A stretch of 64,000 nt of DNA from Thermoanaerobacter ethanolicus JW 200. GTDB lineage: Bacteria; Bacillota; Thermoanaerobacteria; Thermoanaerobacterales; Thermoanaerobacteraceae. Of this stretch, positions 1-64,000 are shown piece by piece. Location of the stretch: positions 1,425,001 through 1,489,000 of the forward strand of contig NZ_CP033580.1 of the NCBI RefSeq assembly GCF_003722315.1. Direction: 5' to 3'. The notes under the pieces are model-generated. The model did no database searches and was not told where the DNA came from. It was given only the letters and a program-made list of their open reading frames with translations. Position 1 is the stretch's first letter. The number at the start of each line of letters is the position of its first letter. Both the position numbers and the translations under genes were made by a program.

Positions 1-235
1 GAAACTTTATAAAATGGTAGATGAGGTTTGGCTAGTAGTAGTAGATTCAAAAACTCAAATAAAGAGGGTTATGGAAAGGGATAAACTTTCTTATAAAGAT
101 GCAATAAACCGAATAAAAAGTCAAATGCCTTTGGATGAAAAGATGAAGTACGCAGATTTTATAATAAACAATAGCAAAGATTTTAAAGCTATGGAAAAAC
201 AAGTTACACTATTTTGGGGAAGATTTGCAACATAA
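1..235 (+). CDS. coaE: Dephospho-CoA kinase, C-terminal part
   Basis: The reading frame is open from the left edge and ends with TAA at 233-235, so only the C-terminal ~77 codons are present. The retained part ([11 protein letters not shown], then [12 protein letters not shown] and a helical end) resembles the LID/C-terminal region of dephospho-CoA kinase, which phosphorylates dephospho-CoA in the last step of CoA synthesis. The P-loop would lie outside the window. A lytic transglycosylase follows within 25 bp, as in related genomes. The family call rests on a short stretch. Confidence 0.75.
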
Positions 236-258
236 ATCATAATATCGGAGGAGTTACT

Positions 259-819
259 TTGAGGAAAAAAGTTGCGGTAATATTTTTGATATTAGTAGGT
301 CTTTTGTTTACTTACGAGTTAAATACTCATTATTTTTTAAAAAAAATTTATCCTCTTAAATACCACAATTATGTAGTTTATTACGCAAAAGAGTATGGCG
401 TAGACCCCTATCTTATTTTTGCTGTAATAAAAGTAGAAAGTAATTTTAAAAGTGATGCAATTTCTAGCAAAAATGCTATAGGATTAATGCAAATTTTACC
501 AGATACTGGAAGATGGATTGCCAATAAAGTAGGGATAAAAAACTACAGCGATGATATGCTTTTTGAGCCTAAATACAATATTCAGATGGGGACATGGTAT
601 TTGACTTATCTTCTTAAAACTTTTAATGGAAATATACAGTTAGCTGTAGCAGCTTATAACGGAGGTAGTGGAAATGTAGATGCATGGCTTAAAGACAAGA
701 GATTTTCCAAAGATGGGAAACAGCTACATGCTGTTCCTTATCCTGAGACAAATAGATATATAAAAAAGGTGTTAGCAGTTTATCAGATATATAAATTTAT
801 ATATGAAACTAAAAGTTGA
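259..819 (+). CDS. Membrane-anchored lytic transglycosylase (SLT domain)
   Basis: This 186-residue protein has an N-terminal hydrophobic segment (about residues 5-22) and then a soluble-lytic-transglycosylase domain. The catalytic Glu is E60 in the KVESNF motif, followed by GLMQILP and LAVAAYNGG, which are standard SLT motifs. The enzyme would cleave the MurNAc-GlcNAc bond of peptidoglycan outside the membrane. I chose the TTG at 259 because a GGAGGAG site lies 6-7 bases upstream; the in-frame ATG at 214 lies inside coaE and lacks a site. It is probably co-transcribed with coaE. Confidence 0.88.
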   Translation: MRKKVAVIFLILVGLLFTYELNTHYFLKKIYPLKYHNYVVYYAKEYGVDPYLIFAVIKVESNFKSDAISSKNAIGLMQILPDTGRWIANKVGIKNYSDDMLFEPKYNIQMGTWYLTYLLKTFNGNIQLAVAAYNGGSGNVDAWLKDKRFSKDGKQLHAVPYPETNRYIKKVLAVYQIYKFIYETKS

Positions 820-850
820 TATGAATATACAAAAAAAGCTGAAAAATTGG

Positions 851-856
851 TATAAT
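851..856 (+). promoter_or_regulatory. Probable -10 box for pncB
   Basis: A perfect TATAAT lies 39 bases before the pncB start, in the gap after the transglycosylase. The -35 region 17 bases upstream (TACAAA) is weak, so this is a moderate call. Confidence 0.45.
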
Positions 857-894
857 AGTATCGTTAAAAAAGAAAATAAAAAGGGAGGACACAA

Positions 895-1929
895 ATGAAA
901 CTATTAAAGCATTTAAAAGACTTAAATGAAGTAAAAATTGAAAAGGATAGGGAGTTTTTCTCAGCTACTCATGAAGAAATAAAAAATGCATGGACTACAG
1001 ATGTGTATTTTTTAAGAACCCAGGATATTTTGTCATATCTTGGTGTACAAGATAAAATAGTCACAGCGGAGATATTTCCAAGAAAAAAAGGAGTTTTTGC
1101 AGGGTTACCAGAAGTAATGAGTTTACTTAAAGACAAAAATGTGGAAGTATGGTCTTTGGAAGAAGGGGACACTTTTGAAGCTAAAGATACAGTAATGAGG
1201 ATAAAAGGGCCTTATAGTGAGTTTGGAATTTATGAGACGGCAATATTAGGAATTCTTGCAAGTTCTTCCGGTTGGGCAACAGCAGCAAGGGAGCTTAAAG
1301 AAGTTGCCAAAGACAAACCAATATTATGTTTTGGTGCAAGGCATGTACATCCAGCTGTGGCACCTGTGATGGAAAGGGCGGCTTTAGTAGGAGGGGCAGA
1401 TGATGCCAGCTGTATTTTAGGTGCAAAATTAATGGGGAAAGACCCTAAAGGGACAGTACCTCATGCTGCTTTTTTGCTTGCAGGAGATACATTAGAAGTG
1501 GCGAAAGCTTACAGAGATATAACTCCCCTTGATGAAAAGATAACCATTTTAGTTGATACTTTTAAAGACGAAGTGGAAGAGGCTTTGAGGGTTGCTGAAT
1601 TTTTAGGGGATAGATTATACGGAGTAAGACTTGATACTCCATCAGAAAGAGGTGGAGTTACACCTAGTTTAGTGTATGAACTAAGGCAAAGATTAAATCA
1701 AAAAGGATTTACAAATGTAAAAATTATAGTTTCTGGAGGTTTAAACCCAGAACGGGTAGCAGAACTTTCTGAAAGTGGAGCAGATGCTTTTGGAGTAGGA
1801 AGTTACATATCTGATGCTCAACCTATTGATATGACAATGGATATAAAAGAAGTGGAAGGAGTACCTATTGCTAAAAGAGGGAGAATTCCTGGAATTATCG
1901 AAAATAAAAAATTGAAAAAGATAAAATAG
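895..1929 (+). CDS. pncB: Nicotinate phosphoribosyltransferase
   Basis: This 344-residue protein matches the short bacterial form of nicotinate phosphoribosyltransferase, which makes nicotinate mononucleotide from nicotinate and PRPP in NAD salvage. Visible family features are the GARHVHPAVAPVMERAA stretch, the GTVPHAAFLLAGDT motif, the VDTFKDE segment and the IIVSGGL phosphate-binding turn near the C-terminus. The ATG is preceded by a strong AAAGGGAGG site. A nadD gene of the same pathway lies at 52.1 kb. The assignment is firm at family level. Confidence 0.9.
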   Translation: MKLLKHLKDLNEVKIEKDREFFSATHEEIKNAWTTDVYFLRTQDILSYLGVQDKIVTAEIFPRKKGVFAGLPEVMSLLKDKNVEVWSLEEGDTFEAKDTVMRIKGPYSEFGIYETAILGILASSSGWATAARELKEVAKDKPILCFGARHVHPAVAPVMERAALVGGADDASCILGAKLMGKDPKGTVPHAAFLLAGDTLEVAKAYRDITPLDEKITILVDTFKDEVEEALRVAEFLGDRLYGVRLDTPSERGGVTPSLVYELRQRLNQKGFTNVKIIVSGGLNPERVAELSESGADAFGVGSYISDAQPIDMTMDIKEVEGVPIAKRGRIPGIIENKKLKKIK

Positions 1930-1948
1930 TTTTCGGAGATGATAGTTA

Positions 1949-3532
1949 ATGAGAAAATTTATTATATTATCTTTCATTTTGATGTTTATTTTTACAGGAT
2001 GCAAAACTACTCCGCAAAATATGGTAAATTTACCTCAAGCATCTGAGGACAAAACTAAGATTGAAGAAGAAAAGCCAGTAGAGGGTGGCACTTTAAGAGT
2101 AAATATTACTTCTTTTGATACATTAAATCCTTTTTTGAATGACAATGAGAGAGTAAGGCAAATGTTAAATTTGTCATTGGAAGGATTAGTTACCTTGGAT
2201 AAAACTTTAAAACCTATTCCTCAATTAGCAGAAAACTGGCAGATAAATGGACTTAATATAAAATTTTATTTAAAAAAGAATGTTAAATGGCAGGATGGAG
2301 TAAGTTTTACAGCTAATGATGTAAAATTTACTTTTGATTCTTTTAAAAATAAGGATGTAAAAAGTCCTTATAGGGATATTCTCATTAACTATCTCTCCTC
2401 TTATAAGACAAATGGTGATTATGAATTTGAAGTTGTTTTAAATAAACCTGTTGCAAATCCAATAGCTTTGTTTACTTTTCCTATTCTAGCTGAGCACCAA
2501 TATAAAGGTAAGGAAGATATTTTAAATAAAGATATTGTACCTATTGGTACAGGGCCATATAAGATATCTTCTTACAGCGTTGGCAGAGAAATTATTTTTG
2601 AAAGAAATCCTTATTATAGAGGCGACAAACCTTATATAGATAGTATAGTGTTTAAAATTGTGCCTGATGAAAATGCTATGATAACATCTTTTCAAAGCAA
2701 AGAAGCAGATTTTACTTTTTTAAGTGACATAGACTGGGATAAATACAAAGAGATTTCAAACGTAAATATTTATAAATACGTTATGCAAGATTATGTATTT
2801 ATGGCCCCTAATTATCAAAAGCCAGCTTTGAAAGATTCAAATGTCAGGAAAGCGATGTGTTATGGAATAGATGTTGACAAAATTTTGAGAGATGTATATT
2901 TCAGTCATGGGTTAAAGTCATGTATTCCCGTTCGCCCTGATTCGTGGCTTTATAGCAATAAAATAGTATCTCATAATTACGATATAAAAGAGGCAAATAA
3001 AATATTAGAGGAAAGTGGTTGGAATTTAGTTAAAGGGATAAGGAGCAATGGAACTTATCAGCTCAAATTTGATTTGCTGGTAAATGCAAATAATCCATAT
3101 TTGATTAAAGTTGCTCAAATTATAAAGAATAATTTAAAAGATGTAGGAATTGAAATAAACATTGTACCAAAAGATTGGGGCAATTTACTAAGTTCTGTAT
3201 ATTCGGGTAAATTTGATTTGGTGTTAATGGAGTGGAATTTAAGTTATAATCAAGATATGTCTACAATGTTTATGACAAAAGGCAAAGACAATTTTATGGG
3301 TTATAGTAATTCTAAAGTTGATGAAATATATAGTAGAATTTTTTATGATTCAGAAGAGAATTCTTTAAAAACAGATTATCAGGCTTTGGAACAAGTTTTT
3401 TTAGAGGAACAACCCATAATTGGCCTTTTCTATATTGAAGGAGCAGTTATGGCATATGACAATGTAAAAGTTGTGGACCCTACTGGATTTAATGTTTTTA
3501 ACAATATAGAAAAATGGTATATCAAAAAATAG
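1949..3532 (+). CDS. Peptide-type ABC transporter substrate-binding lipoprotein
   Basis: This 527-residue protein starts with a lipoprotein signal peptide ending in the lipobox FTGC (Cys18). The rest is a family 5 extracellular solute-binding domain of the OppA/DppA type, with LAENWQINGLNIKFYLKKNVKWQDG and IGTGPYKI segments. It should bind peptides or similar solutes at the outer membrane face and deliver them to an ABC permease, but no permease gene is adjacent. It begins 20 bp after pncB. The substrate cannot be told from sequence alone. Confidence 0.88.
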   Translation: MRKFIILSFILMFIFTGCKTTPQNMVNLPQASEDKTKIEEEKPVEGGTLRVNITSFDTLNPFLNDNERVRQMLNLSLEGLVTLDKTLKPIPQLAENWQINGLNIKFYLKKNVKWQDGVSFTANDVKFTFDSFKNKDVKSPYRDILINYLSSYKTNGDYEFEVVLNKPVANPIALFTFPILAEHQYKGKEDILNKDIVPIGTGPYKISSYSVGREIIFERNPYYRGDKPYIDSIVFKIVPDENAMITSFQSKEADFTFLSDIDWDKYKEISNVNIYKYVMQDYVFMAPNYQKPALKDSNVRKAMCYGIDVDKILRDVYFSHGLKSCIPVRPDSWLYSNKIVSHNYDIKEANKILEESGWNLVKGIRSNGTYQLKFDLLVNANNPYLIKVAQIIKNNLKDVGIEINIVPKDWGNLLSSVYSGKFDLVLMEWNLSYNQDMSTMFMTKGKDNFMGYSNSKVDEIYSRIFYDSEENSLKTDYQALEQVFLEEQPIIGLFYIEGAVMAYDNVKVVDPTGFNVFNNIEKWYIKK

Positions 3533-3535
3533 GTA

Positions 3536-3564
3536 TTGACACTGACCTAAAAAGATTATATAAT
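3536..3564 (+). promoter_or_regulatory. Consensus sigma-A promoter before tRNA-Leu fragment
   Basis: TTGACA at 3536-3541 and TATAAT at 3559-3564 are separated by 17 bases, a perfect vegetative promoter. It fires into the tRNA-Leu-like 5' fragment at 3594. Confidence 0.88.
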
Positions 3565-3593
3565 TCATAGTGTGACGAAATTAAATAAAGCGT

Positions 3594-3635
3594 GCGGTGG
3601 TGGCGGAACTGGCAGACGCGTACGTTTGGGTGTAT
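3594..3635 (+). pseudogene. tRNA-Leu 5'-half fragment
   Basis: The sequence reads as acceptor strand GCGGTGG, TG at positions 8-9, D-arm GCGGAACTGGCAGACGC, and an anticodon stem GTACG with a six-base loop TTTGGG, one base short. The variable arm, T arm and a matching 3' acceptor (CCACCGC) do not follow in register. It therefore looks like the 5' half of a tRNA-Leu gene broken at the anticodon loop. The adjacent complete tRNA-Leu has a different acceptor stem, so this is not a simple duplication of it. Confidence 0.6.
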
Positions 3636-3686
3636 GACTATTCAGTGATGGATATTTTAATTGAAATGATTAATAGGTTTGCCACC

Positions 3687-3716
3687 TTGACAAACGAGTT
3701 AAGTGAGCAGTATAAT
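3687..3716 (+). promoter_or_regulatory. Consensus promoter of tRNA-Leu(GAG)
   Basis: TTGACA at 3687-3692 and TATAAT at 3711-3716 are 18 bases apart, and the mature tRNA begins 11 bases after the -10 box. The intact tRNA therefore has its own promoter, independent of the one at 3536. Confidence 0.85.
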
Positions 3717-3726
3717 AAAAACGCAG

Positions 3727-3814
3727 GCGGGCGTGCTGGAATTGGCAGACAGGCATGTTTGAGGGGCATGTGAGAGATGATCTCGTGTGGGTTCAAGTCC
3801 CACCGCCCGCACCA
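3727..3814 (+). tRNA. tRNA-Leu(GAG)
   Basis: Acceptor strands GCGGGCG and CGCCCGC pair fully, followed by A and encoded CCA. The anticodon stem CATGT/GCATG closes the loop TTGAGGG, giving anticodon GAG, which reads CUC and CUU. A long variable arm (class II tRNA) and a GTGGG-TTCAAGT-CCCAC T arm complete a normal leucine tRNA. Confidence 0.95.
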
Positions 3815-3827
3815 TAAATAAAAGAGA

Positions 3828-3856
3828 AAAGAGGCGTTAAGCCTTTTATTTTTTTG
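3828..3856 (+). terminator. Terminator after tRNA-Leu
   Basis: An AAGAGGC/GCCTTTT hairpin with a five-base loop is followed by a T-rich run. Confidence 0.75.
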
Positions 3857-3983
3857 TCACACAAATTATTAATTTTTTATAAAATATATTAAAAAAAGAT
3901 TAAAAAATATAAATTGCAATATTAAATGCAACACCTAATGAAAATCATGTAGATATAGGATTTGGAACAAATCATATATAACC

Positions 3984-5181
<1,198 letters not shown>

Positions 5182-5285
5182 CTATATCATACACGATTTT
5201 CACTATGGTTTCTATTTTTTTATCTGTTGCATTTAATTATACAACTAACCAAGATTAAAAAATTTAAGAAATTATAATGTAAACA

Positions 5286-5314
5286 TTGACTTTGACTGTA
5301 GGATATGATAAGAT
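5286..5314 (+). promoter_or_regulatory. Probable promoter of riboswitch leader
   Basis: TTGACT at 5286-5291 and TAAGAT at 5309-5314 are 17 bases apart, upstream of the c-di-AMP aptamer. Confidence 0.5.
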
Positions 5315-5340
5315 AAGACAAAAGGACAAAATATGCAATC

Positions 5341-5450
5341 TTGCCGAATCCGAAAGGTACGGAGGAACCGCTTTTTGGGGTTAATCTGTAGCTTTAAGCT
5401 GCAGTAGGGATACCTTCTGTCCCGCACCCGACAGCTAACTCCGGAGGCAA
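5341..5450 (+). ncRNA. c-di-AMP riboswitch (ydaO/yuaA class)
   Basis: The leader carries the conserved ydaO elements in order: CCGAATCCG, CGGAGGAACC, GGGGTTAATCTG, a variable hairpin (TGTAGCTTTAAGCTGCA), GGGATACCTTCTGTCCC, then CACCCGACAGCTAACTCC. TTGCC at 5341 pairs with GGCAA at 5446 to close the aptamer. This class senses c-di-AMP and normally turns expression off. The start codon of the downstream cell-wall hydrolase follows only 20 bases after the aptamer, with no intervening terminator, so control may act on translation. Confidence 0.92.
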
Positions 5451-5469
5451 TAAAGGAAGGAGATTTGCA

Positions 5470-6393
5470 GTGGATCAGCGAATAGGAAAGATGATTTTTG
5501 GAATTTCTGTGTTTGGTGCGACGCTGATTGGTAGCTCTTTTTTGAACCCAGCGTTTGCGGAAGGATTGGGAGTTGGAAAGATTACAGGCAATTATGTAAA
5601 TGTGCGGACTCAAGGAAGCTTATCAGGAAGTGTCATTGCCCGCTTAAATTGGAATGACACAGTGACTGTGTTAGATAAGGAAAACGGGTGGTACAAGATA
5701 AAGCTTTCTGATGGAAGAGAAGGATGGGTTTTTGGTGAATATTTATCCGTAAGAAATTCTTCTAATGTCTCAAGAGGAGATTCGGAAAAAGCAGCAAGTG
5801 TTGGTATAGTGACAGGTAGTTACGTTAATGTGAGAAGTGAAGCGGGTTTATCTGGCAGCGTTGTAGCACAGCTTAACAAGAATACTACAGTGAATGTGTT
5901 GGGTAAACAAAATGGGTGGTATAAAATAAAGCTTTCGGACGGAAGAGAAGGATGGATTTACGGAGAATACTTAGCAGTGAGGAGCTCTTCAAGTATCTCA
6001 AGGGGTGAAGTAGATAGGAGTTTGATAGATAAGTTAATAGATTTTGCCAAGTCTTTTGTGGGGACTCCTTATGTCTATGGAGGTTCAACTCCAAAAGGAT
6101 TTGATTGTTCCGGCTTTGTTCAATATGTTTTCAAGAATGTAGGTATTAATTTACCAAGAACGGCAAATGAGCAAGCTACTGCAGGAGAATATGTAAGTTA
6201 TAACAATCTTCAACCAGGAGATTTGGTATTTTTTAAAACTTTAGGAAGCAGTGTGATAAATCATTCAGGAATATATATAGGTAATGGTGAGTTTATACAA
6301 AGCTCTTCAGGTAGAGGGAAGGTCATAATAAGTCCTTTAAACGAAGGGTATTATAAAGAACATTATGTTACAGCAAGAAGAATTATAAAATGA
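5470..6393 (+). CDS. Secreted SH3b-NlpC/P60 peptidoglycan endopeptidase
   Basis: This 307-residue protein starts at GTG after GGAAGGAG. A signal peptide ends near AFA-EG (about residue 31). Two bacterial SH3 repeats follow ([19 protein letters not shown] and [19 protein letters not shown]), then an NlpC/P60 domain with the catalytic Cys in [11 protein letters not shown] and a His in INHSGIYIG. It should cut stem-peptide bonds in the wall. The c-di-AMP riboswitch just upstream links its level to wall or osmotic state, a well-known association for this gene type. Confidence 0.93.
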
Positions 6394-6403
6394 CCTATGA
6401 TAA

Positions 6404-6432
6404 AAAGAGTGCTCTAGAGAGTGCTCTTTTTT
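6404..6432 (+). terminator. Terminator of the NlpC/P60 gene
   Basis: An 11-bp stem (two G-T pairs) with loop TAGA is followed by a T-run. Confidence 0.88.
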
Positions 6433-6435
6433 ATA

Positions 6436-6464
6436 TTGACTATTTTTATTCCTTGAGATATTAT
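6436..6464 (+). promoter_or_regulatory. Probable promoter of typA
   Basis: TTGACT at 6436-6441 and TATTAT at 6459-6464 are 17 bases apart; TATAAT also occurs at 6464-6469. The typA start is 49 bases downstream. Confidence 0.6.
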
Positions 6465-6512
6465 ATAATACTGTATACGCGATATAGCCTATTTTATGGA
6501 AGGAGATACCTT

Positions 6513-8336
6513 ATGAAATTTGTAAGAGAAGATGTAAGAAATATAGCCATTATTGCTCATGTTGATCATGGTAAAACTACTTTGGTTGATGCTATGCTTA
6601 AACAAAGCGGTATTTTTAGGGCAAATGAAAAAGTTGAGGAAAGGATCTTGGATTTTAACGATTTAGAAAGAGAAAGAGGTATAACAATTCTTGCTAAAAA
6701 TACTGCTGTTAGATATAAAGATGTGAAAATAAATATAGTGGATACCCCAGGACATGCAGATTTTAGCGGTGAAGTAGAGCGAGTATTAAAAATGGTAGAT
6801 GGGGTACTTTTGTTGGTAGATTCTTTTGAAGGACCTATGCCACAGACCCGTTTTGTATTAAGTAAAGCATTGGAACTGGATCTAAAACCTATAGTTGTCA
6901 TAAATAAAATTGATAGGCCTGATGCAAGGCCTCAGGAGGTTATTGACGAAGTCTTAGATCTATTTATTGAATTAGGAGCAAATGATGACCAAATTGATTT
7001 CCCTGTTGTCTACACCTCTGCAAAAGAAGGTATAGCAAAATTAAGTTTAGAAGAAGAGTCTCATGACTTGAGACCTCTTTTTGATACGATTTTAGACTAT
7101 ATTCCTGCACCAATAGGAGATATTGAAGCACCATTACAACTTATAGTGACTACTTTAGATTATGATGATTACATTGGGAGAATTGCCATTGGAAAAGTAG
7201 TTAGAGGAAAAATAATTTCAGGGGAAGAAGCGGCTATATGTAAAAGAGATGGGTCAATACAAAAAGTTCACATAAATAATCTATATCAGTTTGAAGGACT
7301 AAAAAGAGTGCAAGTAGAAGAAGCAAGCTTGGGAGATATTGTGGCGGTTTCTGGCATAAGCGATATTGAGATTGGAGAGACCATTGCAGATAGAGATAAC
7401 CCCGAGGCGGTAGACTTTGTTCGCATAGAAGAGCCAACAGTTTCTATGACTTTTAGTGTAAATACCAGTCCTTTTGCTGGAACTGAGGGTAAATACGTTA
7501 CTTCAAGACATTTAAGAGAAAGGCTTTTTAAAGAGCTAGAGACAAACGTCGCATTGCGAGTTGAAGAAACAGATTCTACTGATTCTTTTAAGGTGTCTGG
7601 AAGAGGAGAGCTGCATCTTTCTATTTTAATTGAGACTATGAGACGGGAAGGGTATGAATTACAGGTTTCTAAGCCTACAGTGATTTTTAAAGAAATAAAT
7701 GGAGTAAAAATGGAACCTATTGAACTTTTGACAATAGATATTCCTGAAGAATATATGGGAGTTGTGATGGAAAAATTAGGACCGAGAAAAGCTGAATTGA
7801 TGGATATGCACACATTAAAGCCAGGAACTATAAGGCTTAAGTTTAAAATACCTACACGAGGCTTAATAGGGTATCGGTCTGAATTTTTAACAGATACAAA
7901 AGGAAATGGCATAATGACCTCTGTCTTTTATGATTATGCACCTTACAAAGGAGACATTCCTTCTCGTACGAGAGGCGCTCTTGTAGCTTTTGAGACGGGG
8001 GTTGCGACAACTTATGGCCTTTACAATGCTCAAGAGAGAGGGACACTTTTTATAGAGCCAGGTACAAAAGTGTATGAAGGGATGGTTGTGGGAGTTAATT
8101 CAAGAAGTGGAGATATTGATGTCAATGTATGTAAGAAAAAACATGTGACAAATTTAAGGTCTGCAACGGCGGATGAAGCTTTGAGGCTATCTCCTGTAAA
8201 AAAGATGTCTTTAGAAGAAGCATTAGAATTTATAGATAATGATGAATTGGTTGAAGTTACTCCTCAAAGCATTAGAATACGAAAAAAGATTTTGGATTCA
8301 CAACAAAGATATAAAAATGCAAAATATAACAAATAA
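6513..8336 (+). CDS. typA: Ribosome-binding GTPase TypA/BipA
   Basis: This 607-residue protein begins [23 protein letters not shown], giving G1; G3 is DTPGHADF, G4 is [10 protein letters not shown] and G5 is TSAKEG. EF-G-like domains and the BipA-specific C-terminal region ([17 protein letters not shown]) follow. It binds the ribosome and helps assembly and growth under stress. The ATG at 6513 has GGAAGGAG at the right distance, whereas upstream in-frame codons overlap the preceding terminator and the promoter. Length is normal for the family. Confidence 0.96.
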
Positions 8337-8363
8337 GGGAGCCTTTTTGGCTCCTTTATTATT
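8335..8363 (+). terminator. Terminator of typA; intron insertion site
   Basis: A nine-pair hairpin with GGAGCC/GGCTCC core and TTTATT tail ends typA. The group IIC intron starts three bases after it. Confidence 0.88.
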
Positions 8364-8366
8364 TAT

Positions 8367-10278
8367 GTGCGCCCGGCATGGGCGATAACTAGGCGGTGAA
8401 AGTCCGCTGTGGGCTTGGTAGTGGGAACCACTAGCCAAGAGCAAGGGTGTCCATCGTGAGGTGGAATCTGAAGGAAGCTTAAGGCAAAATCTCGGTCTGA
8501 TGAACAAGAACCAGATAAGAGGCTGAATTGGGATGGATGAGTTTGCGTAACAAAACGAAGTCCAACACTACCCGAATCCCATACAGTAAATCTGGCAGAT
8601 ATATGAGATGAAAGTTATCGTTCTTACCCGGGGAGGTCTCAAGGATAAGTCATGGAAGTAAAATCTGAAGTGACAACCCATGCAGTGATGTATGGCTGAA
8701 CCTTGAGAAGTCAGCAGAGGTCATAGTACTTATCTAGACAATAATAGATAAGGAAGGACCGAACGTTAGGAGGTTTTGGAAATCTTATGGACTCGAAAGA
8801 TATGCAGAGACTGCAGACAACTCAACCAAGAGGCTATCCGTTGAATAGAGAAATGGAATTTCAAAAGACAACGGAAGTGCATAGTATATCATCGGCGTCG
8901 GAAGATGGAAGAAACGAGGTACAAAGATATACCGGCAAGATGCTTGAAATGATAGTAGAACGAGGGAACATGGAAGCAGCATACAAGCGCGTTGTTGCAA
9001 ATAAAGGAAGCCATGGAGTCGATGGGATGGGAGTAGATGAACTTCTACCGTATCTCAAAGAAAACTGGGCAACCATAAAACAACAACTGCTGGAGGGGAA
9101 ATACAAACCACAACCAGTGCGAAGAGTAGAAATTCCCAAACCTGATGGAGGAAAAAGACTACTAGGAATACCTACAGTACTAGACAGACTAATACAACAA
9201 GCAATAGCCCAAATACTAAATAAAGTCTACAACCATACATTTTCTGATAGCAGTTATGGATTCAGACCAGGACGCAGTGCAAAAGACGCAATAAAAGCCG
9301 CAGAAGCATACATAAATGAAGGATACACATGGGTTGTAGATATGGACTTAGAAAAGTTCTTTGACAGAGTAAACCACGACGTAATAATGTCCAAACTAGA
9401 AAAGCGGATAGGGGACAAAAGAGTACTAAAGTTAATACGAAGATACTTAGAATCAGGAGTAATGATAAACGGAATCAAAATATCAACAGAAGAAGGGACA
9501 CCCCAAGGAGGGCCATTAAGTCCCCTATTAGCAAACATAATGTTGGACGAACTAGACAAAGAACTTGAGAAACGAGGGCATAAATTCTGCCGATATGCAG
9601 ATGACTGCAACATATATGTAAAAAGCAGGTCTGCAGGAAACAGAGTAATGAAGAGCATAAAGAAATTCATAGAAAGCAAATTAAAACTAAAAGTCAACGA
9701 AGCAAAAAGTGCTGTAGATAGACCATGGAGAAGAAAATTTCTTGGATTTTCATTCTATACAAAAGAAAACGAAGTAAGAATAAGAATCCATGAAAAATCC
9801 ATCAAAAGGTTTAAGGAAAAAGTAAGAGAAATAACCAATCGGAACAAGGGAATAAGCATGGAAAACAGAATAAAAAGACTAAATCAAATAACAACAGGAT
9901 GGGTCAACTATTTTGGATTAGCAGACGCGAAAAGCATAATGAAAACCCTTGACGAATGGATAAGGCGAAGACTAAGGGCATGTATATGGAAACAATGGAA
10001 GAAGATAAAAACGAAGCATGATAACTTAGTAAAACTAGGAGTAGAAGAACAAAAAGCCTGGGAATACGCCAATACAAGGAAAGGCTACTGGAGAATATCC
10101 AATAGCCCAATCCTAAATAAGACTCTTACAAATAAATACTTTGAAAGCATAGGTTATAAGAGTTTATCCCAAAGATATCTAATTGTACACAATTCCTAAT
10201 GAACCGCCGTATACCGAACGGTACGTACGGTGGTGTGAGAGGACGCTGAATAAAATAATTATTCAGCTCCTACTCGAT
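8367..10278 (+). mobile_element. Group IIC intron, copy 1 (intact)
   Basis: The element starts GTGCGCCCGGC and ends CTACTCGAT, the boundaries of class C (Oceanobacillus-type) group II introns. Domain I has the CAAGGGTGTCC and GGAATCTGAAGGAAGC segments. Domain V lies at about 10200-10242 (ACCGCCGTATACC, GGTACGTACGGTGG) and is followed by a short domain VI. A 470-residue maturase ORF sits in domain IV. The length is 1912 bp. It lies just after the typA terminator, and its 3' end replaces the last codon of the convergent transglycosylase gene. Confidence 0.95.
8787..10199 (+). CDS. ltrA: Group II intron reverse transcriptase/maturase
   Basis: This 470-residue protein has the RT fingers/palm (KPDGGKRLLGIPTV, SSYGFRPGRSAKDA, TEEGTPQGGPLSPLLANIML) with catalytic YADD at residues 270-273. 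The maturase/thumb region follows (RRKFLGFSF, then ITTGWVNYFGLAD). No endonuclease domain follows, as usual for class C. It should help the intron splice and copy it into new terminator sites. It is the only intact one of three copies in this window. GTTAGGAGG precedes the ATG. Confidence 0.95.
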   Translation: MDSKDMQRLQTTQPRGYPLNREMEFQKTTEVHSISSASEDGRNEVQRYTGKMLEMIVERGNMEAAYKRVVANKGSHGVDGMGVDELLPYLKENWATIKQQLLEGKYKPQPVRRVEIPKPDGGKRLLGIPTVLDRLIQQAIAQILNKVYNHTFSDSSYGFRPGRSAKDAIKAAEAYINEGYTWVVDMDLEKFFDRVNHDVIMSKLEKRIGDKRVLKLIRRYLESGVMINGIKISTEEGTPQGGPLSPLLANIMLDELDKELEKRGHKFCRYADDCNIYVKSRSAGNRVMKSIKKFIESKLKLKVNEAKSAVDRPWRRKFLGFSFYTKENEVRIRIHEKSIKRFKEKVREITNRNKGISMENRIKRLNQITTGWVNYFGLADAKSIMKTLDEWIRRRLRACIWKQWKKIKTKHDNLVKLGVEEQKAWEYANTRKGYWRISNSPILNKTLTNKYFESIGYKSLSQRYLIVHNS

Positions 10279-10831
10279 TATATAAGTCATTTAAAATTTT
10301 GTTTATATAATTTATAGTTTCTTGGTAAGGGGGAATACCTTGATATTTTTCTACTGATTGAGGACCAGCATTATATGCAGCTAATGCTAATCTTATGTCA
10401 TGGTAAGTATCCAACAAATTTTTTAGGTATCTTACTCCTCCATCTATATTTTGAGAAGGGTCAAAAGGATTGGATACATTTAATTCCTTTGCAGTTGAAG
10501 GCATAAGCTGCATAAGTCCCATCGCTCCTGCAGAAGAAACTGCGAATGGATTAAAATTAGACTCTGCTTTGATGACCGCTCTGATGAGATTTGCATCTAC
10601 ATTATATTTTTGACTGGCCCGTTGTATTAAATCTTCAATTTGTTGTAAATTTGTATTTTTTGATGGCGCATTATTACTCACATTTCCTGAATTGTATTGT
10701 TGATTTTCTATAGCATTGTTTAAAACTTCAGCAAAAGGTTTATCAGTGTTAAATATTTTTATATTAGCAGGGAGTCTGCTTTGAATTTCGCGAAATTTAT
10801 TTTCAATTATTTGATTTACAATATTTGTCAA
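10259..10831 (-). CDS. Lytic transglycosylase (SLT domain)
   Basis: This 190-residue protein has no clear signal peptide. A low-complexity Asn/Gln-rich N-terminal half is followed by an SLT domain ([32 protein letters not shown] split over the motif, then LALAAYNAG), with catalytic Glu in KAESNF. It resembles Bacillus YjbJ. The last five codons (RVGAE) and the stop lie inside the group II intron end. Removing the intron predicts an original ending NDLYNK, so the change is probably harmless. A good ribosome site (GGAGGGA) precedes the ATG. Confidence 0.88.
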
Positions 10832-10947
10832 TTCAATCCCTCCTATAATATATAATTCGACAAAATTCTTCTAAAACCTCTTTTAAAAGTGCAAATTAGT
10901 AAAAAAGTCCTATTAAAATTTTTAAAGGATTTTTTAAAGGAGTATAG

Positions 10948-10953
10948 TATAAT
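10948..10953 (+). promoter_or_regulatory. Probable -10 box for SPOR-like gene
   Basis: TATAAT lies 15 bases before the first possible ATG and 36 before the second. No clear -35 box is visible. Confidence 0.4.
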
Positions 10954-10988
10954 ATAAGTAAAGGTTTATGGTAAGGGTTGATAAAGAG

Positions 10989-11759
10989 ATGAAAAACGAA
11001 AGAATGCTGGAAGTTTTAATTGTTGTATTAATAATTCCTCTAGTTTCTCTTTTAGCAGGTTATTTCATTTCAAAAGATATTGTAGAGCCTAACATTTCAA
11101 AAACAAATGACAGTGATAATCTTAAAGAGATGGTTGTTAAAGGAATTGACTTGTTTGAAGTTGTTTTAGGCAGCTATTCAGATTTTGATACTGCAAAGTA
11201 TCAGGATGATTTAATGAAGATGAAGGGAGTTTATTCCTTTGTTAGTAAAGATTCTGACAAATATTTGTTAATAGGTGGAATATTTTTAGATAGAGAACAA
11301 GCTGCTTTATTTTCTTCTTCCTTAAAGTCTCAAGGCATTTCCAGTGAAGTATATGTAAAAAGAGGGCCTTCTATAAAAATTGCATATGACAAGAAATTAA
11401 CATCAGAAATGGATGTTTTTATGAACAAATTACAAGATTTTCAACAAATTTTTGATTATATGTCGGCTCTTTCTTATAAGGCTTTTAATGACAAATTAGA
11501 AAAACAAGAATTAGAGCAATTAAAGAGAAAAGTAGATAGTTTTAAAAATAGTAAGGAGGATTTTGGAAAAGAAGAAGTGACAATACTAATACAAAAGACG
11601 ATAAAAATTGTCGATAAAGTAACAAATGATATTAAAAAAATTGAAATATCAGCTGCTTTAGAAGATGGGAATACCTTTAGTTTATTGCAAGAAAGTTTAT
11701 GGCAATCTTGTGAAGAATATAATACCTTTTTAAAGACAATTGTTACGCAGAACCAATAA
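10989..11759 (+). CDS. Membrane-anchored SPOR-like protein
   Basis: This protein of about 256 residues has one transmembrane segment (VLIVVLIIPLVSLLAGYFIS) near the N-terminus. A region resembling a SPOR repeat follows (FEVVLGSYSDFDTAKYQDDLMKM, YLLIGGIFLDREQAALFSSSLKSQG), a fold that binds denuded glycan strands. The remainder is helical and probably coiled coil. The ATG at 10989 is favoured by an AAGGG site and by a TATAAT at 10948 that leaves almost no leader for the ATG at 10968, but either is possible. The role is probably in septal or spore wall growth, by inference only. Confidence 0.7.
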   Translation: MKNERMLEVLIVVLIIPLVSLLAGYFISKDIVEPNISKTNDSDNLKEMVVKGIDLFEVVLGSYSDFDTAKYQDDLMKMKGVYSFVSKDSDKYLLIGGIFLDREQAALFSSSLKSQGISSEVYVKRGPSIKIAYDKKLTSEMDVFMNKLQDFQQIFDYMSALSYKAFNDKLEKQELEQLKRKVDSFKNSKEDFGKEEVTILIQKTIKIVDKVTNDIKKIEISAALEDGNTFSLLQESLWQSCEEYNTFLKTIVTQNQ

Positions 11760-11773
11760 TGAGGTGTTAAGGT

Positions 11774-12127
11774 ATGAAATTAAAAGAGGTAAAAGAAATT
11801 TTAAATGCAGAAGTTATGGTAGGGGAAGAAAAATTAGAAGAAGAAGTGTTTACTGCCTGTGGAGCAGACTTGATGAGTGATGTTTTGGCCTCAAAGGACG
11901 AAAAGGCTGTGCTTTTGACAGGGCTTACTAATGTGCAGGTTATAAGAACTGCAGAAGTAGTGGGAGATATTAAATGTATAGTGTTTGTAAGAGGTAAGAC
12001 TCCGGGAGAGGACATATTGGAACTTGCTAAAAAAGCAGGACTTGTGATAATGAAAACAAGACATCCTCTTTATATTGCCTGTGGCCTTTTGTATTCTAAT
12101 GGCCTTACTTGTAGAAGTGGTGAATGA
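11774..12127 (+). CDS. DRTGG-domain protein
   Basis: This 117-residue protein is a stand-alone DRTGG-like domain (MKLKEVKEILNAEVMVGEEKLEEEV, then ADLMSDVLA and VLLTGLTNVQVIRTAEV). Such domains are found next to phosphotransacetylase and HPr-kinase-like modules and in Thermoanaerobacter hydrogenase loci; their ligand is uncertain. It heads the hydrogenase regulatory run and ends one base before the next start. A second member of the family lies at 15525. Confidence 0.8.
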   Translation: MKLKEVKEILNAEVMVGEEKLEEEVFTACGADLMSDVLASKDEKAVLLTGLTNVQVIRTAEVVGDIKCIVFVRGKTPGEDILELAKKAGLVIMKTRHPLYIACGLLYSNGLTCRSGE

Positions 12128-12128
12128 A

Positions 12129-12548
12129 ATGGTACTTTATAGTTTAGATTTTGATGTTAAAGCGAGAGATTTTGATTCTGCAGGAGAGGTTTCCAGCAAT
12201 TTGAGAGCAGTGTTAAAACAGCTTTCCTTAAATCCAGATGTTGTAAGGAGAAGTTGCATAGCTTGTTATGAAGCAGAGATGAATATAATAATTCATTCTT
12301 ATGGAGGTCACATGAAAATAGAAATTTTTGGCGATAAAATACGCATAACTGCAGAAGACACAGGTCCTGGAATAGAAGACATTGAACTTGCCATGAAAGA
12401 AGGATATTCTACTGCTCCTGAAGAGATAAGGGAAATGGGATTTGGAGCCGGCATGGGGCTTCCTAATATGAAGGAAAATTCGGATTTCATGGAGATAAAA
12501 AGCAGTAAAGAGGGAACAACTGTGGTGATGGAAATTTTATTTAAGTAG
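12129..12548 (+). CDS. Anti-sigma-factor-like GHKL ATPase
   Basis: This 139-residue protein has the Bergerat (GHKL) ATP-binding fold: ACYEAEMNIIIHSYGG (N box), ITAEDTGPGIEDIE (G1) and GFGAGMGLPNMKENSD (G2). It resembles RsbW/SpoIIAB serine kinases. It sits directly before the sensory hydrogenase gene, so it may pass on that protein's signal, which is an inference. The ATG at 12129 is preferred because the longer frame overlaps the preceding gene. Confidence 0.85.
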   Translation: MVLYSLDFDVKARDFDSAGEVSSNLRAVLKQLSLNPDVVRRSCIACYEAEMNIIIHSYGGHMKIEIFGDKIRITAEDTGPGIEDIELAMKEGYSTAPEEIREMGFGAGMGLPNMKENSDFMEIKSSKEGTTVVMEILFK

Positions 12549-12556
12549 GTGATAAA

Positions 12557-13870
12557 ATGTCATATTTTCACTCTGTGACATTAGATAAGGATAGATGTAG
12601 AGGGTGTACTAATTGCATAAAAAGATGTCCTACAGAGGCAATAAGGGTAAGAGATGGGAAAGCAAGGATTATAAATGAAAGGTGCATAGATTGTGGTGAA
12701 TGTATACGTGTGTGCCCATATCATGCTAAATTGGCGGTAACTGATAGTTTGGATATGATGAAAAATTTTAAGTACAAGATTGCACTTCCTGCTCCTTCTT
12801 TATATGGACAATTTAGGGATTTAACTATTAATCAAATATTGAGTGCTTTACTGGATATAGGATTTGATGAGGTTTTTGAAGTAGCATATGCTGCTGAAAT
12901 TGTTTCTAAGTTTACGCGGGAAGCATTGGCAAAAGGGAATTTAAAAAAGCCAGTTATATCTTCTGCTTGTCCTGCTGTTGTGCGACTTGTACAAATCAAA
13001 TTTCCTTCTTTGATTGATAATTTATTGGATATATGTTCTCCTATGGATACTGCGGCAATATTAGCGAAAAAGGAGGCAATTAAAAAGACGGGACTAAATG
13101 AAGAGGAAATAGGAGTTTTTTTCATTTCCCCTTGTGCTGCAAAAGTGACAAGTGGGAAAAATCCTATTGGTATAGAAAAATCCAAAATTGATGGGGTTTT
13201 TTCTATGAAAGAAATATATGGCCTAATCATTGAAAAAGCTAAGACTACTGTTGTCAGAGATTTAAGCAAAGCTTCTATGATAGGTGTTGGATGGGCAAAC
13301 TCTGGTGGAGAAGCATTTGGTACTTTTACAGAAAATAGTATTTATGTAGACGGGATACACAATGTTGTAGATGTTCTAGAAGAGATTGAATTAGGAAAAT
13401 TGAACGATTTAGACTTTTTTGAAGGGCTTGCATGTATCGGTGGGTGTATTGGTGGACCTTTGACTGTTGAAAATAATTTTGTGGCCAAAAACAGAATAAG
13501 AAAACTGACGGAAAAACTTCCCAAAAGAGAAGAGCCTATGTTTGATGAGAAAGATATTGATTTTGAAGAGGTGAAATGGAAAAAGAAAATAGAAAAAAGT
13601 GAAGTTATGAAGTTGGACAAAGACATTTCTAAGGCGCTCGAAATGATGAAACAAATAGACACACAATACAAAGCCTTACCAGGACTTGACTGTGGTTCTT
13701 GTGGTTCACCTACTTGTAGGGCATTGGCAGAAGATATAGTGAAAGGTTATGCTACGGAATATGATTGCATTTTTATATTAAAAGACAAAATAAAAAATTT
13801 GTCTCAAGAATTAAATGAACTTGCAGGTAAAATTCCTCCAGTTTTAAGTGATAGGGATGTGCAAAATTAA
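12557..13870 (+). CDS. hydS: Group D putative sensory [FeFe]-hydrogenase
   Basis: This 437-residue protein has two N-terminal [4Fe-4S] motifs (CRGCTNCIKRCP, CIDCGECIRVCP), an H-cluster domain and a C-terminal cysteine motif (CGSCGSPTCRALAEDI). The three H-cluster loops are altered: SSACPAVV, SPCAAKV and LACIGGCIGGP, with Ala at the usual proton-relay Cys. No PAS domain is present. This matches the group D sensory type known from Thermoanaerobacter mathranii (TamHydS). IS copy 1 inserted at the extreme 3' end; excising it with one target copy gives the ending PPVLSEGKE, so only the last few residues changed. Confidence 0.88.
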   Translation: MSYFHSVTLDKDRCRGCTNCIKRCPTEAIRVRDGKARIINERCIDCGECIRVCPYHAKLAVTDSLDMMKNFKYKIALPAPSLYGQFRDLTINQILSALLDIGFDEVFEVAYAAEIVSKFTREALAKGNLKKPVISSACPAVVRLVQIKFPSLIDNLLDICSPMDTAAILAKKEAIKKTGLNEEEIGVFFISPCAAKVTSGKNPIGIEKSKIDGVFSMKEIYGLIIEKAKTTVVRDLSKASMIGVGWANSGGEAFGTFTENSIYVDGIHNVVDVLEEIELGKLNDLDFFEGLACIGGCIGGPLTVENNFVAKNRIRKLTEKLPKREEPMFDEKDIDFEEVKWKKKIEKSEVMKLDKDISKALEMMKQIDTQYKALPGLDCGSCGSPTCRALAEDIVKGYATEYDCIFILKDKIKNLSQELNELAGKIPPVLSDRDVQN

Positions 13871-15497
13871 TTAAAATAATCATAATCAAAAACCAAAATA
13901 TGTATTACATACAATATATAGTAATCAACACTGACAATCAAACATAAAGGAAGTGGTAAGGGAAAAGAAAAGACAAAAAGAGGAGCTAAAAAAGGGCATA
14001 AATATCCTGTAGAAGTCAAATGTTAAAAAATGGCATGAAATAGATTCAATAAAAATTAGGCCGATTGCATCAAAGCAACAAGAGATCTAAACTCATCATA
14101 TTTGCCCAATTTAATAGCTACAATAGCGACAGTAAGCAAAGTAATATGGCCAAAAGTATTAAGGTTGCTCACAGAATTAATATTTCTAACATAAGCCTTT
14201 TCAAAATCCAGAGCTTTAAAGCGGGAATTATATCTTTCTGATTCAATTCTCAATTTGTAGACGGCCTTAAAATATAGGGAGTCTCTATTAATAGAGGACC
14301 TATAATCAGAAGATATAATAGCATACTTAGTACAGCCTCTATGCTTTTTGCCATTAAAATATTTAGGATGATTTATAGGGCAGGCAGAATCATCCTTAGA
14401 ATTACAGAACTTGCAAACAAATTTTTGCTTAATAAAACCATCAAAATATTGCTTGCCATCTTTAAGCATTTTAATACCCGCTTCACAGACCATATAACCA
14501 TCATCAGTCAGAGGGGGATTTTTAGAATTACGCTTGTTAAGAGGAATAAAGCAATGACCGTGGAGAATATTTCTAACATAATTATAAAGTTTCTTAACAT
14601 CATAGCCTTTATCAGCAATAAAATTAACATACTTAAGGTTAAACCACTTATTAGTCTTCTCAAGCAAAGATAAAGCGGCTTCAAAATCAGGGGCATCAGC
14701 GGGGGTAGTAGTTTCAGCGATGGGTAAACCAGAGATAGCATCAACAATAATGTGATTTTTATAGCCCCAATAAAACTTATAGCGTTTATTAGAAGAATCG
14801 TTAGAAGCAGAATAAACGCCTAATTTACAATCCTTATCTGACTTAGGCTGATTATCTTTAGAGAATTTATTTTTAGAAAAAGACTTAGGGTTATTTAACT
14901 TAGTGTTAGCTTTAATAGGGGTAGAATCCATGGAAATAAACTCACCGGAGATAATACCCATATTTTTGAGGATATTGACCTGATTTTGAAAAATAGAGGT
15001 CAAATAATCATGAGAGAAGTCATTAATAAAACGGCGAAAAGTCCAATAAGAAGGAAGAGGTTTAGAAATGTCGAAGCCACAAAGATGAGCAATGATAAGA
15101 TTATTGCGGAGATAATCTAAAAGGTCAGAAATTGTGCCGAATCTTTCAGCTTTCATGACAATAAAAGCTCTAAAAAGTGCATGGTGAGAATAACCCTTAC
15201 GGCCAGGACTAGAGGAAGGGAATTCAGGTATTGAAGACAGGTCAAGATTTTCAAACATAGAAGAATAGAAATCAATTTTAGACTGAGAGGTAAAGAGTTC
15301 AGGTATATTTAAAAGCAATTGAAGCTGGTACATGTAGAATTTCCTCCTTCTTAAAAAATTTTTTATAGTGTATATATAATAATTCGACAAATGGGAGGGG
15401 AAATCCTACATAAAAGATAAAAAATTCAAGAGTGATAGGAAAAAAGTATGTCTGTAGAATGGCTTAAATTAAGGCTTCTGAATTTTGCACAAGTCTA
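13852..15497 (-). mobile_element. IS element copy 1 (IS4/IS5-type DDE)
   Basis: The element runs TAGGGATGTGCAAAAT to ATTTTGCACAAGTCTA, an imperfect terminal inverted repeat. It is flanked by the 8-bp direct repeat TTAAGTGA (13844-13851 and 15498-15505). The same 1.65-kb element recurs at 41771. It sits at the hydS stop codon and points against the operon, so it may reduce read-through from hydS into the DRTGG and PHP genes. Its own stop codon ends hydS. Confidence 0.92.
14056..15333 (-). CDS. DDE transposase, IS copy 1
   Basis: This 425-residue transposase has an N-terminal DUF772-like helical domain (SPGRKGYSHHALFRAFIVMK, FGTISDLLDYLRNN) and a DDE core (FISMDSTPIKANTK, VNFIADKGYD, then a C-terminal RYNSRFKALDFEKAYVR region with the Glu). 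A zinc-ribbon-like CKFCNSKDDSACP segment lies between. I chose the ATG at 15333 because AAGGAGG precedes it. It is about 97% identical by eye to the copy at 41975. Assignment to a named IS family is uncertain. Confidence 0.9.
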   Translation of the reverse strand: MYQLQLLLNIPELFTSQSKIDFYSSMFENLDLSSIPEFPSSSPGRKGYSHHALFRAFIVMKAERFGTISDLLDYLRNNLIIAHLCGFDISKPLPSYWTFRRFINDFSHDYLTSIFQNQVNILKNMGIISGEFISMDSTPIKANTKLNNPKSFSKNKFSKDNQPKSDKDCKLGVYSASNDSSNKRYKFYWGYKNHIIVDAISGLPIAETTTPADAPDFEAALSLLEKTNKWFNLKYVNFIADKGYDVKKLYNYVRNILHGHCFIPLNKRNSKNPPLTDDGYMVCEAGIKMLKDGKQYFDGFIKQKFVCKFCNSKDDSACPINHPKYFNGKKHRGCTKYAIISSDYRSSINRDSLYFKAVYKLRIESERYNSRFKALDFEKAYVRNINSVSNLNTFGHITLLTVAIVAIKLGKYDEFRSLVALMQSA

Positions 15498-15524
15498 TTA
15501 AGTGAGGGAAAGGAGTGAAATGTT

Positions 15525-15860
15525 ATGAGGATAAAAGTAGCTGATCTTGTCAACAGAGGATTTAAATTAGTTGCAGGGGGCAACGGAATTGACAAAGAAA
15601 TTGAGGGGGTGTATATATGCGACCTTTTAAGTTGGGTTATGGCCCATGCAAAAGCAAAGAGCGCCTGGATAACAATTCAAACTCATGTAAATATCGTAGC
15701 AGTAGCTTTGTTGGCCGAAATAAGTTGTATAATAATTCCTGAAGATGCGAAATTAGATGAAGAAGCTAAGAAAAAGGCTGATGAAGAAGGCATCCCTATA
15801 TTAAGTTTTACAGGGACTTCTTATGAAGCGGCAATAACTTTGTACGAGATGATGAAATGA
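15525..15860 (+). CDS. DRTGG-domain protein
   Basis: This 111-residue protein (MRIKVADLVNRGFKLVAGG, ICDLLSWVMAHAKAKSAWIT, then VALLAEISCIIIPED) is a second small DRTGG-type protein. A strong GGAAAGGAG site lies upstream. Before the IS insertion it would have started 23 bases after hydS, in one operon. Its TGA overlaps the next ATG, which implies coupled translation. The biochemical role is unknown. Confidence 0.8.
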   Translation: MRIKVADLVNRGFKLVAGGNGIDKEIEGVYICDLLSWVMAHAKAKSAWITIQTHVNIVAVALLAEISCIIIPEDAKLDEEAKKKADEEGIPILSFTGTSYEAAITLYEMMK

Positions 15861-16561
15861 TGCTTTATTATGATTTGCACATTCATACGGCTTTATCCCC
15901 TTGCGCTTCTGATGATATGACTCCTAACAATATTGTCAATATGGCTTCTATAAAAGGACTTGATGTAATAGCTATAACAGACCACAACAGCGCAAAAAAT
16001 GTGAAAGCTGTGTATAATCTTGGATTAAAAAAAGGCTTGATAGTAGTGCCTGGTATAGAGGTACAGACAAGAGAAGAGGTTCACATACTTTGTTATTTTT
16101 ATTCAGTAGATGAATGTGCAAAATTTAGTGAAATTATTAACGAAAATTTGATAAAAATTAAAAATGAAAAAACAATCTTTGGGAATCAATTTGTAATGGA
16201 TGAAGAAGATAATGTTATAGAAGAAATAGATTACTCATTGTTAATTTCGTCAAATTTGAGCATTAATGAAATTTTTGAATACATGGAGGGCAAGGGGGTA
16301 GCAGTCCCTGCCCATGTAGATCGGCCTTCCTATAGCATTGTATCAAATCTTGGATTTATTCCTAATATTAAAAATTTAACAACAATTGAGATATCAAAAG
16401 GTATTGTGACAGAAAATTTTTTACACTCATATCCTGAATATGGAAAATATAAAATTATAAGGTCTTCGGATGCTCATTATTTAGGAGATATTTCTGAAAG
16501 AGAAGAATTCCTACCATGCGAGTTTGGATTAAAAAGCATTGTAGATTGGCTTTATGGCTAA
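15857..16561 (+). CDS. PHP-domain phosphoesterase
   Basis: This 234-residue protein has the PHP metal-binding motifs: DLHIHTALSPC, AITDHNSAKN, GIEVQTREEVHILCYF, VPAHVDRPSYS and SSDAHYLGD. These belong to the polymerase-and-histidinol-phosphatase family of metal-dependent phosphoesterases. The substrate is unknown. Translation is coupled to the DRTGG gene by an ATGA overlap. PHP genes sit next to the hydrogenase genes in related genomes, so a regulatory nucleotide or phosphate role is possible. Confidence 0.87.
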   Translation: MMLYYDLHIHTALSPCASDDMTPNNIVNMASIKGLDVIAITDHNSAKNVKAVYNLGLKKGLIVVPGIEVQTREEVHILCYFYSVDECAKFSEIINENLIKIKNEKTIFGNQFVMDEEDNVIEEIDYSLLISSNLSINEIFEYMEGKGVAVPAHVDRPSYSIVSNLGFIPNIKNLTTIEISKGIVTENFLHSYPEYGKYKIIRSSDAHYLGDISEREEFLPCEFGLKSIVDWLYG

Positions 16562-16646
16562 TATTTTTTGTAATCCTACTAAATTAGTTGGGATTATCAG
16601 AAAATAAAAATTTTTTTATAAAAACTTGTTAAAAATTTAATAAAGT

Positions 16647-16657
16647 TATGATATAAT
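16647..16657 (+). promoter_or_regulatory. Extended -10 promoter of the hydCDBA operon
   Basis: TGATATAAT is an extended -10 box 75 bases before hydC. A TTAAAA lies 17 bases upstream as a weak -35. It suggests the structural genes can be transcribed apart from the regulatory genes. Confidence 0.6.
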
Positions 16658-16731
16658 ATTAACGAATAGTGAACAAAAAGTTTACAAAAGATATGGGATA
16701 TGAAATTTTTAATTCACAAGGAGGGAAATAA

Positions 16732-17214
16732 ATGGAGACCTTATACCAAAAATTCGGTAAAGAGAAAGTAGAGAGGTTTAAAAAGGCTTTAGAGGAATTA
16801 AAAAATATCCCTGGCTCTTTGATTGCAATTATGAATGAGGCTCAAGAAATTTTTGGATATCTTCCTATTGAAGTTCAACTTTATATTTCAAAAGAAATGA
16901 ATGTGCCTTTGACAGAAATATTCGGAATAGCTACTTTTTATTCAAGGTTTACCTTAAAGCCTTCGGGTAAATACAAGATCAATTTGTGTATGGGAACAGC
17001 TTGTTATGTAAGAGGAGCTGCAATGGTATTGGGAAAAATAAAAGAGAAATTGGGAATTCAAGTAGGCGAAACAACTCCAGACGGGAAATTTTCTTTAGAA
17101 CCTACTAGGTGTCTTGGAGCTTGCGGATTGGCTCCTGTTATGATGATAAATGGTGAAGTTTTTGGAAGATTAACTCCTGATGATGTGGATGAAATATTAA
17201 GTAAATTTGAGTAA
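16732..17214 (+). CDS. hydC: NAD-linked hydrogenase subunit HydC (NuoE-like)
   Basis: This 160-residue protein is a NuoE-like thioredoxin-fold [2Fe-2S] subunit. The four cysteine ligands are in CMGTACYVRGA and CLGACGLAP, and FGIATFYSRF is typical of the family. With HydA, HydB and HydD it forms the NAD(H)/ferredoxin-dependent [FeFe] hydrogenase. It follows a good GGAGGGAAAT site and is the first gene of the structural operon. Confidence 0.93.
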   Translation: METLYQKFGKEKVERFKKALEELKNIPGSLIAIMNEAQEIFGYLPIEVQLYISKEMNVPLTEIFGIATFYSRFTLKPSGKYKINLCMGTACYVRGAAMVLGKIKEKLGIQVGETTPDGKFSLEPTRCLGACGLAPVMMINGEVFGRLTPDDVDEILSKFE

Positions 17215-17227
17215 GAGTTTGATTGTT

Positions 17228-17773
17228 ATGAAAGAATTAGCTCTTTATATATTAGATTTGTCACAAAATAGCATAAGAGCAGGAGCAAAAAATATTTATA
17301 TTGAAATAAATATAGATACTTCAAAAGATATGCTTAAAGTATCTATAGAAGATGATGGATGTGGAATGAATGAAAAATTTCTAAAAAAAGTCACAGACCC
17401 TTTTATAACCACAAGAAAGGAAAGAAAAGTAGGACTTGGAATTCCCCTCTTTAAGGAGCTTGCCCAGCTGTGTGAAGGAAACTTTGAAATTCTTTCTGAG
17501 GAAGGAAAAGGAACAAAAATAATAGGTACTTTTAAACTTTCCAGTGTAGACCTTGTTCCAATAGGAGATATGGCTTCAACAATTGTATCTTTGATATTAT
17601 CTGCACCAGAGGTCGACATTGTGTATAAATACAGCAAAGATGGCTATGAGTTTTTGTTTGATACTAAAGAACTCAGAAAAGTGCTAAAAGAAGTCAGTTT
17701 AAATGATATTAAGGTATTAAATTGGATAAAGGAATATGTAAAAGAGAATATGAAAGGTGATATGGAGGTGTAA
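17228..17773 (+). CDS. GHKL ATP-binding protein in hydrogenase operon
   Basis: This 181-residue protein has a histidine-kinase-type ATPase fold (LDLSQNSIRAGA as N box, IEDDGCGM as G1, VGLGIPLFKEL as G2, GKGTKIIGTF as the last strand). It has no visible phospho-acceptor domain. It lies between hydC and hydD, as in other Firmicute hydrogenase loci, and probably has a regulatory role. The start is uncertain: ATG at 17228, or the TTG at 17207 overlapping hydC. Confidence 0.82.
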   Translation: MKELALYILDLSQNSIRAGAKNIYIEINIDTSKDMLKVSIEDDGCGMNEKFLKKVTDPFITTRKERKVGLGIPLFKELAQLCEGNFEILSEEGKGTKIIGTFKLSSVDLVPIGDMASTIVSLILSAPEVDIVYKYSKDGYEFLFDTKELRKVLKEVSLNDIKVLNWIKEYVKENMKGDMEV

Positions 17774-17775
17774 TA

Positions 17776-18141
17776 ATGAAATCTATAGAAGAATTAGAAA
17801 AAATCAGGAAAGAGACATTGGAAAAAATCAATTTGAGAAAAGATAGGTCAGGCATAAGGATTGCCGTTGGAATGGCTACTTGTGGTATTGCGGCAGGAGC
17901 AAGGCCTGTCATGATGGCGATATTAGATGAGCTCAGTAAAAGGAATGTGACTGATGTAATTGTCACAGAGACTGGTTGTATAGGTATGTGTAAACTAGAA
18001 CCTATTGTAGATGTTTATGTTCCAGGACAAGAAAAAGTAACCTACGTAAAGGTTGATGAGAAAAAGGCAAGACAAATAGTTGTTGAACATGTTATAAATG
18101 GTCATCCAATCAGAGAATGGACTATTGAAAATTACGAATAG
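17776..18141 (+). CDS. hydD: Hydrogenase [2Fe-2S] subunit HydD
   Basis: This 121-residue protein is a thioredoxin-like [2Fe-2S] ferredoxin. Cys ligands are visible in ATCGIAAGARPV and TGCIGMCKLEP. It resembles HndB of Desulfovibrio and corresponds to HydD of the four-subunit T. tengcongensis enzyme. It probably carries electrons within the complex. It is separated from the ATPase gene by two bases and from hydB by 15. Confidence 0.88.
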   Translation: MKSIEELEKIRKETLEKINLRKDRSGIRIAVGMATCGIAAGARPVMMAILDELSKRNVTDVIVTETGCIGMCKLEPIVDVYVPGQEKVTYVKVDEKKARQIVVEHVINGHPIREWTIENYE

Positions 18142-18156
18142 AGGAGGGGAAATAGC

Positions 18157-19947
18157 ATGCTTTATAGGTCACACGTAATGGTATGTGGTGGTACCGGATG
18201 TACATCTTCAGATTCTGATAAAGTAGCAGAGCGTTTTACAGAGGAAATAAAAAAGGCTGGTCTAGATAAAGAAGTATTAGTTGTTAGGACAGGATGCTTT
18301 GGTCTTTGCGAATTGGGACCAGTTGTTGTAGTGTATCCTGAAGGAGTTTTTTATAGCAGAGTTAAACCTGACTATGTTCCTGAAATTGTAGAGGAGCACT
18401 TGCTAAAAGGAAGACCTGTTAAGAAATATCTCTATGGAGAAAGTGTAACGGAAAAAGCTATAAAGCCATTGGAAGAGACTCCTTTCTTTAGAAAGCAAAA
18501 GAGAATTGCTCTTAGAAATTGTGGTATTATCAACCCTGAAGATATAAGAGAAGCAATTGCTTTTGATGGATATAGGGCTTTAGCAAAGGTTCTTACTCAA
18601 ATGACTCCAAAAGAGGTTATCGAAGAGGTCAAAAAATCCGGATTAAGAGGTAGAGGTGGCGGTGGATTCCCAACAGGTGTAAAATGGGAATTTGCTTACA
18701 ACCAAAAAGAAACTCCTAAGTATGTAGTCTGCAATGCCGATGAAGGCGACCCTGGTGCTTTTATGGATAGAAGCATATTGGAAGGAGACCCTCATAGTGT
18801 TTTAGAGGCTATGGCAATAGCAGGATATGCAATTGGAGCAAACCATGGATATATTTATGTAAGGGCAGAATATCCTTTGGCAGTAAAAAGGCTTAAAATT
18901 GCTATTGAGCAGGCTAGAGAATATGGTCTTTTAGGAAAAAACATATTTGGGACAGGTTTTGATTTTGACATTGAGATAAGATTAGGAGCAGGTGCTTTTG
19001 TCTGTGGAGAAGAGACTGCACTTTTAAATTCAGTAATGGGAAGAAGAGGAGAACCAAGACCAAGACCGCCATTCCCTGCTGTAAAAGGTGTGTGGGATAA
19101 ACCAACGATTATAAATAACGTAGAGACATTTGCTAATATTCCACCGATTATCTTAAATGGTGCTGAATGGTTTTCAAGCATTGGTACAGAAAAATCGAAG
19201 GGAACAAAAGTTTTTGCCTTAACTGGTAAAGTAAACAACACAGGTCTTATTGAAGTTCCAATGGGAACTACTTTGAGAGAAATTATATACGAAATAGGTG
19301 GAGGAATACCCAATGGGAAGAAATTTAAAGCTGCTCAAACAGGAGGACCTTCCGGCGGATGTATTCCTGCAGAGCATTTAGATACACCAATCGATTATGA
19401 TTCTTTAATAAATGTAGGTTCTATGATGGGTTCAGGTGGGCTTGTTGTAATGGACGAAGACACCTGTATGGTTAATGTTGCAAAATTCTTCCTTGAGTTT
19501 ACAGTTGATGAGTCTTGCGGGAAATGTGCGCCTTGTAGGATTGGTACAAGAAGGATGCTGGAGATTTTAGAAAAGATAACTTCTGGTAAAGGTGAGGAAG
19601 GAGACATTGAAAAATTAGAAGAACTTGCTAAAACTATTAAAGCTACAGCTTTATGTGGACTTGGACAGACAGCGCCAAACCCAGTTTTATCTACAATTAG
19701 ATATTTCAGGGATGAATACGAGGCCCATATAAAGGAAAAAAGATGCCCAGCTGGTGTATGTCAAGCATTGTTGAGATTCTATATAGATCCAGATAAATGT
19801 AAAGCTTGTGGAATTTGCGCTAAGAATTGTCCTGTCAATGCGATTTCCGGAAAACCAAAGGTACCTTATGTAATTGACCAAGACAAATGTATCAAGTGTG
19901 GTACCTGTATTGAAAAATGTCCATTTGGCGCAATATACAAAAAATAA
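18157..19947 (+). CDS. hydB: NAD(H)-binding hydrogenase subunit HydB (NuoF-like)
   Basis: This 596-residue protein has an N-terminal thioredoxin-like [2Fe-2S] domain ([21 protein letters not shown]). A NuoF-type FMN/NADH domain follows ([18 protein letters not shown] around residue 165, then an SLBB fold). The NuoF [4Fe-4S] motif [16 protein letters not shown] is near residue 452. Two C-terminal [4Fe-4S] motifs ([24 protein letters not shown]) complete it. It is the diaphorase subunit where NADH and ferredoxin electrons meet. Confidence 0.95.
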
Positions 19948-19967
19948 TTGAGGAAGGAGTGTAAAAG

Positions 19968-21713
19968 ATGGACAAAGTTCGTGTTACGATAGACGGCATC
20001 ACTGTAGAAGTCCCCTCCCATTACACGGTATTGGAAGCAGCAAAAGAAGCAGGCATAGATATTCCTACACTGTGTTACCTCAAGGAAATTAACCAAATTG
20101 GCGCTTGTCGTATATGTGTAGTTGAAATAGAAGGAGTTAGAAATTTACAAACCTCCTGCACTTATCCGGTATTTGATGGTATGAAAGTGTATACAAATAC
20201 ACCTAAAGTTAGAGAAGCACGGAAATTAAATCTTGAGCTTATACTTTCAAATCATGATAGAAGTTGTTTGACTTGTATTAGAAATACTAACTGTGAGCTT
20301 CAATCATTGTCTAAAAAATTAGGAGTAGATGAAATAAGGTTTGAAGGAGAAAATATAAAGTATTCTATAGATGATGCTTCTCCTTCTGTTGTAAGGGACC
20401 CAAATAAGTGTGTACTTTGTAGAAGATGCGTGGCAGTATGCTCACAAGTTCAAAACGTATTTGCTATTGGAATGGTAAATAGAGGATTTAAAACAATGGT
20501 AGCACCTTCTTTTGGCAGAAGTTTAAAAGATTCTCCTTGCATAAGTTGTGGCCAGTGTATCCAAGTGTGTCCTGTAGGAGCTATATATGAAAAAGACCAT
20601 ACAAGAAGAGTTTACGAGGCTTTAGCAGATGAGAAAAAATATGTGGTAGCTCAAACAGCCCCAGCTGTAAGAGTAGCATTAGGTGAAGAGTTTGGTATGC
20701 CTATAGGAAGTATTGTTACAGGAAAAATGGTAGCAGCTTTGAGAAGAATGGGTTTTGATGCGGTATTTGATACGGATTTTGCAGCAGATTTGACTATAAT
20801 GGAGGAAGGTTCGGAACTTCTTGAAAGGCTTAAAAATGGCGGAAAACTTCCTATGATAACTTCCTGCAGCCCTGGTTGGATAGCTTTTTGTGAAAAATAT
20901 TATCCAGAATTTATAGACAATCTTTCAACTTGCAAGTCTCCTCACATGATGATGGGGGCATTGGTAAAGAGTTATTATGCAGAAAAGAAAGGGCTTAATC
21001 CTGAGGATATATATGTAGTATCTATTATGCCATGTACAGCTAAAAAATTGGAGATTGAAAGACCAGAAATGCAGCATAATGGCATAAAAGACGTGGACGC
21101 TGTTCTTACGACAAGAGAATTAGCGAGAATGATAAAAGAAATGGGCATTGACTTTGTAAATCTTAAAGATGAAGAATACGACGAACCTCTTGGAATGTCT
21201 ACTGGTGCAGGAGTGATATTCGGAGCTACAGGTGGAGTTATGGAGGCAGCCTTAAGAACAGTTGCAGATATTGTAGAAGGGAAAGACTTAGACAAATTTG
21301 ATTATGAAGAAGTTAGAGGTTTAGAAGGTGTAAGAGAGGCTACTATAAGAATAGATGGTATGGACGTAAAAGTTGCCATAGCAAATGGAACAGGAAATGC
21401 GAAAAAACTTCTTGACAAAGTAAAAGCTGGCGAGGTAGAGTATCACTTCATAGAGGTAATGGGCTGCCCAGGAGGATGTATAATGGGAGGCGGTCAGCCG
21501 ATCCACAATCCCAATGAAATGGAAAAAGTAAAAGAATTAAGAGCGAAGGCTATTTACGAAGCAGATAAAAACTTGCCTATCAGAAAATCTCACAAAAATC
21601 CTGCAATACAAAAACTTTATGAAGAATTTTTGGGCAGTCCTTTAAGCGAAAAGTCTCATCACTTGCTCCACACTCATTATTCCAAGAAGGAATTGTATCC
21701 TTTGGTAAAATAA
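19968..21713 (+). CDS. hydA: Catalytic [FeFe]-hydrogenase subunit HydA
   Basis: This 581-residue protein has, in order, a [2Fe-2S] domain (ACRICVVEIE region), a His-ligated cluster motif (HDRSCLTCIRNTNCELQ), two [4Fe-4S] motifs (CVLCRRCVAVCS, CISCGQCIQVCP) and the H-cluster domain. H-cluster loops are TSCSPGW, MPCTAKKLE and MGCPGGCIMGGG. The Ser in loop 1, where single-subunit enzymes have Cys, is from memory usual for the multimeric NAD-linked group. It makes H2 from protons. It is the last gene of the operon and is followed by a strong terminator. Confidence 0.96.
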   Translation: MDKVRVTIDGITVEVPSHYTVLEAAKEAGIDIPTLCYLKEINQIGACRICVVEIEGVRNLQTSCTYPVFDGMKVYTNTPKVREARKLNLELILSNHDRSCLTCIRNTNCELQSLSKKLGVDEIRFEGENIKYSIDDASPSVVRDPNKCVLCRRCVAVCSQVQNVFAIGMVNRGFKTMVAPSFGRSLKDSPCISCGQCIQVCPVGAIYEKDHTRRVYEALADEKKYVVAQTAPAVRVALGEEFGMPIGSIVTGKMVAALRRMGFDAVFDTDFAADLTIMEEGSELLERLKNGGKLPMITSCSPGWIAFCEKYYPEFIDNLSTCKSPHMMMGALVKSYYAEKKGLNPEDIYVVSIMPCTAKKLEIERPEMQHNGIKDVDAVLTTRELARMIKEMGIDFVNLKDEEYDEPLGMSTGAGVIFGATGGVMEAALRTVADIVEGKDLDKFDYEEVRGLEGVREATIRIDGMDVKVAIANGTGNAKKLLDKVKAGEVEYHFIEVMGCPGGCIMGGGQPIHNPNEMEKVKELRAKAIYEADKNLPIRKSHKNPAIQKLYEEFLGSPLSEKSHHLLHTHYSKKELYPLVK

Positions 21714-21725
21714 ATTTAATTAATA

Positions 21726-21766
21726 GTAAAGCTTCCAATACTTTATTGGGAGCTTTACCATTTTTT
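21726..21766 (+). terminator. Terminator of the hyd operon
   Basis: A 15-bp hairpin (GTAAAGCT...AGCTTTAC, one G-T pair, three-base loop) is followed by a T-run. Confidence 0.92.
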
Positions 21767-21802
21767 TATTTTAAAGTTAGTTATAGAAATGTATATAATT
21801 TG

Positions 21803-21811
21803 TGATATAAT
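21803..21811 (+). promoter_or_regulatory. Extended -10 promoter for the maf-mre region
   Basis: TGATATAAT lies 52 bases before the DUF4321 gene. No good -35 box is present, as is common for extended -10 promoters. Confidence 0.55.
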
Positions 21812-21862
21812 AAAAAAGAATGGTAGTTTATGAGGACAATACAACTTAAGGAGTGAAAGAAA

Positions 21863-22111
21863 TTGAGAAGAGGCAAAAGTCCTTGGACATTGGTATTTTT
21901 AATTGTCGTAGGACTAATTTTAGGAGGTTTTTTAGGGGACCTATTGGCACATTTTTTTAAAGAATTAGCTTATCAACAAATAATAGGTATGAGCAATCCT
22001 CTTACTTTGGATCTGAATTTTATTAAATTTTCCTTTCTATTATCTGTTAAGATAAACATAGGGACTGTAGTAGGATTAATTCTTGCAATATACGCTTATT
22101 ACAAAATGTAG
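21863..22111 (+). CDS. DUF4321 small membrane protein
   Basis: This 82-residue protein starts at TTG after AAGGAGTG. It has two hydrophobic segments (LVFLIVVGLILGGFLGDLLAHF and a C-terminal INIGTVVGLILAIYAYY), with a family-typical region between them. It matches DUF4321, which in Firmicutes is often next to maf and radC. The function is unknown. It probably begins the operon that runs through maf, radC and mreBCD. Confidence 0.78.
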   Translation: MRRGKSPWTLVFLIVVGLILGGFLGDLLAHFFKELAYQQIIGMSNPLTLDLNFIKFSFLLSVKINIGTVVGLILAIYAYYKM

Positions 22112-22119
22112 GTGATAAA

Positions 22120-22695
22120 ATGAAAATTGTCCTCGCTTCTAAATCGCCAAGAAGAAGAGAGTTACTTTCAAATTTAGGACTCGACTTTGAAGTGATCGAA
22201 AGTAATGTGGAGGAGTTTTCAAATGAAAAGCATCCTTCAAGATATGTTATGGATTTATCTTTTAATAAAGCCATGTTGGTTGCTAAAAAATTAAAGGAAG
22301 AAGCTATAGTAATTGGTGCTGATACTATTGTAGTAATTGAAGATAAAGTTTTAGGAAAACCAAAGGATAGAGATGAAGCCTATATTATGCTTAAAAGCTT
22401 ACAAGGAAGAGTTCATACAGTATATACAGGAATTACTATTGTTAGGACTAAAGATTTTAAATATGTAAGTGATTTTGAAGAGACAAAAGTTTGGATTAAA
22501 AAATTACAAGATGAGGAAATATTTAATTATATAGATACTGGCGAATGTTATGATAAAGCGGGAGCATATGCTATACAAGGATTTGGTGCTCTTATTGTTG
22601 AAAAGATTGTAGGAGATTATTTTAATGTGGTAGGTCTTCCAATTTCAAAACTTTTTGATATTTTAAAAAGAGAGTTTGATGTGAGGTTACTTTGA
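22120..22695 (+). CDS. maf: Maf-family nucleotide pyrophosphatase
   Basis: This 191-residue protein starts MKIVLASKSPRRRELL, the Maf substrate-binding motif, and has VIGADTIVV, GKPKDRDEA and GECYDKAGAYAIQG. Maf proteins hydrolyse non-canonical or dTTP/UTP nucleotides; in Bacillus maf lies with mreBCD, as here. Nine bases separate it from the preceding gene. Confidence 0.95.
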   Translation: MKIVLASKSPRRRELLSNLGLDFEVIESNVEEFSNEKHPSRYVMDLSFNKAMLVAKKLKEEAIVIGADTIVVIEDKVLGKPKDRDEAYIMLKSLQGRVHTVYTGITIVRTKDFKYVSDFEETKVWIKKLQDEEIFNYIDTGECYDKAGAYAIQGFGALIVEKIVGDYFNVVGLPISKLFDILKREFDVRLL

Positions 22696-22708
22696 AAGGG
22701 TGAAAGTA

Positions 22709-23410
22709 TTGGGCAAGGATGCGAAAATCATGATAAAAGACTTGCCTTATGAGGAAAGACCCAGAGAAAGACTTATAAAACATGGAGCTCAAGTATTGTC
22801 AAATGCCGAATTGATAGCTATAATAATAGGGACAGGAAGTAAAAGAGAAAGTGCGATTACTTTAGCGCAAAGGCTTATAATGGAAGATAGAGGGCTTAAA
22901 TTCATTGTAGATTCAAGCGTAGAAAAGCTTGCCAGCATAAAAGGAATTGGTGTAGCTAAGGCAGTAAAGCTAAAAGCTGCAGTAGAATTAGGACGCAGAA
23001 TGATGTTATCTACGGGAAGTGATAGTTTCACAATAACATCGCCAGAAGATGTCATAAATTTGATGATGGATGAAATGAGGTATTTGACGAAAGAGCATTT
23101 TAAAGTGATAATGCTTAATGTAAAGAATAAAGTTATTGCAATAGAGACTATATCTATAGGTAGTTTAAATACTTCCATTGTGCATCCAAGAGAAGTATTT
23201 AAGGCTGCAATTGAAAGGTCATCTTCCTCTATAATTCTTGTTCACAATCATCCCAGTGGAGACCCTACTCCTAGCAGAGAAGATATAGAAGTGACAAAAA
23301 GGCTGGTAGAAGGGGGAAATATACTGGGTATAAAAGTTTTAGATCATGTTATAATTGGGGATGGGAGAGGTATAAGTCTTAAAGAAAAGGGGTATTATGA
23401 GTTTGAATAA
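22709..23410 (+). CDS. radC: RadC-family JAB/MPN protein
   Basis: This 233-residue protein has an N-terminal helix-hairpin-helix region (ASIKGIGVAKAVKLKAAVELGRR split over the motif) and a C-terminal JAB metalloprotease-like domain with LVHNHPSGDPTPSREDIEVT. Although named a DNA repair protein, its activity is not established. The TTG at 22709 fits the AAAGGGTG site better than the GTG at 22700, which lies within it. The family call is firm. Confidence 0.93.
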   Translation: MGKDAKIMIKDLPYEERPRERLIKHGAQVLSNAELIAIIIGTGSKRESAITLAQRLIMEDRGLKFIVDSSVEKLASIKGIGVAKAVKLKAAVELGRRMMLSTGSDSFTITSPEDVINLMMDEMRYLTKEHFKVIMLNVKNKVIAIETISIGSLNTSIVHPREVFKAAIERSSSSIILVHNHPSGDPTPSREDIEVTKRLVEGGNILGIKVLDHVIIGDGRGISLKEKGYYEFE

Positions 23411-24451
<1,041 letters not shown>

Positions 24452-24465
24452 GAGGTGTTATTGGC

Positions 24466-25299
24466 GTGCCACGCTTTTTTAGAAATAATAAGCAATTTAT
24501 TTTGTTTTTTTTGATAGCCGTGGCGCTTATTGCCGCCATGGCTTATACTTATGATACCGAAAGGTATGTTACTAAAGTAGAATCTATAGTTGGAACTGTT
24601 TTTACTCCCATTCAAAAAGTTTTCTATCAAATGGGAGAGGGAATTTCTAATTTGTTTTCTTCAATTAGTGAGATAGGTACTTTAAGGGCAACAAATGAAA
24701 AACTTCAAAAAGAAGTAGAAAAACTGAGAAAAGAAAATATTCAGTTACAGGAATTAATGAACGAAAATAAAAGGCTTAAAGAAGCTTTAAATTTTAAAAC
24801 AGAAAATGTTGAACTAGATTTAAAACTTGCTACTATAACAGGAAAGAATTCAGGAAATTGGTTTAATACTTTTACTATTGATAAAGGCAAAAATGAGGGT
24901 ATACAACCTGGCATGGCAGTTTTAGACGAGAGAGGCAATATGGTGGGACAGATTACTGAAGTAGGAGACAATTGGGCAAAGGTATTAGCCATTATAGATA
25001 GAGATAGTTCTGTAAGCGCTGTAGATGTACGAACTCGTGATAATGGTGTGGTAAGAGGAGATTCAAACGGTGGACTTATCATGATATATCTTCCCTTAGA
25101 TGCCGAATTGATAGAAGGTGATGTAGTAACTACTTCTGGTATGAGTAGATTCCCAAAAGGTTTGATAATAGGAAAAGTATCAAAAGTTACTCGAGACCCA
25201 GGTTCTTTGCTAAAACAAGCCGTCATAAAACCAGCCGCTGATTTTGAAAGATTGGAGTATGTTTTTGTAGTTACTAATACAACAAATACAGGGAAGTAG
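24466..25299 (+). CDS. mreC: Rod-shape protein MreC
   Basis: This 277-residue protein has one N-terminal membrane segment (FILFFLIAVALIAAMAY), a coiled coil (LRATNEKLQKEVEKLRKENI and on) and the beta-rich MreC domain (GKNSGNWFNTFTIDKG, VTTSGMSRFPKGLIIGKV). It links cytoplasmic MreB to wall enzymes. I chose the GTG at 24466 because GAGAGGTG precedes it; a TTG at 24448 overlaps the mreB stop. Confidence 0.94.
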   Translation: MPRFFRNNKQFILFFLIAVALIAAMAYTYDTERYVTKVESIVGTVFTPIQKVFYQMGEGISNLFSSISEIGTLRATNEKLQKEVEKLRKENIQLQELMNENKRLKEALNFKTENVELDLKLATITGKNSGNWFNTFTIDKGKNEGIQPGMAVLDERGNMVGQITEVGDNWAKVLAIIDRDSSVSAVDVRTRDNGVVRGDSNGGLIMIYLPLDAELIEGDVVTTSGMSRFPKGLIIGKVSKVTRDPGSLLKQAVIKPAADFERLEYVFVVTNTTNTGK

Positions 25300-25305
25300 A
25301 GTATT

Positions 25306-25824
25306 ATGAGAAAAGTATACAAATATCTATTGATTGTTTTGTTAATTGTTTTACAAACAACTTTATTCAGATTTATAGATATCTTTGGCGTCAAACCAGA
25401 TGCAGCTTTTATTGTAGTACTAAGTTTTTCACTTTTAAATGGCTCTTGGGAAGCAATTTATTTAAGTCTTTTTGCCGGGCTTATTCAAGACATTCTTTTT
25501 AATAATGCTCTAGGGGTTACTACTTTTTCTTTGCTCATTGTCAGCTACATTACAGGGCTTTTAAGCAAAAGTGTTTTTAAAGAAAGTTCTTTTGTGGCTT
25601 TTGTGTTTGTCTTTTTAGGAACCCTTCTTTATAACCTTATAACGATGTTTTCAATGGTTTTGATGAAGTATGAGTTTAATTTCTTATCAGATTTTATGAA
25701 TGTTGCGATGATACAGGCGGTTTATAATTCTGTAATTACTGCTTTTGCCTATAGATATTTAGTTTCCTTTAACAGATATGTTAATGAAAATAAAGTAAAT
25801 TTTTTTAGGAAAAGCAAATTTTGA
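25306..25824 (+). CDS. mreD: Rod-shape membrane protein MreD
   Basis: This 172-residue polytopic membrane protein has about five hydrophobic segments and family features such as VKPDAAFIVVLSFSLLNGSWEA and LFAGLIQDILFNNALGVTTF. It starts six bases after mreC. It is a partner of MreC in the elongasome. Confidence 0.92.
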   Translation: MRKVYKYLLIVLLIVLQTTLFRFIDIFGVKPDAAFIVVLSFSLLNGSWEAIYLSLFAGLIQDILFNNALGVTTFSLLIVSYITGLLSKSVFKESSFVAFVFVFLGTLLYNLITMFSMVLMKYEFNFLSDFMNVAMIQAVYNSVITAFAYRYLVSFNRYVNENKVNFFRKSKF

Positions 25825-25835
25825 AGGTGATATCC

Positions 25836-28121
25836 TTGAATGAGAGCCTTAAAAAAAAGTTTTATACTTTTGGAGCTATTATCCTTGCCCTTCTTGTCGT
25901 TTTAGTTTCCCGCTTAATTTATTTACAACTGATAAAAGGCGACTATTATAGAGAAATATCAATGCGGCAAGCAATTAGACTTATACCTATTGATGCTCCT
26001 CGTGGGGAAATTGTTGATAGATATGGAGTAAAGTTAGCCACAAATAGACCAAGCTTTTCTGTAGATATTATAAAAGGAGAAATAGTTGATAGTCACCTTA
26101 ACGAGACTATATTAAAATTAATGGATATTTTGACGAAGAATAATGTAAAATATAAAGATGATTTGCCTATCTATTTAGATGAAAATGGAAATCCTTATTT
26201 CAATTTTAAAAATTCAGATGAAGTATCAGTAAAAGAAGAAACTTTAAAAACTCGAGAAAAAGCCTGGAAAAAAGCTAATAACATAAATGAAAATGCTACT
26301 GCTAAAGAGGCATGGGATATTTTGATAAAAAAATTTAAAATACCTAAGGATATGGATCCAATAGAAGCGAGAAAAATAATGGTTGTGCGTCAATTAATGG
26401 AAGAACAAGGCTATAATCAATATCAGCCAGTAGAAATAGCTGTGGATGTCGATCAAAAAACAGTTGCCGAGATTGAGGAAAAACATTTAGAATTGCCAGG
26501 AATTATGATAAATGTAAAACCTGTTAGATATTATCCTTATGAAACACTATTATCCCAAACTTTAGGATATATTGGTCGAATTACTCAAGAAGATTTAAAA
26601 AACTTGGATATGAGTAAATACAAGCTTACAGATTTGGTTGGGCATTCTGGACTTGAAGCATTGTATGAAAAGTATTTAAGAGGAAAAGATGGTGGACAAC
26701 AAGTAGTAGTAGATAATTATGGAAGATTAATAAAGAATTTAGGGACAGAACCTCCTGTACCAGGTGATACTATATTTTTAACCATTGACAAAAATATTCA
26801 AGAGGCGGCAGAACAATCTCTTATCACAACTATGCAAAATATAAGAGAGGGGAAATATGGCGAGTCTTTTCCTGCTAATATTGGAGCAGCAGTGGTTGTA
26901 GATGTAAACACAGGAAAAGTTTTAGCATTAGCCAGTATCCCTGGTTATGATCCAAACATTTTTGCTACTGGCAATCCCCCTAAAGATGTAGTAAATGAAC
27001 TTTTTAAATCAAGAGATGCTACAGCTGATCCAAGTCCTATTTTCAATTATGCAACTCAAGGAGCAGTACCTCCAGGATCTACCTTCAAGATGGCTGTTGC
27101 ATTCGCAGCTTTAGACACTGGTGTCACAACAGTTGATGAAAAATATTTAGACCCAGGAATATATCCTTATACAGGACAGCGTAACTGGCTATGGCCACGG
27201 ACACAAGGTTGGGTGAATGTTTCTGATGCAATTAAATATTCTACTGATACCTATTTTTATGAAATGGGAAGAAGAATGGGAATAGATAAAATAGTCGAAT
27301 ATGCCAAGAAATTTGGTTTAGACCAAAAAACAGGAATAGAGCTGTATGAAGCAAAAGGTGTTATTGCAAGTCCACAATATAAAAGAGAATATTATCTTGG
27401 GTTGATAAAATCAATGGTGAAAACAGATACAAATCCAGATGGAGTTATAACGGAAGAACAGTATCAAAAAATTGTAGAAATCATTGATAAAGGGAATTTG
27501 AGTGACTATAATACCTTTTTACAATTAGAAAAGATGGGTATAAAAGATACAAAGCTTCAAAGAAAGTTATGGGAAATGATGTATTATGCAAAACATTGGA
27601 GCTTGACAGATACTTGTAGTGCGGCAATAGGACAAGGAGATAATCAGTTTACTCCTTTAGAAATTGCTAGTTATGTGTCTACATTAATAAATGGAGGAAT
27701 TAGATATAAACTTCATTTAGTTGATAAAATTGTGTCCCCAGATGGAAAAATTGTTGAGGAAACAAAGCCAGAAGTTTTAGATAGAATTCATATTCCCAAG
27801 AAATACCTCGATGCTATAAAGTTAGGTATGAAAGGAGTAACTGAAAGAGGAGGTACTGCAAGCGGTGCTTTTCGCAATTTTCCTATTCCTGTAGGGGGCA
27901 AGACAGGTACTGCAGAAGTAGTTGGAAGGGCTAATTATGCTTGGTTTGTTGGCTTTGCTCCTTATGATGATCCTCAAATAGTTGTAGTTGCGGTTATATA
28001 CCAAGGAGGACATGGTTCTTACGCAGGTTATGTAGCGAGAGATATTTTTGATGCTTATTTTGGATTGAGTAAGAATAATACAGGTGAAACCTTCAATGTG
28101 ATAAATTTGCCTATAAGATGA
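25836..28121 (+). CDS. mrdA: Class B penicillin-binding protein 2
   Basis: This 761-residue protein has an N-terminal membrane anchor, a dimerisation domain (SMRQAIRLIPIDAPRGEIVDR) and a transpeptidase domain with SxxK in PPGSTFKMA, SxN-type STDTYFYEMG and KTG in GGKTGTAEV. It cross-links peptidoglycan during elongation. The transpeptidase domain carries an extra loop (about 27360-27590, EYYLGLIKSMVKTDTNPDG and on). The TTG at 25836 has AAGGTGAT at proper spacing; the TTG at 25821 overlaps mreD. Confidence 0.93.
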   Translation: MNESLKKKFYTFGAIILALLVVLVSRLIYLQLIKGDYYREISMRQAIRLIPIDAPRGEIVDRYGVKLATNRPSFSVDIIKGEIVDSHLNETILKLMDILTKNNVKYKDDLPIYLDENGNPYFNFKNSDEVSVKEETLKTREKAWKKANNINENATAKEAWDILIKKFKIPKDMDPIEARKIMVVRQLMEEQGYNQYQPVEIAVDVDQKTVAEIEEKHLELPGIMINVKPVRYYPYETLLSQTLGYIGRITQEDLKNLDMSKYKLTDLVGHSGLEALYEKYLRGKDGGQQVVVDNYGRLIKNLGTEPPVPGDTIFLTIDKNIQEAAEQSLITTMQNIREGKYGESFPANIGAAVVVDVNTGKVLALASIPGYDPNIFATGNPPKDVVNELFKSRDATADPSPIFNYATQGAVPPGSTFKMAVAFAALDTGVTTVDEKYLDPGIYPYTGQRNWLWPRTQGWVNVSDAIKYSTDTYFYEMGRRMGIDKIVEYAKKFGLDQKTGIELYEAKGVIASPQYKREYYLGLIKSMVKTDTNPDGVITEEQYQKIVEIIDKGNLSDYNTFLQLEKMGIKDTKLQRKLWEMMYYAKHWSLTDTCSAAIGQGDNQFTPLEIASYVSTLINGGIRYKLHLVDKIVSPDGKIVEETKPEVLDRIHIPKKYLDAIKLGMKGVTERGGTASGAFRNFPIPVGGKTGTAEVVGRANYAWFVGFAPYDDPQIVVVAVIYQGGHGSYAGYVARDIFDAYFGLSKNNTGETFNVINLPIR

Positions 28122-28130
28122 TTTGTGGGT

Positions 28131-28158
28131 GAGGATATTTTATCCTCTTTTTTTCTTT
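28131..28158 (+). terminator. Terminator after PBP2
   Basis: GAGGATA-TTT-TATCCTC is followed by seven Ts. It separates the mre genes from the min genes. Confidence 0.85.
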
Positions 28159-28224
28159 AACAAGAAGGAAAATTACGATTTGTGGAGAATATAGATAATA
28201 ACGAGTGTTTTACGGAGGTAGATT

Positions 28225-28869
28225 ATGATAAAAGAAGCAATAAAAATTCAAGGGACAAAAGAAGGGCTGGTAATTGTATTAGAAGAGGATGTAGATATTG
28301 AAATACTAAAAGAGAAAATAGTGAATAGAATTGAGAAATCTCTTAAATTTTTTGAGGGTGCAACTCTTACTGTGAGAGTAAAAAGTTTAAACGTCAAAGA
28401 AGAGAAATTACAAGAATTAAAAGACTTTATTTTTGATAAATACGGCATTGAGGTGCGGGTAAAAAATTTTCAAGAAAAACATATAAAAAATGTGACAGAT
28501 GACGAAATATTTAATGGGTTAGAAGAGGGGATAACAAAATTTCATAAAGGTACTGTTAGGTCAGGACAGGTTGTGAAATACCATGGTAATCTTGTAATAA
28601 TTGGGGATGTGAATCCTGGAGGATTAGTACAAGCTGCCGGTAATATAGTTGTTATGGGGACGTTGAGGGGAATAGCTCATGCGGGATTTACTGGCAATAA
28701 GGAGGCTGTAATTGTAGCTTCTTCCTTAAGAGCAATGCAGCTTAGAATAGCTAATGTTATCTCCAGGGCTCCAGATAAAGATGATGCCAGTGATTATCCC
28801 GAAATTGCAGTTGTTAAAAAAGGTAAAATTATTGTAAAACCTCTTTACCATCTCAATGATTTATGGTAA
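28225..28869 (+). CDS. minC: Septum-site inhibitor MinC
   Basis: This 214-residue protein has an N-terminal MinC domain and a C-terminal beta-helix (VRSGQVVKYHGNLVIIGDVNPGG, IVVMGTLRGIAHAG). It blocks FtsZ polymerisation away from mid-cell. It begins after TTACGGAGG and starts the minC-minD-minE run. Confidence 0.95.
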   Translation: MIKEAIKIQGTKEGLVIVLEEDVDIEILKEKIVNRIEKSLKFFEGATLTVRVKSLNVKEEKLQELKDFIFDKYGIEVRVKNFQEKHIKNVTDDEIFNGLEEGITKFHKGTVRSGQVVKYHGNLVIIGDVNPGGLVQAAGNIVVMGTLRGIAHAGFTGNKEAVIVASSLRAMQLRIANVISRAPDKDDASDYPEIAVVKKGKIIVKPLYHLNDLW

Positions 28870-28909
28870 AATATTCTAAAAAATAATATTAATGGAATGG
28901 AGTGGTACG

Positions 28910-29704
28910 ATGAGCGAAGCAATAGTTATAACTTCTGGAAAAGGTGGAGTTGGGAAAACTACTTCTACTGCAAATATTGGTACATACCTTGCTATGAAAG
29001 GTTATAAAGTTGCTTTAGTCGATACTGATATAGGTTTAAGAAATCTTGATGTAGTGATGGGATTGGAAAATAGAATTGTGTATGATATTGTTGATGTAGT
29101 AGAGGGGCAGTGCAGATTAAAGCAAGCTTTGATAAAGGACAAAAGGTTTGATGGGCTATATCTTTTACCTGCCGCTCAAACAAGAGATAAATCTGCTGTT
29201 ACTCCAGAGCAAATGCAAAAATTAATAGGAGATTTGAAAGAGGAATTTGACTATATATTAGTAGATTGTCCTGCAGGTATTGAACAAGGATTTAGAAATG
29301 CAATTGCAGGTGCTGATAGAGCAATTGTCATAACTACTCCAGAAGTTTCAGCGGTTAGAGATGCTGATAGGATTATAGGACTTTTAGAGGCTGCGGAACT
29401 TCACAATCCTAAGTTAGTTATAAACAGGATTAAGATGGATATGGTCAAAAGAGGAGATATGATGGATATTGAAGATATTATAGATATTTTAGCTATTGAC
29501 CTTTTAGGTGTCATTCCTGATGATGAAAATATAATTATTTCTTCCAATAAAGGTGAACCGATTGTTATGGATGAGAGGTCATTAGCAGGACAAGCCTATA
29601 GAAATTTGGTGGAAAGACTTTTAGGGAATAATGTGCCTTTAATTAACCTTGATATAGGAAATGGATTTATGGATAGACTCAAAAAGCTTTTTAAGCTGGC
29701 TTAG
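28910..29704 (+). CDS. minD: Septum-site ATPase MinD
   Basis: This 264-residue P-loop ATPase has the deviant Walker A GKGGVGKTTSTANIG, the ALVDTDIGLRNLD motif, VDCPAGIEQGF and an amphipathic C-terminal membrane helix (FMDRLKKLFKLA). It recruits MinC to the membrane. I chose the ATG at 28910 because of GGAGTGGTAC upstream. Confidence 0.97.
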   Translation: MSEAIVITSGKGGVGKTTSTANIGTYLAMKGYKVALVDTDIGLRNLDVVMGLENRIVYDIVDVVEGQCRLKQALIKDKRFDGLYLLPAAQTRDKSAVTPEQMQKLIGDLKEEFDYILVDCPAGIEQGFRNAIAGADRAIVITTPEVSAVRDADRIIGLLEAAELHNPKLVINRIKMDMVKRGDMMDIEDIIDILAIDLLGVIPDDENIIISSNKGEPIVMDERSLAGQAYRNLVERLLGNNVPLINLDIGNGFMDRLKKLFKLA

Positions 29705-29725
29705 CGCTTTTAGGAGGTGTGATTT

Positions 29726-30001
29726 GTGGATTTATTTAAATCTTTTGGAGGAAAAAACAACAGTAAAGATATAGCAAAAGAAAGGTTACAACTTTTATTG
29801 GTCCATGATAGGGCGGACGTTTCTCCTAAATTTTTGGAAATGATAAAAGAAGACATATTAAACGTTATTTCTAATTACGTGGATATTGATGAAGCAGGAC
29901 TAAATGTAGAAATTACAAAAGAAAAAAGAAGTGATAATACCTATATGCCTGCTCTTCATGCGAATATTCCTATAAAGAAAATGAAACAGGTGATAAGATA
30001 A
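29726..30001 (+). CDS. minE: Topological specificity factor MinE
   Basis: This 91-residue protein starts at GTG after AGGAGGTG. It has the family's LQLLLVHDRADVSPKFLEMIKEDIL helix and a C-terminal HANIPIKKM segment. It stimulates MinD and drives Min oscillation. Its stop codon runs into the following terminator hairpin. Confidence 0.95.
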   Translation: MDLFKSFGGKNNSKDIAKERLQLLLVHDRADVSPKFLEMIKEDILNVISNYVDIDEAGLNVEITKEKRSDNTYMPALHANIPIKKMKQVIR

Positions 30002-30023
30002 CTGGCCGTAGGCCAGTTTTTTT
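30001..30023 (+). terminator. Terminator after minE
   Basis: ACTGGCC-GTA-GGCCAGT is followed by six Ts. Confidence 0.9.
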
Positions 30024-30046
30024 ATATAGTGAAAATCTCTTTTATA

Positions 30047-30055
30047 TGGTATAAT
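30047..30055 (+). promoter_or_regulatory. Extended -10 promoter of rodA
   Basis: TGGTATAAT lies 34 bases before the chosen rodA GTG and downstream of the longer frame's first codon, which supports the later start. Confidence 0.65.
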
Positions 30056-30088
30056 ACAAGTTGGATTGCTGAAAAAGAGGGGATTAAA

Positions 30089-31186
30089 GTGTTTGATAAA
30101 AAACTTTTAAAAAACTTTGACTGGGGACTTTTGATTGTTGTGCTTTTAATCTCTATATATAGCGTTATTGTAGTGACAAGTGCTTCTCATGCAATTCAGA
30201 CGGGTTCCTACAAAAAAGTTATTGTTCAGTCTGCGGCAATTTTAATAGGACTTATTTCTATCGCTCTAATATGTCTTTTTGATTATAATATTCTTGCTAA
30301 GTTTTCTACTTTTATATATATTCTCAACCTTTTTGGTCTTGTGCTAGTTTTAGCAACAGGAAAGGTAAGTAACGGTGCACAAAGCTGGATAAGTTTAGGG
30401 CCTGTGGATCTTCAGCCTTCCGAATTTTCTAAGTTGGCATTAGTGCTAACTTTGGCGAATATGTTTAGCAAGGCGGAAGAAATAAAGACCTTTAAAGAAC
30501 TTTTGTGGCCAATGGTTTATGTAGGGATTCCTTTTGTTGCGGTGATGTTGCAGCCGGATTTAGGGACAGGGCTTGTATTTATTGCAATTTTTTTAGCGAT
30601 AGTATATATCTCGGGGATAAGAACAAGGGTATTGACACAGCTTTTTGCCTTAGGAATTGCCCTGCTGCCTATTGGATACAAACTATTAAAACCTTACCAG
30701 AGAAATAGACTTTTATCCTTTTTAAATCCGGAACTGGACCCAATGGGAACAGGTTATCATGTGATTCAGTCTAAAATTGCTATCGGTTCAGGAATGTTTT
30801 GGGGGAAGGGGCTTTTTCACGGCAGCCAAACTCAGCTCTATTATCTTCCCGAAGCATGGACAGACTTTATTTTTTCTGTTGTAGGGGAAGAATTAGGGTT
30901 TATAGGGGCATCTATACTGATAGTTCTCTATGCCATTATGCTGTATAAAGCTTGGAAGATTGCTTATAATGCTAAGGATAAATATGGAATGCTCGTGGCC
31001 GTAGGAATTATTGCTATGTTTACATTTCATATCTTTGAAAATATAGGGATGACTATTGGGATAATGCCAATCACAGGTATTCCTCTTCCCTTTATGAGCT
31101 ATGGGGGAAGTGCAATGGTAGCAGACATGATGGCAATAGGACTTTTAGAAAATATAAGCATGAGAAGGCAAAAGATAAACTTTTAG
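30089..31186 (+). CDS. rodA: Peptidoglycan glycosyltransferase RodA
   Basis: This 365-residue SEDS-family membrane protein has about ten hydrophobic segments and family motifs [22 protein letters not shown] (split), [27 protein letters not shown] and [14 protein letters not shown]. It polymerises glycan strands with PBP2. The GTG at 30089 has AGAGGGGAT upstream. The position after min genes rather than beside mrdA is common in this group. Confidence 0.94.
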
Positions 31187-31197
31187 GGGGAATTTCT

Positions 31198-31596
31198 ATG
31201 AATATAGCTTTGATAGCCCATGACCAAAAAAAAGAACTTATGGTGAATTTCGCAATTGCCTATAAGCATATCTTTGAAAAATGCAATATATACGCAACAG
31301 GCCATACAGGACAACTTATCAAGGAGGCGACAGGTCTAAATGTAAATTGCCTTTTACCCGGCCCTCTTGGTGGAGACCAACAGATTGGTGCAATGATTGC
31401 TGAAAATAAGATTGATATGGTGATTTTTTTAAGAGACCCACTTACGGCTCAACCCCATGAACCAGATATTTTGGCTCTGCTTAGAGTTTGTGATGTGCAT
31501 TCTATTCCATTGGCGACTAATATCGCTACTGCAGAAGTTTTATTGAAGGGAATGGAGCAAGGACTTTTAGAGTGGAGAGAAATAGCAGATAAATAA
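31198..31596 (+). CDS. mgsA: Methylglyoxal synthase
   Basis: This 132-residue protein has [26 protein letters not shown], the [14 protein letters not shown] phosphate site and [15 protein letters not shown] with the catalytic Asp. It converts dihydroxyacetone phosphate to methylglyoxal, a bypass under phosphate shortage. GGGGG precedes the ATG and the gene lies 11 bases after rodA. Confidence 0.95.
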
Positions 31597-31613
31597 AATA
31601 ATTTATCATAATA

Positions 31614-31653
31614 ATGCCTCCTTCAAAATAAAATGTAACATAGAAGGAGGCAT
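31614..31653 (+). promoter_or_regulatory. Hairpin hiding the ribosome site of spoIVFA
   Basis: ATGCCTCCTTC (31614-31624) pairs perfectly with GAAGGAGGCAT (31643-31653), which contains the GGAGG ribosome site of the M23 gene. The loop is 18 bases. It has no T-tail, so control of translation is more likely than termination. Confidence 0.6.
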
Positions 31654-31658
31654 ATATC

Positions 31659-32408
31659 ATGAAATACCAACGAATTCCTTATTATTCTCCCAAAAAATTT
31701 AGCACTTACAAAAAGTATGCAGAGCTATTTGAAAATCAATTAATTATTTCATTAGTTTTATTAGGAATGATTTTGCTTTTTAAAGCAGTTGACGTGCCTA
31801 TAGCTAACTCTTTTATAAATGCTACTAAAAGTGCGCTAAGTTATGATATGAATTACGAAAACACAAAGAAAGGGTTAAAATTAGTTCAAAGTAAGATTCC
31901 TTGGCTTAAAGAAAGTGTGATAAAAGTTTTTTCTCCCACTGAAGAAAAAACTTCAGAAAATAAAACTTCTTCTGATGTTTCTCAGGCTTCTATCAAAATG
32001 ATTGCACCTGTTACTGGAAAGGTAACCTCTGGCTTTGGAATGAGGGTTGATCCTATTACAAACCAATTGACAAATCATACTGGTATTGATATAGATGCTC
32101 CTATTGGAACAGAAGTGAAGGCAGCATTAGATGGGGTAGTAATGTTAGTGGAGGAGCAAAACCAGGATTTTGGAAAAGTCATAGTTTTAAGGCATGCTAA
32201 TGATGTAAGGACCGTCTATGCTCATTTATCAGAAATTTTAGTGAAAGAAAAAGACCAAGTAAAACAAGGGGATATAATTGGGAAGACAGGCGATACTGGG
32301 AAAGTCACTGCTCCTCACTTGCATTTTGAAGTTTGGGAAAATGGCAAGCCAGTAGACCCCTTGACAAAGGTTGTTATAGGGGATGCTGCCAGTGAAGGCG
32401 CAAAATGA
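31659..32408 (+). CDS. spoIVFA: SpoIVFA-like membrane M23 protein
   Basis: This 249-residue protein has one membrane segment (LIISLVLLGMILLFKAV), a linker and a C-terminal M23 (LytM) domain with GMRVDPIT, HTGIDIDAPIG, YAHLSEI and APHLHFEVWE. The next gene encodes SpoIVFB, as in Bacillus, where SpoIVFA holds SpoIVFB inactive until a forespore signal. Stop and start overlap with spoIVFB (ATGA). Metal ligands look complete, so it could be enzymatic. Confidence 0.82.
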   Translation: MKYQRIPYYSPKKFSTYKKYAELFENQLIISLVLLGMILLFKAVDVPIANSFINATKSALSYDMNYENTKKGLKLVQSKIPWLKESVIKVFSPTEEKTSENKTSSDVSQASIKMIAPVTGKVTSGFGMRVDPITNQLTNHTGIDIDAPIGTEVKAALDGVVMLVEEQNQDFGKVIVLRHANDVRTVYAHLSEILVKEKDQVKQGDIIGKTGDTGKVTAPHLHFEVWENGKPVDPLTKVVIGDAASEGAK

Positions 32409-33259
32409 AATTTAGAGGGATTGAAGTAAAAATACATTTTTCTACTTTTGCATTTGCATTACTTTTAATTGCAACGGGATTTATAAAAGAATTAATTGCT
32501 ATTTTTGCTACAGTTTTCGTTCACGAATGTGGACACATTTATATTGCCAAGAAACTAAAAGTAGAGGTGCTACAAGTCAATATCTATCCTTTTGGAGGAA
32601 TTGCTCTTTTGGACAGCATAGTGTTTATAAGACCAGACTTAGAAGTGTTAGTTGCACTGGCAGGACCTATGTCCAATATTTTTTTTGTTTTTTTTGGAGA
32701 ATTCATTTCACAAGTTTTACAAATAGACATGGATTATTTTATAAAAGCTAGTATTGCAATGGCTTTTTTTAATCTACTGCCAGGGCTTCCTTTGGATGGA
32801 GGACGGGTTTTAAAAAGTGTTTTGTCATATTTTATTAGCCTAAGAAGTGCTATTGCGACTGCTGTTTTTTCTTCCTATGCTATTTCTCTCGTTATGTTAT
32901 ATCTTCTTCTAAAAGGCATATTCAATTGGAAGCTAAATGTTGTTTATGCTTTTTTATCGGTGTTATTAGTAGTCGCGGCAAATAAAGAGAAAAAGGCATC
33001 AGCTTTTTTGCAAATGAGAGATCTTTTTAGAAAAAAAGCAGAGTTCTACAAAAAAGGATTGATGGGGGTACATCATATAGCAGTATTAGAAAAGGAGACA
33101 ATTGCAAATGTTATAAAAAGTTTTATACCTGCTAAATACCATGTTATAATAATATTAGACGACAAATTTAGGGAAAAATATAGAATAACCGAGACTCAGC
33201 TTTTTGAATATGCGGTAGAACATGGATTGTATTTACCAATTGGTGAGATTATAAAATGA
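32405..33259 (+). CDS. spoIVFB: SpoIVFB-like site-2 (M50) protease
   Basis: This 284-residue polytopic membrane protein has HECGH (around residue 41-45) and LPGLPLDGGRV (around 127), the zinc ligands of M50 intramembrane proteases. In Bacillus the homologue cleaves pro-sigma-K in the mother cell. A C-terminal soluble extension follows. Its place just upstream of the rplU region is conserved in spore-formers. Confidence 0.88.
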   Translation: MKFRGIEVKIHFSTFAFALLLIATGFIKELIAIFATVFVHECGHIYIAKKLKVEVLQVNIYPFGGIALLDSIVFIRPDLEVLVALAGPMSNIFFVFFGEFISQVLQIDMDYFIKASIAMAFFNLLPGLPLDGGRVLKSVLSYFISLRSAIATAVFSSYAISLVMLYLLLKGIFNWKLNVVYAFLSVLLVVAANKEKKASAFLQMRDLFRKKAEFYKKGLMGVHHIAVLEKETIANVIKSFIPAKYHVIIILDDKFREKYRITETQLFEYAVEHGLYLPIGEIIK

Positions 33260-33275
33260 CTATGGAGGAAGGAAG

Positions 33276-35129
33276 ATGAATAACTTAAAGGATAAAATAG
33301 ATGCTTTGCTTATGAAAGTAAGCAAACCTACAAGATACACAGGAGGAGAATTAAATTCTTCTATAAAAAATCCGGAGGAAGTCAAAGTAAGGTTTGCTTT
33401 TGCTTTTCCGGATGTATATGAAGTGGGAATGTCTCATTTGGGGCTTAGAATTTTATACCATCTTTTAAACAAAAGAGAAGACGTATATTGTGAAAGGGTT
33501 TTTGCGCCATGGTTGGATATGGAAAAACTCATGAGGGAAAATGACATTCCTCTTTTTAGTTTAGAGACAAAAACCCCATTAGATAAATTTGACTTTATAG
33601 GTTTTACTCTCCAGTATGAGTTAAGTTATACAAATGTAATAAATATGCTTAACTTAGCGGGTATTCCTATCCTATCAAGAGATAGGAAAGGGTTACCTTT
33701 TGTCATTGCTGGTGGACCCTGTGCTTATAACCCTGCTCCTTTATCTGACGTTATTGACTTTTTTGTAATGGGAGAAGGAGAAGAGGTCATAAATGAAATT
33801 ATTGACGCTTATATAGATTGGAAGAAAAGAGGAGGAGAAAGAGAAGAATTTTTACAAATTGTTTCTCAAATCAAAGGAGTATATGTTCCTAAGTACTATA
33901 TGGAAGTATACAATCAAGATGGAACAATAAAAGAGATAAGGACTATTAAAAAAGGAGTGCCCGAAAAGGTAAAGAAAAGAATAGTTAAAGATTTTGAAAA
34001 TGTGTATCATCCTGAGGAGCAAATTGTTCCTTTTATGGACATAGTTCACGATAGAATAATGTTAGAAATTTTTAGAGGATGTACTCGTGGTTGTAGATTT
34101 TGTCAAGCTGGCATGATATATAGGCCAGTGAGGGAAAAATCAAAGGAAAAAATTTTAGATTTAGCGGACAAGCTTATAAAATCTACAGGGTATGAGGAAA
34201 TATCTTTAACTTCTTTAAGTACTTGTGATTATTCTCAAATTGAAGACTTAGTCAAAAAACTGATTGATAAATATAAGGATAAAGGAGTTGGAGTTTCTAT
34301 ACCCTCTACACGAGTAGACGCTGTATCTATAAATTTGTTAAAAGAAATACAAAAAGTTAGAAAAACAGGTCTTACTTTAGCACCAGAAGCTGGTACACAA
34401 AGACTTAGAGACGTAATTAATAAAGGGATTACAGAGGAAGATATTTTAGAGGCGACAAAAGAGGCTTTTTCTGCAGGATGGACAAATGTCAAACTTTATT
34501 TTATGATTGGTCTTCCTACAGAGATGATGGAGGATGTAGAGGGAATAGTGGATTTGGCTTATAAAATAGTGGATAATTACAAAGAAGTAAAAGGGAATGT
34601 GAAGAATTTAAAAGTCACTATAAGCACTTCTACTTTTGTGCCTAAACCTTTTACACCTTTTCAGTGGACAGCTCAAGACAGCATTAAAGATATAATGGAA
34701 AAGCAAGACTTGCTAAAAAAGAAACTTAAGAGTAAAGTGTTAAAGTACAATTGGCACAATCCTTATATGAGTTTTTTAGAGGCTGTTATTTCAAGAGGAG
34801 ATAGAAAAGTAGGAAAAGCTATAATAAAAGCCTGGGAAAAAGGATGCAAATTTGACGGATGGGAAGAATATCTTAATTATGACAAATGGGAAGAGGCTTT
34901 TAAGGAGGTAGGTGTAAATCCTCACTTTTATGCCAATAGAGAAAGAAGTTTAGAAGAAGTATTTCCATGGGATGTAATAGACGTTGGGGTGGATAAAAGA
35001 TATTTGATTAGAGAATATAAAAAATCTCAAGAAGGAAGAATTACACCTGACTGCAGGCTCTATTGTACAGGTTGTGGAGTAAAGGACTTTGATGAGGGGG
35101 TAGTATGTTTTGAAGCGTCTAAGAAATAA
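33276..35129 (+). CDS. Radical SAM protein, TIGR03960 family
   Basis: This 617-residue protein has an N-terminal B12-binding-like region (GMSHLGLRILYHLLN and on) and a radical SAM core with CxxxCxxC in RGCTRGCRFCQAG near residue 270. The C-terminus carries further cysteines (CRLYCTGCGVKD). It corresponds to the family annotated as TIGR03960, which is regularly paired with a DUF2344 protein, as here. The reaction is not established. Confidence 0.88.
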   Translation: MNNLKDKIDALLMKVSKPTRYTGGELNSSIKNPEEVKVRFAFAFPDVYEVGMSHLGLRILYHLLNKREDVYCERVFAPWLDMEKLMRENDIPLFSLETKTPLDKFDFIGFTLQYELSYTNVINMLNLAGIPILSRDRKGLPFVIAGGPCAYNPAPLSDVIDFFVMGEGEEVINEIIDAYIDWKKRGGEREEFLQIVSQIKGVYVPKYYMEVYNQDGTIKEIRTIKKGVPEKVKKRIVKDFENVYHPEEQIVPFMDIVHDRIMLEIFRGCTRGCRFCQAGMIYRPVREKSKEKILDLADKLIKSTGYEEISLTSLSTCDYSQIEDLVKKLIDKYKDKGVGVSIPSTRVDAVSINLLKEIQKVRKTGLTLAPEAGTQRLRDVINKGITEEDILEATKEAFSAGWTNVKLYFMIGLPTEMMEDVEGIVDLAYKIVDNYKEVKGNVKNLKVTISTSTFVPKPFTPFQWTAQDSIKDIMEKQDLLKKKLKSKVLKYNWHNPYMSFLEAVISRGDRKVGKAIIKAWEKGCKFDGWEEYLNYDKWEEAFKEVGVNPHFYANRERSLEEVFPWDVIDVGVDKRYLIREYKKSQEGRITPDCRLYCTGCGVKDFDEGVVCFEASKK

Positions 35130-35763
35130 ATATACAAAAGATGAAAGAGTCAAATTTATTTCCCATTTAGACCTTTTGCGAGTATTTCAAAGGGCTTTGA
35201 GAAGAGCCGATATAAAAGTGGCTTTTTCACAAGGATTTAATCCCCATCCCAAAATTTCTTTTGGGCCTGCACTTGTGGTGGGAGCAACGACAGAAGGAGA
35301 TTATATGGATATAGATGTGGAAGAAGATATTTCTCCTGAAGAATTCAGAAAAAAGATGAACAAAGTGTTACCACCTGGTATTGAAATTGTGGAAAGTTAT
35401 GAGGTAGAATTAAATGATGCGCTTTCTACAAAAATAAAAGGAGCAGAGTATATTTTGCAAGTCAATGTTAAAAAAAGTATTAAAGATATTCAAAATAAAA
35501 TAGAAGAATTTATGAAAAGAGATATAATTGAGATAGAAAAAGAGAGTAAAAGTGGCAGAAAAATGGTAAATATAAGACCTTATGTTTTGGAATTAAAGGT
35601 AATTGAAGAGGCAGAAGATTATTTTAAATTTTATATAAAATTAAAATTAGGAGAGGGAGCTCCTAATCCATTGCATTTATTAAAAGCTTTGAATGATTAC
35701 ATTGGAGACTTGTTTGATATGGACTTTTATAAACTTCACAGAAAAAATATGATTTTAGAATAA
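35110..35763 (+). CDS. DUF2344 (TIGR03936) protein
   Basis: This 217-residue protein starts at TTG, overlapping the end of the radical SAM gene by 20 bases. It has KFISHLDLLRVFQRALRRA and FSQGFNPHPKISFGPAL, characteristic of the family. It is fused to the radical SAM protein in some bacteria, so it is probably its partner. The function is unknown. Confidence 0.87.
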   Translation: MKRLRNKYTKDERVKFISHLDLLRVFQRALRRADIKVAFSQGFNPHPKISFGPALVVGATTEGDYMDIDVEEDISPEEFRKKMNKVLPPGIEIVESYEVELNDALSTKIKGAEYILQVNVKKSIKDIQNKIEEFMKRDIIEIEKESKSGRKMVNIRPYVLELKVIEEAEDYFKFYIKLKLGEGAPNPLHLLKALNDYIGDLFDMDFYKLHRKNMILE

Positions 35764-35779
35764 GTACGGGGTGAAAATT

Positions 35780-37204
35780 TTGAAAAGACTTATATTGGAC
35801 ATTGATGAAAATTTGAGTCAAATTGCTTTATTAGAAAATGGGAAGCTAAAGGAGTACCATCCAGAGAAAAGAGATGGAAAAAATATTTTGGGAAATATTT
35901 ATAAAGGTAAGATTCAAAATGTTTTAAAAGGTATGCAGGCGGCCTTTGTAGATATTGGAATTGGTAAGAACGCTTTTTTATTTTCTGACGATGTGCTTTT
36001 TCAACAAGAAAATTTACCCAAAAGCATTACACAAGTTTTAAAACCAGGCCAACCAATAATGGTTCAAGTATCAAAAGAAGCAGTAGGCATGAAAAATCCC
36101 AGAGTGACCGCTAATATTTCTTTGCCGGGGAAATATGTCGTTTTAATGCCTAATGTCGACTACGTCGGAATTTCCCATAGGATTGAGGAAGAAGGGGAAA
36201 GGAAAAGGCTTCAGGAAATTGTGAAAGAATTAAAACCTGATGGTATGGGGATAATTGTCAGAACAGCTGCATTAGAGGCGACAGAACAGCAAATGCGGGA
36301 GGATTTAGACGAATTAATTCGCTTGTATGAGAAAATACAAAAAGATTTTCAAAATGCTCCCCTTCCTTCTTTGATATACAAAGAAGAGGATTTTGCAATT
36401 AAGTATTTGAGGGATTTGCTTTCTGATGAGGTAGATGAAATTGTGGTAAACGACAAAGAAGAGTATGAGAACATAAAAAGATATTTAAAAAATGTAGGAA
36501 AGGAAAATATTTCAGTTACTTATGAAGAAGGAGACTTAATGGGGATTTATGGAGCAGATTTTCAAGTTGAGAAATTGTTAGAAAAAAAGGTATGGTTAAA
36601 AAGTGGAGGTTTTGTAATAATAGACCAAACAGAAGCTCTTACTGTAATTGATGTAAACACAGGAAAGTACGTAGGAAAATCTTCTTTAGAGGAGACAATA
36701 TACAAGACCAATCTTGAAGCAGCAGAAGAAATTGCCCTGCAGCTTAAGTTAAGAGATATTGGTGGAATAATTATTATTGACTTTATAGACATGAAAAATG
36801 AAAATTTTAGAAAGGATTTGCTGGAGTTTTTCAAAAAAGAACTCCAAAAAGACAGGACAAAATGCAGTGTATTAGGGTATACTCAATTAGGGCTTGTTGA
36901 GATGACAAGAAAAAGAGTGAGGTCGCAAGTAGGCTCATACCTTAAAGAAAAATGCCCTATATGTGAAGGGGAAGGGATGGTTTATTCAACTGAGTACATC
37001 TACAAAAGATTAAGGAATAATATAGAGAGAGTGTTGCGACATATAAAAGTGCGAAAAATCTACATAAAAGGGAATGATAAAGTTGTTAAAATCGCGGCAG
37101 AAAAGGAAATTGTAAAATTTTACAAAGAGAAATTTAATGTAGATCTCGAAGTTGTTGTTGACAATAACAAAAAATATGGCCATTTTGAGATAGAATTTGA
37201 ATAA
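35780..37204 (+). CDS. rng: Ribonuclease E/G family protein
   Basis: This 474-residue protein has an N-terminal S1-type RNA-binding region (GNIYKGKIQNVLKGMQAAFVDIG split over the motif), the RNase E/G catalytic domain (LTVIDVNTGKYVG, GGIIIIDFIDM with the metal-binding Asp residues) and a C-terminal Zn-link CPICEGEG. It should process rRNA and mRNA. The family is next to rplU in many Firmicutes; here intron 2 and que genes intervene. The TTG at 35780 has CGGGGTG upstream. Confidence 0.92.
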   Translation: MKRLILDIDENLSQIALLENGKLKEYHPEKRDGKNILGNIYKGKIQNVLKGMQAAFVDIGIGKNAFLFSDDVLFQQENLPKSITQVLKPGQPIMVQVSKEAVGMKNPRVTANISLPGKYVVLMPNVDYVGISHRIEEEGERKRLQEIVKELKPDGMGIIVRTAALEATEQQMREDLDELIRLYEKIQKDFQNAPLPSLIYKEEDFAIKYLRDLLSDEVDEIVVNDKEEYENIKRYLKNVGKENISVTYEEGDLMGIYGADFQVEKLLEKKVWLKSGGFVIIDQTEALTVIDVNTGKYVGKSSLEETIYKTNLEAAEEIALQLKLRDIGGIIIIDFIDMKNENFRKDLLEFFKKELQKDRTKCSVLGYTQLGLVEMTRKRVRSQVGSYLKEKCPICEGEGMVYSTEYIYKRLRNNIERVLRHIKVRKIYIKGNDKVVKIAAEKEIVKFYKEKFNVDLEVVVDNNKKYGHFEIEFE

Positions 37205-37217
37205 AGAATCAATATGA

Positions 37218-37252
37218 AAAAGCTGCCCAAGGAAATTTTTGGGCAGCTTTAT
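37218..37252 (+). terminator. Terminator of rng; intron 2 insertion site
   Basis: A 12-bp hairpin (AAAGCTGCCCAA with its complement) ends in TTTAT. Intron copy 2 starts at 37253, directly after it. Confidence 0.88.
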
Positions 37253-39163
37253 GTGCGCCCGGCATGGGCGATAACTAGGCGGTGAAAGTCCGCTGTGGGC
37301 TTGGTAGTGGGAACCACTAGCCAAGAGCAAGGGTGTCCATCGTGAGGTGGAATCTGAAGGAAGCTTAAGGCAAAATCTCGGTCTGATGAACAAGAACCAG
37401 ATAAGAGGCTGAATTGGGATGGATGAGTTTGCGTAACAAAACGAAGTCCAACACTACCCGAATCCCATACAGTAAATCTGGCAGATATATGAGATGAAAG
37501 TTATCGTTCTTACCCGGGGAGGTCTCAAGGATAAGTCATGGAAGTAAAATCTGAAGTGACAACCCATGCAGTGATGTATGGCTGAACCTTGAGAAGTCAG
37601 CAGAGGTCATAGTACTTATCTAGACAATAATAGATAAGGAAGGACCGAACGTTAGGAGGTTTTGGAAATCTTATGGACTCGAAAGATATGCAGAGACTGC
37701 AGACAACTCAACAAAGAGGCTATCCGTTGAATAGAGAAATGGAATTTCAAAAGACAACGGAAGTGCATAGTATATCATCGGCGTCGGAAGATGGAAGAAA
37801 CGAGGTACAAAGATATACCGGCAAGATGCTTGAAATGATAGTAGAACGAGGGAACATGGAAGCAGCATACAAGCGCGTTGTTGCAAATAAAGGAAGCCAT
37901 GGAGTCGATGGGATGGGAGTAGATGAACTTCTACCGTATCTCAAAGAAAACTGGGCAACCATAAAACAACAACTGCTGGAGGGGAAATACAAACCACAAC
38001 CAGTGCGAAGAGTAGAAATTCCCAAACCTGATGGAGGAAAAAGACTACTAGGAATACCTACAGTACTAGACAGACTAATACAACAAGCAATAGCCCAAAT
38101 ACTAAATAAAGTCTACAACCATACATTTTCTGATAGCAGTTATGGATTCAGACCAGGACGCAGTGCAAAAGACGCAATAAAAGCCGCAGAAGCATACATA
38201 AATGAAGGATACACATGGGTTGTAGATATGGACTTAGAAAAGTTCTTTGACAGAGTAAACCACGACGTAATAATGTCCAAACTAGAAAAGCGGATAGGGG
38301 ACAAAAGAGTACTAAAGTTAATACGAAGATACTTAGAATCAGGAGTAATGATAAACGGAATCAAAATATCAACAGAAGAAGGGACACCCCAAGGAGGGCC
38401 ATTAAGTCCCCTATTAGCAAACATAATGTTGGACGAACTAGACAAAGAACTTGAGAAACGAGGGCATAAATTCTGCCGATATGCAGATGACTGCAACATA
38501 TATGTAAAAAGCAGGTCTGCAGGAAACAGAGTAATGAAGAGCATAAAGAAATTCATAGAAAGCAAATTAAAACTAAAAGTCAACGAAGCAAAAGTGCTGT
38601 AGATAGACCATGGAGAAGAAAATTTCTTGGATTTTCATTCTATACAAAAGAAAACGAAGTAAGAATAAGAATCCATGAAAAATCCATCAAAAGGTTTAAG
38701 GAAAAAGTAAGAGAAATAACCAATCGGAACAAGGGAATAAGCATGGAAAACAGAATAAAAAGACTAAATCAAATAACAACAGGATGGGTCAACTATTTTG
38801 GATTAGCAGACGCGAAAAGCATAATGAAAACCCTTGACGAATGGATAAGGCGAAGACTAAGGGCATGTATATGGAAACAATGGAAGAAGATAAAAACGAA
38901 GCATGATAACTTAGTAAAACTAGGAGTAGAAGAACAAAAAGCCTGGGAATACGCCAATACAAGGAAAGGCTACTGGAGAATATCCAATAGCCCAATCCTA
39001 AATAAGACTCTTACAAATAAATACTTTGAAAGCATAGGTTATAAGAGTTTATCCCAAAGATATCTAATTGTACACAATTCCTAATGAACCGCCGTATACC
39101 GAACGGTACGTACGGTGGTGTGAGAGGACGCTGAATAAAATAATTATTCAGCTCCTACTCGAT
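37253..39163 (+). mobile_element. Group IIC intron, copy 2 (ORF frameshifted)
   Basis: This copy has the same boundaries and ribozyme domains as copy 1 and is almost identical in sequence, but it is one base shorter (1911 bp). The missing base is one A in the A-run near 38592 inside the maturase gene. Ribozyme segments look intact, so it may splice with maturase supplied by copy 1. Its 3' end lies two bases from the queF stop codon. Confidence 0.95.
37673..39084 (+). pseudogene. ltrA: Frameshifted intron maturase, copy 2
   Basis: The frame matches copy 1 for 306 residues, then reads VL and stops because an AAAAA run has become AAAA near 38592. RT motifs up to YADD are retained; the thumb and maturase region continues in another frame from about 38590 to 39084. 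One substitution (CAA for CCA, Gln for Pro at residue 14) also differs from copy 1. Slippage on the A-run could in principle restore some full-length product. Confidence 0.9.
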
Positions 39164-39165
39164 AT

Positions 39166-39567
39166 CTATTTTTCTTTTTCATATTTTGCCACAATTCTCG
39201 TGGCTATTCCACCTCTTTCTTGAAACTCACCTATTACTTCCATAAATTTTGGCTGTAGAAGTTCAACTAAGTCATCTAAAATTCTATTTATAGCATGTTC
39301 TTGCAGTATACCTACATTTCTATAGGAGGTGAGATAATACTTTAAAGATTTAAGTTCTACTAATTTTTTAGAGGGTATATATCTTATAGTAAGTTTTGCA
39401 TTGTCAGGTAATCCTGTCCAAGGGCAAACAGAAGAAAATTCATTAGTGATATATTCCACAATAGTATTTTTTTCAGGGTATTCATATTCAATCGATTCTA
39501 AAACTTCTTTGTCAATCTTCTCATAACCGTAAGTGTCAAATCTTCTCTCTTTATATTTATCTGTCAA
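39166..39567 (-). CDS. queF: NADPH-dependent preQ0 reductase
   Basis: This 133-residue protein has the QueF motif [16 protein letters not shown] with the catalytic Cys, plus [18 protein letters not shown] and [13 protein letters not shown]. It reduces preQ0 to preQ1 in queuosine synthesis. It overlaps queT by 11 bases and shares the preQ1 riboswitch upstream of queT. Confidence 0.95.
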
Positions 39568-40039
39568 ATTTCACAACTCCTTTCTTTTCAATTGTAAAAA
39601 GCAAAAAATATCCCGTTACCAAAAGTACAGTTTCAGCCAATCCTACGCTTAAGAAAGTTGGAATAAATGGTATATTGGCAGAGATATTTAAAGTGATTCC
39701 AACAGATGCTGCAATCCAAAGAGCTACGAATACAGCACCTACCAATTTGTGAGTAGCTCTTCCAATGTAGTATCCAATTGTACAACCGATTAAGTTTGAA
39801 AGAGGCATAAAAATTAGCTCCATTGTGCCAGCAAATGGGCTAAACAAATTTGCAAAAAAATTTCCTATCATCATGGAAATGGCATATTTTTTATTGAATA
39901 CTACAATGGATTTTGTAATTTCCCCTACGCGAAACTGAAGGGGTAAAAATGAAATAGAAGAAAATATAACTGTGAGTACAAAATAAATTGCCGCGACCAG
40001 AGCAATTTCTGCTAGATCTTTTATTCTTTTTTTGGACAC
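39557..40039 (-). CDS. queT: Queuosine-precursor transporter QueT
   Basis: This 160-residue membrane protein has about five hydrophobic segments and resembles the QueT (DUF988) ECF-type substrate-binding family, with [21 protein letters not shown] and [13 protein letters not shown]. It probably imports preQ1 or preQ0 with a shared ECF module encoded elsewhere. It starts at GTG; its AGGAGG site is part of the riboswitch. Confidence 0.9.
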
Positions 40040-40046
40040 AAAATTA

Positions 40047-40084
40047 CCTCCTTTGTTTTGTTAACTGGGGTTACTGCGACCCAG
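40047..40084 (-). ncRNA. preQ1-I riboswitch controlling queT-queF
   Basis: On the minus strand the leader reads CTGGGTCGCAGTAACCCCAG, then TTAACAAAACAAAGGAGG. This is the T. tengcongensis type preQ1-I aptamer with one extra A before the ribosome site. The pseudoknot tail overlaps AGGAGG, so ligand should block translation. A short GTGAGC/GCTCAC hairpin lies just upstream (40085-40101). Confidence 0.95.
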
Positions 40085-40109
40085 GTGAGCATTTTGCTCA
40101 CTATAATCA

Positions 40110-40139
40110 ATTTTAACACAACTACTGGAGTAGTTTCAA
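40110..40139 (-). promoter_or_regulatory. Probable promoter of queT-queF
   Basis: On the minus strand TTGAAA and TAAAAT are 18 bases apart, about 10 bases before the hairpin that precedes the aptamer. Confidence 0.5.
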
Positions 40140-40219
40140 CATAAAAACTTTTTCTATCAATTAAATGATAAAAGTAAACAATGATGTTTTTGTCATTATC
40201 GAAAAATTTATAATTTTTA

Positions 40220-40249
40220 TTGACAATAATAATTTGTATAATTTATCAT
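40220..40249 (+). promoter_or_regulatory. Probable promoter of LapA-like gene
   Basis: TTGACA at 40220-40225 and TATCAT at 40244-40249 are 18 bases apart. Confidence 0.5.
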
Positions 40250-40301
40250 AAAGATAGAAAGGGGTTAATGAGTGTTACTGAAGATGGGGGAGGTGAATTT
40301 T

Positions 40302-40673
40302 GTGAAGGGGCAATATTATACAATATTAGCTTTGATATTCGCAATTATAGTAGCGATTTTTGCTATTTCTAATGCTGGACCTGTGGATATAAGTTTTTTG
40401 TATTGGCATTATTCAATTTCTCAAGCTTTAGTAATTTTATTGTCAGCAGCTATTGGAGCTATAATTGTGGGGACAATAGGTTTGTTTGGACAAATTCGCT
40501 ATAGCGTAACGATAAGAGGACTTAACAATAGGATAAAAGAATTGGAAAAAGAAAAGGAAGAATTGAATCAAAAGGTTATAGAATTGCAAAACTATAAATT
40601 AGCGGAAGAAAAAACGAAGGAACAAAGCGATGGCAAGGAAGAGGAGGAAGAAAAAGGAACACAAACTCTTTAG
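40302..40673 (+). CDS. LapA-domain (DUF1049) membrane protein
   Basis: This 123-residue protein has two membrane segments (YYTILALIFAIIVAIFAIS and ALVILLSAAIGAIIVGTIG) followed by a coiled coil (NNRIKELEKEKEELNQKVIELQ, split) and a Lys/Glu tail. This is the LapA/YciS-type arrangement; the role is unclear, possibly in envelope assembly. The GTG at 40302 follows GGGAGGTG; the longer frame has no such site. Confidence 0.8.
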   Translation: MKGQYYTILALIFAIIVAIFAISNAGPVDISFLYWHYSISQALVILLSAAIGAIIVGTIGLFGQIRYSVTIRGLNNRIKELEKEKEELNQKVIELQNYKLAEEKTKEQSDGKEEEEEKGTQTL

Positions 40674-40684
40674 TCGATTTTTAA

Positions 40685-40714
40685 TTGACAAGTGATATTT
40701 TATTATGTTAAAAT
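40685..40714 (+). promoter_or_regulatory. Promoter of rplU operon
   Basis: TTGACA at 40685-40690 and TAAAAT at 40709-40714 are 18 bases apart. A 14-bp perfect palindrome arm pair (40689-40702 and 40709-40722) covers the spacer and -10 box. Confidence 0.65.
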
Positions 40715-40718
40715 ATCA

Positions 40719-40790
40719 CTTGCGGCCGCTCGGGACGGGTTTTTAAATTTTTACCTTGTTTCCCGGCGAGACTGGATGGAGGAGGTGCAA
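40719..40790 (+). ncRNA. Ribosomal protein L21 leader
   Basis: The 5' leader of rplU contains GCGGCCGCTCGGGACGGG, a T-rich linker, then CCCGGCGAGACTGGATGG just before GGAGGAGG. GC-rich blocks capable of pairing (CGGGACGGG with CCCG) and the position match the L21 leader class of Firmicutes, proposed to bind L21 for autoregulation. The match is from memory of the class. Confidence 0.6.
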
Positions 40791-40792
40791 AG

Positions 40793-41107
40793 ATGTACGC
40801 AATAATCGAAACTGGCGGAAAACAGTATATGGTTCGTGAAGGAGATGTTCTTGCAGTAGAAAAGTTAAATTATCCAGAAGGAGAAGTTATTTCTTTTGAC
40901 AAAGTTTTGGCTGTGTCAAAAGAGGACGGTAATGTAGAGTTTGGCAAACCCTATTTAGAAAATGTTAAGGTTAATGCCAAGGTTTTAGAGCATGGGAAAG
41001 GACCAAAAATAAGAGTTTTTAAGTATAAGCCAAAGAAAAATTATAGAAGAAGACAAGGACATCGACAACCTTACACAAAAGTACAGATTGAAAAAATAAT
41101 TCAGTAA
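40793..41107 (+). CDS. rplU: Large-subunit ribosomal protein L21
   Basis: This 104-residue protein is a full L21: [18 protein letters not shown] at the start and [19 protein letters not shown] near the end. It starts after GGAGGAGG. It is the first gene of the rplU-prp-rpmA operon. Confidence 0.98.
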
Positions 41108-41110
41108 GCC

Positions 41111-41449
41111 ATGATTAGAGTAGAAATATTGAGAGATCCAAAAGGGGATATTTATAAATTTAATATAAAAGGACATGCAGGTTTCGATGAGTACGGAAAG
41201 GACATCATATGTGCAGCTGTTTCTGCTATATCTCAGACAGCGGTGCTGGGAATAGAGGCGTTAAAAACTGTTAAAATAAAGAAAAAAATAGAAAGTGGCG
41301 ATTTGCAGATTGACATTATTGATAAAGGTTTGGCAGAAGATGATATACGATTAAAAGCTATTCTGGAGACTATGGTTTTAGGCCTTAAAGATATTGAAGC
41401 GGATTATCCTGAATATGTAAGGGTTATGGATAGGAGGTGCAAAAAATGA
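41111..41449 (+). CDS. prp: Ribosomal-processing cysteine protease Prp
   Basis: This 112-residue protein (YsxB family) has the catalytic His in [14 protein letters not shown] and the Cys in [10 protein letters not shown]. It trims the N-terminus of L27. It lies between rplU and rpmA as usual, and its stop overlaps the rpmA start. Confidence 0.95.
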
Positions 41450-41733
41450 AACTCCAACTTTTTGCTCATAAAAAGGGTGTTGGAAGTTCCAGAAACGGTC
41501 GTGATAGTGAATCTAAGCGTTTGGGAGTAAAAAGGGCAGATGGCCAATTTGTATTAGCTGGTAATATCCTTGTAAGACAAAGAGGAACTAAAATACATCC
41601 AGGTGTAAATGTAGGAAAAGGAAAAGACGATACACTTTTTGCATTAATTGATGGATATGTTACTTTTGAAAGAAAAGGCCGCGACAAAAAACAAGTAAGT
41701 GTTTATCCAGAAAGGAAAGTTGCGCAGAATTAA
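41446..41733 (+). CDS. rpmA: Large-subunit ribosomal protein L27
   Basis: This 95-residue protein starts [21 protein letters not shown]. The first residues up to LQLF form the removable N-terminal extension cut by Prp in Firmicutes, leaving AHKKG. The ATG at 41446 follows GGAGGTGC. It is followed by a terminator. Confidence 0.98.
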
Positions 41734-41758
41734 ATCCTGGTTTATACCAGGATTTTTT
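41732..41758 (+). terminator. Terminator after rpmA
   Basis: An 11-bp hairpin around AATCCTGGT/ACCAGGATT is followed by six Ts. It begins at the rpmA stop codon. Confidence 0.9.
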
Positions 41759-41770
41759 CATAAATAATAA

Positions 41771-43417
41771 TAGGGATGTGCAAAATTAATTAAAATAATC
41801 ATAATCAAAAACCAAAATATGTATTACATACAATATATAGTAATCAACACTGACAATCAAACATAAAGGAAGTGGTAAGGGAAAAGAAAAGACAAAAAGA
41901 GGAGCTAAAAAAGGGCATAAATATCCTGTAGAAGTCAAATGTTAAAAAATGGCATGAAATAGATTCAATAAAAATTAGGCCGATTGCATCAAAGCAACAA
42001 GAGATCTAAACTCATCATATTTGCCCAATTTAATAGCTACAATAGCGACAGTAAGCAAAGTAATATGGCCAAAAGTATTAAGGTTGCTCACAGAATTAAT
42101 ATTTCTAACATAAGCCTTTTCAAAATCCAGAGCTTTAAAGCGGGAATTATATCTTTCTGATTCAATTCTCAATTTGTAGACGGCCTTAAAATATAGGGAG
42201 TCTCTATTAATAGAGGACCTATAATCAGAAGATATAATAGCATACTTAGTACAGCCTCTATGCTTTTTGCCATTAAAATATTTAGGATGATTTATAGGGC
42301 AGGCAGAATCATCCTTAGAATTACAGAACTTGCAAACAAATTTTTGCTTAATAAAACCATCAAAATATTGCTTGCCATCTTTAAGCATTTTAATACCCGC
42401 TTCACAGACCATATAACCATCATCAGTCAGAGGGGGATTTTTAGAATTACGCTTGTTAAGAGGAATAAAGCAATGACCGTGGAGAATATTTCTAACATAA
42501 TTATAAAGTTTCTTAACATCATAGCCTTTATCAGCAATAAAATTAACATACTTAAGGTTAAACCACTTATTAGTCTTCTCAAGCAAAGATAAAGCGGCTT
42601 CAAAATCAGGGGCATCAGCGGGGGTAGTAGTTTCAGCGATGGGTAAACCAGAGATAGCATCAACAATAATGTGATTTTTATAGCCCCAATAAAACTTATA
42701 GCGTTTATTAGAAGAATCGTTAGAAGCAGAATAAACGCCTAATTTACAATCCTTATCTGACTTAGGCTGATTATCTTTAGAGAATTTATTTTTAGAAAAA
42801 GACTTAGGGTTATTTAACTTAGTGTTAGCTTTAATAGGGGTAGAATCCATGGAAATAAACTCACCGGAGATAATACCCATATTTTTGAGGATATTGACTT
42901 GATTTTGAAAGATAGAGGTCAAATAATCATGAGAGAACTCATTAATAAAACGGCGGAAAGTCCAATAAGAAGGAAGAGGTTTAAGGATGTTAAAGCCACA
43001 AAGATGAGCAATGATAAGATTATTGCGGAGATAATCTAAAAGGTCAGAAATTGTACCGAATCTTTCAGCTTTCATAACAATAAAAGCTCTAAACATTGCA
43101 TGATGAGAGTAACCCTTACGGCCAGGACTAGAGGAAGGGAATTCAGGTATTGAAGACAGATCAAGATTTTTAAACATAGAAGAATAAAAGTCTATTTTAG
43201 ACTGGGAAGTAAAGAGTTCAGGTATATTTAAAAGTAATTGAAGCTGGTACATGTAGGATTTCCTCCTCCTTAAGAAATATTTTCATGCTGTATATATAAT
43301 AATTCGACAAATGGGAGGTGAAATCCTACATAAAAGATAAAAAATTCAAGAGTGATAGAAAAAAAGTATGTCTGTAGAATGGCTTAAATTAAGGCTTCTG
43401 AATTTTGCACAAGTCTA
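41771..43417 (-). mobile_element. IS element copy 2 (IS4/IS5-type DDE)
   Basis: This is the same element as at 13852, with the same TAGGGATGTGC and GCACAAGTCTA ends. It is flanked by the 9-bp direct repeat AAATAATAA (41762-41770 and 43418-43426). It inserted between the rpmA terminator and the spo0B-like gene and breaks no ORF. It probably separates spo0B-obgE from any upstream promoter. Confidence 0.92.
41975..43252 (-). CDS. DDE transposase, IS copy 2
   Basis: This 425-residue transposase is nearly identical to that of copy 1. Differences cluster in the N-terminal third (for example SMFKNLDL for SMFENLDL, GFNILKPL for GFDISKPL). DDE motifs (FISMDSTPIKANTK, VNFIADKGYD) are intact. Both copies look capable of transposition. 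Confidence 0.9.
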   Translation of the reverse strand: MYQLQLLLNIPELFTSQSKIDFYSSMFKNLDLSSIPEFPSSSPGRKGYSHHAMFRAFIVMKAERFGTISDLLDYLRNNLIIAHLCGFNILKPLPSYWTFRRFINEFSHDYLTSIFQNQVNILKNMGIISGEFISMDSTPIKANTKLNNPKSFSKNKFSKDNQPKSDKDCKLGVYSASNDSSNKRYKFYWGYKNHIIVDAISGLPIAETTTPADAPDFEAALSLLEKTNKWFNLKYVNFIADKGYDVKKLYNYVRNILHGHCFIPLNKRNSKNPPLTDDGYMVCEAGIKMLKDGKQYFDGFIKQKFVCKFCNSKDDSACPINHPKYFNGKKHRGCTKYAIISSDYRSSINRDSLYFKAVYKLRIESERYNSRFKALDFEKAYVRNINSVSNLNTFGHITLLTVAIVAIKLGKYDEFRSLVALMQSA

Positions 43418-43443
43418 AAATAATAATAGAAAGTGGTGGAAAA

Positions 43444-43659
43444 ATGGTGTCAGATGTGGAGTTATTGGTAGACTACATCAAACGAAGCAGACATGAACTT
43501 TTAAATGATTTACAAGTGGTATTAGGGTATGCTCAACTGGGGAAATTAGATAAAGTGATTGAATCTCTTCACATTGCAATTGACCACCTTAATAGAGAAA
43601 GAGATATTTTTAATTCCGAGAATGCAGAAGAGATTATAAAAAATATCTTAGAGGGGTAA
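43444..43659 (+). CDS. Spo0B-like sensor kinase alpha-domain protein
   Basis: This 71-residue protein matches the helical SpoOB_a domain (LVDYIKRSRHELLNDLQVVLGYAQLGK, with the phospho-acceptor His in RHELLND). It lacks the C-terminal domain of full Bacillus Spo0B. It lies just before obgE, the position of spo0B in Bacillus, which supports a phosphorelay link. IS copy 2 ends 27 bases upstream. Confidence 0.8.
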   Translation: MVSDVELLVDYIKRSRHELLNDLQVVLGYAQLGKLDKVIESLHIAIDHLNRERDIFNSENAEEIIKNILEG

Positions 43660-43703
43660 AAAATTTTGAAAAGTATATACTATAAAGGAAGGCAGGTGAA
43701 AGA

Positions 43704-44975
43704 ATGTTTATAGACACGGCAAGGATATACATAAAAGCTGGAGACGGTGGAAATGGAATTATATCTTTTAGAAGGGAAAAATACGTTGCTTATGGTGGGC
43801 CGGACGGTGGCGACGGAGGAAAAGGTGGAGATGTAATATTTGTAGCAGATCCTAATTTGTCTACTTTGTTAGATTTTAAATACAGAAAAAAGTACATTGC
43901 GCAAAACGGAGAAAATGGTAGAGGTAAAAATCAATATGGCAAAAACGGAGAAGATTTGTACATAAAAGTTCCTGTAGGAACCTTGATAATTAACGATGAA
44001 ACAGGAGAAATCATAGCTGACCTTGTAAAACCTAATCAAAAGGCTATTGTTTTACGGGGAGGTAAGGGAGGAAGAGGGAATACTAAATTTGCTACTTCTA
44101 CTTTGAAGACTCCTCGTTTTGCTGAAAGCGGTGAAAAAGGCAAAGAAATGTGGGTACGATTGGAGTTGAAGCTTCTTGCTGATGTGGGATTAATAGGATT
44201 CCCAAATGCAGGTAAATCTACTCTTTTAGCCAGTTGCACAAGAGCAAAGCCTAAAATTGCCAATTATCCTTTTACTACCCTGACACCCAATTTAGGAGTT
44301 GTAGAGTATAAAGGGAAATCTTTTGTAATGGCAGATATTCCAGGTTTAATTGAAGGAGCTCACAGAGGCGAAGGATTAGGTCATGACTTTTTGAGGCACA
44401 TTGAAAGGACAAAAATGTTGATACACGTTGTGGATGTATCTGGAAATGAGGGACGAGACCCTATAGAAGATTTTGAGAAGATAAATGAAGAGCTTAAACT
44501 CTACAGTGAAAGATTACTTACTTTGCCTCAAATTGTTGCTGCAAATAAAATTGATTTACAAAGTGGTAGAGAAAATTACCCTGATTTTGAAAAAGAAATT
44601 AAAAAAAGAGGTTATGATGTATATCCTATATCTGCTTTGACAAAAGAGGGTATTGACAAACTTTTGGACAAGACTATAGAAATTCTTTCTTCTATTCCGG
44701 TTGAGGAGATAAAGGAAGTATCAGAAGTTATTGTTTATACACCTCCTGAAGAGGAAGAAACTCTCAATATAGAAGTAAAAGATAATACCTATTATCTTAG
44801 CGGTACAAAAATTGACAAACTTTTAAAAAGAGTAAATTTACAAGATGAGCATTCTTTAAGGTACTTTGAAATGCTTCTTAGAAAGAGCGGGGTAATAGAT
44901 GCTCTTAAGGAAAAGGGATTTAAAAGTGGCGATACAATAAATGTGAGAGATTTTGAATTTGAATACTATGAATAA
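43704..44975 (+). CDS. obgE: GTPase Obg
   Basis: This 423-residue protein has the glycine-rich Obg fold (GDGGNGIISFRREKYV, GGPDGGDGGKGGDV), a G domain (GFPNAGKSTLL, DIPGLIEGAH, ANKIDL) and a C-terminal OCT domain. It acts in 50S assembly and the stress and sporulation response. GGAAGGCAGGTG precedes the ATG. It ends in a terminator used by intron copy 3. Confidence 0.97.
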   Translation: MFIDTARIYIKAGDGGNGIISFRREKYVAYGGPDGGDGGKGGDVIFVADPNLSTLLDFKYRKKYIAQNGENGRGKNQYGKNGEDLYIKVPVGTLIINDETGEIIADLVKPNQKAIVLRGGKGGRGNTKFATSTLKTPRFAESGEKGKEMWVRLELKLLADVGLIGFPNAGKSTLLASCTRAKPKIANYPFTTLTPNLGVVEYKGKSFVMADIPGLIEGAHRGEGLGHDFLRHIERTKMLIHVVDVSGNEGRDPIEDFEKINEELKLYSERLLTLPQIVAANKIDLQSGRENYPDFEKEIKKRGYDVYPISALTKEGIDKLLDKTIEILSSIPVEEIKEVSEVIVYTPPEEEETLNIEVKDNTYYLSGTKIDKLLKRVNLQDEHSLRYFEMLLRKSGVIDALKEKGFKSGDTINVRDFEFEYYE

Positions 44976-45003
44976 AAGTGGAATTTGATTCCACTTTTAT
45001 TAT
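44974..45003 (+). terminator. Terminator of obgE; intron 3 insertion site
   Basis: An 11-bp AAAAGTGGAAT/ATTCCACTTTT hairpin with a three-base loop is followed by ATTAT and then the intron start at 45004. Confidence 0.88.
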
Positions 45004-45423
45004 GTGCGCCCGGCATGGGCGATAACTAGGCGGTGAAAGTCCGCTGTGGGCTTGGTAGTGGGAACCACTAGCCAAGAGCAAGGGTGTCCATCGTGAGGTG
45101 GAATCTGAAGGAAGCTTAAGGCAAAATCTCGGTCTGATGAACAAGAACCAGATAAGAGGCTGAATTGGGATGGATGAGTTTGCGTAACAAAACGAAGTCC
45201 AACACTACCCGAATCCCATACAGTAAATCTGGCAGATATATGAGATGAAAGTTATCGTTCTTACCCGGGGAGGTCTCAAGGATAAGTCATGGAAGTAAAA
45301 TCTGAAGTGACAACCCATGCAGTGATGTATGGCTGAACCTTGAGAAGTCAGCAGAGGTCATAGTACTTATCTAGACAATAATAGATAAGGAAGGACCGAA
45401 CGTTAGGAGGTTTTGGAAATCTT

Positions 45424-46176
45424 ATGGACTCGAAAGATATGCAGAGACTGCAGACAACTCAACCAAGAGGCTATCCGTTGAATAGAGAAATGGAATTTCA
45501 AAAGACAACGGAAGTGCATAGTATATCATCGGCGTCGGAAGATGGAAGAAACGAGGTACAAAGATATACCGGCAAGATGCTTGAAATGATAGTAGAACGA
45601 GGGAACATGGAAGCAGCATACAAGCGCGTTGTTGCAAATAAAGGAAGCCATGGAGTCGATGGGATGGGAGTAGATGAACTTCTACCGTATCTCAAAGAAA
45701 ACTGGGCAACCATAAAACAACAACTGCTGGAGGGGAAATACAAACCACAACCAGTGCGAAGAGTAGAAATTCCCAAACCTGATGGAGGAAAAAGACTACT
45801 AGGAATACCTACAGTACTAGACAGACTAATACAACAAGCAATAGCCCAAATACTAAATAAAGTCTACAACCATACATTTTCTGATAGCAGTTATGGATTC
45901 AGACCAGGACGCAGTGCAAAAGACGCAATAAAAGCCGCAGAAGCATACATAAATGAAGGATACACATGGGTTGTAGATATGGACTTAGAAAAGTTCTTTG
46001 ACAGAGTAAACCACGACGTAATAATGTCCAAACTAGAAAAGCGGATAGGGGACAAAAGAGTACTAAAGTTAATACGAAGATACTTAGAATCAGGAGTAAT
46101 GATAAACGGAATCAAAATATTGTCAATTCTCAAATTAAATCTCCAAAGATTTTCAAATTATAATGGCATTTTTTAA
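45424..46176 (+). pseudogene. ltrA: Intron maturase, 5' fragment (copy 3)
   Basis: The first ~232 codons match copy 1 exactly by eye. The frame then enters the transposon left end and stops after 18 foreign residues. The break is before the YADD active-site motif, so this piece cannot be active. Confidence 0.9.
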
Positions 46177-46300
46177 GTGCATAAAAGTATTTTTTCTCAA
46201 ATTATCACAGCCTGATTAAAAATTTTTTTCACTTTTTAAGAGCATTACCGCCAAAATATGTTAATATCTGTTATTGGCAATTTGAATTAATTGATGTATA

Positions 46301-46335
46301 ATAAAAAATGAGAGTAGCGAAAGCTACTACTCTCA
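46301..46335 (-). terminator. Terminator of the transposon operon
   Basis: On the minus strand GAGAGTAG...CTACTCTC with an ATTTTTTATT tail directly follows the ATPase stop codon. Confidence 0.85.
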
Positions 46336-47133
46336 CAAACTGATTTCATTTTGTGCCTGGTATATTACTTCTTCATCTATTTCTCTTAGCCTTTTAGAAT
46401 ACGCATAGAGAAGAGAAGCTGTTACCAGGTTATTTATTATCCTTGGGAGCCCTTTTGTTAGAGAATATATTGCTTCATATGCTGATGGTGTAAATATATC
46501 ATCCACCACTCCGGCTATTTTCATTCTTGTTTTTATATAATCTTGAATTTCTTCTTTTTTTAGCCCTTGCATCACATACTTTATAGAAATTCTTTGCCTT
46601 AGTGCACTGTTTACATTCAAGGCTAGTTTGTTTCTTATGTGTGGTTGTCCTGAAAGTATCAATATATACGGGTTTTGAGAATCCATATTAAAGTTAAATA
46701 TTATTCTCAAATCTTCAAGAACATCATTAGAAACCAGTTGTATTTCATCTAATATTATGACAGGAGTTATCTTCTGGCTATAGTAAAGTTCTGTTATCGC
46801 TCTTTGTATCTGGTGAAAGAGCGTTACTTTTTTGTATGAGGGTGTTTCGCCTAAAATCATAGCCAATGCTTGATAGAATTCTCTCACTGTGAGTGTAGAT
46901 AGAGCAAAGTAACATGGTTTAAATGTAGAACGGTTGAGGCTTTCAGCATATCTTCTTAATGCGGTAGATTTGCCTGAACCGGCCTCCCCAACGATAAGTC
47001 CTATACCCCTTGTTTCTTGTAAATATTTTAGCCTGGCATTTAATTCAGCAATGTCTTCACTTATGTAAAGGTCGTTTACACTTATCTCTTTAGAAAATGG
47101 ATTAAATTTCATTCCAAAATATTGGGTAAACAT
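46333..47133 (-). CDS. Transposon AAA ATPase (TnsC/TniB/ExeA-like)
   Basis: This 266-residue protein starts MFTQYFGMKFNPFSKEI, typical of ExeA-like ATPases. It has Walker A GEAGSGKSTALRR, Walker B PVIILDEIQL, sensor 1 LILSGQP and the arginine-rich NSALRQRISI. In Tn7, Mu and Tn5053 such ATPases choose targets and activate the transposase. The ATG at 47133 follows GGGAGGTG; the GTG at 47142 overlaps that site. The gene itself is intact, but an IS110 element lies between it and the transposase gene. Confidence 0.9.
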   Translation of the reverse strand: MFTQYFGMKFNPFSKEISVNDLYISEDIAELNARLKYLQETRGIGLIVGEAGSGKSTALRRYAESLNRSTFKPCYFALSTLTVREFYQALAMILGETPSYKKVTLFHQIQRAITELYYSQKITPVIILDEIQLVSNDVLEDLRIIFNFNMDSQNPYILILSGQPHIRNKLALNVNSALRQRISIKYVMQGLKKEEIQDYIKTRMKIAGVVDDIFTPSAYEAIYSLTKGLPRIINNLVTASLLYAYSKRLREIDEEVIYQAQNEISL

Positions 47134-47294
47134 TGTAAACACCTCCCTCTATTATCTTTTATTTTCTCTTAATATCTTAGTTTTTCTTTAATTTTCTCAT
47201 CACAACAAGAGCATCTCATGGCTTATATTATCATTTCTTACTTATCTAACCATTAAATAGGTAAGTTTAATAAACCTCATATCCTATTTCCATA

Positions 47295-47465
47295 TTATGG
47301 CGGGATAGCTCCACTTATCTCATGGGGTTTACCCTCCCATGTCTTACTGGATCTTAGTCCTTAATTCCTTCGTTCTACCTGCCATGAGGTGGATGTCATT
47401 TCTGCTCCATTGCAGGGTCTTTGCCCGTATGGTGATTATTCTTGTATGACAATTCCCGCTCTTGT
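47295..47465 (-). ncRNA. Candidate IS110-type bridge RNA region
   Basis: Downstream of the IS110 gene, on the same strand, a GC-richer stretch is closed by GCGGGA (about 47450) and TCCCGC (about 47300). Internal pairings include CATGGGAGGG...CCCCATG and TGGCAGG/CCTCATGG-like arms. In the IS1111 group the guide (bridge) RNA is encoded at the 3' end, so position and structure fit. No covariation test was possible and the RNA ends are estimates. Confidence 0.45.
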
Positions 47466-47718
47466 TGTCAATATCCCATCTCTTGACTAGTTGTTTTTGT
47501 TTTATTCCTTACTTTACCTTTTATGTCACGTCGTTCACACTTTCCTTTTCCCTAAAAATTAATTCTTCTTAAGGGTCAGCTTTTTAGATGTGAGTAATTT
47601 AAAGCTGAAGAGAAGATGATTAACCCTTAATTGATTTGATAGTATGTTAGCACTTTTTATGCAGCTTCCTGTAAGGCTGGCCTCTTTATGTCCTTCATCA
47701 TCTTGATTGGGTCATATT

Positions 47719-48939
47719 TTACTCCTTTTTTAATATGACATAAAATACCCTTATCAGTTTGTTACACAATACTATTAGTGATTGCTTCTTTTTTAGCGGG
47801 TTTTGCGCTCTGGTAGTGTAATATTTGTGTAGTTCACGAAACTCTTCGTTTTTTGCAACCAAGGCCATTACTGCATTAAATAGTACTCTCCTCAATCGCT
47901 TCCTCCCTCTTTTACTTATTGTCATTTCTCCTTTATGTTTACCAGAGCTATTCTCTACTAGGTTTAATCCTCCTAGTTTTTGTATCTGTTTTGGATGTTC
48001 ATATTTCTCAATATCTCCTACTTCTGCAATAAAACCTGCTACTGTATTTACTCCTATCCCTTTGATTTCTAGTAGTTCTTTAACCCCTGGTATCTCAACT
48101 ATTAATTCTTCTATCTTCTTCTCTATTTCTTCAATTTGTTTTTTGAGAAATTCGTATTGTTCAATGAGAGTCTTTATCTCGTATTCCGCCATCTTTATGC
48201 CCTGCTTCTTCCCTATGCTCTCCTTAGCAGTTTCTATCAGCTTTATAGCCCTTTTTTCTCCTACCCCTCTTTGTACTTCTTTCTTCCATATCGATATTAT
48301 TTCTTCAGCACTCTTTTTTGCTATCTTCTCAGGCGTTGGAAATTCTCTTAATGTGATAAGTGCTGCTTTCCCTTCCCAGTCTGAAAATACGGTGTTAAAC
48401 TCCGGAAAGTATATGTCCATCCATCTTGTTATTTGATTTTTTGTCATCCCTATTTGTTTGTTCAACCTGTCTTTTATGTCCATCGCTACCCTTAATTCTG
48501 CATATACTCCTTCAGGTATTGTCGGCTCTACATATCTCCCATCTTTTACTAGCATTGCTATTGTTTTTGGGTCTTTTTTATCGCTTTTTGTGGGAGAATT
48601 GTCATCTAATTCTTTGCTCCTCTTTACATGAAATGGATTAACCAATACTACCTTTATGTTATTGTCTTTAAGGTATTGGGCAAAACATAGCCAATATTGC
48701 CCTGTCGGTTCTATCCCTACTATTAGTTTGTTTTTCTTATGTCTCTCCATCAACTCTTTTGCCCATCTAAAAAATTTTGTCATACCTTCTCTATTGTTTT
48801 CAAATCTTAGGTATTTCCCATATTCTACTCCTCTGTAGTCAAATGCTCTGGCATAATGGCTTTCTTTTGCTATGTCTACTCCCGCAATTAATGTGTCTTC
48901 TGTTACTTGCAAAATCTTTTCATTTTGTGTATACTTCAT
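47719..48939 (-). CDS. IS110-family DEDD transposase
   Basis: This 406-residue protein has the N-terminal RuvC-like DEDD domain (AGVDIAKESHYARAF with the first Asp, VGIEPTGQYW with Glu, SDKKDPKTIAML with the paired Asp residues). The C-terminal transposase_20 domain has GIGVNTVAGFIAEVGD and GLNLVENSSGKHKG, with the catalytic Ser expected there. It acts as an RNA-guided recombinase in characterised IS110 elements. The AGGAGG site lies in a hairpin. Confidence 0.93.
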   Translation of the reverse strand: MKYTQNEKILQVTEDTLIAGVDIAKESHYARAFDYRGVEYGKYLRFENNREGMTKFFRWAKELMERHKKNKLIVGIEPTGQYWLCFAQYLKDNNIKVVLVNPFHVKRSKELDDNSPTKSDKKDPKTIAMLVKDGRYVEPTIPEGVYAELRVAMDIKDRLNKQIGMTKNQITRWMDIYFPEFNTVFSDWEGKAALITLREFPTPEKIAKKSAEEIISIWKKEVQRGVGEKRAIKLIETAKESIGKKQGIKMAEYEIKTLIEQYEFLKKQIEEIEKKIEELIVEIPGVKELLEIKGIGVNTVAGFIAEVGDIEKYEHPKQIQKLGGLNLVENSSGKHKGEMTISKRGRKRLRRVLFNAVMALVAKNEEFRELHKYYTTRAQNPLKKKQSLIVLCNKLIRVFYVILKKE

Positions 48940-48944
48940 TTTAG

Positions 48945-49015
48945 GTACCTCCTGTTTATTTTGATAATTCGAGGTAAGTTCTAGAACTTACACTCTGTAT
49001 TTTATCAGGAGGTAC
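48945..49015 (-). promoter_or_regulatory. Hairpin sequestering the IS110 ribosome site
   Basis: CAGGAGGTAC (ribosome site, complement of 48945-48954) pairs with GTACCTCCTG (complement of 49006-49015). An 18-base perfect palindrome, GTAAGTTCTAGAACTTAC (48974-48991), sits in the loop. Transcripts reading in from outside would hide the ribosome site. Confidence 0.7.
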
Positions 49016-49072
49016 TTATTTTTTCAAAGTTCATTCTTCCTTATTTTTTATTCATTACAGGAATGCTCTTTT

Positions 49073-50389
49073 TTAATCAATGATATCGTTAAAGGATATC
49101 ACTGTGTGTTTAATAAAATCAACTAACTCTTCATTTCTACTTACAGCATTTTTGTTTTGGGTGTATCCTATGGGAATTTTAGCATTATCATGAAAATTTA
49201 CCTTATACGCTTCCCCCACTTTTTTGCCTTCATGAAAAAGTAGAAGAGGTGTATTATCCTTAAGCCACTGCGGGTCATATCTGACTTCTAAGCGCATACC
49301 TTTAAACTTTTCTTCTGTTTCATAAAGTATATTTTCCACTTTAAGTGTAGCATCTTTGTTTACTTTACGATTTACTCTTATGAGAAAACATTCATTCAAC
49401 ATATCTATGTCTTTACACATATTTACCCTTGATATTTGAGACATGAAAAAATCTAAAGGACTCATGCCAATACTGCTGTGTTCTTTTCGGTTGTAATCAT
49501 CCTCCAGCCATTTAAAAAACATCATATTGAGCTCATCTATACTCTTTATGGATGTAGGATCTATTGTGCTTAAAAATCTCATTCTCACCGTATGAAAGAA
49601 TCTTTCTATTTTTCCTTTTGAATGAGGTGAAAAGGGCTCAGCATGAATAAGAGATGTACCTAGTGAAGCACAGATATACTCCAATTGAGTGCTTCTATAT
49701 ATCTTTCCATTGTCAGTGTAGAGCATTTTGGGTATTCCCCTTCTTAGCACTGCTTCTTTAAATGAGTCTCTTAAAGCTAAAAAATTCTGGGTATAGTAAA
49801 AGTGAGCATAGGTACACAGCCTGGAAGCATCATCTATATATGCAATAAGGTACGTTTGTCTCTTTGTTTTACCTTCTTTAATATATGGCCCATACATGAC
49901 ATCAGTTTACCACAGTTCATTGATGTATTCATGGGAAAACCTCTTTGTTTTACCCTCTTTTTCTTTATCTAAAGATTTTACAGGAATGTTTTTCAAAAAC
50001 CTATAGAATGTCGAAAGGGATACTTTATCCGGTGATATTATTCCTTCTCCTATCAATGTCTCATAAAGAAGTTTGTTTGGCATTTCAGGATGTTCAAGCT
50101 TCTTTTGCTTTATTCTCTCTGAAAGTTCAAAGTCTATCTTTCTGTATTTGCCTCTGTCACTTCGATAACCCGGCTTTAACGCTTCTATACCGCCTCTTAA
50201 ATACTGATATAGCCACCCTCTAAGTGTCTTGGGAGTATATCTTCTCATTCCAAGATAAGGTATCTCAATAGGTTTATCGGAAAGAGCATCAAAATATTCT
50301 TTCTGATTTTTTACCTGTCCGTTTAACACCGGACTTATCAGTGAAAATCTCTTTAATGCTATAGCTTCTCTCGCTTTTTCATCAAGCAT
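49073..50389 (-). pseudogene. Mu/TnsB-type transposase with in-frame stop
   Basis: A 439-codon frame carries a helix-turn-helix N-terminus (TPKTLRGWLYQYLRGGIEALKPGYRSDRGK, split), a DDE integrase core and a Mu-type C-terminal barrel (LRLEVRYDPQWL...). The frame is broken by one TAA (49907-49909) in ELW-stop-TDVMYGPY. The first catalytic Asp is in TDVM just after the stop, the second in YTDNGKIYRS and the Glu in SKGKIERFF. A CAA to TAA change would explain it. Neither half alone holds the full active site. Confidence 0.85.
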
Positions 50390-50525
50390 TTATATGTTCC
50401 CCCTTCACTTTTTTGATTTCTTAATCGTAATTTTAGCTCATACCTGGGGGACATTAAAGGAAAAAGTTATGTTGCTAAGAAAAAATCAAAATTTTTATTT
50501 AAATCTTTCAGGTTTAATGCTAAAA

Positions 50526-51107
50526 TTATGTGAGAGAGGCCAGAAATGATTTTTGGCAATGAGCATAAAACCGTTGGGAGAAGAGTGGTACAATGCTTAT
50601 TATGTCCAAAATCTCTCTGGCCCTCTCTCTTTGTGAGTCAGTCTTAGATAACTTTATGTAAGGGTTTATTTGCCTTAATCCGTATATGATAAAACTTAAA
50701 TTATTCATTATCCTTTTGGTGTAAAAATATATATGCTGTCTTGAAAATAGTATGGTAGGGAAGTTTCTTTTTAAGTCACTTATGAAAGAACTGAGAGTTT
50801 TTTCTCTGAGAAGTGTCTCTTTTAAAGACTTTACAATCATATTGAAAGAATACTGAAAATGAGGAATACAGAAATCAGGAAGGTAGGAAAGAGTCCTTTT
50901 GCACACAGGGCATATATATCTTCTTATGGCTATTTTTACACAGTTAAGTCCGTCTAAATAATAGCGGTAATAAAACCCGTGCTTTTTTAGTTTTACTCTA
51001 CACTTGCAATCGGGATAAGGACATCTATCTGGTGGGGCAGGGAAATTGTAATCTTTACCTTTATGTAAATATTCTTCAATGTTATCAACATGGAAAACTA
51101 TTTGCAT
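50526..51107 (-). CDS. DUF6431-like zinc-ribbon protein of the transposon
   Basis: This 193-residue protein starts MQIVFHVDNIEEY and carries two cysteine pairs (CPYPDCKC and CPVCKRTLSYLP) that look like a zinc ribbon, followed by helices suggestive of DNA binding. It resembles the DUF6431 family, found beside integrase-type transposases and ATPases. It may bind ends or targets, in the place TniQ takes in other Tn7-like elements; this is inference. The ATG at 51107 follows GGAGAGG. Confidence 0.7.
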   Translation of the reverse strand: MQIVFHVDNIEEYLHKGKDYNFPAPPDRCPYPDCKCRVKLKKHGFYYRYYLDGLNCVKIAIRRYICPVCKRTLSYLPDFCIPHFQYSFNMIVKSLKETLLREKTLSSFISDLKRNFPTILFSRQHIYFYTKRIMNNLSFIIYGLRQINPYIKLSKTDSQRERAREILDIISIVPLFSQRFYAHCQKSFLASLT

Positions 51108-51130
51108 AAGTAACCTCTCCAATTAAAACT

Positions 51131-51176
51131 AATGCTAAAGGAATCTGAAAAAAATTTATCAAATTCCTTTAGCATT
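51131..51176 (-). terminator. Hairpin at transposon right end
   Basis: AATGCTAAAGGAAT (51131-51144) and its perfect complement (51163-51176) lie just upstream of the DUF6431-like gene. It may stop transcription entering the transposon from outside. Confidence 0.5.
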
Positions 51177-51253
51177 AATTTTATCACAAGATTATTTAAT
51201 CTGAAAAATTTTATCGGTTTTGGGCTGAATTAATTTGAGAAATGACAAAATAT

Positions 51254-51969
51254 CAACAGAAGAAGGGACACCCCAAGGAGGGCCATTAAGTCCCCTATTA
51301 GCAAACATAATGTTGGACGAACTAGACAAAGAACTTGAGAAACGAGGGCATAAATTCTGCCGATATGCAGATGACTGCAACATATATGTAAAAAGCAGGT
51401 CGGCAGGAAACAGAGTAATGAAGAGCATAAAGAAATTCATAGAAAGCAAATTAAAACTAAAAGTCAACGAAGCAAAAAGTGCTGTAGATAGACCATGGAG
51501 AAGAAAATTTCTTGGATTTTCATTCTATACAAAAGAAAACGAAGTAAGAATAAGAATCCATGAAAAATCCATCAAAAGGTTTAAGGAAAAAGTAAGAGAA
51601 ATAACCAATCGGAACAAGGGAATAAGCATGGAAAACAGAATAAAAAGACTAAATCAAATAACAACAGGATGGGTCAACTATTTTGGATTAGCAGACGCGA
51701 AAAGCATAATGAAAACCCTTGACGAATGGATAAGGCGAAGACTAAGGGCATGTATATGGAAACAATGGAAGAAGATAAAAACGAAGCATGATAACTTAGT
51801 AAAACTAGGAGTAGAAGAACAAAAAGCCTGGGAATACGCCAATACAAGGAAAGGCTACTGGAGAATATCCAATAGCCCAATCCTAAATAAGACTCTTACA
51901 AATAAATACTTTGAAAGCATAGGTTATAAGAGTTTATCCCAAAGATATCTAATTGTACACAATTCCTAA
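51254..51969 (+). pseudogene. ltrA: Intron maturase, 3' fragment (copy 3)
   Basis: This is the remainder of the maturase from STEEGTPQGGPLS through YADD and the thumb/maturase region to the normal stop. One silent difference (TCG for TCT) separates it from copy 1. It has no start signal of its own and lacks the fingers domain. Confidence 0.9.
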
Positions 51970-52074
51970 TGAACCGCCGTATACCGAACGGTACGTACGG
52001 TGGTGTGAGAGGACGCTGAATAAAATAATTATTCAGCTCCTACTCGATTACTTTAATGAGGGCTCATGGTAAGC

Positions 52075-52104
52075 TTGTGCAATTTACCTCTTTTGATGTA
52101 TAAT
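52075..52104 (+). promoter_or_regulatory. Possible promoter of nadD operon
   Basis: TTGTGC at 52075 and TATAAT at 52099-52104 are 18 bases apart; a second TATAAT lies at 52106. Confidence 0.4.
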
Positions 52105-52142
52105 GTATAATATAAAAGAAATATAAATTGGGGGATAGTAAC

Positions 52143-52778
52143 TTGGAAAGGGAGCTTAGACTTGGGATAATGGGAGGCACTTTTGACCCTATTCATTATG
52201 GCCATTTAGTTACTGCTGAAGCGGTAAGGTCTGAATTTAAATTGGACAAAGTGATTTTTGTTCCAGCAGGTAACCCGCCTCATAAAGTAAAGCGAAAGGT
52301 GACAGATAAAAAACATCGTTATTTAATGACTATACTTGCTACAATAACTAATCCTTTTTTTGAGGTATCGACGATTGAAATTGACAGAGAAGGGTATACT
52401 TATACTATTGATACTATCAAAGAGTTTAAAAAAATTTATGGGGAAAGTACGCAACTTTATTTTATAACAGGAGCAGATGCTGTTTTAGAAATTTTGACTT
52501 GGAAAAGCGCGGATGAGCTTCTGAAAATGTGTAATTTTGTTGCTGCAACTAGGCCAGGAGTTGAAGGTAGTAAAATAGATGAAGAATTAAAAAAAATTAG
52601 AAAACTTTATGGAAATGTCATTTACAAAGTGACTGTTCCCTCTTTGGCTATCTCCTCAACTGATATAAGGGAAAGAGTAGCAGGGGGACGACCTATAAAG
52701 TATTTGTTGCCGGAGTCTGTTGAAAGATATATTCAAAAATACGGTTTATACAAAGAGGATGACGAAAATGGGGTATGA
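52143..52778 (+). CDS. nadD: Nicotinate-nucleotide adenylyltransferase
   Basis: This 211-residue protein has [12 protein letters not shown] (nucleotidyltransferase HxGH-type site), VPAGNPPHK and SSTDIRERV. It makes nicotinate adenine dinucleotide in NAD synthesis. The TTG at 52143 follows GGGGGAT at good spacing. It heads nadD-yqeK-LCP-rsfS, a conserved order, and overlaps yqeK by 11 bases. Confidence 0.95.
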
Positions 52779-53352
52779 CATAGAATTTTTTAAAAAGAGA
52801 TTAAAAGAGTTATTAGATGAAAAAAGATTTAAACACTCTATTGGAGTAATGGAAACCGCAATGCATCTTGCAATAAAATATGGAGCTGATGTCGAAAAGG
52901 CACAAGTAGCAGGATTATTGCATGATTGCGCTAAAAGCTATTCTGATGATGACCTTTTAAAACTTGCTAAAAAATATAGAATTGAGCTAGATGAGATTTT
53001 AATTCATGCGCCTTTTCTTTTACACGGTCCTATAGGTGCACATTTGGTAGAAGAAATTTTTGGAATAAAAGATCAAGAAATAAAAAGGGCAATTGCTCTT
53101 CATACTACTGGTGATGTCAATATGAGCCTTTTGGATGAAGTAGTATTTCTTGCGGATTATATAGAGCCTAATAGAGATTTTAAAGGAGTAGAGGAATTAA
53201 GGCGATTAGCTGAGGAAAATTTAGACCTTGCTTTGTTAAAGTCTTTTGATAGTACAATTTGTTATGCTTTAGAGAGGGGACTACTTCTTTATGAGAAAAC
53301 AGTAAAAGCTCGAAATCATATTCTTTTGAAACTTGGGAGTGGAGGTAAATGA
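52768..53352 (+). CDS. yqeK: HD-domain diadenosine tetraphosphatase YqeK
   Basis: This 194-residue protein has an HD domain: [40 protein letters not shown] and [10 protein letters not shown]. YqeK hydrolyses Ap4A symmetrically. The ATG at 52768 follows AAAGAGGA; an earlier ATG at 52759 lies too close to that site. It overlaps nadD and the next gene. Confidence 0.93.
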
Positions 53353-54536
53353 AAAAATTTATAAAGATTGTATCAATGTTATTGTTGCTGAGTTTATTAT
53401 CTGTAGGAGTAGGAGGATATATCTATTTAAAGTCTTTGAACCCCTTAGATGTTTCTTTGATGAATAAAAATAGTGAAAACAAAAATTCAGAGGCAATTCA
53501 GAAAATAAATATATTGGTTTTGGGAGTTGATGAAACATCGCCAACAGATCCAAGGCGTTCTGATACTATGATATTATTATCTTATAATCCTAAAACTAAC
53601 AAAGCTTATATTTTATCTATTCCCAGAGATACAATGATTAAACTTGACAAATATGGGACACAAAAGATAAATGCTGCCTATCCCATAGGTGGACCTCAAC
53701 TGGCGATGGATATGGTGTCACAGCTTATTGGAGAGCCCGTTGATTATTATGTAAAGATTGGATATGAAGGTTTTAAACAATTAGTAGACGATTTAGGCGG
53801 AGTAGAGATGAACGTACCGATGGACATGAATTATGATGACAATGCAGGGAATCTTCATATTCATTTAAAAAAAGGTGTTCAACTTTTGGATGGAGAGAAG
53901 GCTTTACAGTTGGTGAGATTTAGACATGGGTATGCAGAACAGGATTTAGAAAGGGTCAAAGTCCAAAGGGAATTTTTATTAGCGATGTTTCAAAAAGCTA
54001 AAGACCCTAGTACTTTGTTAAAAATTCATCGTATATTAAAAACCATAAATCAATACGTAGAAACAAACATACCACCTACTACTATGTTAAAGTATGCAGA
54101 TTATCTTTTAAAACTTGACAAAGACAATATAAAAACAGCTACTGTGCCTGGTACTCCTCAGTACATTGATGGGGTTGCTTATTATATCACAGATCCACAA
54201 GAAGTATTACAATTTATGGATAATTTAAATGATGAAAGAGATGATACTGCTATCGCAGCTAATAAAAAAGACATAAAAATAGAAGTTTTAAATGGCGGTG
54301 GTATACCAGGAGCTGCTACAAAGACTGCTGATTTGTTAAAACAACAAGGGTATGATGTAGTGAAGATAGGAAATGTAATAGGTACCACTTACAACACTAC
54401 TCAGATAATCAATAGGACTGATGATAAAAAAATAGTAGAAGATCTGAAGAAAATTTTAAAAAACGCTATTGTAGTGGAAGATACGAATGGAGACAGTAAT
54501 GTTGATATAACTATAATTTTAGGGAAAAACATATAA
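53349..54536 (+). CDS. LytR-CpsA-Psr family glycopolymer transferase
   Basis: This 395-residue protein has one N-terminal membrane segment, then an LCP domain (NILVLGVDETSPTDPRRSDTM split over the motif, LSIPRDTMIKL, INAAYPIGGPQLAM, LVRFRHGYAEQDLERVKVQREFL). A LytR_C domain follows (IKIEVLNGGGIPGAATKTADLL). It should attach anionic polymers to peptidoglycan. It starts four bases inside yqeK (ATGA). Confidence 0.94.
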   Translation: MKKFIKIVSMLLLLSLLSVGVGGYIYLKSLNPLDVSLMNKNSENKNSEAIQKINILVLGVDETSPTDPRRSDTMILLSYNPKTNKAYILSIPRDTMIKLDKYGTQKINAAYPIGGPQLAMDMVSQLIGEPVDYYVKIGYEGFKQLVDDLGGVEMNVPMDMNYDDNAGNLHIHLKKGVQLLDGEKALQLVRFRHGYAEQDLERVKVQREFLLAMFQKAKDPSTLLKIHRILKTINQYVETNIPPTTMLKYADYLLKLDKDNIKTATVPGTPQYIDGVAYYITDPQEVLQFMDNLNDERDDTAIAANKKDIKIEVLNGGGIPGAATKTADLLKQQGYDVVKIGNVIGTTYNTTQIINRTDDKKIVEDLKKILKNAIVVEDTNGDSNVDITIILGKNI

Positions 54537-54552
54537 AATGGAGGGTGATTTA

Positions 54553-54906
54553 GTGATAGACGGAAAAGATAAGGTGTCTAAAATTTATAAAGTTTTAGAA
54601 GACAAAAAAGCTTATGATATAAAGATCTTGTATATAGGAGATTTAACGATTGTCGCAGATTATTTTGTTATTGCCACTGGCAGTTCGGATACTCACGTCA
54701 AAGCATTGACAGACGAAATTGAAAAAAAACTTATGGAAGACGGCGTTTTTGTTGATCATATTGAGGGTTACAATTGGGGCAAGTGGATTTTGATGGATTA
54801 TGGAGATGTAATAGTTCACATATTTCAACAACCCGAAAGGGAATTTTATAATTTAGAAAGATTGTGGGCAGATGCAAAGGAAATAGTGCTTGACAACCGC
54901 ATTTAA
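54553..54906 (+). CDS. rsfS: Ribosomal silencing factor RsfS
   Basis: This 117-residue protein has DIKILYIGDLTIVADYFVIATGSSDTHVKAL and GYNWGKWILMDYGDVIVHIF, the RsfS (Iojap/YbeB) core. It binds L14 and blocks subunit joining under starvation. The GTG at 54553 follows GGAGGGTG; the ATG at 54538 lacks a ribosome site. Confidence 0.95.
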   Translation: MIDGKDKVSKIYKVLEDKKAYDIKILYIGDLTIVADYFVIATGSSDTHVKALTDEIEKKLMEDGVFVDHIEGYNWGKWILMDYGDVIVHIFQQPEREFYNLERLWADAKEIVLDNRI

Positions 54907-54918
54907 GGTATGTATAAT
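54890..54918 (+). promoter_or_regulatory. Consensus promoter of YheO-like regulator
   Basis: TTGACA at 54890-54895 and TATAAT at 54913-54918 are exactly 17 bases apart, overlapping the end of rsfS. The leader to the next gene is about 90 bases with no obvious structure. Confidence 0.85.
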
Positions 54919-55014
54919 AACGTTAATAAATTTTTAATGCTGTTATCTCTTGTGTCATTTTTTACTCTCTACCGCATATATTTAATATTGTATGATTAGG
55001 GGGATTCAAAGCCA

Positions 55015-55665
55015 ATGGGAACACATCCTATCTTAAAAAGCATGATCCCAGTACTAGAAGGTATAGCTAATACATTTGGCAAAAATTGCGAAGTGGCATT
55101 ACATGACTTTTCTTCCCCACAAAATCCTATCATTGCGATCATAAATCCCCATGTTACGGGAAGAGAAGTGGGGGCTCCATTGCCTGAGGCTATATTAAAA
55201 GTATTGAAATCAGATAATATTGAGAATTTAATAAATTATAAAAACAAGAGCAATGATGGAAAAATTTTGAAGTCGTCCGCGATTTTTATAAAAGATGAAA
55301 ATGGCAAGCCCATTGGGTGCCTTACAATTAATATCGATATTTCAGAATTTATTATGGTGAAAAATACCTTATCAGAATTCTGTGAAGTAGCTGATACTAC
55401 AGAAGAAAATAGAGAAAGTTATACGGGCAGTGTAAGTGATGTTTTGGAAAGCATTGTGAATACTACATTAGAGAATTATGGTAAACCTGTAAATTTTATG
55501 ACAAAAGAAGAAAAGGTTCAGATAGTGAAAATGTTAGATGCAAAAGGGACTTTCTTAATAAGGGGCGCTGTGGATTACGTAGCAAAAATACTCTGTGTTT
55601 CCAGATATACTATATATAATTATTTGGATGAAATAAGGGTAGGAGAGGATTTTGGTAAATATTAG
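55015..55665 (+). CDS. YheO/DauR-like transcription regulator
   Basis: This 216-residue protein has a YheO-type PAS-like domain (EVALHDFSSPQNPIIAIINPHVTGREVG, split; IGCLTINIDISEF) and a C-terminal helix-turn-helix (FLIRGAVDYVAKILCVSRYTIYNYLDEI, split). DauR, a relative, controls D-arginine use in Pseudomonas; the ligand here is unknown. It precedes the riboswitch-controlled operon and might regulate it. GGGGG precedes the ATG. Confidence 0.87.
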   Translation: MGTHPILKSMIPVLEGIANTFGKNCEVALHDFSSPQNPIIAIINPHVTGREVGAPLPEAILKVLKSDNIENLINYKNKSNDGKILKSSAIFIKDENGKPIGCLTINIDISEFIMVKNTLSEFCEVADTTEENRESYTGSVSDVLESIVNTTLENYGKPVNFMTKEEKVQIVKMLDAKGTFLIRGAVDYVAKILCVSRYTIYNYLDEIRVGEDFGKY

Positions 55666-55675
55666 TCTGTTTTCC

Positions 55676-55704
55676 TTTACAAATATTAGATTTTATGATA
55701 TAAT
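55676..55704 (+). promoter_or_regulatory. Promoter of second c-di-AMP riboswitch operon
   Basis: TTTACA at 55676-55681 and TATAAT at 55699-55704 are 17 bases apart, and TG at 55696 makes an extended -10. Confidence 0.75.
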
Positions 55705-55735
55705 AAAAATAAATTGAAAATTAAATAAAATGCTA

Positions 55736-55847
55736 AACGCTGAATTCGTAAAGAAGCGGGGGAACCACTTTCTGGGGTGAATCCATCTTTTAAAAGATGG
55801 TAGGGTTATCTTTCGACCCGAACCCGTCAGCTAACCTCGTAAGCGTT
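55736..55847 (+). ncRNA. c-di-AMP riboswitch (ydaO/yuaA class), second copy
   Basis: AACGCT at 55736 pairs with AGCGTT at 55842 to close the aptamer. Inside are GGGGGAACCACTTTCTGGGG, TGAATCC, a variable hairpin (ATCTTTTAAAAGAT), GGGTTATCTTTCGACCC and AACCCGTCAGCTAACCTCG, the ydaO signature. A terminator follows at 55905, so c-di-AMP should stop transcription of the two genes downstream. Confidence 0.94.
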
Positions 55848-55867
55848 GAAAGAGGAGGATGATAGCA

Positions 55868-55906
55868 TTGGTGTCTTTTTGGGTTTTTACAGACACCGAA
55901 GGTTAA
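55868..55906 (+). other. Possible 12-codon leader ORF
   Basis: A TTG with AGAGGAGG nine bases upstream opens a frame reading MVSFWVFTDTEG and a TAA, placed between the aptamer and the terminator. An in-frame ATG at 55859 would give 15 codons. A 7-bp GGTGTCT/AGACACC hairpin lies within it. It may be a real leader peptide or a chance ORF. Confidence 0.3.
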
Positions 55907-55940
55907 AGCTATAGATTTCCCTCTATAGCTTTTTCATTTC
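55905..55940 (+). terminator. Riboswitch-controlled intrinsic terminator
   Basis: An 11-bp stem (AAAGCTATAGA with its complement) and a six-base loop precede a T-rich tail, 20 bases before the ribosome site of the next gene. Confidence 0.88.
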
Positions 55941-55960
55941 TTTAAAAGGGGGTAGTAAAA

Positions 55961-57061
55961 ATGAAACAACTCTCTTTTGCAGTAATTGGAGCTGGGAATG
56001 GGGGTCAAGCGATAGCGGGGCATCTCGCTTTAAAAGGCTATAAAGTTAATTTGTACAATAGAACCTATCAAAAATTACTTCCTATTATAGAAAAAGGTGG
56101 AATTGAATTAGAAGGAGAAGTAGAAGGGTTTGGCAAGTTAAATGTGATAACTGATGACATGGAGAAAGCTATTAAAGATGTTGATATAGTTTTAGTTGTA
56201 GTTCCTGCTTCTGCACATTATAAAATTGCCGAAGACATGCTGCCATATCTTAGGGATGGTCAAATAATTGTATTAAACCCTGGGAGAACTGGTGGTGCTT
56301 TAGAGTTTCATAATGTTACAAGAAAAAGAGAAGATTTAGATGTAGTTATTGCAGAAACAGATACTTTTATATACGCCTGCAGGTCTTCCATGGGAAGAGC
56401 TAAAATATACAAAATAAAAGAAGTAGTGTCTGTTGCTGCAATACCTAAAGAAAAAACAGAAATAGTGGTGGAAACACTTAATACTGCATTTTCTCAGTTT
56501 ATTCCGGCGCAAAATGTTCTTGAAACGAGTCTTAACAATTTTGGAGCTGTTTTTCATCCCACCCCTACTCTTTTGAATGCAGCGAGAATAGAAACTACTA
56601 AAGGGAATTTTGAATATTATCGGGAAGGCATTTCTCCTTCTGTTGCAAAGATATTGGAAAAAATAGATAATGAGAGAATGATGGTGGCAAAAGCTCTGGG
56701 CGTAAATACTATTTCCGCTAAAAGATGGCTAAAAGAAAGTTATAATGCGGAAGGAGAAAATCTATATGAGGCAATTCAAAATACAAAAGCTTATGTTGGT
56801 TTATTAGCTCCTCAAACATTAGATTGTCGTTATATATTTGAAGATGTTCCTATGAGTTTAGTGCCTATGTCTTCTATAGGGAAAGAAATAGGCATTAAGA
56901 CCCCCACTATTGATGCTGTTATACATCTTGCTTCAGTTATGCACGGAAAAGATTATTGGAAAGTTGGAAGAACGGCTGAAAAGCTTGGCATACAAGGTAT
57001 GACAGTTGAAGAAATTATAGAATTGGTTGAAGGGAAAAGAAAGGAGGTAACGATAGCATGA
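55961..57061 (+). CDS. Octopine/nopaline-type NAD(P) dehydrogenase
   Basis: This 366-residue protein has an N-terminal Rossmann fold (VIGAGNGGQAIAGHLALKGY, residues 8-27) and a C-terminal helical opine-dehydrogenase domain (VFHPTPTLLNAARIE, with a likely active-site His). Such enzymes join or split secondary amines made from an amino acid and a 2-oxo acid. It is the first gene after the c-di-AMP riboswitch and overlaps the cobalamin-binding gene by four bases (ATGA), so the two are tightly coupled. The substrate is unknown. Confidence 0.88.
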   Translation: MKQLSFAVIGAGNGGQAIAGHLALKGYKVNLYNRTYQKLLPIIEKGGIELEGEVEGFGKLNVITDDMEKAIKDVDIVLVVVPASAHYKIAEDMLPYLRDGQIIVLNPGRTGGALEFHNVTRKREDLDVVIAETDTFIYACRSSMGRAKIYKIKEVVSVAAIPKEKTEIVVETLNTAFSQFIPAQNVLETSLNNFGAVFHPTPTLLNAARIETTKGNFEYYREGISPSVAKILEKIDNERMMVAKALGVNTISAKRWLKESYNAEGENLYEAIQNTKAYVGLLAPQTLDCRYIFEDVPMSLVPMSSIGKEIGIKTPTIDAVIHLASVMHGKDYWKVGRTAEKLGIQGMTVEEIIELVEGKRKEVTIA

Positions 57062-58710
57062 AAAAGTTAATTGTAGCGGCAGCGATAGGTAATTGCGTCC
57101 ATGTAGCAGGTGTGTATAACTTTTTGAGATTTGCAGAACAGCAAGGTTATGAGACTGTATTTTTAGGTCCTGCAGTTCCTATTAAAAAATTGATTGAAGC
57201 TGTTAAAGAACATAAGCCGGAGATTGTAGGAGTAAGCTTTAGACTAACTCCTTCAGCTCTTGAAAAACTTTTAGAAGAACTCAAGAGGGAAATAGAAGTA
57301 AATAATTTGCAACATATAAAATGGGTATTTGGAGGGACAGAGCCTACTGCAGAAGTAGCTCGTAAATCAGGAATATTTGCAGCAGTTTTTGATGGTAAAA
57401 ATGGCGATGAAGCTACAATTAATTTCTTAAGAGGAGGAAGTTCAAACCATAGACAAAGAGTTTTTGCTGATACATTAATTGGAAGAATAGAAGATAAATA
57501 TCCTTATCCTATAATAAGGCATCACTTTGGGCTTCCTTCATTGGAGGACACTATAGAAGGAGTTAAGAAGATAGCAGAAGCAGAAGTTTTAGATGTAATT
57601 TCTATAGCACCAGACCAAAATGCTCAAGAGCACTTCTTTGATAAGAAATATGACAAATCTTTGGACGGAGCAGGCGGTGTTCCTATAAGAAAGAAAGAAG
57701 ACTTAATAAGAATATATGAGGCTTCAAGAAGAGGTAACTATCCTCTTCTCAGATGTTACAGTGGTACAAATGATGTTTTCAAGATGGCAGAGATGCTTCT
57801 AGAGACTATCCATAACGCTTGGGCAGCGATTCCCCTTTGCTGGTATAATGTATTGGACGGCAGAGGACCAAGGGATGTAAATACTTCCATAAGAGAAAAT
57901 CAGCAGCTTATGAAATGGCACGCTGAAAAAGGAGTACCTGTAGAAGTAAACGAAGCACATCATTGGAGCTTGAGAGATGCTCACGACGTAATTGGAGTAA
58001 CAATGGCTTATCTTGCAGCATATAATGCCAAAAAGATGGGAGTAAGAGACTATGTAGCTCAGTTTATGTTTAATGTACCTGCTTCTATTTCACCAAAAAT
58101 GGATTTGGCAAAGATGTTAGCTAAGATAGAATTGATAGGAGAATTACAAGATGAAAATTTCAGAGTTATAAGGCAGGCAAGGGCTGGACTTGCAAGTTTC
58201 CCTTCCGACCTTTTAGAAGCTAAAGGACAATTGGCTTCCAGTGCCTATCTCTCCATGGCTATAAAGCCTCATATCTATCATGTGGTAGGCTACTGTGAAG
58301 CTCATCATGCTGCAACGCCAGAAGATATAATTGAAAGCGTTAAAATAGTAAAAGCCGTGATAAAAAACTCTATGTTTGGAATGCCTGATTTGACTCAGGA
58401 TAAAGAAGTAATTCAAAGAAAAGAACAGTTAAAGAAAGAGACAAGGATTTTATTGGAAGCGATAAAGAGTTTAGCGCCTCACAGTCCTGATCCACTTTCT
58501 GATCCAGACGTATTAGCATTGGCGATAAAGATTGGTCTATTAGATGCACCACATCTCAAGGGTAACAAGTATGCAAAAGGAGAATTGCAGACCAAAGTAA
58601 TAGATGGTGCATGTTATGCTTATGACTATGAGAAGCATAGAATAATACCTGAAGAAGAAAGGGTAGAAAAGATTTTACGTGAATATGAAAGATTAGTTAT
58701 AACAGTATAA
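57058..58710 (+). CDS. Cobalamin-binding protein, mutase-like
   Basis: This 550-residue protein has an N-terminal B12-binding-like fold: IGNCVHVAGVYNFLRFAEQQG resembles the DxHxxG loop with Cys for the usual Asp, then GVSFRLTPSAL and VFGGTEPTAEV. The larger C-terminal part (from about residue 160: LLRCYSGTNDVFKMAE, IPLCWYNVLDGRG, VNEAHHWSLRD) suggests a TIM barrel like the catalytic subunit of glutamate-mutase-type enzymes. It may therefore be a one-chain carbon-skeleton mutase. This is a family-level guess; the reaction is unknown. Confidence 0.7.
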   Translation: MKKLIVAAAIGNCVHVAGVYNFLRFAEQQGYETVFLGPAVPIKKLIEAVKEHKPEIVGVSFRLTPSALEKLLEELKREIEVNNLQHIKWVFGGTEPTAEVARKSGIFAAVFDGKNGDEATINFLRGGSSNHRQRVFADTLIGRIEDKYPYPIIRHHFGLPSLEDTIEGVKKIAEAEVLDVISIAPDQNAQEHFFDKKYDKSLDGAGGVPIRKKEDLIRIYEASRRGNYPLLRCYSGTNDVFKMAEMLLETIHNAWAAIPLCWYNVLDGRGPRDVNTSIRENQQLMKWHAEKGVPVEVNEAHHWSLRDAHDVIGVTMAYLAAYNAKKMGVRDYVAQFMFNVPASISPKMDLAKMLAKIELIGELQDENFRVIRQARAGLASFPSDLLEAKGQLASSAYLSMAIKPHIYHVVGYCEAHHAATPEDIIESVKIVKAVIKNSMFGMPDLTQDKEVIQRKEQLKKETRILLEAIKSLAPHSPDPLSDPDVLALAIKIGLLDAPHLKGNKYAKGELQTKVIDGACYAYDYEKHRIIPEEERVEKILREYERLVITV

Positions 58711-58715
58711 AATTT

Positions 58716-58744
58716 AGGAACGTAAGATCTATTCTTACGTTCCT
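58716..58744 (+). repeat. Hairpin direct repeat, left copy
   Basis: AGGAACGTAAGA and its complement flank a five-base loop. The whole 29-base unit recurs exactly at 59012. It lies six bases after the cobalamin-gene stop and could work as its terminator, although the T-tail is short. Confidence 0.8.
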
Positions 58745-58767
58745 TCAGACTGTAGACAAACTTTCGT

Positions 58768-58982
58768 AAAGGAGATATTTTGCATAAGGAGCGACTTGTT
58801 ACAAAGCGGCAACAAAACTTAGCAAGGCCGAGGGTGGAGGCAGGGCCGAAGCCATGGATGGCGGAGGCGGGCACCTTAAGGCATGGATGCCGATTGTGCC
58901 CGGTACCCTGCCGGAGCCCGAAGGTCGAGCTTTAGTTTTGTCGCTTTGGAACACCGGAGTGACGATGCAAAATATCTCCTTT
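58768..58982. repeat. GC-rich structured palindromic element
   Basis: A 215-bp element is bounded by an 18-bp perfect inverted repeat (58768-58785 and 58965-58982, AAAGGAGATATTTTGCAT). Inside, further arms pair in order: CAAAGCG/CGCTTTG, GGCAGGG/CCCTGCC, GCCAT-GG-ATGGC, GGGCAC/GTGCCC and GGCAT-GG-ATGCC, forming a multibranch fold. It is far richer in G and C than its surroundings and has no convincing ORF. It could be a MITE-like repeat, a structured RNA gene or a protein-binding DNA site. Confidence 0.75.
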
Positions 58983-59011
58983 GATATTTTTCAACTTTGT
59001 CAACAAACTGT

Positions 59012-59040
59012 AGGAACGTAAGATCTATTCTTACGTTCCT
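59012..59040 (+). repeat. Hairpin direct repeat, right copy
   Basis: This is the exact 29-base copy of 58716-58744, placed on the other side of the palindromic element. One matching base extends the identity on each side. Confidence 0.8.
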
Positions 59041-59087
59041 TATTCAATTTTCTTTAAATATATATGAAGTGGAGGAATGATAATCAA

Positions 59088-60599
59088 ATGTGTGGATTGG
59101 CAGGAATTATAGGAACTGGTGATAAGAGCAAAGTACAAAGGATGCTTGATAAAATACGACATCGTGGCCCGGATGAGTCAGGTATTTTTGCAGATGAAAA
59201 TATTACATTAGGCCATAATAGGTTGACGATAATTGACCTTTATCATGGACGCCAACCTATAAAAAACGAAGATGGCAGGTATTGGCTTATTTATAATGGA
59301 GAAATTTACAATTACCAATTATTGCATAAAGAGTTAAAAAACCATATTTTTTCCACAGATACTGATAGCGAAGTAATAATTCATTTGTATGAAGAACTAG
59401 GTAAAAATTGTGTTAACTATATTGATGGAATGTTTGCTTTAGTTATTTATGACTCTAAAAAAAAGACCATATTTATTGCTCGCGATCCGTTAGGAATAAA
59501 GCCATTGTATTATGGTAAAACAAAAGAAGGTTATTTTGCCTTTGCTTCGGAGATTAAAGCACTTCAGGAAGTAACTGATGATATAAATGAATTTCCTAAT
59601 GGATATATTTATACAACTGAAAACGGATTTGAGAGATATTATTCAATTCCACAGGATCCGATGTATTTTGCAGATGTTGATAATATTATTAATGGATTAA
59701 GGCTTAGATTAGAGGATTCAGTAAGAAAAAGGTTGATTGCTGATGTGCCTGTTGGAGTATTTTTAAGTGGCGGATTGGATAGCAGCCTTATAGCAGCAAT
59801 AGCAGCAAAATACAAAAATCCCCTTCACTCATTTGCAGTAGGTGTCGAAGGAAGTAATGACTTAAAGAATGCAAGAGTTGTTGCTGATTATGTAGGTACG
59901 ATTCACCATGAATTTATTTATACAGAGGAGGACATAAAAAAAGTTTTACCTGAAGTTATATATCATCTTGAATCCTGTGATCCAGCCTTAGTCAGAAGTG
60001 CTGTTGCAACATATTTTGTATCAAAACTTGCAAGCAATTACGTAAAGGTTGTTCTTTCGGGAGAAGGTGCTGATGAATTGTTTAGTGGATATCATTACCT
60101 TAAAAATTATTCAAATCCTTGGAAATTACAATCCGAATTAAAATATATAACTCGAAATTTGCATAATACAAATCTTCAAAGAGTTGACAGAATGACAATG
60201 GCACATTCCATTGAGGGACGTGTACCGTTTTTAGATGTAGAAGTGTTACGGTACGCATTTAAAATAACACCGTCATTTAAAATTAACGGCCGAGAAAAAA
60301 CCGAAAAGTGGATACTTAGAAAACTTGCAGAAAATTATTTGCCAGAATCAATTGTATGGAGAAGAAAAGAAAAATTTGCAATAGGAACTGGTACATCTGA
60401 AATATTAAATAAAATAGCCGAATCAGAAATTAGTGATGCAGAGTATATAAAAAATAGATTCCTACCTAACGGTTTTGAAATAAAGTCTAAAGAAGAGTTG
60501 TATTATTTTAAAATTTTAAAAAGATTTTTTAATGTTGATTCTTTTATAAAGGACATGGGAAGAAGTAGAAGTCTCAATGACAACCAAATATATGCATAA
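59088..60599 (+). CDS. asnB: Asparagine synthetase (glutamine-hydrolysing)
   Basis: This 503-residue protein starts MCGLAGIIGTGDK, so Cys2 becomes the glutaminase nucleophile after Met removal. The glutaminase domain has RHRGPDESGIF and NGEIYNY. The synthetase domain has the PP-loop FLSGGLDSSLIAAIA and VLSGEGADELFSGY. The ATG at 59088 is required for the Cys2 and has GTGGAGG upstream. It makes asparagine from aspartate, ATP and glutamine. Confidence 0.93.
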   Translation: MCGLAGIIGTGDKSKVQRMLDKIRHRGPDESGIFADENITLGHNRLTIIDLYHGRQPIKNEDGRYWLIYNGEIYNYQLLHKELKNHIFSTDTDSEVIIHLYEELGKNCVNYIDGMFALVIYDSKKKTIFIARDPLGIKPLYYGKTKEGYFAFASEIKALQEVTDDINEFPNGYIYTTENGFERYYSIPQDPMYFADVDNIINGLRLRLEDSVRKRLIADVPVGVFLSGGLDSSLIAAIAAKYKNPLHSFAVGVEGSNDLKNARVVADYVGTIHHEFIYTEEDIKKVLPEVIYHLESCDPALVRSAVATYFVSKLASNYVKVVLSGEGADELFSGYHYLKNYSNPWKLQSELKYITRNLHNTNLQRVDRMTMAHSIEGRVPFLDVEVLRYAFKITPSFKINGREKTEKWILRKLAENYLPESIVWRRKEKFAIGTGTSEILNKIAESEISDAEYIKNRFLPNGFEIKSKEELYYFKILKRFFNVDSFIKDMGRSRSLNDNQIYA

Positions 60600-60600
60600 A

Positions 60601-60626
60601 AAGAGGGCATTCTGCCCTTTTTTTTA
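60601..60626 (+). terminator. Terminator between asnB and dacF
   Basis: AGAGGGCA-TTC-TGCCCTTT with a long T-run ends asnB; the convergent dacF gene stops three bases away. Confidence 0.88.
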
Positions 60627-60628
60627 AA

Positions 60629-61894
60629 TCAATATTTTGAGAAAATATATTTCTTTCTATTTCTAATTTTCCGTCTTCTCCAAAGGATAAAAGCTATTCC
60701 TAAAATTGTTGTTCCAGTAATGAATCTTACAGGGTTAGTATACATTGTATTTTTTACCCCAGAAGATTGTACATCCATATAATAATTTCCCCAAAAGTTT
60801 TTATAAACAGATTCGGTTGCAATAAGAGGGTTTGTGCCTATTTCCTTTTCATTTAAAGTGTATTTAATGTATCCTAATGTATCTCCTTTATTTATTGGCG
60901 CGTTTATGTTTTTGTTTAGTATTATTTGAGTTTCTATAGAATTTTCTTGCCCTTTAGGGACTTCATAGTAAAAGTCTTCTTTTGCAATAAGAGGAAGTTT
61001 AAAGTGAGATTTTCCCAAGTCGATATAAGTTACTACCTCACCTTTTTCTGTTTTTTTCACTAAAGTAAAGTTTTGAAATCCGTAGTCCAAAAGTTTTATA
61101 GTATCTGTCCAGATATTTGTTCCTTGGTCTCCCATTATGACGGATATAAGTCTGTGGCCGTCTCTTGTTGCAGAAGCTACTAAAACTTGACCTGCTGCAA
61201 CCGTGTATCCTGTTTTTACTCCATCGGCGCCTTCATAGTGAAAACTTGAAGGTTTAATTAAGCGGTTGCTTAACCATAGATCTCTTACTTTATCAAACTT
61301 ATTAGTAGGGGGAATTTGATAATGTATTGTAGTTACTATTTTTCTAAATTCAGGATTTTGCATTGCATACCTTGCTATTAATGCCATATCATAAGGGGTC
61401 GAATAATGATTTTCATCAGGAAGACCATTTGGATTTACAAAATGGCTATCATAAGCTCCAATTTCTTTAGCTTTTTCATTCATCATTTTAGCAAAGTTTT
61501 CTATGCTCCCACCAATGTGTTCAGCAATTGCTATTGCTGCATCATTGGCAGATTCTAACAAAAGCGCATAAAGTAATTGCTCTAACGTAAGTTGTTCACC
61601 AGGAGAAAGAAATATGGAATTTCCATCTATTTTTGTAACATTATCGCTTGCAGTTACAATATCGTTTAAGTTTCCCTTTTCTATAGCAATAATTGCAGTA
61701 AGAATTTTAGTTGTGCTTGCGGGGTACATTCTTTTGTGCATATTTTTGTCATACAATACTTGACCTGTTGTAAAATCCATTAAAACTGCAGTTGGGCCTA
61801 CGATTTCGGGCGGTGGCGGTACGTTAGCGTATATAGGAGTTATTTGAGCTACTAAAATAAAGAGTGTAAGTAAACAAGCTATTATCTTTTTCAT
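60629..61894 (-). CDS. dacF: D-alanyl-D-alanine carboxypeptidase (DacF/PBP5 type)
   Basis: This 421-residue protein has a signal peptide (cleavage near IYA-NVPPP), then the S11 motifs SxxK in YPASTTKILT, SxN in LLESANDAAIAIAE and KTG in GVKTGYTVAAG. A PBP5 C-terminal domain and a C-terminal membrane helix (FITGTTILGIAFILW) with a basic tail follow. It trims stem peptides. The ATG at 61894 follows GGAGG at good spacing. Confidence 0.94.
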   Translation of the reverse strand: MKKIIACLLTLFILVAQITPIYANVPPPPEIVGPTAVLMDFTTGQVLYDKNMHKRMYPASTTKILTAIIAIEKGNLNDIVTASDNVTKIDGNSIFLSPGEQLTLEQLLYALLLESANDAAIAIAEHIGGSIENFAKMMNEKAKEIGAYDSHFVNPNGLPDENHYSTPYDMALIARYAMQNPEFRKIVTTIHYQIPPTNKFDKVRDLWLSNRLIKPSSFHYEGADGVKTGYTVAAGQVLVASATRDGHRLISVIMGDQGTNIWTDTIKLLDYGFQNFTLVKKTEKGEVVTYIDLGKSHFKLPLIAKEDFYYEVPKGQENSIETQIILNKNINAPINKGDTLGYIKYTLNEKEIGTNPLIATESVYKNFWGNYYMDVQSSGVKNTMYTNPVRFITGTTILGIAFILWRRRKIRNRKKYIFSKY

Positions 61895-62012
61895 TGCCAT
61901 GCCTCCAATTTATGCTCATACCTAAAGTATACCAAAAAAATGTGAAAAATAAAAAGGAATTTTTTAATTCATGTAGAAATAAATAAAGGAAGCTGTAAAA
62001 AGAGGTGTTAGT

Positions 62013-62618
62013 ATGCCTTATTTTTCAAAAAAACAGCAATATGCTATAGTTGTTATATTATGCTTTATATTGGCATTTTCAGGATATGTAATTTACAAAA
62101 ATTATAAATTAAAAAATGAATTTGTCGTCAATGCAAGCAATGAGAGTGTGCCAGTGGAAAGAATTGTAGAGAGTGAAGAGAAGAAAGAAAAGCCTTTGGA
62201 AATAAAAGTATATGTAACAGGATTAGTAAAAAATCCAGGAGTCTACACTATGAAAGAAGGAGAAAGGATTATAGATGCTATAAATAAAGCAGGAGGACCT
62301 TTGGAAGAAGCAGACCTCACAAATATAAATCTCGCGCAAAAAGTTAAGGATGAACAAATGATAATAGTTCCAAAAAAGGGTGAAACAAATAATATTTCTC
62401 CTACTAGTACAATACAGAAAAATGAAAAAATAAATATAAATACTGCGACTAAAGAAGAATTGCAAACTTTGCCAGGAATAGGACCTGTGACGGCTGAAAG
62501 GATAATCGAATTTAGAGAAAATAAAGGTTCTTTTAAAAAAATTGAAGACATAATGAATGTTCCGAGAATAGGTCCTAAAATGTTTGAACAGATAAAAGAC
62601 AAGATTACTGTGGACTAG
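62013..62618 (+). CDS. comEA: Competence DNA receptor ComEA
   Basis: This 201-residue protein has one N-terminal membrane segment (YAIVVILCFILAFSGYVIY), an SLBB domain (KVYVTGLVKNPGVYTMKEGE) and a C-terminal helix-hairpin-helix pair (INTATKEELQTLPGIGPVTAERI, split; VPRIGPKMFEQI). It binds incoming DNA at the membrane. No comEC is adjacent in the window. AGAGGTG precedes the ATG. Confidence 0.94.
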   Translation: MPYFSKKQQYAIVVILCFILAFSGYVIYKNYKLKNEFVVNASNESVPVERIVESEEKKEKPLEIKVYVTGLVKNPGVYTMKEGERIIDAINKAGGPLEEADLTNINLAQKVKDEQMIIVPKKGETNNISPTSTIQKNEKININTATKEELQTLPGIGPVTAERIIEFRENKGSFKKIEDIMNVPRIGPKMFEQIKDKITVD

Positions 62619-62674
62619 TTAATGTTAAATAGTTCCATGTAGAACAAAAAATGCTATATTAAATGAGGGGTTTT

Positions 62675-63733
62675 ATGAAAAAGTTGATAGCTATTATAAT
62701 TGGGAGTATATTTTTATTTAATTTTATACTAGTACCAGCGCAAAGTGATACTTCTTCGGATTTTGATAAGGCGAAGGAGGAGGAACAAAAGCTTGTATTA
62801 GAGCTATTAAATCTTGAGGTAGAAAGGCTTAAAACCCAAAAGTCTTTAGAAGATTTAGCAATAGAGATTGAAAATTTAACTGTAGCTATTCAGGAAAAAT
62901 CTAAAGAAATACAAATGGTAGATAAAGACATAGAAAAGGAAAAAGAAATAATAAAGACTTGGTTTAGGTTTTTGTATATGGATGGAACAAATGCTATATT
63001 ATCACTTCTGCTTATGTCACAAAATTCCAGCGAATTATTGCATAGGCTTATTTACATAGACATTGTAACCAATTATTTTTACAATAAACTAGAAAATTTA
63101 AATAAGCTTGTAAACTATAAAAGAGAAGAGGAAAATAGATTAACCTCTCAAAGATCGCAGCTTATAGAAAAACAAAAAGAACAAATAGAATTGCTAAAAA
63201 AAATAGACGAATTAAAGTTAGCTAAAAGCCAAATGTTAGAAGAGATAAAAAAGAAAATTGCCAATTATCAAAAAATATTTGCAATGGCTGATAATTTGGA
63301 CAAAATGTTTCCTTCTTTAGATTATTTATTAAGCCACCTTTCTCAATTTCCATGGGATACTTTGGAGTATAAGGATTTGAGTTTTTCCTTTTTTAGCGTA
63401 TCAGCTTCTTTTACTGATGTTGATGTAACAAAGATGATACGCTCTTACAGTGACAAGTTAAAAGATGTAACAGTATCTTTTAGTAGAGAAAGTTTTGAAA
63501 TAAAAGATGATGATTCATACACTTTAAAAGGCAATTTTGCGATAGAAGATAACAAAATTAAATTGTTAATAAATTCTCTAAATATAGGAGATATAAAAAT
63601 TGGCGGCCAGTTGCTTCAAAAAATTCTTTATGGCTATGACACGACTATAAACATTAAAATTCCTGTTGAAGGATTTAAATTAAAAAAGGTGGAGGCAGAA
63701 AAAGGCTATGTAAAGTTTACTTTAGAAAAATAG
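62675..63733 (+). CDS. Secreted coiled-coil protein, function unknown
   Basis: This 352-residue protein has a signal peptide (LIAIIIGSIFLFNFILVPAQS) and long coiled coils (about residues 30-95 and 145-200). Its segment IIKTWFRFLYMDGTNAILSLLLMSQNSSELLHRL (split here over the motif) resembles the PcsB/CwlO-type coiled-coil domain of wall hydrolase regulators. The C-terminal half is beta-rich and unrecognised, with no NlpC/P60 or M23 domain. It may regulate a wall hydrolase. The ATG at 62675 follows GAGGGG. Confidence 0.7.
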   Translation: MKKLIAIIIGSIFLFNFILVPAQSDTSSDFDKAKEEEQKLVLELLNLEVERLKTQKSLEDLAIEIENLTVAIQEKSKEIQMVDKDIEKEKEIIKTWFRFLYMDGTNAILSLLLMSQNSSELLHRLIYIDIVTNYFYNKLENLNKLVNYKREEENRLTSQRSQLIEKQKEQIELLKKIDELKLAKSQMLEEIKKKIANYQKIFAMADNLDKMFPSLDYLLSHLSQFPWDTLEYKDLSFSFFSVSASFTDVDVTKMIRSYSDKLKDVTVSFSRESFEIKDDDSYTLKGNFAIEDNKIKLLINSLNIGDIKIGGQLLQKILYGYDTTINIKIPVEGFKLKKVEAEKGYVKFTLEK

Positions 63734-63737
63734 TTTT

Positions 63738-64000
63738 TTATAAAACTTCTTTTTTAGAATGGGCAATTCTGGCACAAGCCGCGGCGATTATTGCAGCTAC
63801 TAAGTCATCAATAAAAGTATTACACTTTTTTTCTTTATTTTCATTAAGTTTTCCTATTATGCCGGGTTTTACTTTATCAAGATATCCAAAATTAGTAAGA
63901 CCTATAGAACCATAAACATTTGTAATGCTTAAGGCTAAAATTTCGTCAATGCCGTATAAGGGTTCATCTTTTTTTAAAATGGACAAAAGAGGTTCTTCTA
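63738..64000 (-). CDS. pgpA: Phosphatidylglycerophosphatase A-like (YutG), partial
   Basis: The frame is open to the right edge, so only the C-terminal ~87 residues are present. They include EILALSITNVYGSIGLTNFGYLDK and FIDDLVAAIIAAACARIAHS, matching the YutG/PgpA family that dephosphorylates phosphatidylglycerophosphate. The start lies beyond 64000. It converges with the coiled-coil gene. Confidence 0.8.
   Translation of the reverse strand, partial: EEPLLSILKKDEPLYGIDEILALSITNVYGSIGLTNFGYLDKVKPGIIGKLNENKEKKCNTFIDDLVAAIIAAACARIAHSKKEVL

Follow-up and report, generated by a model that had tools for sequence, protein, structure and literature searches.

The tRNA-Leu(GAG) locus of Thermoanaerobacter ethanolicus JW 200 very probably preserves the remains of a lost prophage: a temperate phage with a large serine integrase would have split the host tRNA-Leu(GAG) gene at a TG in its anticodon loop, supplied a spare tRNA of its own, and later disappeared, leaving the attL junction, the tail of its integrase gene, and its tRNA. 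The locus lies near the start of the window, the whole stretch of 64,000 nucleotides that was analysed (contig NZ_CP033580.1, positions 1,425,001 to 1,489,000 of the forward strand; genome G000 in the comparisons below).

In the window, a tRNA-Leu 5′ half ends after the TG of the anticodon loop (U33–G34, numbering by eye), and a complete tRNA-Leu(GAG), the sole tRNA reported there by ARAGORN, starts 98 bases past the break (Table 1). A sequence-only reading of this DNA had described a consensus promoter ahead of the fragment and of the intact tRNA, a break at the anticodon loop, and a coding appearance of the stretch in between. Both promoters are present (TTGACA/TATAAT, 12/12), the break has been confirmed, and the frame MDILIEMINRFATLTNEL is open (ORF 3597–3773) from the fragment through the spacer into the tRNA. 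The relic reading frame in the spacer, for which the same reading had proposed a search, consists of the C-terminal codons of a phage integrase. The promoter and fragment together (3530–3628) are 97–100% identical to the corresponding part of the complete tRNA-Leu(GAG) gene in the sister genomes G001, G002, G005, G007, and G008; because of this match to sister tRNA-Leu genes, and because the open frame is that of a phage integrase C-terminus, a chance origin of the arrangement is dismissed.

Table 1. Features of the tRNA-Leu(GAG) locus, in window coordinates
Feature	Positions	Strand	Basis
Original promoter of the host tRNA-Leu(GAG)	3536..3564	+	TTGACA/TATAAT 12/12, 17-nt spacer; same promoter precedes the intact native tRNA-Leu in sister genomes
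5′ fragment of the original host tRNA-Leu(GAG), 35 nt, cut within the anticodon loop	3594..3628	+	449-base identity with G041 back from ..TTTG
TG core dinucleotide, putative crossover point common to attB, attP, and attL	3627..3628	+	TG at the same place in five attL scars and two phage attP; centre of the attP inverted repeat
Right half of phage attP (attL junction)	3629..3648	+	GGTGTATGACTATTCAGTGA versus phage GGTGTACGACTACTCAGTGA
Stranded 3′ end of the phage serine-integrase gene (WVYDYSVMDILIEMINRFATLTNELSEQYN..)	3627..3773	+	94% identity to residues 85–115 of the phage C-terminal query
Phage promoter of the replacement tRNA, within integrase codons	3687..3716	+	12/12, 18-nt spacer; also 12/12 in L060 2915–2944
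Replacement tRNA-Leu(GAG), phage-derived by its match	3727..3814	+	ARAGORN; 87/88 nt identical to the L060 phage tRNA
Phage-to-host DNA transition stretch CCGCACCA	3807..3814	+	Phage-type acceptor strand before; host flank after, identical to G041 for 100 bases from GCACCA
Host tRNA terminator stem-loop, then T run	3829..3847	+	Same flank behind the native gene in G041

Further along the window, an inverted-repeat-rich stretch (about 3985–4110, by eye) separates the tRNA-Leu from an ORF on the reverse strand (4102–5181) that presumably encodes an IS30-type transposase. A c-di-AMP riboswitch (5332–5464, 98.9 bits) precedes ORF 5470–6393, whose product we take to resemble SH3/NlpC-P60 cell-wall hydrolases, and a group II intron (8450–10278, three Rfam matches) lies just after a typA-like gene, with an internal ORF (8787–10199) resembling an intron-encoded protein.

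The locus was searched in 41 genomes and then in 20 genomes of the family, the strain comparison that the sequence-only reading had called for. Fifteen of the 20 family genomes carry one tRNA-Leu(GAG) with its native 3′ half, and five (G000, G006, G010, G011, and G014) carry the fragment, the spacer, and a different tRNA-Leu(GAG), with the exact TTTG junction common to all five scars. G041, listed as belonging to the species of the window, matches G000 at 1499 of 1500 upstream bases, including an unbroken run of 449 bases back from the anticodon-loop TTTG, and is identical to it over 100 downstream bases from GCACCA onward; between these flanks lies the native 3′ half in G041, and the spacer with the foreign tRNA in G000. 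With one intact tRNA sharing the promoter and 5′ half of the fragment, the G041 locus is the empty site. The displaced native 3′ half was not found elsewhere in G000 among hits down to an E value of 0.004; beyond the locus, these hits were three complete tRNA-Leu genes (CAA, TAG, and CAG) and one other place within the tRNA cluster that contains the CAG gene. In the native locus of G001 (L182), a tandem repeat, TCCGCACCATAAATAAA, is seen at the end of the tRNA-Leu(GAG) gene.

The source of the spacer and of the intact tRNA is indicated by phage contigs. A pattern derived from the intact tRNA matched one IMG/VR contig, IMGVR_UViG_3300033616_000032 (L060), in which the last codons of a recombinase gene are homologous to the window spacer and are directly followed by a tRNA-Leu(GAG). 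This tRNA agrees with that of G006 at 88 of 88 positions, and its promoter, located inside the integrase tail, is the second promoter of the window. The integrase open frame of L060 comprises 592 residues, of which 572 were used in comparisons, and continues into the tRNA, like the frame in the window. The protein contains an N-terminal resolvase domain (PF00239), a recombinase domain (PF07508), and a zinc ribbon (PF13408), the domain set of large serine integrases. A second contig, IMGVR_UViG_3300010263_000085 (L173), has the same layout, with a tRNA-Leu(GAG) behind int; its integrase has 551 residues, is 64% identical, and ends in ...FTESLDTCAYDYSVIDIINQFASFNKQIA. Both integrases match a PHROG integrase family, and a neighbouring protein in L060 matches terminase large subunits. 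By these matches, the spacer and intact tRNA are phage-derived, and from the tRNA and tail match we infer the hosts of the two contigs.

The empty site in the same species, the junction common to five genomes, and the two phage contigs in which an integrase tail adjoins a tRNA-Leu(GAG) thus support the proposal made from the sequence, the scar of an element integrated at a tRNA anticodon loop. What the proposal had missed is the assignment of the two tRNAs: the intact one is that of the phage, and the fragment is what is left of the gene that the host had originally. The same assignment bears on the simplest alternative, that a tandem tRNA-Leu duplicate decayed and left a 5′ half. Two tRNA-Leu-like sequences do stand in tandem, but 15 other family genomes have one native gene each, the fragment corresponds to the native gene while the intact copy matches that of the phage, the spacer is integrase code, and all five scarred genomes break at the same point. 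The case named as a refutation, a full tandem tRNA in simple decay, was not seen among the 20 family genomes. Tandem decay is rejected as having practically no probability. Selection on the 5′ fragment as a functional small RNA or regulatory leader would fit the perfect promoter that precedes it, but that promoter is simply the native tRNA promoter, and taken by itself the fragment shows no notable fold (z +1.30), making this explanation very unlikely. As for the second suggestion of the sequence-only reading, a source of a tRNA-fragment RNA, the first promoter may give rise to a leader transcript.

Behind the native tRNA-Leu(GAG) of G012 (contig C25, L181, about 9280–9640), approximately 340–365 bp of extra phage-like DNA stop within a phage gene after its first codons (MSKTKVSKIVK), and this DNA is read as leftover material of a second type at this site. 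It is also relevant to the proposal that the spacer and tRNA form a small cassette moved in trans by the integrase, rather than the remnant of a whole phage. That proposal would account for the same minimal structure recurring in five genomes with no attached phage seen, but the structure has one attachment site only and is part of int in both phage contigs, and the phage-like DNA retained beside the tRNA-Leu of G012 comes from the region beyond the tRNA of the phage; it is accordingly considered extremely improbable, and the remnant of a whole phage is preferred.

An intact prophage with both ends, or an attR, was not found in the genome sets searched, which overlap; the attR junction is predicted. 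A search with the integrase C-terminus among 398 relatives (E ≤ 1e-5) returned only the G000 and G006 tails and was not exhaustive, because the divergent known tails of G010, G011, and G014 were missed. Integrase-profile searches yielded four matches in 37 genomes of the class (E ≤ 1e-60), with no tRNA in those loci, and one match in 398 genomes of the phylum (E ≤ 1e-90), in G038, where the frame of the integrase relative ends before the tail and no tRNA is present at the locus. Of 113 integrase loci on genome contigs, the best 80 were scanned with ARAGORN; three of these contained tRNAs, none of them a tRNA-Leu(GAG), and the nearest plasmid relative (OY725838.1, 43.6%) has no tRNA within the 9.6 kb examined. 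In viral contigs, a peptide-only search gave no confirmed relative, and an alignment search gave L060, L173, and the distant L190, which is without a tRNA. All 14 records returned by a phage-collection search owed their match to the tRNA portion of the query alone, and the C-terminal protein portion had no match in that collection.

Several candidates were set aside. The viral-contig match L174 was dropped by eye (11 ARAGORN tRNAs, no tRNA-Leu(GAG)), L195 is apparently a chance pattern match with no tRNA and no integrase among its ORFs by eye, contig C467 of G018 has related terminase-region genes but no tRNA, and in the faecal record L236 a tRNA-Leu(GAG) and a distant recombinase match face each other about 700 bp apart, a different layout. 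Another large serine recombinase of approximately 500–515 residues was observed at eight loci (L066 and L090, both in G000, and L064, L065, L067, L070, L076, and L078); it is faced by a tRNA-Met/Met/Leu(TAA) cluster in seven of them, with none found by ARAGORN at L066.

Comparison of the two phages with the five scars places the exchange at the TG common to attP and the anticodon loop. The att sites of large serine integrases are roughly symmetric around a central dinucleotide that is shared by attP and attB, and the attP sites of L060 and L173 are each centred on the shared TG. The inverted repeat around this TG has 13 of 22 (L060) and 14 of 22 (L173) symmetric positions, against means of 6.1 and 6.4 (sd 2.1) over the integrase gene; such symmetry is not unique, as L060 has two further centres with a score of 14 and L173 has one further centre that equals the 14 found at the TG. 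The attP sequence codes for FTES..YDYSVID of the integrase; the TG exchange point lies in integrase codons, and attP is therefore located inside int.

In all seven sequences, the TG opens a TGG, TGT, or TGC codon, so that joining it to the A of attB gives TGA. The lysogen integrase is thus predicted to end in ...FTESTDR or ...FTESLDT, and this product would retain 544 residues from the 592-residue open frame of L060. Over 20 hand-aligned codons of the tail, with a 4-codon insert removed by hand and a length difference that keeps the frame, L060 and L173 differ at 3, 3, and 15 first, second, and third codon positions, respectively. This third-position excess is weaker or absent in comparisons involving G010 and G011 (L060/G010: 5, 5, 11; L060/G011: 6, 5, 13; L173/G010: 7, 3, 7; L173/G011: 8, 5, 10; G010/G011: 6, 5, 9), and the tail is read as coding and partly also constrained as attP. 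In an AlphaFold model of the 572-residue L060 integrase, which is of modest quality (12 sequences, mean pLDDT 71.7, pTM 0.45), the cut after residue 544 falls in a low-confidence stretch (541–548) between a helix and a separate last helix (549–571), so that trimming would remove the terminal helix, and the trimmed integrase is probably a working enzyme.

These features suggest a further idea, which we regard as doubtful: the integrase may trim itself, in that the free phage would encode a tailed enzyme and the TGA of the lysogen, composed of the TG core and the A of the host GAG anticodon, would remove the C-terminal helical tail exactly at the crossover, the tail marking the unintegrated state and biasing the reaction towards integration. 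If true, self-trimming would link the control of direction and the rescue of the tRNA to attachment within a single compact module.

The favoured history, loss of a whole prophage, would have proceeded as follows. The attP in the 3′ part of int would have recombined at the TG core with the anticodon loop of the host tRNA-Leu(GAG), splitting the host tRNA in two, and the loss would have been covered by the complete tRNA-Leu(GAG) that the phage carried, with its own promoter, directly behind int; integration would also have placed this tRNA approximately 160 bp downstream of the host tRNA promoter. When the window genome was scanned with a pattern, the tRNA at 3727–3814 was the one GAG-type Leu site with zero mismatches, the scan being no better than its control at two mismatches; tRNA-Leu genes with anticodons CAG, TAG, and CAA are present elsewhere in this genome. 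The prophage would then have been lost when the 3′ end of the phage tRNA recombined with the displaced host 3′ half, either within the chromosome or with incoming empty-site DNA (curing by transformation is an idea from PMC12637031), and either route gives the same product, in which attL is followed by the integrase tail stranded there, then by the phage tRNA, and from CCA onward by host DNA. The empty site, attL, the phage source of tail and tRNA, and the host flank behind CCA can be read from the sequences themselves, and from this arrangement we infer the integrated prophage stage, the route of its loss, and the need for the tRNA.

The right breakpoint lies within 8 shared bases and not in the longer shared T-arm stretch just before. 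A crossover in the T-arm would mispair one acceptor position in all five scars (for G010, the native strand of a neighbouring genus served as a stand-in), which may explain the absence of T-arm breakpoints; selection for a paired acceptor stem may explain the position of the breakpoint. The native tRNA-Leu(GAG) of genus g1 (e.g., L179) has an acceptor stem, GCGGTGG/CCTCCGC, with a U–U mismatch, and the acceptor stem of the phage-supplied tRNA-Leu(GAG) is fully paired.

Behind the CCA, the DNA is of host type, matching relatives, in four of the five scars (G000, G006, G011, and G014). The flank of G000 is 99% identical to G041 over 98 bases, the match ending near the transposase region, and that of G006 is 97% identical to G041 over 696 bases and lacks the four bases immediately behind CCA that are present in both G000 and G041. 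The flank of G011 is 93% identical to G018 over 701 bases and 92% identical to G013 over 700, and the flank of G014 is 74% identical to G017 over 708 from the first base, with a weak 49-base match to the phage flank. G010 is the sole genome of its genus in the comparison, and its near flank gives terminator-like matches only, with family DNA resuming about 1.5 kb further on.

How many integrations the five scars represent was considered on a tree of a typA-like gene from the 20 family genomes. The scars need five changes on this tree, at least three of which are forced by supported branches; randomly permuted labels require a similar number (mean 4.6), so the scars show no clustering. G000, G006, and G041 lie close together, and the spacers of G000 and G006 have bases in common that are absent from L060, so that these two scars may represent one event. 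A broader alternative, that integrations were fewer than scars, a single scar allele or a small number of them having spread between strains by homologous recombination and G041 having regained the native allele, is plausible enough to keep in view while being the less probable account. It is favoured by the shared spacer bases and by the closeness of the G000 and G006 flanks to that of G041; Thermoanaerobacter and natural competence are also named together in abstracts. Against this, each 5′ fragment matches the type of its own genus, G006 lacks the four post-CCA bases common to G000 and G041, the flank of G011 is nearest to G018 and G013 and that of G014 to G015 and G017, the spacers of G010 and G011 are strongly different, and the changes forced on the tree remain at least three.

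The lasting consequence of such prophage loss is that the host's gene can be permanently supplanted by a phage tRNA, apparently on more than one occasion within a single family. The closest counterpart is the tRNA-dependent lysogeny of actinobacteriophages (Guerrero-Bustamante & Hatfull, mBio 2024, PMC10865867), in which the integrases belong to the tyrosine family, with cores of 8–17 bp (Table 2 of that paper); in its text, "serine" occurs once, in the introduction. As in that system, attB overlaps a host tRNA gene, here at the anticodon loop, the core is short, and the tRNA is not rebuilt, the attR side being predicted in the present case. In contrast, the enzyme here is a large serine integrase with a putative 2-bp core, attP lies inside int, the tRNA lies directly behind int, and the tRNA outlives the prophage. 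Because the published description of tRNA-dependent lysogeny includes a tyrosine integrase, the present system is a variant and not a member as defined, and it indicates that tRNA-dependent lysogeny extends to serine integrases and beyond the actinobacteria. Prophage Lj965 of Lactobacillus johnsonii, another Firmicutes case, is similar in that its tRNA is reportedly not rebuilt and a cognate tRNA is present in the prophage (PMC10865867).

Among the matches listed in a search of the open-licence PMC literature, no serine integrase with attP inside its own gene was found, and none with attB in the anticodon loop of a tRNA gene. A serine integrase with its attachment site inside its own gene provides a compact attP–int–tRNA module of possible use in thermophile genetics, and this module could serve as a test of whether integration changes the integrase. 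The suicidal (SSV-type) integrases, tyrosine recombinases that are said to be exclusive to archaea (PMC8371274), likewise have the attachment site inside the integrase gene, target a tRNA, and have their gene split upon integration; there, however, the gene is split into inactive parts, whereas the serine recombinase described here is predicted to lose its C-terminal tail only. As with the tRNA-gene fragments left by integrating elements (PMC9897764), a tRNA fragment marks the integration, but in the present locus it is the fragment that represents the original gene, and the complete copy is of foreign origin.
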